Assembly: GCA_016218685.1 (NCBI GenBank)
Contig: JACRDD010000020.1
Location: 1-64,000 of the forward strand
DNA length: 64,000 nt
Origin: Desulfobacterales bacterium
GTDB taxonomy: Bacteria > Desulfobacterota > Desulfobacteria > Desulfobacterales > Desulfosarcinaceae
Direction: 5' to 3'
The notes beneath the pieces are model-generated. The model was not told the DNA's origin. It did not search any database and saw only the letters and a list, made by a program, of their open reading frames with translations. This document shows, one piece after another, positions 1-64,000 of the stretch. Position numbers and translations under genes: made by a program. How positions within the stretch are numbered: the first letter of the stretch is position 1; every line of letters starts with the position of its first letter.

Positions 1-158
1 GGCTTGCAGCCATCTTTTTGCGCCTTTTTTTCAAAGAACAAGAATCGAGTTTCAAAGCCGAATTGGGAGCTATATTTCGTTTCATCGGCTATAGACCGCT
101 TACTCTTGCGGCCTTGTGATTTGTTCAGGAACCTCTAATTAGCGAGATAGCCGTCATT

Positions 159-623
159 TTGACCGATAGAAAGGAGACAGTGTCCGTGGCCGAGAGCACC
201 AGTGGGGGGATCGTTTCCTCCTGCCTGCTCTCTTACCCGAATGCGTCTTCTTACTTTGTTGGCGGGGCCGTGCTTTATAGTTATCCCATTCGCACGAGTC
301 TGTTGAGATTTGACAAGGCCGAGCATGAGGCAATGGGGGGATGCCCGACGGAAATCATCAAGCGGCTTGCAGGCGCGCTGCAAGAGAAAACTGCCACGAC
401 ATGGGGGATCGGTGAGGGCGGGGCAGCTGGGCCAACCCCCAGCCATAACGGACATCCTCCGGGATTCACCGCTTTTGCAGTCATGGGTCCGTTGGAGTGC
501 GTTGCGACAATGGAGACGGGCAGCAATGATCGCATCGCCAACATGGCGGCTTTCGCCACGGGACTGCTCAAGCTTTTCCTGATAACCCTTCGAAAGCATC
601 ACCGCATCGAAATCTGGTCATGA
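159..623 (+). CDS. CinA C-terminal-domain (PncC-like nicotinamide-nucleotide amidase family) protein
   Basis: VSVAESTSGGIVSSCLLSYPNASSYFVGGAVLYSY resembles the CinA-C AESCTGG...GAS.YF.GG.V.YS pattern; followed by a hairpin and T-tract. Confidence 0.7.
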   Translation: MTDRKETVSVAESTSGGIVSSCLLSYPNASSYFVGGAVLYSYPIRTSLLRFDKAEHEAMGGCPTEIIKRLAGALQEKTATTWGIGEGGAAGPTPSHNGHPPGFTAFAVMGPLECVATMETGSNDRIANMAAFATGLLKLFLITLRKHHRIEIWS

Positions 624-633
624 ACCTGGAGAA

Positions 634-657
634 ATGGCTACAGAGCCATCTTTTTTA
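634..657 (+). terminator. Rho-independent terminator downstream of the CinA-like gene
   Basis: ATGGCT-ACAG-AGCCAT then CTTTTTT. Confidence 0.6.
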
Positions 658-814
658 TTTCTTTTTACTCCTCCATAGCAGGTCGCTTTGAAGCAAATTG
701 GTAGAACTGTTAGCGCTTAAAGATCATAAAAGGCCATATAATATTGCTGTTTGCCCATCGATTTAGAGCCAACTTTGTCGCTCTGAGGCCAAATGGCAGA
801 TTATTCAGGAAGCC

Positions 815-2131
815 CTATTTACTCCCGTCCCGGGCTGCCAAGGCTTCCATGAAGGCGCCGATCTGCGCCTTCCACTGCGCTTCGGAGTAATCCCTTAAAT
901 CCACCATGTCCGAGACCAGTTGCATCATGGGCAGATCGCAATACTTGCCGAGCTCGCTCTTGATATGGGTCTGGCCGATGGTGGTGGCGCGGCACGACCG
1001 GCAGGCGTGGAACACCACGCCATCGATGGCGTAGTCTGCGATCAGGCCCAGCAGTTTTTCCACGGTGGGGTTGCCGCTGCGCGCCCGGGCCTTTTCGTGA
1101 TAGCGCGTGGCGCGCAAAAACGCCCGCCAGGCCAGGTAATCCACCGGATCCTGGATATGGGCCGGCACCTCCACCGGATCGAATCCGCGGTAGACATTTT
1201 CGATGGCAAACAGGGCGCCGAAGCTTTCGAAGTAGTTGAAGATCCACAGCGTGTGCCAGGGCGGCAAGCCACCGCCATAGAGAATGCGGTATTTTTCTTC
1301 GGCAATAACGCCGATCTTATGCTCGGCCTTGTACTTCACCTCGTCGTAGAGTTTCTGGTAGAAATCCACGGCCGTCTGCGTGCCGGTGTAGTAATGGCCG
1401 GCCACCATGATGCTGAAATGGTCCTGGGATGGCATGGGGCTGGGCACGGCCACGCGCAGCCGGTCGATGTCGTGCCACAACCGCCAGGCCTGGTCGCCCA
1501 GGCGGATGGCTTCCCACAAGCGTTCCTTGTCCATTTTCTGGTGGGTCTGCTTTTCCAGAAATTCGATCAAGCCCTGGAACTGGGCGCGCTGATAGCGGAT
1601 GTAATGGTCGCGTACCTGGTTCAAATCGGCCTGGGGCGGCGGCGCGACCACATCGATGCTGAAGGTGGGCACCTCCAGATAGCGGCTGGCGGCCTGGTAC
1701 CATTTGAAGCGCGGGTCGCACACCGCCGAGCTGCCCAACATCATGTCGGGCAAGGGCATGCCGCCGTCCGGGCTATTGTCCGGGATGCGGCCCAGCTCCT
1801 TGCGCAGGCTGTCGAACCCCAGGCCGATGCGCGCATAGCTGCACAGCACCTGGGAGTACCCGTCCGCCTCGGCCTTGAGCAGGAAGCGGTCCATGTCGCG
1901 CTTGGCCGCGCACAGCCCCGCGTAGTTTTCGGTGGGCAGGGGAACGATATCCATGGCCCGCAGGATCTCGTCGTAGTGGGACGCGACCATCATGTAGGCC
2001 ACTTTGCGGCCGTTCTGCTTGGCCTCGTGGGCGCTTTGGTAAATATTCTTGACCAACGGCCGCACTTCGCGCGCCGTATGGGTGCCTTTGACGGCCGTGG
2101 TTTTTGCTTGCCGGGTGGCGTCCATATGCAT
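815..2131 (-). CDS. 2-hydroxyacyl-CoA dehydratase / benzoyl-CoA reductase-like subunit (BcrB/HgdB family)
   Basis: 438 aa; PTENYAGLCAAKRDMDRFLLKAEADGY..LCSYARIGLG and HACRSCRATTIGQ typical of the family; 8-nt gap to a sister subunit. Confidence 0.8.
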   Translation of the reverse strand: MHMDATRQAKTTAVKGTHTAREVRPLVKNIYQSAHEAKQNGRKVAYMMVASHYDEILRAMDIVPLPTENYAGLCAAKRDMDRFLLKAEADGYSQVLCSYARIGLGFDSLRKELGRIPDNSPDGGMPLPDMMLGSSAVCDPRFKWYQAASRYLEVPTFSIDVVAPPPQADLNQVRDHYIRYQRAQFQGLIEFLEKQTHQKMDKERLWEAIRLGDQAWRLWHDIDRLRVAVPSPMPSQDHFSIMVAGHYYTGTQTAVDFYQKLYDEVKYKAEHKIGVIAEEKYRILYGGGLPPWHTLWIFNYFESFGALFAIENVYRGFDPVEVPAHIQDPVDYLAWRAFLRATRYHEKARARSGNPTVEKLLGLIADYAIDGVVFHACRSCRATTIGQTHIKSELGKYCDLPMMQLVSDMVDLRDYSEAQWKAQIGAFMEALAARDGSK

Positions 2132-2139
2132 TTCCTTTT

Positions 2140-3279
2140 CTACGCGATCATCTCCAGGAAGGCTTGAATCCGCGTCCGGAGCTGTCCGATGGTGGCCGTG
2201 GAGTAGTCATCTTCAATCATCAGCACCGGCAGTTTGTGTTTCAGCAGATACTCCTTCAGATCGGGCCCCTCCAGTTCGCAGGTGTCGCAATAGCGTACGA
2301 TGTAGAAAATAGCGCCCTGGGCCTTCCAGTCGGCAGCAAACCGCCGGATATAGCTGAAACGGTTTTCCAGATCCTCGGCCCGGGCGCCCACCTGTGGGGT
2401 CAGGCTGCGCGGGCAATGGGTGCCCAGGTATTTTTGCACGAGCCCGTCCAGGGGGTCATCGGTTTCCGGCACCGCTTCCCAGAAAAACCGCGTGCCGGTG
2501 CACAGGTCGTCCATCACCACATGGGCGCCGCACGCTTCCACCAATTGGATAAAGGCCACATCGTCGATTTCGTTGCCCCACAAGAAGATGCGCGGCAACC
2601 CGTCGGGAGCCGGCGCGGGCCGATTTTTGACCTCTTCGATGAAGGCTTGCACCAGGTCGATGTGTTCCGCGGCCGGAACACCCATGCCGGCCACCAGCAC
2701 CTGGGTAATCTCCGTTCCGCTGACACGCGGAGGGTCTTGCTTGCGAAGCTCGTACAGCTCCCGCAGCAGCGCCCCGCGGCGGTTATAGAGCCGGATGGAT
2801 TCCCGGAGCTTTTCGGTTTCCAGTTTTCGGCCGGAGAATTCTTCCAGGCAGGTCACGAAATAGCGCAACTCATTCTTATAAAATTCAGACGACGACGGCC
2901 CCAGCATGTGCGGCACATTGATGAAGTGGTTGAAGGGCGACGGCGTGTTGCTGCGCCAGATATGGTACATGCGCTCGATGGTGTCGCAACTGTGCGGCGC
3001 CACAAACCCGTCCAGAAATTCATACTGCCCCTTGAGCGCCATATTAAAGCAGCTCCGGGCAAACGGACAGGCCATGGGTTCGAGCAGGGCATCGGCTTCG
3101 TCAATGGGCTCGCTTTGGCTGCCCTGAATGCGGAAGGGAACCATGCCCAGGGCGGTGATGATCTCGTCGGGCACAAAGCAGCAGAAATAGCCGATGATCT
3201 TTTCGCCGGCCCGGCGCAGCTCCCGGGCGCGGCCGCCCCTGTTGGCGTAAATTGCTTCGATCTGTTGCACGATAGACAT
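2140..3279 (-). CDS. 2-hydroxyacyl-CoA dehydratase / benzoyl-CoA reductase-like subunit (BcrC/HgdB family)
   Basis: 379 aa; C-terminal YCDTCELEGPDLKEYLLKHKLPVLMIEDDYSTATIGQLRTRIQAFLE typical of HGD-D family. Confidence 0.85.
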   Translation of the reverse strand: MSIVQQIEAIYANRGGRARELRRAGEKIIGYFCCFVPDEIITALGMVPFRIQGSQSEPIDEADALLEPMACPFARSCFNMALKGQYEFLDGFVAPHSCDTIERMYHIWRSNTPSPFNHFINVPHMLGPSSSEFYKNELRYFVTCLEEFSGRKLETEKLRESIRLYNRRGALLRELYELRKQDPPRVSGTEITQVLVAGMGVPAAEHIDLVQAFIEEVKNRPAPAPDGLPRIFLWGNEIDDVAFIQLVEACGAHVVMDDLCTGTRFFWEAVPETDDPLDGLVQKYLGTHCPRSLTPQVGARAEDLENRFSYIRRFAADWKAQGAIFYIVRYCDTCELEGPDLKEYLLKHKLPVLMIEDDYSTATIGQLRTRIQAFLEMIA

Positions 3280-3342
3280 TCGCCCATCCTCTTTTGCGTT
3301 AATGAAAACCCCAAACCACGCGCCAAGGCAGTGCGCCGTCCC

Positions 3343-4053
3343 TCATACAAAGAAGCGCCCCGAATCGATAATCGGCGGATCTTCGTGCTCCAAGGCATAA
3401 ACGACATCCTTGTTTAGATCCGCCTTCATGGCGGCCACGGTCGAACGCTTCTTGTTCAGTGTTTTGGCAAAGCCCAGCGTCTCTGCCATCAGTGCTTCCA
3501 TGGGACAGGCCTTGGTGACGATCTGATGCGCCTGGCACTGCGTGGCCGTCAGCCGTTTGCCGGTCAGCACCATATCTTCGAGCGTGTGGCGGGGAATGGC
3601 TTTTTTCATTCCTGCGAGCATGCCCGGCAGAAAAGGAATCCCCAGATCGACCTCGGGGTAGCACAGATAGCCCCGATCCGAGCGCATGAATCGGAAATCG
3701 AAATAGCACGCCCAGATGGCGCCGCCGGCAAAGGCGTGGCCGGTAATGGCTGCAATCGTGGGCATCGGGAAAAGCAACACCCGCTTGAACATTGCCATCA
3801 TGGCCTCGATAAAGCCCTTGGCGGTGGCCTTGTCGTTCTTCTTAAACACCGGCAGCAGCCAGTCCAGATCGATCCCGTTGCTGAAAATTTTGTCATGGGC
3901 CGAGTTGATCACCAGCACATTTGCCTCGGTCTCGTTTTCGACGCGATCCAGGGCCTTCATTACCTGGGACAGAAACTCCGGGTTAAATCGATTTTCGCCT
4001 TCATTGAGTGTGACAACGGCCACCTGCTCGTCCATTTTAATTTCAATCGGCAT
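3343..4053 (-). CDS. Enoyl-CoA hydratase/isomerase family protein
   Basis: Crotonase-fold signatures (IFSNGIDLDWL, AAITGHAFAGGAIWACYFDFRFM); start taken at MPIEIK within ORF 3343..4101. Confidence 0.85.
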   Translation of the reverse strand: MPIEIKMDEQVAVVTLNEGENRFNPEFLSQVMKALDRVENETEANVLVINSAHDKIFSNGIDLDWLLPVFKKNDKATAKGFIEAMMAMFKRVLLFPMPTIAAITGHAFAGGAIWACYFDFRFMRSDRGYLCYPEVDLGIPFLPGMLAGMKKAIPRHTLEDMVLTGKRLTATQCQAHQIVTKACPMEALMAETLGFAKTLNKKRSTVAAMKADLNKDVVYALEHEDPPIIDSGRFFV

Positions 4054-4143
4054 GATCTTATCCCTTTCGCGTGGGTTGATTGCTCTTTTGGTTATAGACA
4101 ATTGATCGAAAAAGAGGCATAGCCCGTTTCGGACAAAAATAAA

Positions 4144-4174
4144 AGGGGCGCCGGAGGTATCCTCCGGCGCCCCT
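4144..4174 (-). terminator. Rho-independent terminator after the SBP gene at 4194..5195
   Basis: 14-bp perfect stem AGGGGCGCCGGAGG-TAT-CCTCCGGCGCCCCT; T-rich tract on the minus strand. Confidence 0.8.
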
Positions 4175-4193
4175 AAAAAATCGATCCGCGGGA

Positions 4194-5195
4194 CTATTCG
4201 TAAATCTTCTCCGCGGTGGACAAAATATCGTAGGGGATCTGCACCTTGTACTTCTGGGCGGTCTTGGCGTTGATCACCAGCTTGCCTTTTTTGCTCTGTT
4301 TATACACCTGTTTGGGGGCTGCTCCGTTGAGGATCTCCAGCGCGGTTTCGGCGGCCATGGCCCCCATCGCCGGCTCGGAGGTCACGATGGCGAGCAGCGC
4401 ACCGGATTCCACTTCCGTTTCGGTGGCGGCGAATACCGGTTTTTTGGCATTTTCCACGGTCCAGGCAACCAGCTCCTGGCGGGTCATCTCCTTGCCGTCC
4501 TTGACGATGCGGCTGGTGTCGGCCAGGTAGATGAGGTCATACTGGAAGTCGGTCACCGCTTTTTGCCACTCCTCGAAGGTTTCGCAAAGGAACATATCCT
4601 TGTAGAGGACGCCAGCCTCCTTTTCGATAAACGGTGCCCGGCCGGTCAGGACATTTTTAACGCCCTGCATGGGGCCGCTGTTTTTGCTGATCAACCCCAC
4701 GGTTTTACCCCCGAACAACTTGTTGCCCAGGCGCCAGATGTCGGCGGCATACGAGGCGCGGATAACGCCGGTGACATTGTCCTTGGGCATGCCCAAATCG
4801 CTTGGAGCGCCGAAAACATAAGCAAACACGATCGGAATATCGTCGATGCGGGCGGCGACGAACTTCAGGGCATCGTCATCCAGGGCGATGACCACATCCG
4901 GTTTTTCCGCCCTCAGGTTGGCGATGGCAGTATCGCCTGCCTTGGTCTTGGCCTCGTCCGTGGTCATGTAAGTCATTTCCGCCCATTGGTAAACGGGTTT
5001 GATGCCCGACGCCTTGAAGGCCTCATCGATGCCCTTATAGAACAGATGATAACCGGTGGCCTCGTACCGCTCCTTGGCCACACCCGAAACGACCACGACC
5101 TTTTTGCCGCTCAGGTCGGCGGCCATGGCGCTGTCGCCAAAAAGAATCATCGTCAGAACACACGCCATCAAAAATGCCCATTTAGAAATTTTCAT
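4194..5195 (-). CDS. ABC transporter substrate-binding protein (PF04392-like), paralogue 1
   Basis: Signal peptide, LSGKKVVVVSGV, DIPIVFAYVFGAPSDLGMPKDNVTGVIRASYAADIW. Confidence 0.8.
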   Translation of the reverse strand: MKISKWAFLMACVLTMILFGDSAMAADLSGKKVVVVSGVAKERYEATGYHLFYKGIDEAFKASGIKPVYQWAEMTYMTTDEAKTKAGDTAIANLRAEKPDVVIALDDDALKFVAARIDDIPIVFAYVFGAPSDLGMPKDNVTGVIRASYAADIWRLGNKLFGGKTVGLISKNSGPMQGVKNVLTGRAPFIEKEAGVLYKDMFLCETFEEWQKAVTDFQYDLIYLADTSRIVKDGKEMTRQELVAWTVENAKKPVFAATETEVESGALLAIVTSEPAMGAMAAETALEILNGAAPKQVYKQSKKGKLVINAKTAQKYKVQIPYDILSTAEKIYE

Positions 5196-5364
5196 ACGTT
5201 GTCCCCCTTGTTAAAACGATAAATTATCGGATGTTCGTTGGATCGATCCGCTTTGCGCAATATGGTTCTTTAGATGGACGAAAAACTGAACAGCAACAAG
5301 TTCCATAGTTGTTCTCCCACCTTTACACTATCGCCAAATGAAAGGCAGACTTTAGAAAAAAACA

Positions 5365-5398
5365 CCGCTCGCTCCGGGCCAAAGACCGGAGCGAGCGG
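5365..5398 (-). terminator. Hairpin terminator after the SBP gene at 5450..6451
   Basis: 13-bp stem CCGCTCGCTCCGG / CCGGAGCGAGCGG with an 8-nt loop, then T-rich on the minus strand. Confidence 0.7.
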
Positions 5399-5449
5399 CG
5401 GATAATCGCGTTGCCCGTTATGGGCAAAGATAAACTATTTCGGTGGCGG

Positions 5450-6451
5450 CTATTCGTAAATCTTTTCGGCGGTGGACAAAATATCGTAGGGGATCTCCAC
5501 CTTGTACTTCTGGGCGGTCTTGGCGTTGATCAGCAGCTTGCCCTTCTTGCTCTGCTTATACACCTGGCTGGGGGGTGCGCCATTGAGGATCTCCAGGGAG
5601 GTCTCAGCGGTCAAGGCACCCATTGCCTTCTCGGAGGTCACGATGGAAAGCAACCCACCGGCTTCCACATCCGAATCCGCAGCAGCGATGACGGGGACCT
5701 TGGCGTTTTCCACTGTCCAACGCACCAGTTCCTGACGGGGCAACTCCTTGCCGTCTTTGACGATGCGGCTGGTGTCGGCCAGATACAAGAAGTCATATGG
5801 GAAGGCGGTTACCGCTTTTTCCCATTCCTGGAAGGTTTCGCAAAGAATCATATCCTTAAACAAAACCCCGGACTCTTTTTCCAGAAAAGGCGCACGGCCT
5901 TCGAGGACTTTTTTGATGCCTTCCATGGAGGTACTGCCTTTGCTGAGCATGCCCACCGTCTTGACCCCAAACAGTTTATTGGTCATACGCCAGATATCGG
6001 CGGCATAAGAAGTTCGGATGATGCCGGTGACATTGTCCTTGGGCATGCCCATGGCAGCTGGTGCTCCCCAGATGTAAGCGAATACAATGGGGATATCGTC
6101 GATCCTGGCGCCCACGAACTTCAAGGCATCATCCCCCAGTATGATGATCAGGTCCGGTTTCTCTGCCCTCGCCTTGGCGATGGCGGCATCACCCGCCTTG
6201 ATCTTTTCCTCGTCCGTGGGCAGGTAAGTCATTTCAGCCCATTTGTAAACAGGGGTAATTCCCGCCGGTTTGAAACCTTCATTGAGGCCGTCCATGACCA
6301 ACAGGTAGCCTGTCTCACCGGCCTTGGATTCATGCACGCTTGCTACCACCACGACTTTTTTACCGCTCAGATCGGCGGCAAAGGTGGCGTTGCCGATCAG
6401 GGCCACTGTCAGTGCACATGCCATCAAACATGCCATCTTGAAAAACTTCAT
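5450..6451 (-). CDS. ABC transporter substrate-binding protein (PF04392-like), paralogue 2
   Basis: Same length and clearly homologous to 4194..5195, including C-terminal IPYDILSTAEKIYE. Confidence 0.8.
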   Translation of the reverse strand: MKFFKMACLMACALTVALIGNATFAADLSGKKVVVVASVHESKAGETGYLLVMDGLNEGFKPAGITPVYKWAEMTYLPTDEEKIKAGDAAIAKARAEKPDLIIILGDDALKFVGARIDDIPIVFAYIWGAPAAMGMPKDNVTGIIRTSYAADIWRMTNKLFGVKTVGMLSKGSTSMEGIKKVLEGRAPFLEKESGVLFKDMILCETFQEWEKAVTAFPYDFLYLADTSRIVKDGKELPRQELVRWTVENAKVPVIAAADSDVEAGGLLSIVTSEKAMGALTAETSLEILNGAPPSQVYKQSKKGKLLINAKTAQKYKVEIPYDILSTAEKIYE

Positions 6452-6685
6452 ACTCGCTCCCCTTTTTTAAAATTTAAGATCCGGATTCTCGATAACCCTG
6501 TTGCCCGCGAGACGGATGGGCAGAACCGACAGAAACCGGCACACGCCAAAAGCGTTTAGCCTTCGCATATCTGGTCCATTATATCGCCGGATAAAGGGAT
6601 AACTTTAAAAAAAGAACCGCCCGAACCGGGTGCAAGCACCGGGCTCGGACGGCAGGTATAGTTCTGCCCGTTGGGGCTGGAGGCG

Positions 6686-7561
6686 TTATTTCTTTTTGGT
6701 GTAGTCGTACCAGCCTTTGCCGGTCTTCTCGCCGTATTCGCCCTTGACGTACTTTTCCACCAGGCTGGGGGGAGGCAACTGGGTGCGGTCGCCGGTGGCG
6801 CGGAAGGCTTCCATCATTGCGATGTAGCTCAGGTCGATACCGGTCAGGTCATTGAGGCGGAACGGGCCCATGGGGTGGCCGGCGCCGTAGACGCAAGCCT
6901 TGTCGATATCTTCCACGGAGGCCACGCCCATCTCGAGGATCCAATGGGCTTCGCGGCCGATAGCCCGGAAAATGCGGTTGAGCAGGAAGCCGTCCACCTC
7001 TTTTTTCAGGTGCACGGGCACCTTCTCGATCTTCTTGCACAGATCCATGGAGACCTGGATGGTTTCATCAGAGGTGTGGGGGCCTTGAACCACTTCCACC
7101 AGCTTCATCACCAGGGCCGGGTTGAAGAAGTGCAGGTTGCACACCTTGCCGGGACGCTTGGTGGCATCGGCGATCCGGGAGCTGACGATAAACGAGCTGT
7201 TGGTGGCCAGAATGGTGTGCGGCGGACACCATTGGTCCAGATTGGCGAACACTTTACGCTTGAGGTCCAGGATCTCCAGGATGGCTTCGATGACATAGTC
7301 GGCATCCTTGCAGGCTTCCTGCAGGTTGGACGAGAAGCTGATGTTGGCGCGAATCTGCTTGGCCTGGTCGGCGGTCATCTTGCCCTTTTCGACGCGGCCG
7401 GGCAGGTATTTGTCCACAAAAGCCTCGGCTTTTTTCAGGACATCTTCCTTGACATCCGTGCAGACCACTTTAAATCCAAAGATGGCGCATTGCAGGGAAA
7501 TTTGGTGCCCCATGTTGCCGGCGCCGACGACGACGATCTTTTTGACATCCTCGATCTTCAT
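6686..7561 (-). CDS. 3-hydroxyacyl-CoA dehydrogenase (3-hydroxybutyryl-CoA dehydrogenase family)
   Basis: MKIEDVKKIVVVGAGNMGHQI Rossmann motif, NTSSFIVSSRIADATKRPGKVCNLHFFNPALVMKLVEVV; start at MKIED within ORF 6686..7615. Confidence 0.88.
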   Translation of the reverse strand: MKIEDVKKIVVVGAGNMGHQISLQCAIFGFKVVCTDVKEDVLKKAEAFVDKYLPGRVEKGKMTADQAKQIRANISFSSNLQEACKDADYVIEAILEILDLKRKVFANLDQWCPPHTILATNSSFIVSSRIADATKRPGKVCNLHFFNPALVMKLVEVVQGPHTSDETIQVSMDLCKKIEKVPVHLKKEVDGFLLNRIFRAIGREAHWILEMGVASVEDIDKACVYGAGHPMGPFRLNDLTGIDLSYIAMMEAFRATGDRTQLPPPSLVEKYVKGEYGEKTGKGWYDYTKKK

Positions 7562-7840
7562 TGAATCTCCTCCTTGAGTAATTTGATGGGGAAGGGCTGA
7601 GGTCCAGCCCAGCAAGTGGCCTGGGAAGGGCCGAAACCCGGACTTTCGCGGCCTGTCGTTGTTTCCCGAACCGAACGATTGCTCGGTTTCATAGCACCCT
7701 GGCGTGCCCAGGTCAAGGCGATCATTTTGACCTTAACTTTATCGATAACCAGGCAATAATATAGGAAGCGCTTAACAAAAGCAGCAAGTGTCAAGCTGTG
7801 TTCCTGCCAGCGGCAGATTTGAAATGAACGGGAAAAGCAT

Positions 7841-9994
7841 ATGATCTTCCAAGGAGACCTGAGCAAATACCATCCCGCCGATGCGCTCATGTTCCTGTCC
7901 CAGTTGAGTTTGAATGGCGTGCTGTCCGTATCGTGCGCCAACCGGCTTCTGACCCTGGATTTCAAGGACGGCTTCCTGCTGGATGCCCACTCGGCCGGGG
8001 GCGACGATAAAATGCTGCGCGTCTTGCGTTTTCGCAAACACATCGACGCAACCCAGGAGCAACGCATTCGGCAGATCCGTAAGGAAACCGGCATGCGGGT
8101 ACGCCAGATCCTGGCCGAATTGAAGTTATTCCCTTTGACGGCCATCCGGAAGATTCTGGAAATGGGCATCCAGGAGGCGCTGCTGGAGCTGTTTCTCATG
8201 GAAAACGGGATTTTCAATTTCACCGACGCGGTGGTGGATGACGACGGGGCCGGCATCAAACTGGCCGCCGGTTCCATTTCGATCTCGGTGCTCTCCCAAG
8301 CCGACGAGATGCGCAATTTCGAAAAGTCCATCATCAGCTTGGAGCGCTCCGTGGGACTGAACGTGCCGGCGCCGGCTCCCGAGGGCGCGAGTTGGGAAGA
8401 GCGCGTCCTGGCCCATTTGACCACCCAGCCCGTTGCCGCGCGCCACTTGATCGCCACGGCCCCCTTCGAGAGCCACCGCGCGATGCGGCTCATCGAGGCG
8501 CAACTGGCCTCCGAGACCCTGCGTCTGTGGCCATTGCCGGAAACCGGCCCGGTGGCGGTGGCGGTCGCCGCACCGGCCATCGACCCGCTTTTCGTGGCCT
8601 ACAAGCAGGCGCTCAAGAGCGTGCTCTCCACTGCCGAGGTGCTCAAAAAGCTCGAAGCCGTCATCGCCTTCTGCAAAAACTTCTACGACGGCATCCTGAT
8701 TTTGAGCCTCAGGGAAACCCATATTGTTCACTGCAAGGCCATCGCCATCGAAGCCAACCGCAACGTACGCCAGAAGAATTTCAAGGGCAACCTGGGCGCC
8801 ATTCAGCAGGACCCGGTGTTTCAGGCCGTGCAACGTTCGGGGATCGGTTTTTTTGGCCGGATTTTTCCTTCCCAGCTCATCGGCCAGTGGACGGACTTGC
8901 CGCCCAAGGGCGAGTGTGGGCTGTTCCCCATTCTCAGCACGCCCCAGTTGGCGCTGTTTTGCTACGTCTACACCCAAAACGCCTACACCGGCCTGACGCC
9001 CCATCACTATCTGGAGCTGCTGGCATGGATGCTCAGCCCCGGCAACAAATCGGTTTTAGCCAAAGCGGCGGACCAGGGGTCCGCGGCCCCTGCTGGAGCG
9101 GTGGTCTTGCCGGGCGCCGATCCTCTGGCCGATGGCGACAGCACGCCGCGCAATTTGTTCCGCATGGTCGAGCGCATCGACGATCTGCCGCCCTTTCCGG
9201 CCCTGGCGGCCCGCACCCTGGAAACCCTGGCCAAGCCCAATGCCTCCATGGAAGAGGTGGAGAAGACCATCGCCCAGGACCAGGCCCTGGTGGCCAAGAT
9301 CATCAAGGTTAGCAATTCGGTGTTGTACGGCGGGTATCAGAAGATCGCCTCACTGCGCCAGGCCTTGACCCGTCTGGGCGTGAAGACCACCAAGAGCCTG
9401 ATCCTGGCAGCTTCCACGCGCGGCTATTTCTTCAAAAACCGCAGCGTCATGAACACCTACGGACAGTTCCTCTGGCAGCACGCGGTCGAGACCGGCATGG
9501 CCTGTCGGCGCATCGCGGAGAGCCTGGGCCATGAAGATCCCGAGCAGGCCTTCATCGCCGGCATCATGCACGATATCGGTAAACTGGTCATCCTCATGCT
9601 CGATGACGAGAAGTACAAAGAGATCCAGCGTTTGAAAACCATCGACAAGCTCACCACGGTGGTGGCCGAAAAGGAACTGCTCGGCACGGACCACGGCACC
9701 CTGGGCCGGTTGTTGATGGAGAAATGGCGCATGCCCGAAACGGCCCAGGTCTGCGCCCAGTACCATCACACGCCGGCCCAGGCGCCCCAATATGGCCCCT
9801 TGGCCAACCTGGTGGCGTATGGCGACTACCTCAGCCACAAATTGAGCAACCATCCCCTCTCCGATCATCTCGAAGACGAAATCCTGGCCGGCGCCTTGAA
9901 GCGGGCCCTGGGTCTGACCGAACCGCTCCATGCGGAGCTGCTGGCCACAATCCAAACCGATTTCCAGAGCAGCGATATCCTGGGCGAAGGCTGA
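7841..9994 (+). CDS. DUF4388 (PATAN-like) + HDOD domain protein
   Basis: N-terminal MIFQGDLSKYHPADALMFLSQLSLNGVLSV (DUF4388) and C-terminal PPFPALAARTLETLAKPNASMEEVEKTIAQDQALVAKIIKVSNS..HDIGKL (HDOD). Confidence 0.8.
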   Translation: MIFQGDLSKYHPADALMFLSQLSLNGVLSVSCANRLLTLDFKDGFLLDAHSAGGDDKMLRVLRFRKHIDATQEQRIRQIRKETGMRVRQILAELKLFPLTAIRKILEMGIQEALLELFLMENGIFNFTDAVVDDDGAGIKLAAGSISISVLSQADEMRNFEKSIISLERSVGLNVPAPAPEGASWEERVLAHLTTQPVAARHLIATAPFESHRAMRLIEAQLASETLRLWPLPETGPVAVAVAAPAIDPLFVAYKQALKSVLSTAEVLKKLEAVIAFCKNFYDGILILSLRETHIVHCKAIAIEANRNVRQKNFKGNLGAIQQDPVFQAVQRSGIGFFGRIFPSQLIGQWTDLPPKGECGLFPILSTPQLALFCYVYTQNAYTGLTPHHYLELLAWMLSPGNKSVLAKAADQGSAAPAGAVVLPGADPLADGDSTPRNLFRMVERIDDLPPFPALAARTLETLAKPNASMEEVEKTIAQDQALVAKIIKVSNSVLYGGYQKIASLRQALTRLGVKTTKSLILAASTRGYFFKNRSVMNTYGQFLWQHAVETGMACRRIAESLGHEDPEQAFIAGIMHDIGKLVILMLDDEKYKEIQRLKTIDKLTTVVAEKELLGTDHGTLGRLLMEKWRMPETAQVCAQYHHTPAQAPQYGPLANLVAYGDYLSHKLSNHPLSDHLEDEILAGALKRALGLTEPLHAELLATIQTDFQSSDILGEG

Positions 9995-10001
9995 AAAAGA
10001 A

Positions 10002-10030
10002 CGCCCCTCCTCACCGAGTGAAGAGGGGCG
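10002..10030. terminator. Hairpin between convergent genes
   Basis: CGCCCCTC ... GAGGGGCG (8 bp), flanked by A/T-rich tracts, between convergent CDSs. Confidence 0.55.
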
Positions 10031-10062
10031 CAAAAGGCCCAATGCCGTCTTGCGACAGGCCG

Positions 10063-11517
10063 TTAATCGACGGGCGTGCCGATGGGCAGAATGCCGGCGG
10101 CGATCTTGGCCCGCATTTCGTACTTCTTCAACGGCGACTCGTGCAGAATCATCATCTTCTGGGCCGCCATGGAACCCTCGGCGTGCACGGTGGTCACCTC
10201 GTGGAAGGCCGCCTCGTGGGAGGCCACGTGGCGCATGGTTTCGTGGATCATGCGCATGCGCTCTTCGGTGGAGTAATCGGCCGAGCCACCCAGATAATGC
10301 TCCAGGTAGTCGTGAATCTCGGGATTGTCCCAGTCTTTCTTATCCGGCGAAGTGGCCAAGATGCCGCCGCCGATATCCTGGATCAGCTTGACGAACTCGT
10401 GATACTTGCTGGCAAAGTGCAGCTTGGCCATGTTGGCGATGAGCGGGTTGGGCACGGCGATGTCGCCGAACATGACCGGCTTTGCGGCCGCCGCGTCGGC
10501 CAGGGCGCGCAAGGTCTCTACGTAGGCGGCGATGTCCGCCAGTTTCTCGCGGATGTGGCTCACCTTGAACAGGCCGTTGTACTTGGCCATGGCCACAGCG
10601 CAGCCGGCCATGACCTCCACGTTGGGCACCTTGTAGCTGATGGCCGTGAAGCGGTGGAAGGTGGCGAAGGTATAGGCGATGTTCATGGAGTGCTGCCACT
10701 CGCCGCACATGAAGACGCGGTCCCAGGGCACGAAGACGTTGTCGAAGACGATCATGGCTTCGGTGAGCTCGCGCACCGGCCGGTCGGCGTGGAACTCCTT
10801 GTCCGACCAGGGGCCGCGGCCATTGCGGCAGATGAAGGTGATGCCCTTGGTGTTGGCCGGGATGGCGAAACTGACGGCGTAATCGGCCTCGTTTTCGCGC
10901 ATCTGGCGGGTGGGCACCACCATGATTTCGTTGGCCGCCGGCGCGCTGGTGATATGAATTTTAGCGCCTTTGACGAAGATGCCCTCCTTGTTTTTATCCA
11001 CCACATGCAGGTAGTAATCGGGATGCTTCTGGTGGGCCGGCTCCTTGCCTCGATCGCCCTTGACGCAGGTGATGGCGCCGCAGGTGTGCAGATCGTTCTT
11101 GCGCAGGTGCTCGAGAAAATTCTTGGCGTTGGCCTCGTACTGCTTGTTGCCCATCTGCTTGGCCACGGCCATGGCCGCATTGAGACAGTCGGTGCCGATA
11201 TCCTTGCCGAAGGGCAGGCCGCCGGTCAGGCGCATTAAGGTGTGAATGGCCTTGGTGCGGTTGGCCAGATCCTCGGGTGTTCTAGGGGTTACATAAAAAC
11301 GGTTGATGGGTTCACCCGTTTCCGGGTGTTTGGCGATGAGCAGGTCCCTGGTCTTCTGGTCGCCCTTTTGAGCCAGTTCATAAGCGGCGCCGATGGTATC
11401 CACGGTAAGACCCAGAACGCGGTGTTTGGTGATGTCCTCCACCCGTTCGCCGCTGATATAGACTTTGCGGCCATCGCGTAGACTCTGTTTGTACTCCTCA
11501 ACGGTACGAATGCCCAT
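10063..11517 (-). CDS. 4-hydroxybutyryl-CoA dehydratase / 4-hydroxyphenylacetate 3-hydroxylase family protein
   Basis: 484 aa; MGIRTVEEYKQSLRDGRKVYISGERVEDITKHRVL, VKGDRGKEP, GAKIHITSAPAANEIMVVPT family signatures; start at MGIRT within ORF 10063..11586. Confidence 0.85.
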   Translation of the reverse strand: MGIRTVEEYKQSLRDGRKVYISGERVEDITKHRVLGLTVDTIGAAYELAQKGDQKTRDLLIAKHPETGEPINRFYVTPRTPEDLANRTKAIHTLMRLTGGLPFGKDIGTDCLNAAMAVAKQMGNKQYEANAKNFLEHLRKNDLHTCGAITCVKGDRGKEPAHQKHPDYYLHVVDKNKEGIFVKGAKIHITSAPAANEIMVVPTRQMRENEADYAVSFAIPANTKGITFICRNGRGPWSDKEFHADRPVRELTEAMIVFDNVFVPWDRVFMCGEWQHSMNIAYTFATFHRFTAISYKVPNVEVMAGCAVAMAKYNGLFKVSHIREKLADIAAYVETLRALADAAAAKPVMFGDIAVPNPLIANMAKLHFASKYHEFVKLIQDIGGGILATSPDKKDWDNPEIHDYLEHYLGGSADYSTEERMRMIHETMRHVASHEAAFHEVTTVHAEGSMAAQKMMILHESPLKKYEMRAKIAAGILPIGTPVD

Positions 11518-11851
11518 GATCTTTCCCCCTCTTGTTTGTATGGTTGAATGAATCCCCCATAAACCTTCGGGCTTTGTTGCCAGCACGTTCGGTTTACAGC
11601 TTGGACTTGAACGGAATGCCCGCGAAAAAGTTAGATGCTAAAGCGTATTACCGGCCTTGCTTCTCAAGATTCCCTTCTTAAATCAAAGCATCGCCCACAT
11701 TTGATGTAAAGCAGAACAAATACTGAAGCTGGTTCAAACTTATATGAATGATTGGCCGTCCGTCAAGATGACCATAAAATATTTCTGAGCGAGTGTTCGA
11801 TTTATATAAAAATTATTTTATTTATTATTGCAGATAATTAAACCAAAAATG

Positions 11852-11871
11852 ACGCGTCAGGCTTGACGCGT
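11852..11871 (-). terminator. Possible terminator overlapping the stop codon of the PHP gene
   Basis: Perfect inverted repeat ACGCGTCA-GGCT-TGACGCGT followed on the minus strand by CATTTTTGGTTT. Confidence 0.45.
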
Positions 11872-12465
11872 AAAATATTCTCCGGCGCGCAGCAGCAGCA
11901 CCAACTCCGCTTCGCTGGCAATGGGGGCGGGGAAACAGGTATAGGCCTTTCCCAAGGCCTGGATGCCGTGGGCGTCCGAACCGCCGACGCCGGCCACGCC
12001 CAACCGCCGGGCCGCATCCTGGGCCAATTGGTTCATCTCCGGCGGCAGGCTGCCGTTGAGAGTTTCGATGGCCACCAACCCACTGAGCTGGAGCACCCGA
12101 TCCCCCAGGGCGCTGCCCACCATGCCGGGCTGGTAGGGGTGGGCCGGCACGCCCACGCCGCCCCGGCGCGCCACCCACTCCATGACCGTCTGCATGGGCA
12201 AGCCCGGCGGGAAATCGCCCTTGCCGGCGCGCACGCCGTAAATCAACAGATGGCCTTCGGCGGCGCGATACTCCAGGCCCCGGAAGATGGGGAAGCGCTC
12301 CTGCTGCGCGATACGCACGAACGGCTGGCTCAAATCGTAGGAGTGGTGCTCGGTGATGCATAGGCCGTCCAAGCCCGCCCGGCGCGCCTGGGCCACCACC
12401 TCCGCGGGCCGGATGGCCGAGTCGCCGCCCAGGACCGTGTGCACGTGCATATCGACTTTAAACAT
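11857..12465 (-). CDS. PHP domain metal-dependent phosphoesterase-like protein
   Basis: MFKVDMHVHTVLGGDSAIRPAEVV..CITEHHSYD, GVGGSDAHGIQALGKAYT. Confidence 0.85.
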   Translation of the reverse strand: MFKVDMHVHTVLGGDSAIRPAEVVAQARRAGLDGLCITEHHSYDLSQPFVRIAQQERFPIFRGLEYRAAEGHLLIYGVRAGKGDFPPGLPMQTVMEWVARRGGVGVPAHPYQPGMVGSALGDRVLQLSGLVAIETLNGSLPPEMNQLAQDAARRLGVAGVGGSDAHGIQALGKAYTCFPAPIASEAELVLLLRAGEYFTRQA

Positions 12466-12477
12466 CTTCTTCTCTAC

Positions 12478-12969
12478 TCAGCACTTAACGGGAATCTTCT
12501 CTTTCTGCTTTTCCAGCCGGCGCATCTGGCTGCGGGCCTTGGCCTCCTTGTTGCGGCGGCACTCCTCATCGGTCTCCAAGGCCAGCGGGGGGACCTCTTT
12601 GGGCTTATACTTCTCATCCAGGCTTACGAAGGTCAGGTAGGCCGAGGCCACGTGGCGCACATCCCCGCTGAGCAGGTTTTCGGCCTCCACGCGCACGCCG
12701 ATCTCCATGGACGACCGGCCCACGTAATTGAGACTGGCTTTGAAGGTCAACAGCTCGCCGACGAAAGCCGGATGGTGAAAATCGAGCCGGTCGATGGAGG
12801 CCGTGACCACATTGGCCCGGGCGTGGCGATAGGCCACGATGCCGGCTGTATTGTCGATATGCTTCATGATGACGCCGCCATGCACATTGCCCGCCGGGTT
12901 GGTGTCCGACGGCATTACCAGATGGGAAACCACCAGGTTGGTGTCGCTGACCTTTCGCTCTTTCAACAT
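12478..12969 (-). CDS. Acyl-CoA thioesterase (hotdog, YciA-like)
   Basis: VVSHLVMPSDTNPAGNVHGGVIMKHIDNTAGIVAYRHARANVVTASID; start at MLKERK. Confidence 0.85.
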   Translation of the reverse strand: MLKERKVSDTNLVVSHLVMPSDTNPAGNVHGGVIMKHIDNTAGIVAYRHARANVVTASIDRLDFHHPAFVGELLTFKASLNYVGRSSMEIGVRVEAENLLSGDVRHVASAYLTFVSLDEKYKPKEVPPLALETDEECRRNKEAKARSQMRRLEKQKEKIPVKC

Positions 12970-13106
12970 GCAATCCTCCCTCGATAGCACCACCGCGAGT
13001 CCGGGTGCGGTTCAAAATGGCACTCAAGGTATGATTCCAGGTCGGTTTTGGCAAGTAAAAAGGCGATGGGGGCAATGATCGCAGGAACGCGGAGAAGTTC
13101 TTCGAC

Positions 13107-15779
13107 TCAAGCCGCGAACGGTTGCCGGGCCGCGGGCAACTCTTCCTTGACCGCAAGTCCCAGGGTCTCCAGGGTGTAAGGCTTTTTGAGATACCGGCGG
13201 GCGCCCAGTTGCAGGGCCTTTTTGACCCGCTCGGTTTCCGAGTAGCCGCTGGTGATGATCACCCGTTGGCGCGGCCTCTCCGACCAGATGCACTCGTAGG
13301 TCTGAAGGCCGTCGATGCCGGGCTCCATGATCATGTCCAGCAGCACCATATCGACCGGATTGTGTTGCAGGTATTGGATGGCCTCCTGCCCCGAAGCAAC
13401 CGCCACCGCTTCGTATCCCAACTGGGTGAGGATGGCCGTGGCGATCTCGCGCTGCTGGGCCAAATCGTCCACCACCAGGATTTTTTCGCCATGGCCGCGC
13501 AAATCTTCCACTTCTGGTGGCCGTTTGCGCGCCGATGGGGCCTGGCGGGTGACCGGGAAGTAAAGCGTGAACGTGGTGCCCTGCCCCGGACTGCTCTGCA
13601 GGTCCAGATATCCCTTGTGGTCCTGGACCGTGGCCCAGACCACCGACAGTCCGAGCCCCGTGCCGCTGCGGCCCATTTTCTTTTTGGAGAAAAAGGGCTC
13701 GAAGATCCGGGCTTGATCTTCGGTGGAAATCCCCATGCCGCTGTCGGCCACCGAGAGCACGGTGTAGTCACCCGGTTGCACGTGGTCGTAGCCTTTGATG
13801 GGATGGTCCACATATCCGCTGCGCGTGGTGATGGTGATGGCGCCGCCGTCGGCCATGGCCTCGGCCGCGTTGGAGACCAGGTTCATGATGGTCTTGGACA
13901 GATGCACGGGCGAGCCCATGATGTTCATTAAATGCTCGTCCAGGTCGGTGTGAATTTTGACCCGCGGATGGAATGACTTCATTTTGAGAAATTCGGGGCT
14001 GTTGAAATAGGAGACGATGAGGTCGTTCAGGCGCACGGGCTCGGCCACGGTCACGCCGCGTCGGGCCAGGGTCAGCAGATCCTGAACGATGGCGCTGGCT
14101 TTCAATCCAGAGGACTTGATGCCTTCCAGGGGATGGCGCAAGGGGCTGTCCGTGGGCAGTTGCATCAACACCAGATCGGGATAACTCACGATCCCCGAGA
14201 GAATATTGTTAAGATCGTGGGCTACGCCGCCGGCCAGGCTGCCGATGGTCTCCATCTTCTGCGCCCGCAGGATCCGGCGATCCAATTCCTGGCGCTGCTG
14301 CTCGCCGCGCTTGCGATCGGAGATGTCGCGCAGCATCCCGCGACACCCGAGCACGCCGCCTTCTCCGCCGGTAACCGGCATGGCCGATAGGTCAACGCAG
14401 AGCGGCGCGCCTTGCAAAGGGCAGATCTCCAGGTCGTTGATGCGCACGGCGCCGCCGGATTCGGGGCTGCCTTCCAGCATTTGGGAAAGACGCACGACCG
14501 CTTCGGCCGGGAACAGGGTCTTGAAGTCCATGCCGGGGCAGGTCTCATTGGCAAAGCCGACCATGCGATAGAAGGCGTTGTTGAAAAAGGTCAAGCGGCC
14601 TTGGGTATCGAGTTCGAAGTAACCTTCGTCCAGGCTTTCGATCATGTGGCGATACTTCTCTTCGCTGCGCTTGAGCGCCTGTTCGGTCCGCTTGCGGTCG
14701 GTGATATCCCGGGCGATGCCCTCGTAGCCGTCCGGGTTGCCGGCCGCATCGTAAAGCATTCTGATGGAGACGGACACGAGCCGTTCGCCGCCGGCCTTGT
14801 GCCGGGCGCTGAGCTCGAAATCCTGGACTTCACCTTTCCGGGACAAGGCGGCCGACAACTCCGCGCGCTGGTTGGGGTCAGCGTAGACCTCCGCGACCGG
14901 TTTGCCCAGCAACTCCTCGATGGAATCATAACCGAGCAAACGGGCGGCCGAGGGGCTGAGCATCGCTACCCGACCCTGGGCGTCCACCCGCACAAAGATA
15001 TCCAGCATGCTCATGACGATGCCGCGGTAAGCATTCTCGCTCTGAGCCACGCGAGCTTCCGAGGCCACAATCCGGCGATGGGCCTGGTCCGCGCGGCGCC
15101 CCAGGATCGACAGCAGGGTCAAAAGCGCCAATAGCAGCAGCGGCAGGGCGATCACCGGCATGCAACGCAGCACGATGTTGCGCGTCCAATCCCGGGCGTC
15201 GATGTCGATTCCCAGCACCGCCATGGGCATTACCGCATCGCGGCCCTGGATGGGCACCAGGGCACTGACCCAGTTGCCCCAGTGATCTTCAATGGGGCCT
15301 TCCACGAAGGGCATCCCGGTGAGGAACACCTGTCGGAACTGCTCGCTGGCTTCGGTGTAAATCTCTCCCGGCGGCGAATGCTCCTCGGAATCGGGGGGCT
15401 CCGAATCCACATAGAAAAAGATAGCCCCACCCTCCTGGATACCGGCCAGATAGACAAAACGGCACAGGTCATCGGCCTGACGCACTCGGTGCAAGCGTTC
15501 CTTGAGCGTTCGATAAAACGGCTGATCGAGATCGGCGGGGGTACCGCTCAACGGGGCCAACTCCTCCTGGTCGATGCCGGCCGCTACCATCTGGGCCCGG
15601 ATCAGCATGCCTGCGCGCATGCGGGCATCCTCGGACCGGGCCGTCCAAAGCGTAGCTGCCATGCCCAACAGCAGAATGGTCACCATCGGACCAATATAAA
15701 AGCGCCTAAAAATGAGCTTCAATTTAGCTGTTCGGCTGGTTTCTTCAGTTCCTGACATCGACGTCGGTGTTCCCTCCAT
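13107..15779 (-). CDS. Membrane PAS-domain hybrid histidine kinase with C-terminal receiver
   Basis: N-terminal TM/periplasmic sensor region, PAS repeats, H-box GSLAGGVAHDLNNILSGIVSY, HATPase GTGLGLSVV, receiver VDMVLLDMIMEPGIDG. Confidence 0.9.
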   Translation of the reverse strand: MEGTPTSMSGTEETSRTAKLKLIFRRFYIGPMVTILLLGMAATLWTARSEDARMRAGMLIRAQMVAAGIDQEELAPLSGTPADLDQPFYRTLKERLHRVRQADDLCRFVYLAGIQEGGAIFFYVDSEPPDSEEHSPPGEIYTEASEQFRQVFLTGMPFVEGPIEDHWGNWVSALVPIQGRDAVMPMAVLGIDIDARDWTRNIVLRCMPVIALPLLLLALLTLLSILGRRADQAHRRIVASEARVAQSENAYRGIVMSMLDIFVRVDAQGRVAMLSPSAARLLGYDSIEELLGKPVAEVYADPNQRAELSAALSRKGEVQDFELSARHKAGGERLVSVSIRMLYDAAGNPDGYEGIARDITDRKRTEQALKRSEEKYRHMIESLDEGYFELDTQGRLTFFNNAFYRMVGFANETCPGMDFKTLFPAEAVVRLSQMLEGSPESGGAVRINDLEICPLQGAPLCVDLSAMPVTGGEGGVLGCRGMLRDISDRKRGEQQRQELDRRILRAQKMETIGSLAGGVAHDLNNILSGIVSYPDLVLMQLPTDSPLRHPLEGIKSSGLKASAIVQDLLTLARRGVTVAEPVRLNDLIVSYFNSPEFLKMKSFHPRVKIHTDLDEHLMNIMGSPVHLSKTIMNLVSNAAEAMADGGAITITTRSGYVDHPIKGYDHVQPGDYTVLSVADSGMGISTEDQARIFEPFFSKKKMGRSGTGLGLSVVWATVQDHKGYLDLQSSPGQGTTFTLYFPVTRQAPSARKRPPEVEDLRGHGEKILVVDDLAQQREIATAILTQLGYEAVAVASGQEAIQYLQHNPVDMVLLDMIMEPGIDGLQTYECIWSERPRQRVIITSGYSETERVKKALQLGARRYLKKPYTLETLGLAVKEELPAARQPFAA

Positions 15780-15893
15780 GGATGGACCCTTCGTGTATAT
15801 CGGCCCAAATGCCGGCGGGCTTTAGCTTCCCGGCTCTGGACGGCCCGGCGGCGATCAAAACCGTAGGGCCGTCGGCACCCACCCATAAAAAAA

Positions 15894-15920
15894 GCGCCGC
15901 ACCCGGTCGGGGTGCGGCGC
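15894..15920 (-). terminator. Rho-independent terminator after the SBP gene at 15950..16960
   Basis: 11-bp perfect stem GCGCCGCACCC-GGTCG-GGGTGCGGCGC followed by TTTTTTTATG on the minus strand. Confidence 0.8.
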
Positions 15921-15949
15921 ATGCCCTTGGCCCTTGGATATTGGTAGGG

Positions 15950-16960
15950 CTATTCGTAAATCTTTTCGGCGGTGGACAGAATATCGTAGGGGAACTCCAC
16001 CTTGTATTTCTTGGCGGTTTTGGCGTTGATCACCAGCTTGCCCTTTTTGCTCATTTTATACACCTGGTTGGGCTCCGCACCCTTGAGAATATCGATAGCC
16101 GATTCGGCGGCCATTTTCCCCATGGCGTTTTCCGAGGTCACGATGGAAAAAAGGGCCCCGGCCTCCACATCCACTTCCGAGGCGGCAATCACCGGCACCT
16201 TGGCGTTCTCCACGGTCCAGGCGGTCAGCTCCTTGCGGCTCAACTCCTTGCCGTCCTTGACGATACGGCTGGTGTCGGCCAAATAGATGAACTCTTCGGG
16301 GAAATTCTTGACCTGTTTTTCCCACTGTTCAAAGGTGTCGATCAGGTACATCTCCTTGAAACGCACGCCCGACTCTTTTTCCAGGATGTCGGCCCGGCCT
16401 TGGAGCGTGGTGCGGGTACCGGCCATGGAGGCGCTGTTCTTGCTCATCAGGGCCACGGTCTTGACGTTGAGAATCTTGCGGGCAATGGTCCAGATATCCT
16501 TGGCATAGGAGGCCCGGATAATACCGGTGACATTGTCCATGGGCATGCCCAACTGGCCGGGGGCGCCGAAAATCCAGGTAAAGACCACTGGAATGTCTTC
16601 GATGCGCGCGCCGACAAACTTGAGGGCGTCGTCGTTGAGGGTGATGATCAGGTCCGGCTTGAGGGCCCGGGCCTTGGCGATGATCTCGTCCGCGCGCTTG
16701 GTTTTGTTCTCGTCGCTGCCGGCCGTATCCAGTTCCACCCACAGGTATTCGGGGGTGATGCCGACCGCCTTGAACCCTTCGTTGATGCCGTCGTAAACCA
16801 GGTTATAACCGATTCCGGGCGCGCTCGCCTGGCTGACGCCGGAAATGACCACCACCTTTTTGGACGCCAAGGAAGCCGCGTCGGCCGCCATAGCCGGAGC
16901 GGCCAGCAGCACCGCTGCCAACACGCATGCCGTCATCCAGAATACGAATCGAATTTTCAT
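15950..16960 (-). CDS. ABC transporter substrate-binding protein (PF04392-like), paralogue 3
   Basis: 336 aa; DIPVVFTWIFGAPGQLGMPMDNVTGIIRASYAKDIW, C-terminal FPYDILSTAEKIYE shared with the other two paralogues. Confidence 0.8.
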   Translation of the reverse strand: MKIRFVFWMTACVLAAVLLAAPAMAADAASLASKKVVVISGVSQASAPGIGYNLVYDGINEGFKAVGITPEYLWVELDTAGSDENKTKRADEIIAKARALKPDLIITLNDDALKFVGARIEDIPVVFTWIFGAPGQLGMPMDNVTGIIRASYAKDIWTIARKILNVKTVALMSKNSASMAGTRTTLQGRADILEKESGVRFKEMYLIDTFEQWEKQVKNFPEEFIYLADTSRIVKDGKELSRKELTAWTVENAKVPVIAASEVDVEAGALFSIVTSENAMGKMAAESAIDILKGAEPNQVYKMSKKGKLVINAKTAKKYKVEFPYDILSTAEKIYE

Positions 16961-17228
16961 AAGCTCCTCCTTTATGGGCTTTTTGGGTTGAGGCGATTCG
17001 CCCTGAATCGCACGCCAAACGCTCCCTGGTGCAATCGCTGAACCAAGAAATTGATGCCCTTTTATCGGTCAATAAGTATCGGGACTTAAATTTTTCTTGG
17101 CCGAGGGCGGATGGGCGGCTCTCTAATTTGCTAATCCTGCGCCGAAAACGGTCGATATTGAACCTGGCTGCCCTAGCCATAGTGTCGAAATCGTTGATCC
17201 AATCCCTGGGCGCCCGGAGAGCTTCGCC

Positions 17229-17726
17229 ATGAATCCAAAAAAGAGCCAGAACACCCCTTCGATCCTAATCGACATGATCATGGACATTCCGTTCTTTGCC
17301 ATGCTCGATAGCCTGGAACTGGCCGTGGTGGCCAAACACATGAACTACTACGAGATCATCATGGGGGAGACCCTGTTCCGTGAGGGCGATCCGGGAGATT
17401 CGGTCTGCTTCGTGGTCAATGGGGCACTGGACGTATATAAACAGGCCTCCACAACAGGAAAACCGGTGCACCTGGCAACGGTAACGAGGCACAAGTCCAT
17501 CGGCGAGATGGCGGTTATCGACGAATACACGCGCTCGGCCACGGTCAAGGCCCGCAGCGACACCGGCATTGTAGCCCTAACCAAAAGCGGTTTTAATGCC
17601 ATTCTCGACGAAAATCCCAAAGTGGGTGCCGCCATACTCAAAAAGATCGCCACCTTGGTGAGCATGAACCTGCGCCGCACATCCTCCAAGCTGGCGGACT
17701 ATATGAATGCGCTACCGATTACGTAG
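17229..17726 (+). CDS. Cyclic-nucleotide-binding-domain protein
   Basis: GETLFREGDPGDSVCFVVNGALDVYKQ..SIGEMAVIDEYTRSATVKARSDTGIVAL; no DNA-binding domain follows. Confidence 0.85.
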   Translation: MNPKKSQNTPSILIDMIMDIPFFAMLDSLELAVVAKHMNYYEIIMGETLFREGDPGDSVCFVVNGALDVYKQASTTGKPVHLATVTRHKSIGEMAVIDEYTRSATVKARSDTGIVALTKSGFNAILDENPKVGAAILKKIATLVSMNLRRTSSKLADYMNALPIT

Positions 17727-17781
17727 TTCGTCTCCATCCAAGAATGGACGCAAAAACATCTCACCCCGGGATGACCGATAG

Positions 17782-19734
<1,953 letters not shown>

Positions 19735-19843
19735 GCAACCTCCTGGCAAGGTTTCGGTCCAACCCCCATGTGAGAGCTATTAAAAGATCATTCCCCAAAT
19801 CCGACCACCGGGCAAGTGTTTTTCCAGACCCCACCAAGGGACG

Positions 19844-20332
19844 TCACCCCTCCCGCCGGGCCAGGGTTTGTTCCAGGCTCTCCAGGTGGCCGCCGGCCGA
19901 GTGCAGGACGATGGCTTCGAACAACCGTTGTACGCTGATCTTGCCGCCGAAGGCGGGAAGGTCGGCGCTACACGCAAGATCGCCGTCGCTCAGTCCGGCG
20001 ACAAATTCCACCATCGCCCGGCCGTTGCCCTCGAGAATGGCGGTTACCTCGGCCTTGGTGCAGGCCGCGTACTTGGCAGCCTGGGCTTCGTTGCGGGCCA
20101 ATATCGCTTCCTCTGTCACCTCGGGCACGGGCAAGCCGGCGACCATCATTTTGGCCAGTTCCACGATGCGGTAGTGGGTGGCACCCACGTGCCGGGCGAC
20201 AGCGCCGACGTTCCATTTTTCGCTGTCGGTGGAGCGCCGCCAGGCGTCATCGCCGGCGGCTGTTACCAGGGAAACGAGGCGGTCATTGAAAGCTTTCAGT
20301 CGTTGGGCCAATTCTTGGGCGCGCGTGCTCAT
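19844..20332 (-). CDS. DinB / maleylpyruvate-isomerase-N-like protein
   Basis: Helical DinB-like pattern WNVGAVARHVGATHYRIVEL ... AIVLHSAGGHLESLE. Confidence 0.6.
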   Translation of the reverse strand: MSTRAQELAQRLKAFNDRLVSLVTAAGDDAWRRSTDSEKWNVGAVARHVGATHYRIVELAKMMVAGLPVPEVTEEAILARNEAQAAKYAACTKAEVTAILEGNGRAMVEFVAGLSDGDLACSADLPAFGGKISVQRLFEAIVLHSAGGHLESLEQTLARREG

Positions 20333-20344
20333 GGAACCCTCCCT

Positions 20345-21175
20345 TTATTTATGGTTGACGGGACGATGGGCTTGTTTTTGAAGTTCGCGGCGGATAATGG
20401 CCTGCAGGCGGACCGCGTGGTTGGAAAAGATAAAATCCACCTTACGATTCAACTCACGGAAGAGGCAGTTGGCCGATTGGGGATAGGCGGTGCCCACCTG
20501 CTGTACGCAAGCGTGGTGGGCACGTACCTGGGTGCCGCGCAACAGTGCATAGTGGGTACACAGACCGCCCCACCCTTGCCCGCGCACCCAATGGCTGAGG
20601 GCATCCGGCCAGTGAAAGGCGATGGCCAGCCGGCAACGATCGGGAAAGCCTTCGATGCTCTGCAGGGTCTCGGGTTGCAGGGCCATGAAATGGAAATCGT
20701 CGCAAGCCGCCAACCCGGCCAGGGCCTCGCCCAGGCTGCGGCTCTGGGTATCGGCATTCGGCCAGGCGCAGGCTTTGATCTCGATCATCAGGTGCAGGCG
20801 CCGGCCGTAGCGTGCCACCACCTCGGCCAGGCAAGGCACGGCCGGCGCGATGCGTTGCAGCTCGGACCAGGTCAGGGCCGCCACCTCGCCGGTGGCCTGG
20901 TGCACTCGCATCAGGTCCGGGTCGTGAGCCACCACCGGCACGCGGTCGGCCGTCCAGCGCACGTCCAGTTCGATGCCCCACGCGCCCGCCGCCGCGGCCC
21001 GGTCAAAGGCCGCCAGGGTGTTTTCCCGCACGCGTCCGTCGTCGCAATCGCCGCGATGGGCAATGATGCGGGCGTGGCGCAAGGCCGCCACGGAGGGCAC
21101 CGGCTGGGGCCAGCGGGCGAAAAAACCATCCATGAGCGCCATCAAAGCGCGCTCGACGAGGGGGGGAAGCGCCAT
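20345..21175 (-). CDS. Glycerophosphodiester phosphodiesterase family protein
   Basis: IIAHRGDCDDGRVRENTLAAFDRAAAAGAWGIELDVRWTADRVPVVAHDPDLMR. Confidence 0.88.
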   Translation of the reverse strand: MALPPLVERALMALMDGFFARWPQPVPSVAALRHARIIAHRGDCDDGRVRENTLAAFDRAAAAGAWGIELDVRWTADRVPVVAHDPDLMRVHQATGEVAALTWSELQRIAPAVPCLAEVVARYGRRLHLMIEIKACAWPNADTQSRSLGEALAGLAACDDFHFMALQPETLQSIEGFPDRCRLAIAFHWPDALSHWVRGQGWGGLCTHYALLRGTQVRAHHACVQQVGTAYPQSANCLFRELNRKVDFIFSNHAVRLQAIIRRELQKQAHRPVNHK

Positions 21176-21246
21176 ACGGTATTAATGATAGTTAGTATCC
21201 ATCCGGGGATGAGATTTTAAAATAGCACTTTCCGGATGGACAATAG

Positions 21247-21717
21247 TTAGTTGACGATCAGTACGGAGATGTCCTTGGCGCCATTGAACACTTTCTGGGC
21301 GGTGCTGCCCAGGAAAAAATCCTTGACGGCCGAGAGGCCCCGGCGGCCGATGACGATCAGGTCGTAGCCCTTTTCGGCCTCCGCCAGGATATCCCGGGCC
21401 ACGCCGCGTTTTTTGTCCTCGATCTTGATCGTCACCCCATCGGCCGGGAAACCGGCTTCGATAAGCTTATCCTTGGCTTTCTTCATGGCCGCGTTCACCA
21501 GCTCGCGCTTCTTGTTTTCCAATACACAGAAGCTGGCCTGCTGGGATTTGAAGATCGGCGTAAGCTCGGGACTGTCCATTTTGCAAAGGGCGGCGGTATC
21601 GAGCACGACGCAGTACAAGGTCACCGGGTTGCTGGTGGCAAAGCGCTTGGCCACGAAGGCCACGGCGCGTTGGGCGTTTTCCGAATCATCGACGGCGACC
21701 AATATCTTTTGCGGCAT
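21247..21717 (-). CDS. Universal stress protein
   Basis: KILVAVDDSENAQRAVAFV ... YDLIVIGRRGLSAVKDFFLGSTAQKVFNGAKDISVLIVN. Confidence 0.9.
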   Translation of the reverse strand: MPQKILVAVDDSENAQRAVAFVAKRFATSNPVTLYCVVLDTAALCKMDSPELTPIFKSQQASFCVLENKKRELVNAAMKKAKDKLIEAGFPADGVTIKIEDKKRGVARDILAEAEKGYDLIVIGRRGLSAVKDFFLGSTAQKVFNGAKDISVLIVN

Positions 21718-21886
21718 ATCTCCTCCCTTGGGTCATCGTGAAGGTGAAAGTTGTCCGGCAGGCGACCGGCTCACGGCCATGGTTTTTCTTATAGGCAGGC
21801 CACCGCGCGAAGTCCATAATTTTTTGTGGACCCTTGGCCGGGCCTGGTTTATGAAACCCCAGACGCAACGCAAGTGAAAGGAAACC

Positions 21887-22498
21887 ATGTCCGACACCCA
21901 CCCGCCCATCCGGGCCGTGCTCTTCGACTTCGACGGCACCCTGACCCTTCCGGGGGCCCTGGATTTTCCGGCCATCAAACAGGACCTGGGATGCCCGCCC
22001 GATCAGGCCCTGTTGGAATACCTCGACACCCTCCATGAACCCGAGCGACGCCGGGCCGCCCAGGCACGCCTGGCATTTTTCGAATCCCAAGCCGCCCGGC
22101 GGTCAAGGCCCAATGCCGGCGCCCAGGAGCTGGTGGCCTGGCTCAAAACGCGTCGGGTAGCAGTGGCCATCCTCACCCGCAACAGCCGGGCGTCGGTGCT
22201 GTGCGCCCTTGAAAACTTCAATCCCGTGAACGCCGACAGCTTCGACCTGATCGTCACCCGGGACGATCCCGTGGCGCCCAAGCCCAGCGGCCAAGGCGTT
22301 CTGTTCGCGGCCCGCGCCCTGGGCGTAAAGCCTGCCGAGATGCTCATGGTGGGCGACTTCATCTTCGACTGCCAGGCCGGCCGCGCCGCCGGCGCCCGCA
22401 CCGTGCTGCTCGACCCCCACGACGACCCGCGTCTGGCTGCTGCCTGCTGCGACCACCGCATCCGTTTGCTCGCCGAACTGCAGACGCTGCTGGATTGA
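21887..22498 (+). CDS. HAD superfamily hydrolase
   Basis: AVLFDFDGTLTLPGALDF, VAILTRNSRASV, MLMVGDFIFDCQAGRAAG. Confidence 0.88.
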   Translation: MSDTHPPIRAVLFDFDGTLTLPGALDFPAIKQDLGCPPDQALLEYLDTLHEPERRRAAQARLAFFESQAARRSRPNAGAQELVAWLKTRRVAVAILTRNSRASVLCALENFNPVNADSFDLIVTRDDPVAPKPSGQGVLFAARALGVKPAEMLMVGDFIFDCQAGRAAGARTVLLDPHDDPRLAAACCDHRIRLLAELQTLLD

Positions 22499-22595
22499 GA
22501 TCCCCGTCCGGCAAAAGAAAAACATTTCTAAAGCCTTGGAACGCTGCAACCGATAAAAAGGAGGGAAATTAAACTTCCAGCAAAAGGATATCGGC

Positions 22596-25500
22596 ATGAG
22601 CAATGTGACAGCTCTCGATGAGGCGGTAGCCAAGGATTGTTTTCCGGGCTACGAAGTGGATGCAGTTGTTTTTTATGGCGATCCGAGTCGCATTTACCGG
22701 GCGCGCCGCCGATCCAACGGCATGCCCGTCATGCTCAAGACGCTACGGGACGAACGTACCGCCCGGGAGGCGTCGGCCTTGCTCAAGCACGAATTCGAGG
22801 TGGCCAAGCGGCTCAATGTATCCAATGTTATTCGGGTATTCGCCCTCGAGCGCCACAACAACCTGCCGGTCATCGAGTTGGAGGATTTCGGCGGCGACTC
22901 CCTGGACAACATCGGCCGGCTGCGGCGCTTCGGCATCGAGGAGCTGCTGGGCATCGCCATCCAGTTATGCCAGGGCCTGATCGAAATCCACGCGGCCAAT
23001 ATTATCCACAAGGACATCAACCCGTCCAACATCGTTTATAATCCCGCCACCGGGGTGGCCAAGATCATCGACTTCGGCATCTCCACCTACCTGACCCGCG
23101 AACAGGCCGCGCTGACCAGCCCCCAGGTGTTCGAGGGCAGCCTGCCGTACATCTCGCCCGAACAGACCGGTCGCATGAACCGCTCCATCGATTACCGCAC
23201 CGATTTTTACTCGCTGGGCGTGACGCTCTACGAGCTGCTCACCGGGCGGCCGCTGTTCATCGTCAGCGAGCCCATCGAGTGGTTCCACTGCCACATCGCC
23301 AAGCAGCCGGTCCCGCCGGCCCAGATCGACCCGGCCATTCCGGCCCCGGTATCCGAAATCGTGATGAAATTGCTGGCCAAAACCGCTGAAGATCGCTACC
23401 AAAGCGCCCAGGGCATCCAGGCCGATCTGCGCCATTGTCTGGAAGAGCTGCGCCAGACCGGTACGATCAAGCCGTTCATATTGGGCGGCCACGATACCTC
23501 CGACCGTTTCCAGATTCCCCAGCGTCTCTACGGCCGCGAAAGTGAAGTGGCTCAATTGCTGCTGAACTTCGAGCGGGTCGGCCGCGGCGGCAGCAAGATG
23601 ATCCTGGTATCGGGATACTCGGGTATCGGCAAGACCTGCCTGATCAAGGAAATCTACAAACCCATCACCGAGCGCCGGGGCCATTTCGTTTCCGGCAAGT
23701 TCGACCAACTGCACCGCAACATTCCCTACAGCGCCCTGGCCGCCGCCTTGCGCGACCTGGTGCGGCAACTTCTGACCGAACCCGAGGAGCACCTGGCCAT
23801 CTGGCGGGCCAAGATCCTGGAGGCGGTGGGTATCAACGGGCAACTGATGATCGATCTGATCCGCGAGCTGGAGCTGATCATCGGGCCCCAGCCGAGCCCC
23901 CCCCAGGTTCCACCGCTGGAGGCCGAGCAGCGCTTTCACCGTGCCTTCCTGCGCTTCATCCAGGTCTTCTGCCGGCCGGAGCACCCCCTGGCGATCTTCC
24001 TGGACGACCTGCAATGGGCCGACAGCGCCAGCATGCGGCTGCTCGACCTGCTGCACCGGGGCGAATCGGGCATCACCCATCTGCTGTTGATCGGCGCCTA
24101 CCGCGACAATGAGGTCCAGACCGGACACCCCGTGGCGCTCTGGCTCAAGGAGATCCGCACCCAGGAGTCGCCGCCCGATGAAATCCGGCTGCGGCCGTTG
24201 AGCATCGAGCATCTGACCAGCATGCTGGCCGATACGCTGGGCGCCGATCGCGTCGGCGTCCAGAGCCTGGCGCAAATCATCGATCAGAAGACCGGCGGCA
24301 ATCCTTTTTTCACCGAAGAGTTCCTCAAGGCCATGCACCAGCAGGGCATGATCGTCTTCTCCCGGACCGACGGCCGCTGGGTCTGCGACATGGATCGCAT
24401 CCGGGGCCAGCGCATCACGGACAACGTCGTGGACCTGATGACCACCAAGCTCCAGCGCCTGGCGCCGGAAACCCGCCGGCTACTCGAACTGGGCGCCTGC
24501 ATCGGCTTCCGCTTCCCCTTGAGCGAACTGGCCGTGGTCACCGAGGAGAAGCCCACGGTGGTGGCCCAGCGCTTGCGCCGGGCCATCGAGGAGGGCTTGA
24601 TCGCCCCTATCGGCGACGCCTACCAGTTGATCGAACTGGAGCAGATGCCGGATCTTTCGGAAGTCACCGTCGAATTCGCCTTTGCCCACGACCGCATCCA
24701 TCAGGCGGCCTATGCCCTCCTGGACCATGCCGGGCGCCGCGAGACCCATCTGAAAATCGGGCGCCTGCTGTGGCAACGCCTAACCGAAGCCGAGCAGAGC
24801 GAGCATCTTTTCGAGATCACCAATCATCTCGACCTGGGCCTGGAACTGATTGACGATCCGGCCGAACGCCTGGCCCTGAGCCGCCTGAACCTGGCCGCCG
24901 GCCGGCGCGCCAAGAGCGCCAACGCCTACCTGCCGGCCCTGGAATATTTGCAGATGGCGCTGGCCTTGTTGGACGAGGACGATTGGAAGACCGACTACCA
25001 GTTGGCCCTTGAAATCCACGCCGAAGCGGCCGAAGGCGCGTATCTGGCCGGCGCCTATGAAACCATGGACGAGCTGCTGGCCGCTGGTCTGGGCCATGCC
25101 CGGGACCTGCTCGACAAGGTCAAGTTCTACCTCGTGCAACTGTCGGCCTGCATGGCCCGCGGCCAACTGCTGGAAGCCATCGATCTGGCCAAGCCGGTGC
25201 TCGCCCAACTGGGCCACCACTACCCGGCCAAACCGACCATGGGCCACATCCTGGCGAAACTGGTTCAACTCAAATGGCGCCTGCGCGGCAAGAGCATGGA
25301 CGACCTGCGCAACCTGCCCGAGATGACCGATCCCAAACACCGGGCCGCCATGAGCATCGGCACCAAAATCGGCAGCGCGGCCATGTTCGCCCAGCCCAAT
25401 CTGCTGCCTTTGATGATCCTGCATGGCGCCAAGGTCTCCTTCGAACAGGGCCATGCCCCCGAATCTTTGGCCACCTACGCGGCCCTGGGGATGATCTTCG

Positions 25501-27584
25501 CCGAAGTCCTGGGCGATGCCGATCGCGGCCTGGCCTTCGGTCAATTGGGCATAGAGCTGACCCAACGTTTTCAGGCCAAGACCATCGAAGGCCGGGTGCA
25601 TCATGTTTACAACGCCATGGTGCGCCATTGGAAAGAACCCGCCCGCAACAGCCTCGAGCCCCTGCACGAAGCTTTCCGGCTCTGTCTGGAACAAGGCGAT
25701 TTCGAATATGCCGCCCACGCCGTGGCCGTGCGGCTGGCCTATGCCTACGAATGCGGCCAGGACCTCAAGCACCTGGCCAACGAACTGATCGAATTCCGGG
25801 CCAGCATGAAACCGCTCAAGCAAGGCCCGCGGGTTTACTATCTGGATTCCATGTTGCAGAGGGTCGATTGTCTGATGGGCAATGCCCCCGATCCGGCCCG
25901 GCTCAAGGGCCCGTACTACGATATCGATGATATGACGCCCAACAACGAGAAGTCCGGCGACAAGAGCCTGGTGATCAGCGATCGCATGAGCCAGATGCTG
26001 CTCTTCTATCACTTCGGGCATCACCGGGAGGCTCTGGCCCTGGCGGGCCAGAAAAATGCCGGAACGAGCGGCGGGGTGCGCGGCATGTACTTCGCCCTGA
26101 CCTATTTTTTGATGGATACCCTGGTCCGTCTGGCCAACGTGCCCGGCGCCGACAAACGCACCCGGCGGGGCTTGCTGCGCAAGGCGGCTTCCAACCATCG
26201 CATGCTCAAACGCTGGGCCAGGATGAATCCGGCCAACGCCTTGAACAAGCAGCGCCTGGTGGAAGCCGAGCGCAAGCGCGTCCTGGGCCGCCACTTCGAA
26301 GCCCATATGCTCTACGACGAATCCATCCGCCTGGCCCGGGGCCAGGGGTTTATCCATGAGGAGGCCCTGGCCTATGAGCTGTGTGGCAGCATGCATGCCC
26401 AGGCCGGCCGCACGACGCTGGGCGATGCCTATCTGGCCAAGGCGCGCGACCTCTATCGCCATTGGGGCGCCCAGGCCAAGGTGGACGACCTGAAACGCCG
26501 TTATCCGCAACTGATCGAAAGACTGCATCCCAAGACGGGTAAAACCACCTCTTTGGCCGCCCCCATGGCCAGCGTCGATGTGGGCTCGCTGATCAAGGCG
26601 CTCAAGGCCATTGCCGAGGAGAAGATCCACAGCCGCATGGTGGAAACCATCATCGCCACCTCCATCGAGTTTGCCGGCGCCCAGCAAGGCATGCTCTTGC
26701 TGCGCAATCCCGGAGGGGTACTCAATATCGAGGGTGAGGCTTCCGTGGACGGCGGCGATCCGCGCATTCTGCAATCCATCCCGCTGACGGCCGCCCGACT
26801 GCCCCTGGCGGTCATCCACTACGTGGCCCGCACCCGGAGCAGTATTGTGATCCATGACGCCCAGCAACCCAGCGATCAGGTACCGGGACTCAACCAGGAC
26901 CCCTATATCAAGGAGCGGGGCATCCGGTCGGTGTTGTGTCTGCCGATCCTGACGGGCAACAAGGAGCAGGGCGATCTGATCGGCATCCTCTACCTGGAGA
27001 ACAACCGCGCCAGCGGCACCTTCACCCAGGAGCGCTTCGATACCCTGGAGATCATCTGCCTGTCGGCCGCCGGCCGTCTGGAGCTGTCGCGCAAGGCGGT
27101 GGTCGACGGCCTCACCGGGCTGTTCAACCACGACTACTTCCAGAATCTGATGAGCCAGGAGTTTGCCTCGGCCCGACGGCACGGCCGGGATCTTTCCATT
27201 ATTCTGATCGACATCGATCACTTCAAGCGCTTCAACGACACCTGGGGCCATCAGGTGGGCGACCAGGTGCTGCGCGAAGTGGCCCAGGTCATCAAGACCG
27301 CCTGCCGCGGCGGCGACACCGTGGCGCGCTATGGCGGCGAAGAGATGGCGGTGATCCTGCCCATGGCCAATTGTGAAAACGCCAGAATCGTGGGCGAACG
27401 CATCCGTGCCTCGGTGGAGGCTCACCGGGTGATGCACAACGAGGAGGCCTTGCAGGTGACCATCAGCCTCGGCCTGTCCATATTGGACAGCGCTGTCCGC
27501 GACAAGGATGCCCTCATCCGCCTGGCCGACACCGCCCTCTACCGCTCCAAGGCCGAGGGCCGCAACCGGCTGACGGTGGCCTGA
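22596..27584 (+). CDS. Ser/Thr protein kinase - AAA ATPase - GAF - GGDEF multidomain protein
   Basis: Kinase IIHKDINPSNIVYN and IIDFGIS; Walker A VSGYSGIGKTCLI; Walker B LAIFLDDLQWAD; GAF; DGLTGLFNHDYF..RGGDTVARYGGEEM. Confidence 0.92.
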   Translation: MSNVTALDEAVAKDCFPGYEVDAVVFYGDPSRIYRARRRSNGMPVMLKTLRDERTAREASALLKHEFEVAKRLNVSNVIRVFALERHNNLPVIELEDFGGDSLDNIGRLRRFGIEELLGIAIQLCQGLIEIHAANIIHKDINPSNIVYNPATGVAKIIDFGISTYLTREQAALTSPQVFEGSLPYISPEQTGRMNRSIDYRTDFYSLGVTLYELLTGRPLFIVSEPIEWFHCHIAKQPVPPAQIDPAIPAPVSEIVMKLLAKTAEDRYQSAQGIQADLRHCLEELRQTGTIKPFILGGHDTSDRFQIPQRLYGRESEVAQLLLNFERVGRGGSKMILVSGYSGIGKTCLIKEIYKPITERRGHFVSGKFDQLHRNIPYSALAAALRDLVRQLLTEPEEHLAIWRAKILEAVGINGQLMIDLIRELELIIGPQPSPPQVPPLEAEQRFHRAFLRFIQVFCRPEHPLAIFLDDLQWADSASMRLLDLLHRGESGITHLLLIGAYRDNEVQTGHPVALWLKEIRTQESPPDEIRLRPLSIEHLTSMLADTLGADRVGVQSLAQIIDQKTGGNPFFTEEFLKAMHQQGMIVFSRTDGRWVCDMDRIRGQRITDNVVDLMTTKLQRLAPETRRLLELGACIGFRFPLSELAVVTEEKPTVVAQRLRRAIEEGLIAPIGDAYQLIELEQMPDLSEVTVEFAFAHDRIHQAAYALLDHAGRRETHLKIGRLLWQRLTEAEQSEHLFEITNHLDLGLELIDDPAERLALSRLNLAAGRRAKSANAYLPALEYLQMALALLDEDDWKTDYQLALEIHAEAAEGAYLAGAYETMDELLAAGLGHARDLLDKVKFYLVQLSACMARGQLLEAIDLAKPVLAQLGHHYPAKPTMGHILAKLVQLKWRLRGKSMDDLRNLPEMTDPKHRAAMSIGTKIGSAAMFAQPNLLPLMILHGAKVSFEQGHAPESLATYAALGMIFAEVLGDADRGLAFGQLGIELTQRFQAKTIEGRVHHVYNAMVRHWKEPARNSLEPLHEAFRLCLEQGDFEYAAHAVAVRLAYAYECGQDLKHLANELIEFRASMKPLKQGPRVYYLDSMLQRVDCLMGNAPDPARLKGPYYDIDDMTPNNEKSGDKSLVISDRMSQMLLFYHFGHHREALALAGQKNAGTSGGVRGMYFALTYFLMDTLVRLANVPGADKRTRRGLLRKAASNHRMLKRWARMNPANALNKQRLVEAERKRVLGRHFEAHMLYDESIRLARGQGFIHEEALAYELCGSMHAQAGRTTLGDAYLAKARDLYRHWGAQAKVDDLKRRYPQLIERLHPKTGKTTSLAAPMASVDVGSLIKALKAIAEEKIHSRMVETIIATSIEFAGAQQGMLLLRNPGGVLNIEGEASVDGGDPRILQSIPLTAARLPLAVIHYVARTRSSIVIHDAQQPSDQVPGLNQDPYIKERGIRSVLCLPILTGNKEQGDLIGILYLENNRASGTFTQERFDTLEIICLSAAGRLELSRKAVVDGLTGLFNHDYFQNLMSQEFASARRHGRDLSIILIDIDHFKRFNDTWGHQVGDQVLREVAQVIKTACRGGDTVARYGGEEMAVILPMANCENARIVGERIRASVEAHRVMHNEEALQVTISLGLSILDSAVRDKDALIRLADTALYRSKAEGRNRLTVA

Positions 27585-27610
27585 GCACGCAGCCCCAAAA
27601 GGCCGTGTGG

Positions 27611-28936
27611 CTAAAGCAGTTCCCGGTAAACCGCACGCATGCGGTCGAACACCCCGGACCAGGATAAGGGCGCCAGGCGTCCGTCGCCGGCCGCCACCCG
27701 GCCGGCCGCAACCGCGCAGGCCAACTGCCGATTCAAGGCTTCGGCCAGCGCCGCCTCGAAACGGGGAAGATCTTCCGCCACGGGGGTGTCCGCGCCGATG
27801 AGCCGGGGCAGAGCTACGCGCGCCACCACCCCTTGGCCGCACAATCCGGCCGGCATCCAGCCATCGAGCCCCGGCAGGTCGGTCATCACCACCCGGCACC
27901 CGCACGCCAGTGCCTCGATCACCACCAACGGCAACCCCTCGTAGAACGAAGGCAAAACAAAAACGTCGGCCGCTTGCAGCACGGCGGCCAGTTCGGGTTG
28001 GGCGAGCGCGCCCAGGAAAACCACCTGGGGCAGATCGGCGGCTGCCTCGCGGATGGTTTCGGCGCCGGCATCGCCCGATGCGCCCGCCAGGAGCAAGCGG
28101 ACCTTTTTGCCGGCCGGGGCCCGGACCCGCCGCATGGCCGCGATCAGCCAGGGGACCCCCTTGGCGGCGCTGATCTTGCCGGCATAGACGATGGTCAGCG
28201 TCTCCTGCGCCGCGGGTGCAGGGCAGGCGGCGGGCGGGCGGAACAGGTCGTCCCGAAACCCCGCGCCCACGATGCGGATGCGCTCGGCCGGAATGCCATA
28301 GGCCTGCATGATTTGGGCTTTGTTCTCCGCGTGCAGCGCCAGCACCCGGTCCACGGCCGCGCAGGCCGGCCTGACGAAGGGCGCTAACTGGGCGGCGCTC
28401 TTGAGCTGGCGCAGCTCGGTGCCGTGGCTGTAGACGCACAGGGGCGTACGCGGGAAAAGCACCCGGGCCAGGGCCGTCAGCAGCCACAGATGGTTGGATT
28501 GGATGATGTCCGGCGCGAATCCTTCGGTGGCCGCGGCCAGAGCCGCCGCGAACGCCGCCAGATAGCCGTCGCGCATCTCCGGCGTAAAGGTCGAGAAGCG
28601 GGTGGAGACATAGGGCATGACGTCGCTCATGCCGGCAATGGCGAACGGCACCGGCGGGCGGTCGAAGCGCACCGCGAAGATCGCCTCGGGGGTCAGCGGT
28701 GGAATCTCCGGCAGGGGCGCCTGCCCGGGCAGACCGATGACCGCGCGCTGAACATATCCGGCCTGGGCCCCACATCGGACCATGGCCATGAGCGCCACGC
28801 CGCTGCCGGTCTGGCCGGGCTGTTGGGAGAGCAGGTGTAGCACGTTCGGCCGGAAGGAGGCGCCTTGCATCGATGTTCCCCATGGATTGAAGCAGCGGTT
28901 GCGCGCAATGGTCTCCGGCCAACCCGCCGGGATCAC
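27611..28936 (-). CDS. Glycosyltransferase family 4-like
   Basis: VYSHGTELRQLKSA, LTIVYAGKISAAKGVPWLIAAMRRV, VLPSFYEGLPLVVIEALACGCRVVMTDLPGL. Confidence 0.85.
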   Translation of the reverse strand: MIPAGWPETIARNRCFNPWGTSMQGASFRPNVLHLLSQQPGQTGSGVALMAMVRCGAQAGYVQRAVIGLPGQAPLPEIPPLTPEAIFAVRFDRPPVPFAIAGMSDVMPYVSTRFSTFTPEMRDGYLAAFAAALAAATEGFAPDIIQSNHLWLLTALARVLFPRTPLCVYSHGTELRQLKSAAQLAPFVRPACAAVDRVLALHAENKAQIMQAYGIPAERIRIVGAGFRDDLFRPPAACPAPAAQETLTIVYAGKISAAKGVPWLIAAMRRVRAPAGKKVRLLLAGASGDAGAETIREAAADLPQVVFLGALAQPELAAVLQAADVFVLPSFYEGLPLVVIEALACGCRVVMTDLPGLDGWMPAGLCGQGVVARVALPRLIGADTPVAEDLPRFEAALAEALNRQLACAVAAGRVAAGDGRLAPLSWSGVFDRMRAVYRELL

Positions 28937-29037
28937 GGCGCCTGTGTAAGATCATTTGCAAGCACCCGTCAAGCCTTTCCGACGTTGCGGTAGCGCCGCC
29001 GAAGAGAAGCAAAGCGATTGCCGTCGGCGCGGAAGTA

Positions 29038-30894
29038 CTACGGCCCGAGCAGGCCGATGAAGCAGCCGCCGCCACCGCCACCGCCGCCGCCCGAGGTGTC
29101 GGAAAGGTCGGCGTGGGCGTTGTCCGCCTCGTCGTTCAGGGCCTTGAGCGCATTGAGACGGCCGCCGGTTTGGGAAGTATCGGCCAGGGCATCCACCAGG
29201 TCCACGCTGTCGAGGATCGCGCTTTTCAAGTCGGCGGGCGTCATCTGCGGATCGCGGGATAGCACCAGGGCGGCCACGCCCGAAACCAAGGGGGCGGCCA
29301 TGGAGGTGCCGCTCATGTAGGCGTAGGCCTCTTCATCCGAAACCGCGCTGACGGTCACGTTGTCGATGAGATAGCCGGCCAGGGCGTTGCTGTCGTTGCT
29401 GGTGAAGCGGAAACGGAAGTAGAGCCGGGGGCTGCGGTCCCAGTGGCCCAGATCCGACATGACCAGGGTCCAGTAAGGATAATTTCCGTTAAGGCCCCCA
29501 TATTTGATGGTGCCCCCCACCTGGAGCGGCAGGTTGGACCAGGAGACGGCGTCGGCGGAAACCTCTACATATAGGTAATCCCGGAAGGCCTCGCTGGCGC
29601 CGGTGATCTGAAAGGTTAATCGACAGGCCGTCGCGGCGCTCAAGTCCAAGGAAGGGGACATGGCCCAGTTGTTGGCACCATTGCTGTAGATCTCTTCCGT
29701 GGTCAGGGACAGTACCGGGTTGGACCCGCCGTCGGATTCCAAACGCACATCCCAACTGTCCGGGGTGCCGCCCGTGGTCCAACCGGCCAGGGGCGTGGCG
29801 CTGAAATTTTCCGTCAGCAGACTTTGCCAATCCATGCCCAGGCTGTAAATACGCGATCCCGGGGCCGCCAAATGCACGCTGTGCAGGCCGTAGTTGGAAA
29901 ACCAGGCCAGTTCATCCCGCTGATCGCTGGCCGCCACCGCGATGATGTTTTGCAGGTCGAAACCGGCCGGATAAAACTCATGGCGGTCGGCGTCATCGGC
30001 ATTGTTGCCGGCGGCGCACACGAAGAGGGCATTGGCGCTGGCCATGACATTGTATAAGGAAGAACTGTAACCGCCACTGCCCCAGGAACAGTTGACGATG
30101 CGCGCCCCTTGGGTCAAGGCATAGCCGATGGCCGCGATGGCGTCAGCCACCGTGCCGGTATCGAAACCGTTCATGAAGCGCAGCGGCATGAGGCGCACCT
30201 GCCGGGCCACCCCGGTGATGCCCTTGCCGTTGTCTCCCCGGGCCGCGATGATGCCGGCCACATGGGTGCCATGACCGCTGACGTCCTGGGGGCAGTTGTC
30301 CTCGTCGGCAAAATCCCACCCCTGAAGATCATCCACATAACCGTTTTGGTCATCGTCGATCCCGTTGTCCGCAATCTCGCCGGAATTGGCCCACAGGTTG
30401 GCAGCCAGATCGGGATGGGTCAGATGGCATCCGGTATCCACCACCGCCACCACCACGGGTTCATTGCCGGTGGCCTGTTCCCAGGCCCGCACGGCGTCGA
30501 TATCGGCGCCCGCGGTGCCGATGGTGCCGCTCACGCTCTGGCCGCTGTTGGCCAATGCCCACTGTTGATCGAAGTATGGGTCGTTGGGCAGGCTCTGGGT
30601 GTAAAGCAGGTAGTTGGGCTCGACCAAAACCACATCCGGATCGCCCCCATAGATGGCCAGGGCCTCTGGGACGCTCATGTTTTCGGGCAGGGCCAGTTGC
30701 ACCACCCGGCCCCCGGCCAGGCTGCGCACGGCACGCGCCCCCAGGTCCTGCTCCGAGCGCGTCAACGCCGCGGCGCGAGCTTCGGGCCTGAACTGAATCA
30801 GCACTTCACCGGGTTTGTAGGCCGGCGCCTGGGCTTCGGCGGCCCCTGCCACATACAAGCACAACATCATTGCCAGGAGAACATGGCGGTACAT
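29038..30894 (-). CDS. S8 subtilisin-like serine peptidase with poly-Gly-CFI C-terminal tail
   Basis: Signal peptide; VVAVVDTGCHLTHPDL (Asp), GHGTHVAGIIAARGDN (His), YMSGTSMAAPLVSGVAALVL (Ser); ends DTSGGGGGGGGGCFIGLLGP. Confidence 0.92.
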   Translation of the reverse strand: MYRHVLLAMMLCLYVAGAAEAQAPAYKPGEVLIQFRPEARAAALTRSEQDLGARAVRSLAGGRVVQLALPENMSVPEALAIYGGDPDVVLVEPNYLLYTQSLPNDPYFDQQWALANSGQSVSGTIGTAGADIDAVRAWEQATGNEPVVVAVVDTGCHLTHPDLAANLWANSGEIADNGIDDDQNGYVDDLQGWDFADEDNCPQDVSGHGTHVAGIIAARGDNGKGITGVARQVRLMPLRFMNGFDTGTVADAIAAIGYALTQGARIVNCSWGSGGYSSSLYNVMASANALFVCAAGNNADDADRHEFYPAGFDLQNIIAVAASDQRDELAWFSNYGLHSVHLAAPGSRIYSLGMDWQSLLTENFSATPLAGWTTGGTPDSWDVRLESDGGSNPVLSLTTEEIYSNGANNWAMSPSLDLSAATACRLTFQITGASEAFRDYLYVEVSADAVSWSNLPLQVGGTIKYGGLNGNYPYWTLVMSDLGHWDRSPRLYFRFRFTSNDSNALAGYLIDNVTVSAVSDEEAYAYMSGTSMAAPLVSGVAALVLSRDPQMTPADLKSAILDSVDLVDALADTSQTGGRLNALKALNDEADNAHADLSDTSGGGGGGGGGCFIGLLGP

Positions 30895-31119
30895 GGTCGG
30901 CGGTAACTCCTTTGGCGAGCGAATAGGGCTCTTGGCCCGGAACTACTCTGCTATCGGCGTTACCGGAAAAAACTTGATGGATAAGATACGCGCGCCCGAC
31001 GCATGCGGTGCGGACCTAAACCGCGCGTTCGGCGAACTCCTTGACACCCATCGATTTTCCCATATATGGTGTTGTCAAAATCATCCGTAATCGCTCGCCA
31101 ACACGACGGCAGGACTCCC

Positions 31120-32547
31120 ATGGGCAAGGCGCTGATCATCGACAGCAACCAGGAGTTGGTCTCCTCCCTTTCAAACCTTCTCAGTTCCATCGGACATACG
31201 GTCTACACGGCCGGCGATCTGACCCAGGGGTGGTCCCAGGCCATGGAGCATGGCGTGGCGGCGGTGGTTTTGGCCTCCCGCCTGCCGGATGGGGATGGCC
31301 TGTCCCTGCTTCCCAAACTGACGCAACTGCCAACCCCGCCCGAGGTGGTGATCCTCGATCGCACCGGCGATATGCAGAGCGCCGAATTCGCATTGGGCAA
31401 TGGGGTGTGGGACTACCTGACAGACTTCCAGGATGTGGAGCCGGTGGCCCTGAGCGTCGATCAAGCCATGCAATACTTAGGGGAAAAGACGGCGGCCGTG
31501 CCGCCGGTGAGCGTCCAACGCGAAAGGATCATCGGCGCCAGCCCCAAAATGAGAACTTGCTTCGCCCTCATGGCCGAGGCGGTGGCCAGCAACATCCACG
31601 CGCTGATCGTGGGTGAAAACGGCAGCGGCAAGGAACTCTTCGCCCGGGCGATCCACTCCAACGGCTCCCGGGCCCGGGTGCGCTCCCTGGAACCGGCGAT
31701 GCGCGCCGCCACCCGCAGGGCCGAGAAGAACTTCGTGGTGGCGGATTGCGAGGCGCTGCCCGAGATTTTGGTGGACAGTGTGCTTTTCGGCCAGGCCAAC
31801 GAAGCTTTCAGCGAAGCCGAAAACGCCCAGAACGGCCTGATCGCCCAGGCCCACGGCGGCACCCTCTTCCTGGATGAAGTCGGCCAGTTGCCACTGTCGA
31901 CCCAGAAGGTGTTGTCACGGGTCTTAAGGGAGCGCTGCTACCGGCCCGTGGGCAGCCGGGACGCCTATGAGAGCAATTTTCGAATGATCGCCGCCACCAG
32001 CCGGGATCTGGATCAACTGACGGCCGAAGGCGGCTTCAGCGCAGAGTTGCTCGACCTGCTGCGCGACGGCCTGATTCTGGAGCTGCCGCCCCTGCGCGCG
32101 CGCGCCGAAGACATCCAGGAGCTGATCCGCCATCACACGCACCGTTTGTGCAAAATTTACCATATCGCGCCCAAGGAGTTCTCCGCCGAGCTGCTCGACA
32201 CCTTGTGCGCATACCCCTGGCCGGGCAACGTCCGCGAGCTGATCCAGGCCATCGATGCCATGCTGGCCATGGCCGGCGACGAAATGACCTTGCATGCCAA
32301 GCACCTGCCCCCCCATTTGCGCATCCAGGTCGTGTGCCGCCAGTTGCAGGAACCCAGGGTCAATGTGATTCCCAAACAGTCGGCCGCCGCGTTGCCCGAT
32401 TTCAAAACCTTTCAGATGGAGGCCGAGCGCCGGTATCTGGAAGAGCTGCTGGGGCTCACGGGCCGCAACATCTCCCGCGCCTGCGCGATTTCGGGAATCT
32501 CCCGCCCGCGCCTGGGCGAGATGATCGCCAAATACAATTTGAAGTAG
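31120..32547 (+). CDS. Sigma54-type AAA+ transcriptional regulator with degenerate receiver domain
   Basis: Walker A GENGSGKELFARAIH, GGTLFLDEVGQLPLSTQ, Fis-like HTH NISRACAISGISRPRLGEMI; start at MGKALI within ORF 31066..32547. Confidence 0.85.
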   Translation: MGKALIIDSNQELVSSLSNLLSSIGHTVYTAGDLTQGWSQAMEHGVAAVVLASRLPDGDGLSLLPKLTQLPTPPEVVILDRTGDMQSAEFALGNGVWDYLTDFQDVEPVALSVDQAMQYLGEKTAAVPPVSVQRERIIGASPKMRTCFALMAEAVASNIHALIVGENGSGKELFARAIHSNGSRARVRSLEPAMRAATRRAEKNFVVADCEALPEILVDSVLFGQANEAFSEAENAQNGLIAQAHGGTLFLDEVGQLPLSTQKVLSRVLRERCYRPVGSRDAYESNFRMIAATSRDLDQLTAEGGFSAELLDLLRDGLILELPPLRARAEDIQELIRHHTHRLCKIYHIAPKEFSAELLDTLCAYPWPGNVRELIQAIDAMLAMAGDEMTLHAKHLPPHLRIQVVCRQLQEPRVNVIPKQSAAALPDFKTFQMEAERRYLEELLGLTGRNISRACAISGISRPRLGEMIAKYNLK

Positions 32548-32570
32548 ATGCATATTTGGAAAGCCCGCAA

Positions 32571-32963
32571 ATGATCCTTTTCTACGCCGCCGAAAAAGAT
32601 CGCATCGCCACGACCCTGGAAGGTGTCGTGGCCCAACGCATGCCCCAACGCCACCTGGTGCATTGCCGTTCCCTGGCGCAGTTGGACAAGCGCCTGCGCC
32701 GGCCGAGCCACAACGTGGAGATCCTGCTGCTCTATATCGCCAATGCCATCGAGATCCGTCATCTTTCCGCCATGCGGCCGCTGCTGGCGGATATGAAGCT
32801 GGTGCTGGTGCTGCCCGACCGCAATGCCGACATCATCGCCTGGGCCCACAAGTTGAGCCCCCGCTTTATCGCCTATGCCGATGATGGGTTGGAGCAGGCT
32901 GGCGCGGTCATGGAAAAAATGCTGCTGGCCCAGAAGGTGGTGGCCCTGCGTGCAGCCCGCTGA
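32571..32963 (+). CDS. Hypothetical protein, possibly receiver-like fold
   Basis: 130 aa ORF immediately downstream of the regulator; alternating beta/alpha pattern. Confidence 0.55.
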   Translation: MILFYAAEKDRIATTLEGVVAQRMPQRHLVHCRSLAQLDKRLRRPSHNVEILLLYIANAIEIRHLSAMRPLLADMKLVLVLPDRNADIIAWAHKLSPRFIAYADDGLEQAGAVMEKMLLAQKVVALRAAR

Positions 32964-32975
32964 AGGTAAGACGCC

Positions 32976-33473
32976 ATGCAATTTCCAAAAACGATACTGA
33001 TTTTGCTTCTTCCGCTGCTGGCCGGCGCGCTGCTTGCGGGTCAGACCCAGGCCCAAGGACAGATTCAGCTCCGCAACATCATCGAGATGGAGGTGGAGAG
33101 TGTCAATGCGGCCGGGCAAAAGGAAACCTACCGCATTCCGGTGGAGACGGCCGAACCCGGCACGCGCCTGATTTACAGCATTCATTATAAAAATGCCGGA
33201 TCGGAACAAGCGGTAAACGCGGTGATCACCACGCCCTTGCCCGCCAAGGTTATTTATCAGGAAGGTTCGGCCCAGGGTACGGGCACCAGCATCACCTTCT
33301 CCATCGACGGCGGCCGGACCTACCATCCGCCCGCGCAGCTCCTCATCAAGGACGCATCCGGGCGAAAGTTTCCGGCCCAGCCCAGCGACTACACCCACAT
33401 TCGCTGGCAGTTCGAAAATCCTCTGGCTCCGGGCGCCACAGGCCTGGTGAGTTACCGGGCGATTCTAAAGTAG
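32976..33473 (+). CDS. Secreted DUF11-like (conserved repeat domain) protein
   Basis: Signal peptide then PGTRLIYSIHYKNAGSEQAVNAVITTPLPAKVIYQEGSAQGTG..YTHIRWQFENPLAPGATGLVSYRAILK. Confidence 0.7.
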   Translation: MQFPKTILILLLPLLAGALLAGQTQAQGQIQLRNIIEMEVESVNAAGQKETYRIPVETAEPGTRLIYSIHYKNAGSEQAVNAVITTPLPAKVIYQEGSAQGTGTSITFSIDGGRTYHPPAQLLIKDASGRKFPAQPSDYTHIRWQFENPLAPGATGLVSYRAILK

Positions 33474-33488
33474 TCAAAAATACTTCCT

Positions 33489-34283
33489 TTATTTCGCCAC
33501 CCGATACTGGGCAATCTGCCTTGAGATGGCGATCAGCTCTCCGCTTTCATCCCAGATCTGCCCATCTTCTTCCATCAACCCGCAGGTGATGAAGCGCGTG
33601 CGGAAGATGCACTTGAGCCACTGGCCGGCCGGCTTTTTGCGGATATTGACCGACATCTCGATGGTGGGCACCCAGGCCGCCAGGCCCTGGCTGGCATACA
33701 CCGGCGGCGGGAAGCAATCGGCGACGAGCAGCAATGCCACGGCATCGTAGGGCCGGTCGGCTTTGAAGCGCGCCCAGCCCTTATGCTCCGATTTTTGCGC
33801 CAGACGGCCGCGCATCCAGCCGGCACAGGCCGGGTCCAGGCGCACATCCATATGATCGAACAGGGTAAAGCCGGGCATCTGGGGGATCGGCACGCATGCA
33901 TTGAGCGGCGCCACGGTTGGTGCTTGCCCTTCCTGGCGATGGAGCATACAGGCCATCTGCTCGGGGATAAAGGTGCCCCAGGATCGCAAACGCTCGCGCC
34001 CGCCCTGGTAGAGATGCGCTTCCAGGCGCTCGAACTGCGACGAGGCCGCAACCCGCTCCAACTGCACCCGACCCTCGGCCGGGTCGCACCGGGAGATGAA
34101 GGTCGTGCTGACGATGGCAATGGCTTTCTTCTCGCTGGCCCGCAACATGGCGTTGGCCATGAGGGCCATCAGATAGCCGCCGTTGGGCAGACCGTTGATC
34201 GACCAGTTGGGGGTGACGCGCACCCCCAGGCTCAAAGCGTCATCCAGGGCATGGTTGGCGATATCTTCATCGAATTGGTGCAT
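33489..34283 (-). CDS. Thioesterase family protein (TesB-like double hotdog)
   Basis: MHQFDEDIANHALDDALSLGVRVTPNWSINGLPNGGYLMALMANAML; C-terminal second hotdog; start at MHQF. Confidence 0.75.
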   Translation of the reverse strand: MHQFDEDIANHALDDALSLGVRVTPNWSINGLPNGGYLMALMANAMLRASEKKAIAIVSTTFISRCDPAEGRVQLERVAASSQFERLEAHLYQGGRERLRSWGTFIPEQMACMLHRQEGQAPTVAPLNACVPIPQMPGFTLFDHMDVRLDPACAGWMRGRLAQKSEHKGWARFKADRPYDAVALLLVADCFPPPVYASQGLAAWVPTIEMSVNIRKKPAGQWLKCIFRTRFITCGLMEEDGQIWDESGELIAISRQIAQYRVAK

Positions 34284-34415
34284 ACCGGCTTTCTTTCGCA
34301 GATGGGTTGGGCTTTGGTTCAAAATATTGTAAGGACAATAGATGGCCCCATGGAACGTGTCAAGCGTCCCGGGGGCCACTTGATTTCCAATTTTTATCCA
34401 CGATTAGGAGACGTT

Positions 34416-34742
34416 ATGTTTTCATCCAGCGGCGCCGGTCCCCGGCGAAGGGTATTGGACGGCATCGATATGACCCCTTTGGCCTGGGGAGCGAAGAGCA
34501 TTCTGGTGCGTTTCGATCTTCAGCAGGGCAGCGCCATCCCCTCCCATCACCATCCCCATGAACAGACCGGCATGCTGGTCTCGGGCCGGCTGCGCCTGAC
34601 CATCGGTGCCGAAACCGTGGAGGCCGTTGCCGGCGCCAGTTGGTCCATTCCCGGGGATGTGCCCCACGCCGCGGAAGCCCTGTCCGACTGCGTGGCCGTG
34701 GAACTCTTCACGCCCCTGCGAGAAGATTACTTACCGAAATGA
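34416..34742 (+). CDS. Cupin domain protein
   Basis: SIPSHHHPHEQTGMLVSGRLRLTIGAET..SIPGDVPHAAEAL-type cupin motifs; start at MFSSSG. Confidence 0.82.
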   Translation: MFSSSGAGPRRRVLDGIDMTPLAWGAKSILVRFDLQQGSAIPSHHHPHEQTGMLVSGRLRLTIGAETVEAVAGASWSIPGDVPHAAEALSDCVAVELFTPLREDYLPK

Positions 34743-34960
34743 AGCGGCCACGGGTGCGCAATTTTCGTACCCCCAGTGCGATCTATTGGGCACCGGCAAT
34801 CGCACCCCAAAAACCGGTTGAGCTGATATTTACCATAATTTCAGGCATATTGTTTTTGGCACATGCCTTGCTTTTCTATCAAAGAAATCGCCGGCAGGAT
34901 CTCGGAACTTCATAAGGGGGGGGAAGGGAGGCCGGCCGGCGGTTAACTTAGCATCACCCC

Positions 34961-35139
34961 CGTCGGATCTTCGTTTCCGGTTCACCCCAATTTTCCGGAA
35001 AGCACGCGCGGTCCGACGTTTCCCCAACCCCGCCGTGGGCGGCGAGCAAGCTCCGTTCTTGGAGGCTCTTCCCGTCCAGATAGCTTCCAGCCCTTCGTGA
35101 CGCCCGGCGCACACCAACCCCCCGTTGGTCGTGCGCCGG
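34961..35139 (-). ncRNA. Candidate structured non-coding element, possibly a 5' fragment of a group II intron
   Basis: Intergenic; nested stems CGTCGGA/TCCGACG and TTTCCGG/CCGGAAA, plus a 15-bp hairpin (one bulge) at 35104-35139 containing minus-strand GTGCGCCGGGCG. Confidence 0.35.
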
Positions 35140-35172
35140 AACTTCCTTTTTCAATGCAGAATTCTTCAACCT

Positions 35173-36366
35173 TCAACTTGCCGCTCGTTCGCCCCAAACC
35201 CCGGCGATCTTGGCACCGCAGAACAGGCAGGCGTCGCCTTTCAGATGATACTGGGGCAACTGGTAGCCGTGGCGCTCGATAAGGAGCCGGCCGCAGGCGT
35301 GGCAGAAGGTGTGATTGCCCGCATGACCGGGCACGTTGCCCAGGTAGACATGGCGCACGCCCTGTGCTCGGGCGATGTCGCGGCAGCGCTCCAGGGTGGA
35401 GACCGGCGTGGCCGCCAGGCGGTCCAGTTTGTACTGGGGGAAAAAGCGCAAAAAATGCAGCGGATGGTCCGGCCCCAGGTTCTCGACGATCCAGCGGCAC
35501 ATGGCCTGGACCATCTGTAAATCGTCCGTGTAACCCGGCACGACCAGGTTGGTGATCTCCAGGTGCACGTTGCGGGCGTGCAGGGTCTTGAGCGTCGCGA
35601 GCACCGGCTCGAGCCGGCCGCCGTTGAGCGTGCGGTAGACCTCGTCGCTGAAGGCCTTGAGGTTGACGTTGGCGCCATCCACCAGGTCGCACAGGTCGTT
35701 CAGGGGCTCGGGGTTGATGTAGCCGTTGGAGATCCACAGGTTCTTGATGCCGGCGGCCTTGGCCGGCCGGGCAATGGCGGTCATGTACTCGATAAAGGTA
35801 ATCGGCTCGGAGTAGGTGTAGGCGATGGCCCGGCAACCCTCCTTGCCCGCTGCGGCCACGGCCGTTTCGGGGGCCAGGGGTTCATGCCGCACCTGTTCGG
35901 GAGTAAATTGGGAGATCTCCCAGTTCTGGCAGTTGAGGCAACGAAAATTGCAGCCGGCCGCCGCCAGGGAGTACACCCGGATGCCGGGCATGAAATGGTA
36001 GAGCGGCTTTTTCTCCACCGGATCGATGTGCACGGCGCTGGGATTGCCGAAGGCCAGGCTGTAGAGCGTGCCGTCCAGGTTGACCTTGGAGCGGCAGACG
36101 CTGCGGTCTCCGGGCGAGAGCAGGCAGCGGTGGGGGCAGACGCCGCACACCACGCGGCCGTCGCCCATCTTTTCGTAGCGGTAGGCCTCGTGGGACCAGG
36201 GCCAGAGCTGTTCGGGGGCATCTCCTTTGAAAACGCGGCCCCGGATCTCCTCGGGCGCCTTTGCTTCCGAGCCCCGGCCAAAGGGCCAGAACGCCTGGGC
36301 CGAGGCGGTGCAGCCCAGCCAGGCGGCACTGCCGGCGATGAAGGTGCGTCGATCCATGGCCGCCAT
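35173..36366 (-). CDS. amrS: AmmeMemoRadiSam system radical SAM enzyme, with Tat-like leader
   Basis: CX3CX2C motif AAGCNFRCLNCQNWEISQ; N-terminus MDRRTFIAGSAAWLGCTASAQA; next to MEMO1/AMMECR1 gene. Confidence 0.9.
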   Translation of the reverse strand: MAAMDRRTFIAGSAAWLGCTASAQAFWPFGRGSEAKAPEEIRGRVFKGDAPEQLWPWSHEAYRYEKMGDGRVVCGVCPHRCLLSPGDRSVCRSKVNLDGTLYSLAFGNPSAVHIDPVEKKPLYHFMPGIRVYSLAAAGCNFRCLNCQNWEISQFTPEQVRHEPLAPETAVAAAGKEGCRAIAYTYSEPITFIEYMTAIARPAKAAGIKNLWISNGYINPEPLNDLCDLVDGANVNLKAFSDEVYRTLNGGRLEPVLATLKTLHARNVHLEITNLVVPGYTDDLQMVQAMCRWIVENLGPDHPLHFLRFFPQYKLDRLAATPVSTLERCRDIARAQGVRHVYLGNVPGHAGNHTFCHACGRLLIERHGYQLPQYHLKGDACLFCGAKIAGVWGERAAS

Positions 36367-36367
36367 C

Positions 36368-38500
36368 TCATCCTCCTCCGGTCGTCAGCGACCGGCGCAT
36401 CAGCAATATGCTCACGGTTTTGGCGGCAATCAACACCGCGAGCGTGCCGCTCAGCCCGAGATAGGGAATCAGCAGCGTGCTGGTCAGCAGCGCGCCGCAG
36501 GCGCCGCCGATCAGATCCACGGAAAAGATGCGCGCCGCGGCCCGGTTGTCGTCTCCCAGCCGGGCCAGGGCCAGCGGGATCTGAAACCCGCAAGCCATGG
36601 CCAGGACAAAACCGGCGGCGTAGTAAAATCCGGACGGCAGCCGTTCGCCGCCCCAGTGCAGGCAGGCCATCAGCGCCGCCAGCACAAGCACGATGGCGGC
36701 GTCGGCAGCCATCAGCCCGGCGGCCGCGGCCCGGTAGCGGCTGCCCAGCCAGGCGCCGGGCAGCAATCCGGCCAGGGTAGCGGTCACCAGCATGCCGATC
36801 TGGCCGTAGATATAGCCCAGGAAGATCTGGAAGGCGAAAATCAGCGCGATCTGGCCGCCCATGGCCACCAGGCCGGTGGAGAACAGCGTATACTCCTCGC
36901 GCCGCAGGCGCAAGCCGTATAGGATCAAGGCTACGGACAAGAGCAGCATAAGGCCGTAAGGCGAGGCATCGAACTTGGTGAACCACTGCTCCCAGGCCAC
37001 CCGCATCAGGTAGGGTCGCGTGTCGCGGTTGAGCGGCGCCGAGACCTCGATATGCCGCTCCAGGGCCTGGATGCGCTCGGGGGTCACGTCGCCCTGGAAA
37101 TAAGGCCCCACCACCTGGGTGGAGATGCCCAGGCGCGCCAGCCGCTGGGGAATGTCCAGGGATAAAGGCGTCTGGCGGCACAAGAAGAAGATGCGCTCAC
37201 CGGGCAGCAGTTGCACATGGCGGAAGTGGCGCCGGGCCGTGGCGTGCAGGCAGGAGATCTTGCGTTGCTGGGGCGTCGTAAGATAATTGGCGGCCCCCTC
37301 CACATGGAAGCCGAAGATGCCCCCGGGCGTCAGGTGTTCGGCCGCCAGTTGGAAGAAGCGTTCGGTGTAAAAGCGGTTGAGCTGGAAGGTGTCGGGCTCG
37401 GGCAGGTTGAGCAAGATGGCGTCATACTTCTGGGCATCGCGCCGCAGCCACTCCCGGCCGTCGGCGATGACGGGCTGGAGCCCCGCCACCTGGCGGCTCA
37501 AGCCATACGCGGTCATCAGACGCGCCACGGCCGGGTCCAGTTCCACATAGGTGATGCCGGCCGGCCGGTATTTGGCAATCTCCTCCAGGACCCCGCCCTG
37601 GGCCGAGATCAGCAGCACTTGGCCGACCCGCGCCAACTGGCTGAGCGGGTAGTGCACGATCTGTTCGGCCAGGGAGGGGTCCTGGGTGCCGGACCAGGGC
37701 CGACCGTCGGCAAACAAGGTCATCTGCTCCTGGTCCTGGTGGACGGTGAGCCGGGCGTAGCGCGACTCTTCGTAATGCAACAGGCGGCCCACCGAAGGTC
37801 GCAGCAAGGCGCGCTCGCCGCTCATGCCCAGCAGCAACAGTGCAAGGACGGCCGCGGCGCCTATCCATCCCCGCCGGCCGGCCAGGCGCGCCGTGGCCCC
37901 CAGGAGCGCCAGAGCGCCGGCCAGCAAGGCTTGCATGGGGGTCAGCCAGTGCACCAGCACGAAGGTGAACAGCGCACCGCCGGCGATGTCCCCCAGGTTG
38001 TCCGCCAGGTAGATACGCGTGCCGCCGTAGGCCGGCACTTGCCGCCGCAGCACAAAGAGGCTGTAGGGCAGCACATAGCCCACCAGCAAGCCGTAGGGCG
38101 CCATGGTCAGCAGGGTGAAGGCGAAAATCGGATAGAAGCCCACCGAAAGGCCGAGGCCGAACACGAGCGGCCGCAGCAACCGGATGGCGGCCAGTTGAAG
38201 AGGGCCAAGGGCGGCCAGGAGCAAAGAGAGCCAAACCAGTCGGCCCGGGGCGGCCCGTTTGGCCCCAAGGGCCAGGCGGCTGCCCACGCCGCCCAGCACC
38301 AGCCAGTTGAACAGCACCAGGGCGATGGTGACTTCATTGCCCTGGAACTGGGCCATGTATTCGCGGATCAGAAGCAGTTGGGTCACCACCGAGGCGATGC
38401 CGGTGGCTACCACCAGATGCACGATGCGGCGTTCAGTGGGGTTCTTCAAAGTATTGCACTTGATAGGTCTGCACCTCCAATTGGCCCTTGCGCCAGGCAT
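36368..38500 (-). CDS. Polytopic membrane protein with spermidine-synthase-like Rossmann domain
   Basis: TM segments flanking VLLISAQGGVLEEIAKYRPAGITYVELDPAVARLM..DGREWLRRDAQKYDAILLNLPEPDT; true start may be an internal TTG near 38449. Confidence 0.8.
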   Translation of the reverse strand: MPGARANWRCRPIKCNTLKNPTERRIVHLVVATGIASVVTQLLLIREYMAQFQGNEVTIALVLFNWLVLGGVGSRLALGAKRAAPGRLVWLSLLLAALGPLQLAAIRLLRPLVFGLGLSVGFYPIFAFTLLTMAPYGLLVGYVLPYSLFVLRRQVPAYGGTRIYLADNLGDIAGGALFTFVLVHWLTPMQALLAGALALLGATARLAGRRGWIGAAAVLALLLLGMSGERALLRPSVGRLLHYEESRYARLTVHQDQEQMTLFADGRPWSGTQDPSLAEQIVHYPLSQLARVGQVLLISAQGGVLEEIAKYRPAGITYVELDPAVARLMTAYGLSRQVAGLQPVIADGREWLRRDAQKYDAILLNLPEPDTFQLNRFYTERFFQLAAEHLTPGGIFGFHVEGAANYLTTPQQRKISCLHATARRHFRHVQLLPGERIFFLCRQTPLSLDIPQRLARLGISTQVVGPYFQGDVTPERIQALERHIEVSAPLNRDTRPYLMRVAWEQWFTKFDASPYGLMLLLSVALILYGLRLRREEYTLFSTGLVAMGGQIALIFAFQIFLGYIYGQIGMLVTATLAGLLPGAWLGSRYRAAAAGLMAADAAIVLVLAALMACLHWGGERLPSGFYYAAGFVLAMACGFQIPLALARLGDDNRAAARIFSVDLIGGACGALLTSTLLIPYLGLSGTLAVLIAAKTVSILLMRRSLTTGGG

Positions 38501-39899
38501 CCGCAGACAAGCCGGCCTTCAAACACAAGTGCGAGAGGAAGGCCTCGGGCTTGGGCAACTGTTCCCACACCTGGGGCAGGAAGGTGGCGCTGGCGTACCC
38601 TTTGCGCAGGATGACGCCATCCAGGTTGGGCCGCAGCTTGGCGATCAGGTCATCCGCGCCATCATAGCGCAAGGGCTGGGGCTCGGTGAGCACGCTCACC
38701 TCGATGGTCACCCGACTCAGCTCCTCGGCCGTCAGCGGCCCAAAACGCGGGTCGTGAAAGGCGGCATTGAGCGCATGGGTGCGCACCCCCTCCACCAGCG
38801 GTTCGCGTCCGGTCAGCGTGCCGATGCAGCCGCGCAGGTCGCCGCGGATTTTAAGGGTCACGAAGGTCCCGCAAGGTGCCTGCAGGGCTGGATCGGCGGG
38901 TGACCCGGCGTTGGGGATTCCTTCGGCCGGACGTCCGAAGTGCTCGTTGAGGGTGTTGCGGGCCACGTACAACAGCACGCGGCCTTGCTCCGGGGTCAGG
39001 GTAGATGGTTTGGGCGGCATGGCGTTTTCTCCAAAAAAGGCAATGGCCGCGTAACCCACCACGGCCGAGCGGTCGCCGGCGGTATCGCCGCTGTTGGCAT
39101 AGTGCAGCAGCACCGGATGCCAGTGGCGACTGCGCGCCAGGTAGAGCAGCACGGCCAGGGGGTAGCGGCCGCAGGCGCGATTCTCTTCTTTCTCCAGCAG
39201 CGCGGCATCCAGGCGCAACAGGGCTGCGATGGTTTCGCGGTCCCTGGCCATGGCGGGATCGTAGGACAAATAGTGCGAAAGGTCGCTGCTGACCGCCACC
39301 AGCGTGCTCTCATCCAATAAAGAGGCCACGGCCCGCCCCACCCTTTCGGGGTCGCAGCGGCCCACCACCAGCGGCACCAGGGTCATGCCCGGAAGATCGG
39401 TTTGCAAAAAGGGCAGTACCACTTCCAGGCTGTGCTCGCTGCGGTCCGATTCCGGGATTGAACGGAAGAGCGCCGTGTCGGCCCCCAACTGCCGGGCATC
39501 GCCATGCAGCGGTACGGTTCCCAGGGGGGTGGCGTACCCCTCCACGCCGCTCACGGCAACATTCGTGAAGCCCACCTGATGATCGGGACCCATGAGGATC
39601 ACTTTGCTCAGACCGCTGCCGGCCAGCACCCGGTGGGCGTGGGCCGCGGTGAGGCCGGAGTATATGTAGCCGGCGTGGGGCAGGATCAGGGCGCGCAGAG
39701 GGCCGGGAGGGGCCGTCCAAGGCGTCTGGGCGGCCCGGGTGGTCAGCGCGGCGATGGTCTGCTTCAGTTCATCAGGATCACTGGGGTAGAATTTGCCGGC
39801 CCACGCGGCCGGGCGCACATCGACGGCCGCGGCGGCGGTCGCCCAGCAGAGCGTGCAACAGATGAAAAAGAGTCTTAGCGTCGCGCCCATCTTTTTCAC
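38433..39899 (-). CDS. AmmeMemoRadiSam system protein B (MEMO1) fused to protein A (AMMECR1), with signal peptide
   Basis: MKKMGATLRLFFICCTLCWATAAAA leader; MEMO1 LILPHAGYIYSGLTAAHAH, MGPDHQVGF, VSSDLSHYLSYD; AMMECR1 KIRGDLRGCIGTLTGREPL. Confidence 0.92.
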   Translation of the reverse strand: MKKMGATLRLFFICCTLCWATAAAAVDVRPAAWAGKFYPSDPDELKQTIAALTTRAAQTPWTAPPGPLRALILPHAGYIYSGLTAAHAHRVLAGSGLSKVILMGPDHQVGFTNVAVSGVEGYATPLGTVPLHGDARQLGADTALFRSIPESDRSEHSLEVVLPFLQTDLPGMTLVPLVVGRCDPERVGRAVASLLDESTLVAVSSDLSHYLSYDPAMARDRETIAALLRLDAALLEKEENRACGRYPLAVLLYLARSRHWHPVLLHYANSGDTAGDRSAVVGYAAIAFFGENAMPPKPSTLTPEQGRVLLYVARNTLNEHFGRPAEGIPNAGSPADPALQAPCGTFVTLKIRGDLRGCIGTLTGREPLVEGVRTHALNAAFHDPRFGPLTAEELSRVTIEVSVLTEPQPLRYDGADDLIAKLRPNLDGVILRKGYASATFLPQVWEQLPKPEAFLSHLCLKAGLSADAWRKGQLEVQTYQVQYFEEPH

Positions 39900-39979
39900 C
39901 CCGGATACGCGCGTTTCTGTTTCGAAGGCAGCTTCATCTTAAAACGGCCGGCAGCGGGAAAACAAGCCTTAACAGCCGT

Positions 39980-41956
39980 CTAAAACAGATGCAATTGTTT
40001 GCGGTATACATCCGTCACCACCTTGGGATCGTCGGTGATCACCACATACTCTTCGATCCATTGGGGCGCGCGCTGGTAGCGCACCATGGTGGCAATCTGG
40101 TCCCGCATGCCGGTCCAGAACTCCCGCAGGCCTTCGGTGTCGAAGAGAATGACGGGCACGCGCTCCATGATGGAGAGCTTCATGTTGCACAGGGTGATGC
40201 CCAACTCTTCCAACGAACCCAGCCCGCCCACGTTGAAGATGGGAAACGAGGCGATCTCGAACCACTTTTGGCGGCTGTGGCGGCAGGTGGCCTGGAACAC
40301 CTGGCAAAAATCCACGTCGGTGGTCATGGCCTGGTCGGTGATGTCCAGGTAGTTGGCGCCGGAGAGTATTCCTCTTTGACGGGCCAGGGTGTTGGCCATT
40401 TCCATAACGCCGCTGCCGCCGCCGGTGACGATGCCGATGTTGCGGCCCCAGAACGAGACCAGGGCGTCCATGAGGCGGCCGAGGCGTTCCACGCCGGCCT
40501 CGGAGAGCCGCAGGGTGGAGCCGTAGAAGGCGAAGAGCATGGATTTGTGAAAATCGGCCAGCCGGTCGATATCCACGAAGTATCCCTTGCCGTCGCGCAT
40601 GGTGTGCACCATGAGCCGCTGGTTCAGGCCGCACACCCAGTACACGTCCACGCCGAAGGCATGGTACTCCTGCAAGCGCGAGTGGTCTTCCTGGGAGAGG
40701 AACGGTCCGTACTCGCACGAGGCTTCATAGAAGTAAAGGGCCTTGACGTTGCCCTGGGCCACCAGGTTGATGATGTCGCGGTGCTCCACAAGGTTTGGAA
40801 AGTACTTCAAGGCCAGCACGCCGGGCGCTTGTCCGGCCGGGGGATGAATATGCGCGGTGGCGTAATGATGCGGGCAGCAACTGCGCGGCGAGAAGTCTTC
40901 GCGTGCGCTGGAGCACTGGGCCTTGGAGACCTCGCACAGATCGATGGGCCCGTTGGTGTGGATGCGGGCCTTGGCCAATCCCTGGTCTTGGTTGACCCAG
41001 GCGATGGAGCGGTCGATGAAATGGCAGGTGCGTTTGCGTTTGGCGCCCAACCGGCGCTGCAAGGCCTTGAGTTCTGTCAGGGCATAGCGGCCGTGGTTGC
41101 GGGCCGTGCTCTTGCGCCGCTCGGAAGTGCGATCCTTGGGCGCGCCGTACACCCGGGCGCTGATCAGGGGATTGACGATGGTGTGGCGGGTGCCGTTGAT
41201 GATTTCCAGGTAGATGCGGATGCCGCGCGTTTTGATGGGGTCAAGCACCGTGGCCGGCAGGTTGCGTCCCAGGGAAAAGCCGCTTTGCAGCACCACGTAG
41301 TGCTCGTTAAGGTACATGGAGCAGGTGGTGATGACGCCTTCGCCCGGCGGGACGATCAGGTGGGGCACGCTGCGCGGGATCTGGTAGCGGTTGAGCATCT
41401 CCCGGCCGTCTTCGCTGAGCAGAATACGCCCGAAGGTTTCGGTGGAGATATTCTCCCGCAAGTCGCACACCACCCGGTGGGGCGCGATGACGATGCTGCC
41501 GTCGCTGGAGATGGCGGTGGAGGCCGGCAGCTTCAACTCCGAGCGCTCGATGGCCGCCATCACCTCCTCGGAGCCGAGCAGGGCTTCGGGATCGCAAAAG
41601 ACCATGCGGCCCACGGGCAATCCCTGATCGAAAAAGGCACGCAACTGATCCAATCCCGGATAGCCGGGGATGGCCGCCGACGCAGTCTGGGTCAGAATCA
41701 GCAGATCGCCCTGCAATTGCTCCATGGAAATGGGCTCGCTGGTGATCTGCACCCCCAGGCGGGCGATGCGCGAGCGTTCGCTGAAGACGATATGCTCGGG
41801 ATGGGTTTCCAGCCGCTGGATCATGTGCCGGGAGAGACCGAAGGCGCTCTGGAAGGTGATGCGATTCTCGTCGTGGGACAACACCTTGAGCAAGTGCCCG
41901 TCGTCCGATTGCAGCATGCCCCGATAGGACCGGGTCTCTCTGGGGATTTTGGCCAT
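39980..41956 (-). CDS. LOG-family (Rossmann, PpnN-like) nucleotide-binding protein with long N-terminal extension
   Basis: IVTGGGSGVMEMAN and VGGLGSLEELGITLCNMKL LOG signatures near the C-terminus; start at MAKIPR. Confidence 0.75.
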   Translation of the reverse strand: MAKIPRETRSYRGMLQSDDGHLLKVLSHDENRITFQSAFGLSRHMIQRLETHPEHIVFSERSRIARLGVQITSEPISMEQLQGDLLILTQTASAAIPGYPGLDQLRAFFDQGLPVGRMVFCDPEALLGSEEVMAAIERSELKLPASTAISSDGSIVIAPHRVVCDLRENISTETFGRILLSEDGREMLNRYQIPRSVPHLIVPPGEGVITTCSMYLNEHYVVLQSGFSLGRNLPATVLDPIKTRGIRIYLEIINGTRHTIVNPLISARVYGAPKDRTSERRKSTARNHGRYALTELKALQRRLGAKRKRTCHFIDRSIAWVNQDQGLAKARIHTNGPIDLCEVSKAQCSSAREDFSPRSCCPHHYATAHIHPPAGQAPGVLALKYFPNLVEHRDIINLVAQGNVKALYFYEASCEYGPFLSQEDHSRLQEYHAFGVDVYWVCGLNQRLMVHTMRDGKGYFVDIDRLADFHKSMLFAFYGSTLRLSEAGVERLGRLMDALVSFWGRNIGIVTGGGSGVMEMANTLARQRGILSGANYLDITDQAMTTDVDFCQVFQATCRHSRQKWFEIASFPIFNVGGLGSLEELGITLCNMKLSIMERVPVILFDTEGLREFWTGMRDQIATMVRYQRAPQWIEEYVVITDDPKVVTDVYRKQLHLF

Positions 41957-42185
41957 AACCGCTCCTCGCAAACCTTAAACTTTTTTATCTTTTTGCCGTA
42001 TTTTGTCAGTTTCTTGACAGTTGACGGCAGCGACTCCGCGCACGGCCTGGCTGAAAGCAAACCCGCGTCGCGCAAGGCTTTTAATATGCGGGATTCCACA
42101 TCTGATTTCAACCATTTATTAAAGGCATGCTTATTGCTTTATTGGTCATGGGTGTTATATGGTTCTTGTGGATCGAACCCTTGCG

Positions 42186-43313
42186 ATGAGGTTTAAGATG
42201 AAGTGCCCCAAATGCGGATACCTTCGCCAATCCCGGGACGACGCTTTCGCGCCGCCCACCGAATGCCCGGCCTGCGGCATCGTCTACGTTAAGTATGGAC
42301 CCGGCGGCAGCGATACCTCGGAAAATCCCCAGGCTGCGGCACCGATCCCCAAAAAGCCCAGCGCCGTGGACGAGTCCACCCTGCGCAAAGCCCGTGAGCG
42401 GGTCGAGCGCCGCTTGCGCAAAAAGACAGGCACCCAAGCCGTTCAAGACGAGGAACGCGAGCGGATGTTGAAACACGCGCGCATCCTGGCCGCCGAGGGC
42501 GTTCGCAAGCGCCAGCAGGAGTGGCAGCAACGCCAAACGACCGAAACGGTCGAAACCGACTCAACCCAGACCTCCCTGAGTGCGGAAGTAGATGCAGCAT
42601 TCCAAGAAACCGGCGGGGCCGAGGCGGCCAATCCCGCCGATCGCCAGGTATTTACACCGGTTGCGGAGGTCAAGGCCAATGATCCGAACCTGTTCATGGA
42701 CGACAGCCAGCCGGCCATGTCCCCAGTGTCATCTATAGCAGAGCCGGAACCGGAACTAAAACTGGATGACACGATCACCGAACAACCGCTCATGATGGAG
42801 CCAACCGCCCCAGAGCAGACGGCCCCAGCGCTCGAGCCCGAGACGCCGGCGCAATCGCCTTTGGAAGAAGAGCCGGCGATGGAAGAAAGCACCGTCATCG
42901 CCATCGGCGCAAGGGACGTCCAAACCCAAGAGAGCTTGATGGAGGATAGTATCGCAAGCCAATCGGAAGATCAGGCAAAAAATCAGCCGGAGCCGCTGGG
43001 AGCGGACGGCCAGTCCTTCCCGAAGGCAAGGACGACCGGCCTCATGCGTTTCTTCCAGGCCGTGGCTTGGCTTATCCTGGTAGCCGGCTTGGGTGGCGCC
43101 GTCTTGAGTTGGCTCACGCTGACCGATGTCCAGGCCGGCACCCAGGCCGCGGGACAGATGAACGCCGGCAACCTGCCCATGGCGCTGCTGCTGGCATTCG
43201 CCTATCTGGCCATCGGCGTGCTGGGTTTTGCCTTCTTCTGGGTGACGTCGCTGATCGGCGGCCAACTGGCCGAGATCCGCAGAATACTTCTCCGGGGTAG
43301 CCAAGCCGACTGA
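42186..43313 (+). CDS. Zinc-ribbon hypothetical protein with C-terminal TM helices
   Basis: MKCPKCGYLRQ..PTECPACGIVYVKYG ribbon; acidic low-complexity middle; two C-terminal hydrophobic segments. Confidence 0.7.
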   Translation: MRFKMKCPKCGYLRQSRDDAFAPPTECPACGIVYVKYGPGGSDTSENPQAAAPIPKKPSAVDESTLRKARERVERRLRKKTGTQAVQDEERERMLKHARILAAEGVRKRQQEWQQRQTTETVETDSTQTSLSAEVDAAFQETGGAEAANPADRQVFTPVAEVKANDPNLFMDDSQPAMSPVSSIAEPEPELKLDDTITEQPLMMEPTAPEQTAPALEPETPAQSPLEEEPAMEESTVIAIGARDVQTQESLMEDSIASQSEDQAKNQPEPLGADGQSFPKARTTGLMRFFQAVAWLILVAGLGGAVLSWLTLTDVQAGTQAAGQMNAGNLPMALLLAFAYLAIGVLGFAFFWVTSLIGGQLAEIRRILLRGSQAD

Positions 43314-43434
43314 GCGCATTTGAGCAATGCTCCCCCTTGGAACCCGAGTCCGCCTGATAGCCGCTATCCCGAACCGGCATTACGATAGCAGCTGTCTCGA
43401 ACCACGCCCGCTCGCTTTACAACCCTTCTGAAGT

Positions 43435-44469
43435 CTACCGGAAGTCCATCAAAAGTACTTTGGCTCCCCGGATCTTGCGCTGCTTGAGTTCCAGCAGGGC
43501 CTGGTTGGCTTGTTCGAGCGGATAGGTCCGGACTTCCGGCCGGAGGGGGATGCGGGTCGCCAGGTCCAGGAAATCGCGCACATCCCGGCGGGTGACGTTG
43601 GCCACGCTTTTGATCTCCTTCTCCTGCCATAAATGGGCGGCGTAGTCGATGCCGGCCATTACTTCCCGATCCTTGCTTTCCTTGCGGATGGCGTTGACCA
43701 CCAGCCGGCCGCCGGGGGCCAGGCAGGCCAGGGCCGCGATCACCGGCTGCCAGGCCGGAGTGGTGTCGATGATGGCCTGGGGTGGTTGCGGCGGCGGGTC
43801 ATCCGTGTGGCCGGCCCAGGCCGCGCCCAGTTCCCGGGCGAATTGCCGTTCGTCGCTGCCGCGGGCAAAGACATAAACCGGCGAATGCGGATAGAGATGC
43901 CGCGCCAGTTGCAGCACCAAGTGGGCCGAGGCGCCGAAGCCGGTCAACCCCAGGGCCTGGCCGTCGGTCAGGCTGCATAGCCGCAAGGCGCGATAGCCCA
44001 CGGCGCCGGCGCAGAGCAGCGGCGCGGCCTGGGCATCGCCGAGGCCCGCGGGGATGGGATGCACGAAGGCCTCATCCACGACCATGAACTCGGCGTAGCC
44101 GCCATCCGCATCGCGGCCTGTGGCCTGGAATCCAGCGCACAGGTTCTCCTGATCCTGCCGGCAAAAATCGCAACGGCCACAGGCCGAGTAGATCCACGCC
44201 ACGCCGACGCGCTCGCCCGGCGCAAACTGCCCGGCCGCCGGTCCCAATGCCGCCACCCGACCGACCACCTGATGGCCCGGAATCATCGGCAGCCGGGAGG
44301 GCGGCGTGCGCCCCTCGATCTCGTCCAGCTCCGTGTGGCACACCCCGCAGGCGGTCACCGCGATCAGAATCTGGCTGGCCTTGGGTTCGGGCCGCGGCAC
44401 CTCCGCCGGAGCCAGGGGCGCCGGCTCTTGGGCCAGATCGACGATGCGATGGAGCAGCATGGCGCGCAT
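43435..44469 (-). CDS. Zinc-dependent alcohol dehydrogenase family protein
   Basis: GVCHTELDEIEG, PMIPGHQVVGRVAALG, GRCDFCRQDQENLC structural-zinc loop. Confidence 0.88.
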   Translation of the reverse strand: MRAMLLHRIVDLAQEPAPLAPAEVPRPEPKASQILIAVTACGVCHTELDEIEGRTPPSRLPMIPGHQVVGRVAALGPAAGQFAPGERVGVAWIYSACGRCDFCRQDQENLCAGFQATGRDADGGYAEFMVVDEAFVHPIPAGLGDAQAAPLLCAGAVGYRALRLCSLTDGQALGLTGFGASAHLVLQLARHLYPHSPVYVFARGSDERQFARELGAAWAGHTDDPPPQPPQAIIDTTPAWQPVIAALACLAPGGRLVVNAIRKESKDREVMAGIDYAAHLWQEKEIKSVANVTRRDVRDFLDLATRIPLRPEVRTYPLEQANQALLELKQRKIRGAKVLLMDFR

Positions 44470-44560
44470 CGATATTCTCCTTGATTAAAGATGGTTTTAT
44501 GGCAACATACGTTATAAGCATTTCAAAAGCAAAACAGCACCTATGGCATAAGGAGATTCC

Positions 44561-45811
44561 ATGCGCATCGCGGTGATCGGCGCCGGCATTTCGGGATTGT
44601 TATGCGCCTACCTGCTCAGCGACGAGCACGAGGTGATCGTCTATGACGCCAACGATTATATCGGCGGCCACACCCACACCATCGATGTGCATCTGGCGGG
44701 CCGCACCTATGCCGTGGACACCGGCTTCATCGTGTTCAATCGCAAGACCTATCCCAACTTTTTGAAGCTGATGCAAATCCTGGGCGTGGCCTGGCAACCG
44801 TCGGACATGAGCTTCAGCCTCCACTGCCTGCGCACCGGCCTCTTTTACAGCCCGAGCACCCTCAACAGCCTGTTCGCCCAGCGGTCGAATATCCTGCGAC
44901 CGGCTTTTTACCGCATGCTGCTGGATGCCCTGCGCTTCCGGCGCGAAGCCCTGGCGCTGCTGCAAAGCGATGACGACCGCACGACCCTGGCGGCCTACCT
45001 GCGCCAAAACCGCTACAGCGACCTGTTCATCCAAAAGTTTATCATCCCCATGGGGGCGGCCATCTGGTCGGCGGACCCGGACCGGTTCCGCGACTTTCCG
45101 GCGCGCTACCTGGTGGAGTTCTTCCACAACCATGGCTTTCTCAACCTGCGCGACCAGCCCCAGTGGCTGGTGCTCAAGGGCGGCTCGCGCCAGTATATCG
45201 AGCCGCTCACCCGGCGCTTTCGCGACCATATCCGCCTCAACGCGCCGGTGGCGGCCGTTCGACGGGCTGCGGACCAGGTGACGGTGACCACCGCCGGCGG
45301 CGATCAAGATCATTTCGACCGGGCGATCATCGCGGCCCACAGCGACCAGGCCCTGGCCATGCTGGCCGATCCCAGCGACCGCGAGCGGGAGATCCTGGGT
45401 ACCATCCCCTACCAGGAGAACCACACCATTCTGCACACCGACAACAACGTGCTGCCGCCCAAACGTGCGGCCTGGGCCAGTTGGAACTACCGCATCCCCA
45501 AATCGGAGCGAGGGCGGGTGGCGCTGACCTATGACATGAACCTGCTCCAGGGGCTGGAGGCTCCCGAGGAGTTTTGCGTCAGCTTGAACATGGCCGAAGA
45601 TATCGATCCACGGAAGATCATCCGATCGCTGGTCTATCACCATCCCGTGTACGATCCCAAAAGTCTGGCGGCCCGACGCGACCAGGAGACGCTCAAAGGC
45701 GCCAATCGCACCTATTTTTGCGGCGCTTACTGGGGCTACGGATTCCACGAGGACGGCGTCAACAGCGCCCTGGCCGTCTGCACCCATTTCGGCAAGGCCC
45801 TGGCACCATGA
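44561..45811 (+). CDS. FAD-dependent (amine oxidase-like) oxidoreductase
   Basis: MRIAVIGAGISGLLCAYLLSDEHEVIVYDANDYIGGHT dinucleotide-binding motif; C-terminal YFCGAYWGYGFHEDGVNSAL. Confidence 0.9.
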   Translation: MRIAVIGAGISGLLCAYLLSDEHEVIVYDANDYIGGHTHTIDVHLAGRTYAVDTGFIVFNRKTYPNFLKLMQILGVAWQPSDMSFSLHCLRTGLFYSPSTLNSLFAQRSNILRPAFYRMLLDALRFRREALALLQSDDDRTTLAAYLRQNRYSDLFIQKFIIPMGAAIWSADPDRFRDFPARYLVEFFHNHGFLNLRDQPQWLVLKGGSRQYIEPLTRRFRDHIRLNAPVAAVRRAADQVTVTTAGGDQDHFDRAIIAAHSDQALAMLADPSDREREILGTIPYQENHTILHTDNNVLPPKRAAWASWNYRIPKSERGRVALTYDMNLLQGLEAPEEFCVSLNMAEDIDPRKIIRSLVYHHPVYDPKSLAARRDQETLKGANRTYFCGAYWGYGFHEDGVNSALAVCTHFGKALAP

Positions 45812-46566
45812 AAAGCTGTATCTATGAAGGCACCGTCCGCCACCGCCGCTACCGACCGCGGCCCAACCACTTCCAGTACCGCCTGTTTTTCATGTACCTG
45901 GACCTGGCCGAGCTGCCCCGGCTCTTCGACGATCACCCCCTGTGGTCCTACGGCCGGCCCAATCTGGCCTGGTTCAAACGCAGCGACCATTTCGGGGACC
46001 CGCGCATGCCCATGGACCAGGCCGTGCGCGACCTGGTCGAGGCGCGCACCGGCCAAAGACCCGCCGGGCCGATCCGCATGCTGACCCATCTGCGCTATTT
46101 CGGCCACTGCTTCAACCCGGCCACCTTTTTCTTCTGCTACGACCGCCGGGACCAGCGGCTGGAAACCATCGTCGTGGAGATCCACAACACCCCCTGGGGC
46201 GAGGTCTTCTGTTATGTGCTGCCGGAGGCGCGCAACGAGCATCCCCTGGCGCAGTGGCGGCGCTTTCGTTTCGCCAAGGCGTTTCATGTATCGCCTTTCA
46301 TCGACATGGATATCGATTACGACTGGCGCTTTCGGGTGCCCGGCGACCAAATCCGGGTGCACATGATCGATTATCAGGGGGGGGCACCGCTGTTCGACGC
46401 CAGCCTGCGCCTGCAACGGCGACCGATCAGCCACCAGTCCCTGACCCGGGTGCTGTTCCAATACCCTTTGATGACCGGCAAGGTCATCGGCTTGATCTAC
46501 TTTCAGGCCTTGCGGCTGCTGTTGAAGAAAACCCCTTTTTACGAACACCCCCAAAAAAGCGGGTAA
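45808..46566 (+). CDS. DUF1365 family protein
   Basis: MKSCIYEGTVRHRRYRPRPNHFQYRLFFMYLDLAEL; 4-nt overlap with the upstream FAD gene. Confidence 0.9.
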   Translation: MKSCIYEGTVRHRRYRPRPNHFQYRLFFMYLDLAELPRLFDDHPLWSYGRPNLAWFKRSDHFGDPRMPMDQAVRDLVEARTGQRPAGPIRMLTHLRYFGHCFNPATFFFCYDRRDQRLETIVVEIHNTPWGEVFCYVLPEARNEHPLAQWRRFRFAKAFHVSPFIDMDIDYDWRFRVPGDQIRVHMIDYQGGAPLFDASLRLQRRPISHQSLTRVLFQYPLMTGKVIGLIYFQALRLLLKKTPFYEHPQKSG

Positions 46567-46639
46567 ACCGTTTGCTCTTCAAGGGGGGCGGCATTATCTT
46601 CGCGGACAAGATCCTTGGTCCTGGAAGTAAAAATAGAAA

Positions 46640-47911
46640 ATGGAGTCGAAGCAGATGGCCGACACGATTCTTCCTTTCACGCTGGCTCAATCGCAAACGC
46701 TGAAAACCCGTAGCATGGACCGCGTGGCGCGGCGCATGGTCCTGGCCTTGCTCGAAAAGATTCGTCATGGCCAGATCACCCTCGCCGACCCCGAGGGCAC
46801 CTACATCTTCGGAGCCCCTTCCACCAACCTCGCCATGCACCCGGTGGTACGCATCCACCACCCGCGGTGCTACGCCTGGATGCTTTCGGGCGGCAGCATG
46901 GGCGTGGCCGAAGCCTATATGGCCGGGCTCTGGTCCACGGAGCGGTTGACCGACGTGGTGCGCCTGGTGGTGGCCAACCAGGCCGTATTCAAGGGTTTGG
47001 ACAGCGGCTGGATGCGCCTCACCGAGCCGTTCTACAAAGTCGCCCACTGGCTGCGACGCAATACCGTGGCCGGCAGCCGGCGCAACATCGTGGCCCACTA
47101 TGACCTGGGCAACGACTTCTACCGGCTCTTTCTCGACCCCACCATGACCTATTCGGCGGGCATCTTCGAGGGGCCGGAGAGCACTCTGGAAGAGGCTTCC
47201 GTCGCCAAGTACGACCGCATCTGCCGCAAACTGCGGCTCGGCCCCGGCGATCATGTGGTCGAGATCGGCACCGGCTGGGGCGGGTTTGCCTTGCACGCGG
47301 CCACGCGCTACGGTTGCCGTGTCACCACCACCACCATTTCGGAACAGCAGCACGCCTTCGCCCGGGAGCGCTTCCGCGCGGCGGGCCTGACCGAGCGCAT
47401 CACGCTGCTCAAGGAAGACTACCGCCATCTGAACGGCACGTTCGACAAGCTGGTCTCCATCGAGATGATCGAAGCCGTGGGCCACCACTTCCTGGGCGAC
47501 TTCTTCCGAAAATGCAACGCCTTGCTCAAAGCCGACGGCCTGATGGCCCTGCAGGCCATCACCATCCGCGACCAGGAGTACGATCAGCACCGCCGTTCGG
47601 TGGATTTCATCAAACGCTATATCTTTCCGGGAAGCTGCATTCCCAGCGTCTCCGTGATGCTGGAAGCCGTCCGCAGGAAAACCGACCTGGCCCTGTGCCA
47701 CCTGGAAGATCTCACGCCCCACTACGCGCGCACCCTGGCCGCCTGGCGCAAGCGCTTTTTCGACAATATCGGCCAGGTGCGCGAAATGGGTTTTTCGGAG
47801 GCGTTCATCCGCATGTGGGAGTACTATCTGTGCTACTGCGAAGGCGGCTTTGCCGAGCGCCATATCGGCAATGTGCAAATGGTTCTGGCCAAACCGCTGT
47901 TCCGGTCATAA
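46640..47911 (+). CDS. Cyclopropane-fatty-acid-synthase-like SAM methyltransferase
   Basis: VAHYDLGNDFYRLFLDPTMTYSAGIFEGPESTLEEA, GDHVVEIGTGWGGFALHAA. Confidence 0.92.
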   Translation: MESKQMADTILPFTLAQSQTLKTRSMDRVARRMVLALLEKIRHGQITLADPEGTYIFGAPSTNLAMHPVVRIHHPRCYAWMLSGGSMGVAEAYMAGLWSTERLTDVVRLVVANQAVFKGLDSGWMRLTEPFYKVAHWLRRNTVAGSRRNIVAHYDLGNDFYRLFLDPTMTYSAGIFEGPESTLEEASVAKYDRICRKLRLGPGDHVVEIGTGWGGFALHAATRYGCRVTTTTISEQQHAFARERFRAAGLTERITLLKEDYRHLNGTFDKLVSIEMIEAVGHHFLGDFFRKCNALLKADGLMALQAITIRDQEYDQHRRSVDFIKRYIFPGSCIPSVSVMLEAVRRKTDLALCHLEDLTPHYARTLAAWRKRFFDNIGQVREMGFSEAFIRMWEYYLCYCEGGFAERHIGNVQMVLAKPLFRS

Positions 47912-47914
47912 TCT

Positions 47915-48709
47915 TCAGCGCTTGGCTTTACGCGGAAACCAGGGAATAAACGCGCTGGTGTTCGCGATATACTCCCGATAGCCCGGCCGCCGCTCGATGA
48001 GCCCCTTTTCGGTCAAGGGAACCCCCGTCATCTTCAGCAGTACGGTGGTGATGACGACGGGGCTGACGATCGTCCACCAGGCGCCCGGCGCGGATAGGGC
48101 GATGATGAAGATTCCCCACCAGAGCAAGGCTTCTCCGAAGTAATTGGGATGCCGGCTGTAAGCCCACAGCCCACGATCCATCACCCGGCCTTTGCTCCCG
48201 GGATCGGCCTTGAAGGCGGCCAATTGGGCGTCCCCTGCCACTTCAAATCCAAAGCCGACCAGCCAGAGCATCGCCCCCAATCCATCCCAAAAAGTAAACG
48301 CAGCCGGGGTGGAAGAATATTGGCCGTATTGCAAGGCCAGAGCAATCACCCACAGGAAGAGCGCCTGAAGCAAAAATACCTTGAAAAGACTGTGCCACCA
48401 GAAGGCCGGGCCGCTCTGGGCGCGCCACTGGCCGTAGCGCGGGTCTTCGCCCTTGCCCCAATTGCGCAAGGTCAGATAGATGCTCAGCCGGACGCCCCAC
48501 ACGGTCACCAGCACGGCGATCAGCCAACTCCTGCCGGCATACCCGTCGGACAAGAAGAAGGTGAACCAGGCGATGATCACGAAACCCAATCCCCAAAGGC
48601 TGTCCACCACCGTCACGTTGCGCAACACCAGACTAATCAACCAGCCGACGATCATCAACTTCAAGACCGCCGCCAAATTCACCAGCATCACCGTTACGAT
48701 ACTTTCCAT
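47915..48709 (-). CDS. DUF1295 membrane protein (steroid 5-alpha reductase C-terminal-like)
   Basis: VVDSLWGLGFVIIAW, GLWAYSRHPNYFGEALLWWGIFI. Confidence 0.88.
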   Translation of the reverse strand: MESIVTVMLVNLAAVLKLMIVGWLISLVLRNVTVVDSLWGLGFVIIAWFTFFLSDGYAGRSWLIAVLVTVWGVRLSIYLTLRNWGKGEDPRYGQWRAQSGPAFWWHSLFKVFLLQALFLWVIALALQYGQYSSTPAAFTFWDGLGAMLWLVGFGFEVAGDAQLAAFKADPGSKGRVMDRGLWAYSRHPNYFGEALLWWGIFIIALSAPGAWWTIVSPVVITTVLLKMTGVPLTEKGLIERRPGYREYIANTSAFIPWFPRKAKR

Positions 48710-48745
48710 GCGCGCCTCCCATGAAAGCTCTATGCGCCCTGCCGC

Positions 48746-50152
48746 TCAGCCCCGTAAGGGCTTGGCCGCGAGGGGGTCGCTGAAGAGATCGCCGTTTTGG
48801 CGCAGGGCCACGGCCTCCCGGATCTTCTGGTGCACCGCGCCATCGATGGGGTAGCGCAGGGCGATGGCCATGCCGATCAGGTTGCAGACCGAGGGCACCA
48901 GGGCGTACAGCACCCGCAGGGTCCATTGCACCGCTTCGCTCTGGGGTGCATTGGGCACATAACCGGCCATGCCCAGCGCGGTCAAGCCCACGCCGATGCC
49001 CAGGGCGGCCGCCAGCTTCTTGGAGATGGCCCACAGGCCGATATACTGCCCTTCGCGGCGCTCGCCGCCCAGCAGTTCATCGTAGTCGATCACATCGGCC
49101 TGCATGGCCGATGGAATGGCCAGGGTGGCGCCGAAGCCGATGCCCGACAGGCACACCAGCACCCCATAAATCATGGCATCCCCCGGCCCGAGGAAAAAGA
49201 CCCCGAAGAACGCACCGGTATTGATACCCATGGCGATCAACCAGGCGCGTTTCTTGCCGATGGCCCGGGCCATGGCGATCCAGGCCGGTAGAAACACGAT
49301 GCCGGTGGCAAAGTAAAGCAGAAGAAACAAATCGGCATGGGGCGATTGCAGCACATACGCCACGTAGTAGAGAATCAGCGTGGCCGGCAGGTTGTTGCCG
49401 ATGGCGCTCACGGTGTAGGCCGCCAGCAGGATCATGAACGGTCGGTTCGCGCGCACCAGTTTAAAACCGCTCCAGATGCCCCTATGCCCGGCGGAGGTCA
49501 CCGTCGGTCGCTCGCGCACCATGGCCACGCACCACCAGGCCGATCCCACGATCAAGGGCGCGTAAAGTATCGATATCCAGAAGAAAACCGCGCGCTCGGC
49601 CTCCGGTCCGGCGGCCGCGCCCAGCCAGCCGCGCACCAGGGCCGGCGAAGCGGCGGCGGCCAGCGTGCCAGCGATCAGCAATCCGTCGCGCAGGGCGAAA
49701 AGCCCTACCCGCTCCTGATAATCGAAGGTGATCTCCGGTCCCAGGGACTCGTAGGGCACGGTCACCACGGTCCAGAAGAGAAAGAGCCCGAAAATCCCAA
49801 CGGTGAACCACGCCGTGGCCGTGGCGCCGGAGAAGTGGGGCGGGTTGAACAGCATGATCATCATGGCCGCCAGGAATACCGCGCCCAGGGCGATGTAAGG
49901 CCGGCGCCGCCCGAAGACCGAATGGGTGCGGTCGGAGACGAGCCCCATGGCCGGGTCGGTCACGGCATCGAAGATGCGCACGCCGAAGAGGATGGTTCCC
50001 AGGACCGCCACGTCGATGCCCACCACATCGGTGTAGAATTTGGGCAGATAGACATATACTGGAATGCCCACCACGGCCAGGGCGAAGGCCGGGAGGGCGT
50101 AGGCGATCTTGCGGGCCGTTGAAACCCTGTTTTCCAAGGAAATCGAACTCAT
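48746..50152 (-). CDS. MFS transporter (GPH/MelB-like)
   Basis: 12-TM pattern; FDAVTDPAMGLVSDRTHSVFGRRRPYI. Confidence 0.88.
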   Translation of the reverse strand: MSSISLENRVSTARKIAYALPAFALAVVGIPVYVYLPKFYTDVVGIDVAVLGTILFGVRIFDAVTDPAMGLVSDRTHSVFGRRRPYIALGAVFLAAMMIMLFNPPHFSGATATAWFTVGIFGLFLFWTVVTVPYESLGPEITFDYQERVGLFALRDGLLIAGTLAAAASPALVRGWLGAAAGPEAERAVFFWISILYAPLIVGSAWWCVAMVRERPTVTSAGHRGIWSGFKLVRANRPFMILLAAYTVSAIGNNLPATLILYYVAYVLQSPHADLFLLLYFATGIVFLPAWIAMARAIGKKRAWLIAMGINTGAFFGVFFLGPGDAMIYGVLVCLSGIGFGATLAIPSAMQADVIDYDELLGGERREGQYIGLWAISKKLAAALGIGVGLTALGMAGYVPNAPQSEAVQWTLRVLYALVPSVCNLIGMAIALRYPIDGAVHQKIREAVALRQNGDLFSDPLAAKPLRG

Positions 50153-50724
50153 TTGGCACCCAGCAGTTGCTGTTTGAAATCCGCGTTCATGGGATCATCC
50201 CCCAGCCACATTGAAAAAAGCGCCGCGGCGAACTCGGCACCCGGAATGACGCCCAACGCGTCGCCGTTCAGGGATAGTTCAGTGCCCCGGCCCGGAATAT
50301 AAGTCAAGGCATAACGATCCCCGGGCCGAACGTCGCGGTAAAGCGAGTTATGGTACTCCACCTGGGGCCGGATGCGACCCAAAGTTTCGGCATCCACGTT
50401 GCGGGCCATGAAACGGTCGGTGACCTTGCCGAAATCTTCCCCCTTGAGCGCATGGAAGTACTCGACCTCCAGGCGCTTGGGCCGATCCCCGAGAATATCT
50501 TCCGGGCCAAGCCCTTCCTCATGGTAGAGCGCCCCCACATAGGCCTTGATAAACTTCATGTACCTGAACAACCCGGTGCCTTGCAAGGCAAGTCGCACCC
50601 CCGGAGCTTCATAGGCCGTATCGAATTGGACATTCTCGATGACCGTGCCTTGTGCAACGACAGGCACGAGCAGCGCCATCACCATCGCGGGCAGCAAAAA
50701 TCTCATGGTGTTATTAATTTTCAT
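50149..50724 (-). CDS. Chalcone isomerase-like family protein (secreted)
   Basis: Signal peptide; GTGLFRYMKFIKAYVGALYHEEG, LEVEYFHALKGEDF, LSMWLGDDP-like end; 4-nt overlap with the MFS gene. Confidence 0.8.
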   Translation of the reverse strand: MKINNTMRFLLPAMVMALLVPVVAQGTVIENVQFDTAYEAPGVRLALQGTGLFRYMKFIKAYVGALYHEEGLGPEDILGDRPKRLEVEYFHALKGEDFGKVTDRFMARNVDAETLGRIRPQVEYHNSLYRDVRPGDRYALTYIPGRGTELSLNGDALGVIPGAEFAAALFSMWLGDDPMNADFKQQLLGAK

Positions 50725-50907
50725 GCTCCACCTCCCGGGCTCATGCCCCCTTGCGGATCGTATTAATCGGCGCTACAAGTTCTGGAGATAACAATAGGTA
50801 GTTTCGGATCGATTGAAATAAACAAGAACTGGGGGGGCGATGGTAGCCAAAACCTACCGGGCGCCCATTTAAACTCCCTCCCGGCTTTACCAGCTTCGGA
50901 GGTGCAC

Positions 50908-51315
50908 ATGCCGACGATCTTCCATATCAAACTCTATCTACTGACCGTTCCCATCTTCTTCGCCATCGACCTGCTCTGGCTGGGGGTCATCGCCAAACCG
51001 CTTTACAAAAAACACCTGGGGGGCATTCTCGGCCAGCAGGTCAACTGGAAGGCCGCCGCCGCCTTCTACCTAATCTATATCGCCGGCATCCTGATCTTCG
51101 CCGTGGTGCCGGCCCTGGAAAAGGGCTCCCTGGGCCGGGCGGTGCTCTGGGGAGTGCTGTTCGGCTTTTTTACCTACGCCACCTACGACCTGACCAACAT
51201 GGCCACCCTGCCCCGCTGGCCCCTAACCATCGCCCTCGTGGACATCGCCTGGGGCATGTTCCTGTGCGCGGCCGTGGCCGCGGCGAGCTACCGGGTGGGA
51301 AGGTGGTTACTGTGA
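50908..51315 (+). CDS. DUF2177 family membrane protein
   Basis: FFAIDLLWLGVIAKPLYKKHLG, GFFTYATYDLTNMATL; GGAGG ribosome-binding site just upstream. Confidence 0.88.
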   Translation: MPTIFHIKLYLLTVPIFFAIDLLWLGVIAKPLYKKHLGGILGQQVNWKAAAAFYLIYIAGILIFAVVPALEKGSLGRAVLWGVLFGFFTYATYDLTNMATLPRWPLTIALVDIAWGMFLCAAVAAASYRVGRWLL

Positions 51316-51651
51316 AATCCGTCAAAACCGCCCGAGCAAAGCCCTTGACCTAAACCGCGGATAGTGCAAAATAAGGGATATTTCACCGAAAACCCGAATT
51401 CTTGAGAGGGAGGGGAAGAGCGGATTTTCGGAATGGTCATGCGCACTGCCAAGGCCGCTCGCTCCTATCCTTAATTTTGGCCAACATTTTCCGTATGGAT
51501 TTCGTACGACAGGTTGTCTATTCCCAAGCCGTTTCCGTGTCGCTTCCATGAGGTCAATCCTGCTTTTAAGCTACGGATATTCGCGACATCAGGCGGTAAT
51601 CAACCGCGAGCGGTTGGCATTTTTCTCGCCGATTTCGGCCGGAGGGTTATC

Positions 51652-54600
51652 ATGAGTAAGCCGGTCACTGCCCTGGGGCTTTGCATGGGCGCCTCCACGG
51701 TCTCCCTGGTGCAAATCCGCTGCGCCCCCGCCGGTCCCGATGCGGACACCCGGCCGGAGGTCCTTTACCATGCCGTCCACACCCATGACGGCGATCCCAA
51801 ACGCACGTTGCTCAAGGCTCTGGAAGCCTTAGACTGGTCGACCATCAACCGGGTCGCGGCCACCGGCCGCAAATTTCGCGACTTTCTCAACCTCTCTTCC
51901 ATCCCCGAACCCGAGGCGGTGGAGTATGCCTACGATCACTTGAAACCGGCCAAAGGCCACTGCCCGGCGGTGATTTCGGCCGGCGGCGAGACCTTCATGG
52001 TCTACACCCTGGACCCGGGCGGCCGCATCACCAACGTGCTCACCGGCAACAAGTGCGCCGCGGGCACCGGCGAGTTCTTTCTGCAGCAACTGCGGCGCAT
52101 GGATGTCTCCCTGGATACCGCCGGCCAGTGGGCCGAAGCGACTGAGCCCTACGGCGTTTCAGGACGCTGCTCGGTCTTCTGTAAATCGGACTGCACCCAC
52201 GCCACCAACAAGGGCATTGCCAAGGCGCGCGTGACCGCCGGCCTGGGCCAGATGATGGCCAACAAGGTATTGGAACTGCTCAAAAAGGTGGAGCGGCGCG
52301 ACCTGATGCTGGTGGGTGGCACGGCCCGCAACCAGATGATGGTGCGCTATTTGCGCCAAGCCATCCCGGGCCTGGTGGTTCCGGATGAAGCACCCTACTT
52401 CGAAGCCTTGGGCGCGGCCCTGTGGGCCCTGGAGAACACCCCCCGGCCGTTCCCGGGCCTTGCGAATCTCTTCGTGGCACAGCAGCGGCGTTTCGATCTG
52501 CTGCCTCCGCTGCGCCAATTCGAAGAGCGGGTAACCTTCAAATCCATCTCCCGGGATACGCCGCGGGCCGGCGATGTCTGCCTGTTCGGCCTGGACGTGG
52601 GCTCGACCACCACCAAGGCGGTGCTGATCCGCGAAAAGGACCAGGCTCTGCTGGCGTCGGTCTACCTGCGCACCAACGGCGATCCGGTGGGCGCCTCGCG
52701 GCAGTGCTACCGCGCCATTCTGGAGCAGATCCGGCCCAACGCGGACCCCGACCGGATTTGCATCATCGGCCTGGGGGTGTGCGGTTCGGGCCGCCAGATC
52801 GCCGGCCTGCATGCCTTAACCGACGGGGTGATCAACGAGATCATTGCCCATGCCACGGCCTCGGTGTACTTCGACCGCGAGGTGGACACCATCTTCGAGA
52901 TCGGTGGCCAGGACGCAAAATACACCTACATCACCAACGGCGTACCCTCGGATTACGCCATGAACGAGGCTTGTTCGGCCGGCACCGGGTCGTTTCTGGA
53001 AGAGTCGGCCCTGGAGACGTTGGGCGTGCCCATGGAGCGCATCGCCGAAGTGGCCCTGGAAGCCAAACTGCCGCCCAACTTCAACGACCAGTGCGCGGCC
53101 TTCATCTCCTCGGACATCAAGAACGCCATTCACGACGGCGCGGCCCACGAAGATATTCTGGCCGGCCTGGTCTACTCCATCTGCATGAACTACAACAACC
53201 GGGTCAAGGGCAACCGGCCCATGGGCACCAAAATCTTCATGCAGGGCGGGGTGTGCTACAACCGCGCCGTGCCCCTGGCCATGGCGGCCCTGACCGGCAA
53301 GCCCATCGTGGTGCCGCCCGAGCCGGGCTTGATGGGTGCCTTCGGCGCGGCCCTGGAAGTCAAAAAGCGCATCGACAACGGCCTCATGACCCGCAGCCGC
53401 TTCGACCTTTCGGTGCTGACCGAGCGGGAAACCCAATACGGCGAACCGTTCATTTGCAAGGGCGGCGCCGAAAAGTGCGACCGGCGCTGCCAGATCGCCC
53501 GCATCACCATCGAAGGCGACGTCTACCCCTTCGGCGGGGCCTGCAACCGCTACGACAACCTGCGCCGCAAGCAGCGCTTCGATGTGGCCCAGCTCGACCT
53601 GGTGCGCGTGCGCCAGCAATTGGTTTTCGGCAAGTATGCACCGCCCCCCCTGGACCCGAACGCCCCCGGCTACCGCGGCCGCGTGGGGCTGAACCGCAGC
53701 TTTCTGGTGCACACTTACTACCCGCTCTATGCCCAGTTCTTCAGCATGCTGGGGTATGCGCCGGTGCTGCCCGAAACGCCCGACCCCAGCGGCATCGACC
53801 AGCGCAACGCGCCCTTTTGCTACCCCGCCGAGCTGGCCCACGGCTTCTTCCACGACCTGATTTCCAGGCAAGATCCGCCCGAAGTGCTTTTCCTGCCCCA
53901 CTTCAAGTCGGTGCCGACCATCAATGGCGACCGCAACGCCCAGGTGTGTCCCCTGGTGCAGGGCGAGACCTTCTATCTGCAGTCGACTTTCCGGCCGCAC
54001 CTGAGCCGACTCAAGCAAAAGGGCATGCGCCTGTTCGCCCCCCTGATCGCGCTGTCCGACGGCATGGAGGGCGCGCGCCGGCCCCTGGTGGAGACGGCCG
54101 TCGCCCTGGGTATCCCCCAGGCCATGGCCCAGGAAGCATTCAGCCGCGCCGCGACGCTCATGCGCGCCTGCCTGGAAGAGATGCGCGAGCTGGGCCGGCA
54201 GGCTTTGACCCAATTGGAGCAGACGCCCGAGAAGATCGCCGTGGTGCTTTTCGCCCGGCCCTACAACGGCTTCACGGAAGAGGCCCACAAGGGCATCCCC
54301 CACAAATTCGCGTCCCGGGGCATCCTGGTGCTGCCCCTGGATTTTCTCGATCTGACCAATCTGCCCACCCGGCGCCACATGTACTGGGGCATGGGCCAGC
54401 GCATCATGACGGCGGCGCGCAAGGTCAAACCCCATCCCCAGCTCTTCGCCACCTACATCACCAACTTCTCCTGCGGGCCCGATTCTTTTCTCATCGGCTA
54501 CTTCCGCGATGTCATGGGCCGCAAACCCTCGCTGACCCTGGAGCTGGACAGCCACACGGCCGACGCTGGCCTGGAGACACGCATCGAGGCCTTCCTGGAC

Positions 54601-56022
54601 ATCGTCAAGGCTTACCGCCAGTTGGAAGAGAAGATGCCAACGCCCGCCACCGCCCCGGTGGACTTCCGCCCGGCCAAAACCGTGGTTGAGGATAAAATTT
54701 TATCGGTCGTCGATTCGGCGGGCCACACCCTGCCCTACACCGATCCGCGCGTGACGCTGCTCTTTCCGGCCATGGGCGAGCTGGCCGTGCGGATCATGGC
54801 CGCCACCTTCGCCAGCCACGGTTTTCATACCCACGCCCACGCGCCCAGCGACGAGGCCATCCTCAAGCTCGGCCGGGGCAACACCTCCTGCAAGGAGTGC
54901 TTGCCGCTGATCCTCACCACCGGCACCCTGCTCAACTATGTGCGCAACCAGAAGCGACCCGATGAAGTGGTGCTGTACTTCATGCCCACCGGTTCCGGGC
55001 CGTGCCGCTTCGGGCAGTACTACATCTTCATGGAAGATCTGGTCAAAAAGCTCCAGATCCCCAACGTGGCCATGTTCGCCCTTTCTTCGGAAAATGCCTA
55101 CGACGGACTGCCGACCTCCCTGCACCGCCGCGCCTGGTGGGCCGTGCTGCTCTCGGACATCCTCGAAGATATCCGTTCCATGCTGCTGGCCAACGCCAAG
55201 GAGCGCGACACGGCCATGGCGCTCTTTCAGGCCCGCTTCCAGGAGATCCTGACGACCCTGCGCACCGGAAAATTCGAAGAACTGGAGCGCGTATTGCGGG
55301 ATTGCGCCGCGGCCCTGGCCCGCGTGCCCCTCAAACGGCCCGTGGCCCAGGTGCCGGTCGTCTCCTTGATGGGCGAGATCTTCGTGCGCCGGGACGGCCT
55401 CTCGCGCCAATACCTGACCGAGCAATTGGCCGACAAAGGGTTTGCCACCGTCTGCGCGCCGGTGGCCGAATGGGTGCTCTACTCCGACTATTTGATGCAT
55501 AGCGGATTGAGCGACCGAGCCCCCGACGACTGGCGCAAAAAGATCAACGGGCGCATCAAACAGCTCTTCATGGCCAAGGACGAACGGCGCATCAAAAGAA
55601 TTCTCTCCGCTTCGGGGTTGGTGCATGCCGAGCCGCTGCGCGTCGCCTCGGTGATCGACACGGCCCGGCCGTATATCTCGCCCCACCTGGGCGGCGAGGC
55701 CATCCTCACGGTCGGCAGCGCGATCCAGGAGGTCGCCTCCCACACCTGCGGCGTCATCGCCATCGGCCCCTTCGGCTGCATGCCCAACCGGCTGGCCGAA
55801 TCGATCCTCAACGAAGCCATGAAGCGCGAAGACAAACTGGCCGCCGAACCCAACAATCCGCGCCTGCGCACGATTCTGACCGATCTGCACGATCTGCCCT
55901 TTCTGGCCATCGAAAGCGACGGATCGCCCTTTCCCCAACTGATTCACGCCAAGCTGGAGGCCTTCTGCCTGCGCGCCGAGCGCATGCACGTGCGCATGCT
56001 GGCCGCCCGGCTGCAAAATTAG
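51652..56022 (+). CDS. Giant acyl-CoA dehydratase activase-related protein (two BcrAD/BadFG ASKHA domains + DUF2229/HgdB-like region)
   Basis: 1456 aa; two ASKHA modules (NKCAAGTGEF and EACSAGTGSF); GLDVGSTTTKAVLI in the second; C-terminal NTSCKECLPLILTTG and GSGPCRFGQY; start at MSKPVT. Confidence 0.92.
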   Translation: MSKPVTALGLCMGASTVSLVQIRCAPAGPDADTRPEVLYHAVHTHDGDPKRTLLKALEALDWSTINRVAATGRKFRDFLNLSSIPEPEAVEYAYDHLKPAKGHCPAVISAGGETFMVYTLDPGGRITNVLTGNKCAAGTGEFFLQQLRRMDVSLDTAGQWAEATEPYGVSGRCSVFCKSDCTHATNKGIAKARVTAGLGQMMANKVLELLKKVERRDLMLVGGTARNQMMVRYLRQAIPGLVVPDEAPYFEALGAALWALENTPRPFPGLANLFVAQQRRFDLLPPLRQFEERVTFKSISRDTPRAGDVCLFGLDVGSTTTKAVLIREKDQALLASVYLRTNGDPVGASRQCYRAILEQIRPNADPDRICIIGLGVCGSGRQIAGLHALTDGVINEIIAHATASVYFDREVDTIFEIGGQDAKYTYITNGVPSDYAMNEACSAGTGSFLEESALETLGVPMERIAEVALEAKLPPNFNDQCAAFISSDIKNAIHDGAAHEDILAGLVYSICMNYNNRVKGNRPMGTKIFMQGGVCYNRAVPLAMAALTGKPIVVPPEPGLMGAFGAALEVKKRIDNGLMTRSRFDLSVLTERETQYGEPFICKGGAEKCDRRCQIARITIEGDVYPFGGACNRYDNLRRKQRFDVAQLDLVRVRQQLVFGKYAPPPLDPNAPGYRGRVGLNRSFLVHTYYPLYAQFFSMLGYAPVLPETPDPSGIDQRNAPFCYPAELAHGFFHDLISRQDPPEVLFLPHFKSVPTINGDRNAQVCPLVQGETFYLQSTFRPHLSRLKQKGMRLFAPLIALSDGMEGARRPLVETAVALGIPQAMAQEAFSRAATLMRACLEEMRELGRQALTQLEQTPEKIAVVLFARPYNGFTEEAHKGIPHKFASRGILVLPLDFLDLTNLPTRRHMYWGMGQRIMTAARKVKPHPQLFATYITNFSCGPDSFLIGYFRDVMGRKPSLTLELDSHTADAGLETRIEAFLDIVKAYRQLEEKMPTPATAPVDFRPAKTVVEDKILSVVDSAGHTLPYTDPRVTLLFPAMGELAVRIMAATFASHGFHTHAHAPSDEAILKLGRGNTSCKECLPLILTTGTLLNYVRNQKRPDEVVLYFMPTGSGPCRFGQYYIFMEDLVKKLQIPNVAMFALSSENAYDGLPTSLHRRAWWAVLLSDILEDIRSMLLANAKERDTAMALFQARFQEILTTLRTGKFEELERVLRDCAAALARVPLKRPVAQVPVVSLMGEIFVRRDGLSRQYLTEQLADKGFATVCAPVAEWVLYSDYLMHSGLSDRAPDDWRKKINGRIKQLFMAKDERRIKRILSASGLVHAEPLRVASVIDTARPYISPHLGGEAILTVGSAIQEVASHTCGVIAIGPFGCMPNRLAESILNEAMKREDKLAAEPNNPRLRTILTDLHDLPFLAIESDGSPFPQLIHAKLEAFCLRAERMHVRMLAARLQN

Positions 56023-56023
56023 C

Positions 56024-58120
56024 ATGGCCGCCGCGATCTATACGCTGAATCTGCTGCTGCTATTCTCTTGTCTTGCCGACGAGCGGCCCATCGGCGCGGA
56101 GCGGCGTTTTTCCTTCATGCTTCTGCGCCTGATCGCCTGCATACCGCTGCTGGCCGGACAGTATGCCTTCTTTTACTTCCAACCGTTATCGCGGATGGTC
56201 GCGCCGCTGTTCTTCTCGGAATGCGTTTTTGGGCTGTTGCTCCTTTTACTGAACTTTCGGCTGCGCCCCATTCTTTATCCCGAAGCTCCGCCGCACCGGG
56301 CGCAACCATGGCTTTTCTGGAGCCTGGCCGCCGGCGCATCGCTTATCGGCGGATTTTGGCTTTGGACCCCGCCAGGCTATGAAGTCGCCGGGGATGCCCT
56401 GCTCCTGCCCTATTCAGGCCAGCTTTATGCGGCCTGCCTTTTGGTCCTGATAACGATCCTGGTCGCGGCCTGGCGTCTGGAAATGTTCTGGCGGCGGATC
56501 GGCTCCCGGGAGCGCCGACCCTACAAGTACGTGGTCATCGGCCTGTTCCTGATCCTGGGTAGCCTGGCCTGGTCGCTTTCCTATCGGCTCGCCTACCTGC
56601 GGGTGGACGAAGACCACCTGCTGCTGCTCGCGATCTTTTTGGGTATCGGCTGGTTGATCGTCGTCCATGCCGTGGCACGTCACCGCCTGCTCAACCGCAA
56701 AGTCTTCGTCTCGCGGCGGGTGATCTATTCGACGCTCACACCGTTGGTCTGTGCCGTGTATCTGCTCCTGGTGGGTTCGATTTCCCTGGTGATGCGGACC
56801 TTCGGCTGGTCCCTGCCCTTCGTGCTCCAGTGGCTGCTGATTGTTATGGGGTTGCTCGCCCTCGTGGTGCTGACCCTCTCCACCCGCGTGCGCACCGGGA
56901 TCAAATACTACATCAGCACTCACTTCTATCTGAACAAATACGAGTATCGCGAGGAGTGGCTGGCTTTTTCCGAGCTGTTGCAAGGTAAACTGACCGAAGC
57001 CGAGGTGGCCGAAGCCTTGCGCCGGATATTGCGCGAATGCCTTTACACCCGCATCCTCATGCTCTGGCTGGAGGACGGCCATGGGGGGTTCCGGTTGCTG
57101 GCACCGCCGGGCTCGCCCGCTCCCGGAGAGAATGGCGTTCTGACCGCCGACGATCCGCTGTTACGGCACCTGCAAAACGCACCTTATATATATATGCGCA
57201 AATCCGGGTTCGACCCTGAGGTCCAACGGGTGTTCGATCAAAAACAGGCTTTTTTTTCGTCCACCGGGCTGGTTCTGCTCTATCCGCTTGTCATCGGCAC
57301 CCAATGCATGGGGTTGATCGGCCTGGGACCGGAGTACACCGGCGGCACCTACGGCCGGGACGATTTCGACCTGCTGGCCGCCCTGGGCTCCCAGGCCGCC
57401 TGGGCACTGCTGGCCGTACGCAACGCCGAGCGCCTGGCCCTTGCCCGGGAGCAATCCGCCTGGAACACCCTCTCGGCCTTCGTGCTGCACGACATCAAGA
57501 ACGCTGCCACCATGCTGGGACTGGTGCGCCAGAACGCGCCCGAGCACATCCATGATCCCGAGTTCCAGCAAGACATGCTGGTCTCCATCGACGACGCCCT
57601 CAAACGCATGAACAAGGTGCAGGCGCGACTCAATACGCTTAAAGGTGAGATCGTGCCTGTGCTTGGCCCCCTGGCGCTGGCCCCATTTCTGGATGCGACC
57701 ATCCGGAATCTTGCCAAAAAGTTACCGCGCTTAAGCATAGCACTGGTATGCCCGGTTACGATAACGATTCAAACCGACCCTGATTTCCTCACGCAAATTT
57801 TGGAAAATCTGCTGCTCAATTCTTTGGAAGCCGGCAGCGGCGGAAACGGCATAAAAGTGAAGATATGCGTGACCCCACAATCGCCGCAGGATATCGAAAT
57901 CTCCATCACCGACAATGGCCCTGGTATCCCTTCGGAACTGCTTCCGGATCGGCTTTTTGAGCCTTTCGCCACCACCAAGGAGCGCGGCAGCGGCATCGGA
58001 TTGTGGCAAGTCAAGCAGTTGGTGGAAATCCTGGGCGGCACCGTCACGGCCGGCAACCCTGGGCCGAAAGGCGGTGGCTGCTTCCAGTTACGCCTGCCCC
58101 TGGCAAGGCACTCCAAATGA
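56024..58120 (+). CDS. prsK: PEP-CTERM system histidine kinase PrsK
   Basis: N-terminal multi-TM region, GAF, H-box AFVLHDIKNAATMLGL, HATPase GSGIGLWQVKQLVEILGG; prsR and a PEP-CTERM gene are adjacent. Confidence 0.85.
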   Translation: MAAAIYTLNLLLLFSCLADERPIGAERRFSFMLLRLIACIPLLAGQYAFFYFQPLSRMVAPLFFSECVFGLLLLLLNFRLRPILYPEAPPHRAQPWLFWSLAAGASLIGGFWLWTPPGYEVAGDALLLPYSGQLYAACLLVLITILVAAWRLEMFWRRIGSRERRPYKYVVIGLFLILGSLAWSLSYRLAYLRVDEDHLLLLAIFLGIGWLIVVHAVARHRLLNRKVFVSRRVIYSTLTPLVCAVYLLLVGSISLVMRTFGWSLPFVLQWLLIVMGLLALVVLTLSTRVRTGIKYYISTHFYLNKYEYREEWLAFSELLQGKLTEAEVAEALRRILRECLYTRILMLWLEDGHGGFRLLAPPGSPAPGENGVLTADDPLLRHLQNAPYIYMRKSGFDPEVQRVFDQKQAFFSSTGLVLLYPLVIGTQCMGLIGLGPEYTGGTYGRDDFDLLAALGSQAAWALLAVRNAERLALAREQSAWNTLSAFVLHDIKNAATMLGLVRQNAPEHIHDPEFQQDMLVSIDDALKRMNKVQARLNTLKGEIVPVLGPLALAPFLDATIRNLAKKLPRLSIALVCPVTITIQTDPDFLTQILENLLLNSLEAGSGGNGIKVKICVTPQSPQDIEISITDNGPGIPSELLPDRLFEPFATTKERGSGIGLWQVKQLVEILGGTVTAGNPGPKGGGCFQLRLPLARHSK

Positions 58121-58289
58121 TCGGCCAATGTTACGTTTTGTAAGCTTTACCGACAGCGAAACTCCCCCCATTTTTCCCGGACCGCGCGCACTTATGGTCA
58201 AAATATATTTCATGTGTTTTTTCAAATAGTTAAATCCAAAAATAGGACTACCCGCTCAAAATGAGATGTCGACCAACTTTACAGTTTAT

Positions 58290-58310
58290 TGTTTTCGAAG
58301 ATCGAAAACA
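58290..58310. promoter_or_regulatory. Palindrome, candidate PrsR enhancer site
   Basis: Perfect 9-bp arms TGTTTTCGA-AGA-TCGAAAACA, about 36 nt upstream of a sigma54 promoter. Confidence 0.6.
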
Positions 58311-58345
58311 TATTTTATGACAACCAATACAATAAGTTACAACAA

Positions 58346-58360
58346 TGGCACCCATGTTGC
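58346..58360 (+). promoter_or_regulatory. Sigma54 (-24/-12) promoter
   Basis: TGGCAC-CCATG-TTGC exact match to the consensus; GG-N10-GC spacing; 61 nt upstream of the PEP-CTERM ATG. Confidence 0.85.
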
Positions 58361-58421
58361 TATGGATTTGTCTGGGGTGAAACCAGTGAAGCGAACTCTA
58401 TCCACAAAAGGAAAATGTGAA

Positions 58422-59024
58422 ATGAAAAAGATTACGGTTTTAATGTGCAGTTTGATGCTGGTGTTGAGCCTGGCGGGGGCGGCAGGCGCGGTACCGACGA
58501 CTTGGACGGACAGCATTACTTCTTTTAATAATGTTGATGATGTTTATGTCGGCAATTTTAGATCGTATAGCTATACCCACAATGTCGCCGATGATGGTTT
58601 CCAAGGCTACGCGATGGGCGGAGATGATTTTATAACCAGCGGCCTGCTGTCGGTGTCGCTCTATGACGATGCTAATGATCCAACAAGACGGTTTTTTTGC
58701 CAAGTTTCGCTTCAAGAAGGGGAGACCGCGCTTATTGATCAACCCGGATTCTTTGGAGATCGTATCTATAATTTTAGCTATGCCAACGAATTATATGGTG
58801 TATCCTTAGCGGGAATTTTGCAGTTGAATCTAAGCGGCCTTTTGGAGGTGACCATTAGGTCTTTGGGCGGTGATTTTTATCTGGGTTCATCTACGCTGTA
58901 TGCCTTTGGTGATAATGGCAGAGGCGCTGCCCCGGTTCCCGAACCGGCCACCCTGCTGCTGCTGGGCACCGGACTGCTGGGAATTGTGGGCGCCAATCGT
59001 AAACGCCTCGGCAAAAAAGCGTAG
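58422..59024 (+). CDS. PEP-CTERM sorting-domain protein
   Basis: Signal peptide MKKITVLMCSLMLVLSLAGAAGA; C-terminus VPEPATLLLLGTGLLGIVGANRKRLGKKA. Confidence 0.95.
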   Translation: MKKITVLMCSLMLVLSLAGAAGAVPTTWTDSITSFNNVDDVYVGNFRSYSYTHNVADDGFQGYAMGGDDFITSGLLSVSLYDDANDPTRRFFCQVSLQEGETALIDQPGFFGDRIYNFSYANELYGVSLAGILQLNLSGLLEVTIRSLGGDFYLGSSTLYAFGDNGRGAAPVPEPATLLLLGTGLLGIVGANRKRLGKKA

Positions 59025-59053
59025 CCTTCAAAGCCGTACCAAACGGGTTTAAT

Positions 59054-59092
59054 AAACAGAAACCCCCCGGAGCTTCCGGGGGGTTTCTGTTT
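59054..59092. terminator. Bidirectional Rho-independent terminator between PEP-CTERM gene and prsR
   Basis: 18-bp perfect stem AAACAGAAACCCCCCGGA-GCT-TCCGGGGGGTTTCTGTTT between convergent genes. Confidence 0.9.
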
Positions 59093-59120
59093 TAACCAAT
59101 TTCATTTCCAGCGCAGCCAG

Positions 59121-60488
59121 CTACCCCCTGATCCCATGCTTCTTCATCAAATCGTGCAAGGTCGGTCGGCTGGTGGCCAGGAGCTTGGCGGCCTGGCTGA
59201 TGTTGTGGCCGGTGATGAGCAAGGCTTGCTGGACACAGTGGCGCTCGGCCTGATCGCGGGCCTCCTGGAGCGTCATGAGTTTTTCAGCCGGACGCTCGGG
59301 CATGGCGGCCGCTTCCAATTCCAGATGACCCGGTGTGATCACCTGGCCTCTGGAGACGGAAAGGGCCCGCCGAATACAATTCAGCAATTCACGGACATTC
59401 CCGGGCCAGTCGTGAGCGGATAGGGCCGCGATGGCGGCGGGTGAAAAAGAGGGGCGCCCCAGCCTGAGGGTGCGGGCCTCCTTGAGCAGGAAGTGGTGGG
59501 CCAGCACCAGGACATCTTCGGGCCGCTCCCGCAACGGGGGCATCTTGACCTGGACGACATTGAGCCGGAAAAACAGATCCTCCCGGAACTTGCCCTGGGC
59601 CACCGCCGCCTCCAGATCTTTATTGGTGGCGGCCACGATACGCACGTTGAGATAGAGGGTCTTGTCCCCGCCCACCCGATCGATGGTGCCCTCCTGGAGA
59701 CAGCGCAGCAGCTTGACCTGCATGCTCAAGGGCAACTCTCCGATCTCGTCCAGGAAAACGGTGCCGTTGTGGGCCTGCTCGAATCTGCCGATCTTGCGGG
59801 CCACTGCGCCGGTAAAGGCGCCTTTCTCGTGGCCGAACAGTTCGCTCTCCAGCAGATTCTCCGGAATGGCCCCGCAGTTGACGATCACCAGAGGGTTCTG
59901 GCTGCGCGGGCTCAAGGCGTGGATGGCATGGGCCGCCATCTCCTTTCCCGTACCCGACTCGCCCGTTATAAGGATAGGAAAATCGTTGGCGCTCACCTTG
60001 CGGATCACGGCGAAAAGAGAGCGCATGGCCGACGATACGCCGATCAAGCCCCCCAGCGAGCTCTCTTGATCGTGGTGGCGTTGCAAGGCCTTGTTGGCGC
60101 TTTCCAGCGCCTGGATGTGGTAGGCGCGTCCCAGGATGATATGCAGCAGTTTCAGATCGATGGGTTTGGCGCAAAAATCCAGCGCCCCCAGGGAGACCGC
60201 CTGGACGGCGACATCTTGCTCTCCATGACCGGTGATGACGATGACCTTGGTGTAGGGGGCCAGCACAGGCAGGAGTTCGAGCAGCTTGAGTCCTTCCTGG
60301 GGGGTGTCCGGAGAGGGCGGCAGCCCCAGATCCAGGGTGGCCACCGCAAAGATGCCGGTGCCCAGGAGTTCCCTCGCCTTTTGGGGCTCGGCGGCAACGG
60401 TGATATCGTAAGTGGGTTCGAGCGACCATTTGAGCTGCTTGGCTACGGAAGGCTCGTCTTCGATGATCAGCAGTCGTTCTTTAGGCAA
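59121..60488 (-). CDS. prsR: PEP-CTERM-box response regulator PrsR (sigma54-interacting)
   Basis: Receiver, GESGTGKEMAAHAIH, intact ELFGHEKGAFTGAVARKIG, HTH NISQAAKLLATSRPTLHDLMKKHGI. Confidence 0.92.
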   Translation of the reverse strand: MPKERLLIIEDEPSVAKQLKWSLEPTYDITVAAEPQKARELLGTGIFAVATLDLGLPPSPDTPQEGLKLLELLPVLAPYTKVIVITGHGEQDVAVQAVSLGALDFCAKPIDLKLLHIILGRAYHIQALESANKALQRHHDQESSLGGLIGVSSAMRSLFAVIRKVSANDFPILITGESGTGKEMAAHAIHALSPRSQNPLVIVNCGAIPENLLESELFGHEKGAFTGAVARKIGRFEQAHNGTVFLDEIGELPLSMQVKLLRCLQEGTIDRVGGDKTLYLNVRIVAATNKDLEAAVAQGKFREDLFFRLNVVQVKMPPLRERPEDVLVLAHHFLLKEARTLRLGRPSFSPAAIAALSAHDWPGNVRELLNCIRRALSVSRGQVITPGHLELEAAAMPERPAEKLMTLQEARDQAERHCVQQALLITGHNISQAAKLLATSRPTLHDLMKKHGIRG

Positions 60489-60628
60489 GCGGCATCACTC
60501 CATTGGGGCTCAACACTTTTCAGTCGGATTAAAGCCAGTCTAAGCCGCGGGATATGGTTGTGTCAACGCTAAGGAAATCATGCCCCGGATCGCGTCAATC
60601 CCAGCCGCCTGTGCCCGATCCCCCTCGT

Positions 60629-60895
60629 TTACTTCTTGCGGCGGTCATCTCCCCGGCGGCGTTCCTTGGGATCGGAGAGGGTCACGACAATGCCGCTGCG
60701 CACCGACTGGCGTCGGTCCGCCCGGTTTTTCCTTTTCTCCTTTATTATCCGCTTGGGAGACAAGGGCTTGCCGTCGCGCTGTTTCTGATAATTTTGGACT
60801 GGGGCGATCATGCCCACCAGGAGTTCATCCATGCTGCACCTCCTGATGATAGATATCGGCCGCTTTTGAAAAGGCTTTAGCAGATTGTTGGTCAC
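60629..60895 (-). CDS. Small basic hypothetical protein
   Basis: 88-aa ORF rich in K/R; no recognisable family. Confidence 0.4.
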   Translation of the reverse strand: MTNNLLKPFQKRPISIIRRCSMDELLVGMIAPVQNYQKQRDGKPLSPKRIIKEKRKNRADRRQSVRSGIVVTLSDPKERRRGDDRRKK

Positions 60896-61021
60896 ATCAA
60901 TTGATCAGGTGCTCGGGTTTGTGGTAAGCCTTGCCCGTTCGCATGATCGGCAAACATAAGCGCCGATGCCGCCAGGGTTGAGGGCGCAAAGAATCCGAAA
61001 CTCAAGGAGCAGCGACTCAGG

Positions 61022-62116
61022 ATGTCCAAAATCAAGATCGCCATCGTCGGGGTGGGAAACTGCGCCAGCGCCCTGGTCCAGGGTATTTGCTATTACGCCA
61101 AGAAAACACCTCATCAGGCTGTCGGGTTGATGCATTGGGACCTTGGGGGCTATCGGCCCCAGGACATCGAAGTGGTGGCCGCGTTCGACATCGATGCCCG
61201 CAAGGTGGGCCAGGATCTGCGTCGCGCTATCTTCGCACCGCCCAACTGCACCACGATTTTTTTCCCCGAGGTGCCGGCCGGCGGTACGGTCGTTGCCATG
61301 GGAAAGATTCTGGACGGCGTGTCCGAGCATATGCAAGCCTATGATCCCCAACGCACCTTTCAACCCGCCGATTTGCCCCAACCGCAACAGGCCGACGTGA
61401 TCCGCATGCTCCGGGAAAGTGGGGCCCAGGTCCTGCTCAACTACCTGCCCGTGGGCTCCGAACAAGCCAGCCGTTTTTACGCCGAGTGCGCCCTGGAGGC
61501 CGGGGTGGCCCTTATCAACAACATCCCGGTCTTCATCGCCAGCGACCCCCAGTGGGCCGAGCGCTTCACGCGCAAAGGGCTTCCCATCATCGGCGACGAC
61601 ATCAAGTCCCAGTTGGGCGCCACCATCACCCACCGGGTGCTCACCGATCTGTTCAAGAAACGGGGAGTCGCCCTGGAGCGCACCTACCAGCTCAATACCG
61701 GCGGCAACACCGATTTTCTCAACATGCTCAATCGCAGCCGGGTCTCGTCCAAGAAAGAATCCAAGACCGAGGCCGTGCAGGCCGTGGCCGCCCACCGTTT
61801 GTCGGCCGAAAATATCCACATCGGCCCCAGCGATTACGTGCCCTGGCAGAAGGACAACAAGGTGGCCTTCATCCGCATGGAGGGACGCCTGTTCGGGGAT
61901 GTGCCCATGAATCTGGAACTGCGCCTGTCGGTGGAGGATTCGCCCAACTCGGCGGGTGTGGCCATCGACGCCATCCGGTGTGCCAAGATAGCCCTGGACC
62001 GGGGGCTGGGAGGCGTGCTGGAAGGGCCATCGGCCTACTTCTGCAAGCACCCGCCGCGGCAGTTCGATGACGATCAAGCCTATCGTTTGATTGAAGCCTT
62101 TATCAGGGGCGAGTAG
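61022..62116 (+). CDS. Inositol-3-phosphate synthase (myo-inositol-1-phosphate synthase)
   Basis: IAIVGVGNCASALVQGICYY, GDDIKSQLGATITHRVLTDLF, QLNTGGNTDFLNML, GPSDYVPWQKDNKVAFIRMEGRLFGDVPMNLELRLSVEDSPNSAGV. Confidence 0.92.
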   Translation: MSKIKIAIVGVGNCASALVQGICYYAKKTPHQAVGLMHWDLGGYRPQDIEVVAAFDIDARKVGQDLRRAIFAPPNCTTIFFPEVPAGGTVVAMGKILDGVSEHMQAYDPQRTFQPADLPQPQQADVIRMLRESGAQVLLNYLPVGSEQASRFYAECALEAGVALINNIPVFIASDPQWAERFTRKGLPIIGDDIKSQLGATITHRVLTDLFKKRGVALERTYQLNTGGNTDFLNMLNRSRVSSKKESKTEAVQAVAAHRLSAENIHIGPSDYVPWQKDNKVAFIRMEGRLFGDVPMNLELRLSVEDSPNSAGVAIDAIRCAKIALDRGLGGVLEGPSAYFCKHPPRQFDDDQAYRLIEAFIRGE

Positions 62117-62119
62117 AAT

Positions 62120-63580
62120 CTAGTTCGGTCGGCGGCCGATGGCATAGCTCACTTCCACCTTTTCCCGGCCGCCTTCGGCGATCTTCAGGGCTCTGGGTTG
62201 CAGCGCCAACGCCACGCTTATCTGTCCCGAGGTTTTAAGATTCTCCAACGCAATTTTCTCGGTGTAGACGGTCTCGATGCGGTCCAGGATGCGTTGGGTC
62301 CCCATCACCTTCACTTTGCCGGGGGTCACCGCGGCGCTCTCCAGGATCAAGCCCGAGGGCAAGGCGCCCACCCAATCCACCTGCACGGCCACCTCCTTGG
62401 TCGCCGGCACATCCAGAGCGACCTTCACCTCCGAAGGTTCAATGCGGTTGAGGCGCAAGCCGGGCGGCAGAACGATGTTTTCGTTGGAAAGCATGTAGCT
62501 GTTCTGGCCGCTGACAGCGCTGCTCAAATCCAGCTTGACCTTCACCTGGTCGAGGCGCAACGAGCCGATCAGGGCCGCGGAACCGCTCAGGTGCAGACGC
62601 ACGGTATTGGCCGAAGTGGAGTGGATTTGGGTTTGCGGATCGCGGTTCAGGTACTCCAGGGGCACCTCGATGCTGGTCAGGGTTTCCATGCCTTTGGCGA
62701 AGCTGAACCAGACGCCGGCCATGCACAGGACGCAGATCACGGCTGCGATGGTCAGCTCCTTGCTTTCGCGCCGCACGCTCAAGTGATCGTCCTGCGCCCT
62801 TGCCGTGCCCAGGTGCTCGGCTAAAATTCTCTCCAACGCCACATTATCGCCGATGGGGGTGAAGATGCTGCCTTTGACCGCCATCACCGATCCCCGCTCT
62901 TCGGAGACCACGATCACCAGGGCATCGGACTGTTCGGCCAGACCCGCGGCAGCGCGATGGCGCGTGCCGTAATATTTGGGCAGGTCGTCCCGCAGGCTCA
63001 GGGGCAAGATGCCGCCGACCCGGGTGACCCGGTTGCCCTGGATCAGCGCGGCGCCATCATGGGCCGGGTTACCGTTCCAGAAGACCGATACAAGCATCTC
63101 CTTGGAAACCAGGCCGCCCCATTGAAGTCCGCCCTGGATCATTTCATCCAGACCTTCTTTACCGGGAAACACCATCAGCGCGCCGATGCGTTGCCGGGCC
63201 AGCTCGTACACGCCCTGCACGATGGCCTCGATGGGCATCACTTCGCTTTTCTGGGGAAACTCCCACAACAGGGCGCGCAGATTTTTGGCCTGCAGCACGT
63301 TTCGGATTTCGTTTCGGAAAACGATGATGATGATCAACGTGGCACCGGCAATGATCCCCTGCATGGCCCAGCTCGTGACGATCAACCCCAGGGCCACCGC
63401 CATGCGCTGGAAGATCCACAACAAGGCGATGCCGGCCAGGACGCGGATGACGTTGGTCCCCCGGAAGAGCACATAAAGACGAAAAAGGATGTAACTGTTC
63501 AGCAGTACGTCGATGATGTCTTGCCAGCGGATTGAAAGAAGAAAGGCGAAAAAAGAGTTCATGCTTCCCCAGAAGGTCAA
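62120..63580 (-). CDS. Diadenylate cyclase (CdaA/DisA_N) fused to YbbR-like domains
   Basis: N-terminal TMs, NPAHDGAALIQGNRV, KYYGTRHRAAAGLAEQSDALVIVVSEERG; C-terminal YbbR-like repeats (IEVPLEYLNRDPQ.., VAVQVDWVGALPSGL..). Confidence 0.9.
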   Translation of the reverse strand: MTFWGSMNSFFAFLLSIRWQDIIDVLLNSYILFRLYVLFRGTNVIRVLAGIALLWIFQRMAVALGLIVTSWAMQGIIAGATLIIIIVFRNEIRNVLQAKNLRALLWEFPQKSEVMPIEAIVQGVYELARQRIGALMVFPGKEGLDEMIQGGLQWGGLVSKEMLVSVFWNGNPAHDGAALIQGNRVTRVGGILPLSLRDDLPKYYGTRHRAAAGLAEQSDALVIVVSEERGSVMAVKGSIFTPIGDNVALERILAEHLGTARAQDDHLSVRRESKELTIAAVICVLCMAGVWFSFAKGMETLTSIEVPLEYLNRDPQTQIHSTSANTVRLHLSGSAALIGSLRLDQVKVKLDLSSAVSGQNSYMLSNENIVLPPGLRLNRIEPSEVKVALDVPATKEVAVQVDWVGALPSGLILESAAVTPGKVKVMGTQRILDRIETVYTEKIALENLKTSGQISVALALQPRALKIAEGGREKVEVSYAIGRRPN

Positions 63581-63993
63581 TCGATGACGCTAAAGCGCAG
63601 CGTTTTGATCAATCGGGATTGGGCGTTCCAGATCTCTACCCGCCAGGGGCCTTTGTCCTCTTCGCGCAGTTGGATGCTGCTGTAGGTGGCCCACTTGGGA
63701 GGCTTGATGGTCAACCGTTTGGTAGTGACCAGCTCATCCTGTCGGTACCACTTGTGGTCCACGACGGTGGTATCGGCCACATCGTCGAACAGGGTGTAAC
63801 ACGAGATCCGGCCGGCATTGATCGAGAAAGCCACGGCGATGTATTTGGGTTCATAACCATCGATGGATTCGCACATCACCGCGCGTACCAGCCGAATGGT
63901 CGCGTTACCGGGTTCCGGCGGCGCCTCGGCGGCATGGGCCGGGCCGCTTGCGCCCATGGTCATGCCGGAAAAGAGCAACATCAAGCCGGCCAT
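63577..63993 (-). CDS. DUF2914-like protein (5' end may lie outside the window)
   Basis: RAVMCESIDGYEPKYIAVAFSINAGRISCYTLFDD..HKWYRQDELV..KWATYSSIQLREEDKGPWRVEIWNAQSRLIKTLRFSV; 4-nt overlap with the cyclase gene. Confidence 0.7.
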   Translation of the reverse strand: MAGLMLLFSGMTMGASGPAHAAEAPPEPGNATIRLVRAVMCESIDGYEPKYIAVAFSINAGRISCYTLFDDVADTTVVDHKWYRQDELVTTKRLTIKPPKWATYSSIQLREEDKGPWRVEIWNAQSRLIKTLRFSVID

Positions 63994-64000
63994 TCGAGCG

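Follow-up and report, generated by a model that had tools for sequence, protein, structure and literature searches.

A probable exported form of the AmmeMemoRadiSam system with its own membrane partner in a Desulfobacterales genome

A three-gene operon of a Desulfobacterales bacterium probably encodes an AmmeMemoRadiSam system whose soluble parts are exported; a membrane partner accompanies it, and leaderless paralogues of AmrS and MEMO are encoded elsewhere in the genome. Conservation of AMMECR1 and MEMO1 extends from prokaryotes to humans, both have links to disease, and the bacterial triad that includes them and the radical SAM enzyme AmrS has no settled function. The families encoded here are already known and it is the exported, operon-encoded version with a membrane partner that appears to be new; neither exported radical SAM enzymes nor an exported operon version with this partner were found in the literature searched, outside of which lay Burroughs et al. 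2019 (cited in PMC7159879), a study of MEMO gene contexts that is reportedly the most relevant earlier context work and may already note them.

The operon lies in a 64,000-nucleotide stretch of DNA (the window) and consists of three intact minus-strand open reading frames that overlap or abut their neighbors, with the transcription order MEMO–AMMECR1 fusion, membrane protein, AmrS (table 1). The initial annotation of the window had described this arrangement on a single strand and had read the AmrS cluster motif as CX3CX2C (CNFRCLNC), and both descriptions hold. The family assignments are secure by curated NCBIfam cut-offs for AmrS (TIGR04337, 354 bits against a cut-off of 220), and similarly for the MEMO (TIGR04336, 227 against 26) and AMMECR1 (TIGR04335, 198 against 99) parts of the fusion. 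AmrS probably starts at ATG 36366 (MAAMDRRTF...), which is closely preceded by GGAGG and lies 1 nt past the membrane-gene stop, and the fusion may start at ATG 39890 instead of GTG 39899, a choice that leaves its signal peptide unchanged. For the membrane gene, ATG 38500 is doubtful because several homologues have stop codons inside the match or in the stretch aligned to the first residues; by this comparison TTG 38449 is the more likely start, with which the gene still overlaps the upstream fusion gene.

Table 1. Features of the predicted exported AmmeMemoRadiSam operon (window coordinates).
Feature	Coordinates	Strand	Basis or remarks
MEMO1–AMMECR1 fusion, 488 aa	38433..39899	-	TIGR04336 and TIGR04335 above cut-offs
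Predicted Sec-type signal peptide of fusion, residues 1-25	39825..39899	-	hydrophobic leader in homologues
MEMO domain (PF01875, residues 31-286), metal ligands H, H, C (PHAGY, GPDH, ACGR) and SDLSH	39042..39809	-	
AMMECR1 domain (PF01871), LRGCIG motif	38448..38969	-	
Membrane protein, 7TM / spermidine-synthase-like domain / 7TM	36368..38500	-	AlphaFold2, PF01564, operon conservation
N-terminal 7-helix membrane unit, residues 21-227	37820..38440	-	model helices
Spermidine-synthase-like domain, residues 235-482, predicted periplasmic	37055..37798	-	Foldseek, K/R bias
C-terminal 7-helix membrane unit, residues 514-707	36380..36961	-	model helices
AmrS radical SAM enzyme	35173..36366	-	TIGR04337; nearest fold is pyruvate formate-lyase activating enzyme
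Predicted AmrS Tat signal peptide MAAMDRRTFIAGSAAWLGCTASAQA	36292..36366	-	conserved RR/RK-x-F motif
AmrS accessory Cys C71, C74, C78, C88; possible metal or cluster site	36094..36147	-	
AmrS cluster motif CX3CX2C (CNFRCLNC; C136, C140, C143)	35929..35952	-	
AmrS accessory Cys C352, C355, C377, C380; possible zinc or auxiliary cluster	35218..35304	-	

Elsewhere, the window encodes a 4-hydroxyphenylacetate 3-hydroxylase-type protein (10063-11586, minus strand), a 1662-aa protein combining Ser/Thr kinase, AAA ATPase, GAF and GGDEF domains (22596-27584, plus strand), a subtilase-family protease with a fervidolysin-type prodomain (29038-30894, minus strand) and a 252-aa protein with a PEP-CTERM sorting motif at its C terminus (58266-59024, plus strand). 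An FAD amine oxidase-type protein and, downstream of it, a CMAS cyclopropane-fatty-acid-synthase-like SAM enzyme (44561-47911, plus strand) lie outside the conserved module.

The AmrS leader combines the features of a Tat signal peptide (an S/T-R-R-x-F motif, a hydrophobic h-region and an A-x-A site), and TatC is present in the source genome. When leaders were called in homologues by explicit rules (an RR motif plus a hydrophobic stretch) rather than by SignalP, an in-frame N-terminal extension with RR-x-F and a hydrophobic stretch was found in 106/114 AmrS encoded near a homologue of the membrane gene. The remaining eight comprise two with a plain motif that the rule missed, one masked by Ns and five leaderless proteins, which stand apart from a distant membrane homologue. 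An alignment of 25 AmrS shows no variation at Arg3 and Phe6 and either R or K at the second Arg position, with the remaining leader variable; [STND]-R-R-x-F fits 98 of the 122 Tat motifs found in AmrS leaders. Leader status also follows descent in an 82-row AmrS tree, one side of which is entirely leaderless (37/37 rows) and the other almost entirely leader-bearing (41/45, the four exceptions including one rule-missed leader and one sequence at a short contig end), such that four changes of the label suffice. In the AlphaFold2 model of AmrS (pLDDT 84), the leader forms a short helix that is followed by a low-confidence stretch to approximately residue 38.

Export signals are equally persistent in the other soluble component. 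Signal peptides are present in 81/84 distinct MEMO–AMMECR1 fusions (one exception holds Ns) and in all five stand-alone MEMO proteins encoded near the membrane gene. Nine of the ten stand-alone MEMO proteins encoded away from it have none, and the tenth, which does, sits beside a signal-bearing AMMECR1 and a Tat-leader AmrS. In three genomes in which AMMECR1 stands alone in the operon, AMMECR1 bears a signal peptide of its own, and each of these genomes encodes elsewhere a MEMO with a signal peptide in addition to a leaderless MEMO. The independent retention of an export signal by each half of the split fusion is strong evidence of selection on location. From these leaders, both AmrS and the MEMO–AMMECR1 fusion are predicted to be exported. 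The initial annotation had proposed a twin-arginine leader for the former and a Sec-like leader for the latter, and had named their conservation in orthologues beforehand as a point on which this proposal should be judged; in both families the leaders proved to be conserved.

The exported copies have not decayed. The CX3CX2C motif of AmrS is invariant in 116/116 leader-bearing and 54/54 leaderless sequences, both groups of accessory cysteines are invariant in 170/170 and all 11 family cysteines are unchanged in 116/116 leader-bearing copies. The MEMO metal ligands are likewise invariant in 84/84 fusions (the ligands of human MEMO1, which binds Fe or Cu, are H49, H81 and C244; PMC11081632), and AMMECR1 retains RGC[IVM]G in 132/132. 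Because all of these cysteines and metal ligands are invariant, catalysis looks to be retained in the exported AmrS and MEMO–AMMECR1 copies, as judged from residue conservation. Two additional cysteines, at AmrS positions 223 and 287 (window about 35497-35691), are enriched in leader-bearing copies (102 and 107 of 116, against 7 and 8 of 54 leaderless copies). A periplasm-specific C223–C287 disulfide was considered and is not claimed here, because the two positions do not strictly covary and lie on non-adjacent helices.

We surveyed the distribution of the module within the phylum, taking in 80 named membrane-gene loci that are nearly all labelled Desulfobacterota-type or Deltaproteobacteria. 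About 30 order-level genomes have AmrS, MEMO–AMMECR1 and the membrane gene arranged as in the window; in others the arrangement is permuted (membrane gene/AmrS/MEMO–AMMECR1 and AmrS/MEMO–AMMECR1/membrane gene). Among 60 genomes of the order, 24 encode both the exported fusion and the membrane gene, three only the fusion, three only the membrane gene and 30 neither (Fisher p 2.0e-10, for a hand tally that scored the fusion by open-frame length and the membrane gene by long matches, in which individual entries could change and genomes that are related count as if independent). No leaderless AmrS with a membrane gene nearby was found at 40 further control AmrS loci; for 24 of the 116 AmrS with a leader, the available sequence shows no membrane gene, many of these cases lying on short flanks, and distant homologues of the membrane protein also sit in other contexts. 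A search for plasmid-borne homologues of the membrane protein returned only partial matches to its spermidine-synthase-like domain, and clustering of flanking open reading frames at 118 loci, in search of a further conserved neighbor or substrate gene, returned only a widespread response-regulator family and scattered housekeeping genes. The source genome also encodes a leaderless AmrS (contig C22) and a leaderless MEMO (contig C1), and the only AMMECR1 found in this 65%-complete assembly is the one in the window; in two other genomes, a leaderless MEMO and AMMECR1 lie close together in addition to the exported fusion. Co-conservation of the membrane gene, which had also been set in advance as a test, thus holds both in the operon and across genomes. 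The proposal of an envelope-localised module with a dedicated membrane partner is supported as a prediction, with its "cell-surface" location replaced by "periplasm-facing" as there is no sign of an outer-surface position.

A second radical SAM family, which falls under the TIGR04337 cut-off, also has members with Tat leaders (L137:3279-4364, plus strand; L140:3056-4138, minus strand; L268:4391-5464, minus strand), each of which adjoins a membrane-protein homologue or a Tat-leader AmrS. Loci L231 and L260 encode members of this family that have no leader.

The protein encoded between the other two genes, which the initial annotation had recognized as polytopic and spermidine-synthase-like, is modelled by AlphaFold2 as seven helices, a spermidine-synthase fold and seven further helices (pLDDT 93.7, pTM 0.92), a total of 14 in which the 56-residue last helix is counted as two. 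The two seven-helix units are an internal repeat (hhalign P-value 1.2e-9) and the domain that they flank matches Spermine_synth (PF01564, 44.9 bits against a cut-off of 22.9) and, by Foldseek, aminopropyltransferases (2e-11 for 1uir). Because K/R density is 0.174 on N-in loops against 0.024 on other loops, with the same sign in 87/87 homologues, the domain is predicted to face the periplasm. R46, E47, E56 and R107 of the N-terminal unit are invariant in 87/87 homologues and, from the helix direction in the model, would lie near the periplasmic face. Residues E320 and D347, at the positions that contact the SAM ribose and adenine respectively, are also invariant in homologues. The catalytic Asp of the IxDxxDP motif is replaced by N365, and among 66 close homologues this position is N in 43 and D in only nine; the lack of a typical catalytic Asp that had been noted at LNLPEPDT is hence a real loss in the clade. 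The altered GGxxxE region (the SAQGG loop) is likewise as first described, with Q301 at the acidic position of GxG(D/E)G, which is not conserved in homologues (E, G, Q, R or V, with E in about half of the close ones). The membrane protein is not a normal spermidine synthase.

Comparison with characterized families places the module within known systems and separates it from each. As in the AmmeMemoRadiSam system, all three components are present above cut-offs and adjacent, with cluster, metal and RGCIG motifs intact; in contrast to that system, each soluble part bears an export signal, MEMO is fused to AMMECR1, there is a dedicated 14-helix membrane partner and leaderless paralogues coexist. 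The membrane protein shares a transmembrane unit and a SpdSyn-fold domain with other membrane spermidine-synthase-like proteins (NF002956/PRK03612 and the fused MFS/SpdSyn NF037959), to which it has weak but significant matches that fall below cut-offs; it differs in that the catalytic Asp is replaced and that 7TM units flank the domain. The nearest solved fold to AmrS, with a weak sequence match, is pyruvate formate-lyase activating enzyme; however, AmrS is set apart by N- and C-terminal groups of Cys and by a Tat leader, and its operon lacks a glycyl-radical enzyme.

It appears that machinery thought to be only cytoplasmic would work outside the inner membrane. Tat moves folded, cofactor-loaded proteins and hence suits AmrS, which would be made and folded in the cytoplasm, receive its Fe–S cluster there and then be exported. 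The metal-binding MEMO–AMMECR1 protein would leave by Sec and could load its metal outside, and the third gene product would reside in the inner membrane as two seven-helix units around a periplasm-facing SpdSyn-fold domain. Given the predicted leaders and domain orientation, all catalytic domains would thus meet at the periplasmic face, a location for which the sequence support is good, in parallel to the leaderless paralogues in the same cells. We tentatively hypothesize that AmrS performs radical chemistry on an envelope substrate together with MEMO–AMMECR1, the substrate being perhaps a lipid, an isoprenoid or quinone or an exported protein, and that the membrane protein handles SAM or an adenosyl compound derived from it at the membrane face, either by supplying it or by acting much like a methyltransferase, as the fungal 7TM enzyme NHMT does. 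Radical SAM turnover outside the cytoplasm, with the 14-helix protein supplying SAM or handling adenosyl products at the periplasmic face, is a possible but by no means assured reading of the predicted layout; against it, neither SAM nor a low-potential reductant is known to occur in the periplasm.

A doubtful alternative, with a precedent for the membrane protein, is that the module matures a periplasmic protein, with the membrane protein as a SAM methyltransferase and AmrS and MEMO–AMMECR1 further modifying the same protein. The precedent is fungal NHMT (AN4663), a seven-transmembrane SpdSyn-like N-terminal histidine methyltransferase which, as described, begins with a 7TM unit, continues into a SpdSyn-like domain that lacks the conserved acidic residue of GxG(D/E)G and acts on secretory-pathway proteins, showing that a 7TM protein of this kind can methylate secretory proteins; its authors note that limited SAM in the ER poses a difficulty (PMC10349129). 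The acidic residue is likewise not conserved in the membrane protein described here, for which methyltransfer is putative. However, the bacterial protein has a second 7TM unit after the domain, which has no described counterpart in NHMT, and is encoded in an operon with a radical SAM enzyme, and no target protein is conserved among the flanking open reading frames at the 118 loci.

In an unlikely variant the proteins are still exported, but mature AmrS serves in electron transfer or metal handling as the carrier of a cluster or metal, paired with an Fe- or Cu-binding MEMO, rather than as a working radical SAM enzyme outside the cytoplasm. Such a role would be in keeping with SAM not being known to be available in the periplasm, with Fe or Cu binding by human MEMO1 and with the eight accessory cysteines that AmrS holds beyond its cluster motif. 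However, disuse of SAM should have let the cluster and SAM-contact residues drift, and their invariance counts against this role: CX3CX2C remains unchanged, as do further positions that AmrS with and without leaders have in common, and the membrane partner retains E320 and D347, where the ribose and adenine of SAM would be contacted. Polyamine chemistry in the envelope, with the membrane protein as an aminopropyltransferase that uses decarboxylated SAM, is improbable; aminopropyltransferases are its best structural neighbors and E fills the acidic position in about half of its close homologues, but that position varies, the catalytic Asp is mostly lost and every NCBIfam aminopropyltransferase equivalog model scores the protein far under its cut-off. 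Finally, it is scarcely credible that the enzymes are cytosolic and the leaders artefacts of mis-called starts, for although the starts come from raw open reading frames and leave a few codons of doubt, leaders with RR-x-F and hydrophobic leaders turn up in frame in one family after another, leaderless paralogues begin directly at the core domain and split genes keep one signal each.

An exported AmmeMemoRadiSam module, as a complete second copy across the membrane, would narrow the substrate of the system to what can be reached from the periplasm and would name a fourth partner, and the leaderless paralogues in the same cells would serve as internal controls for a testable system. We consider the module to be of high interest because a long-open function becomes testable at a defined place. 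If AmrS does use SAM in the periplasm, radical SAM chemistry can no longer be assumed to take place only in the cytoplasm; and if the membrane protein serves a periplasmic radical SAM enzyme, its distant homologues beside the second Tat-leader radical SAM family would make it a more general device.
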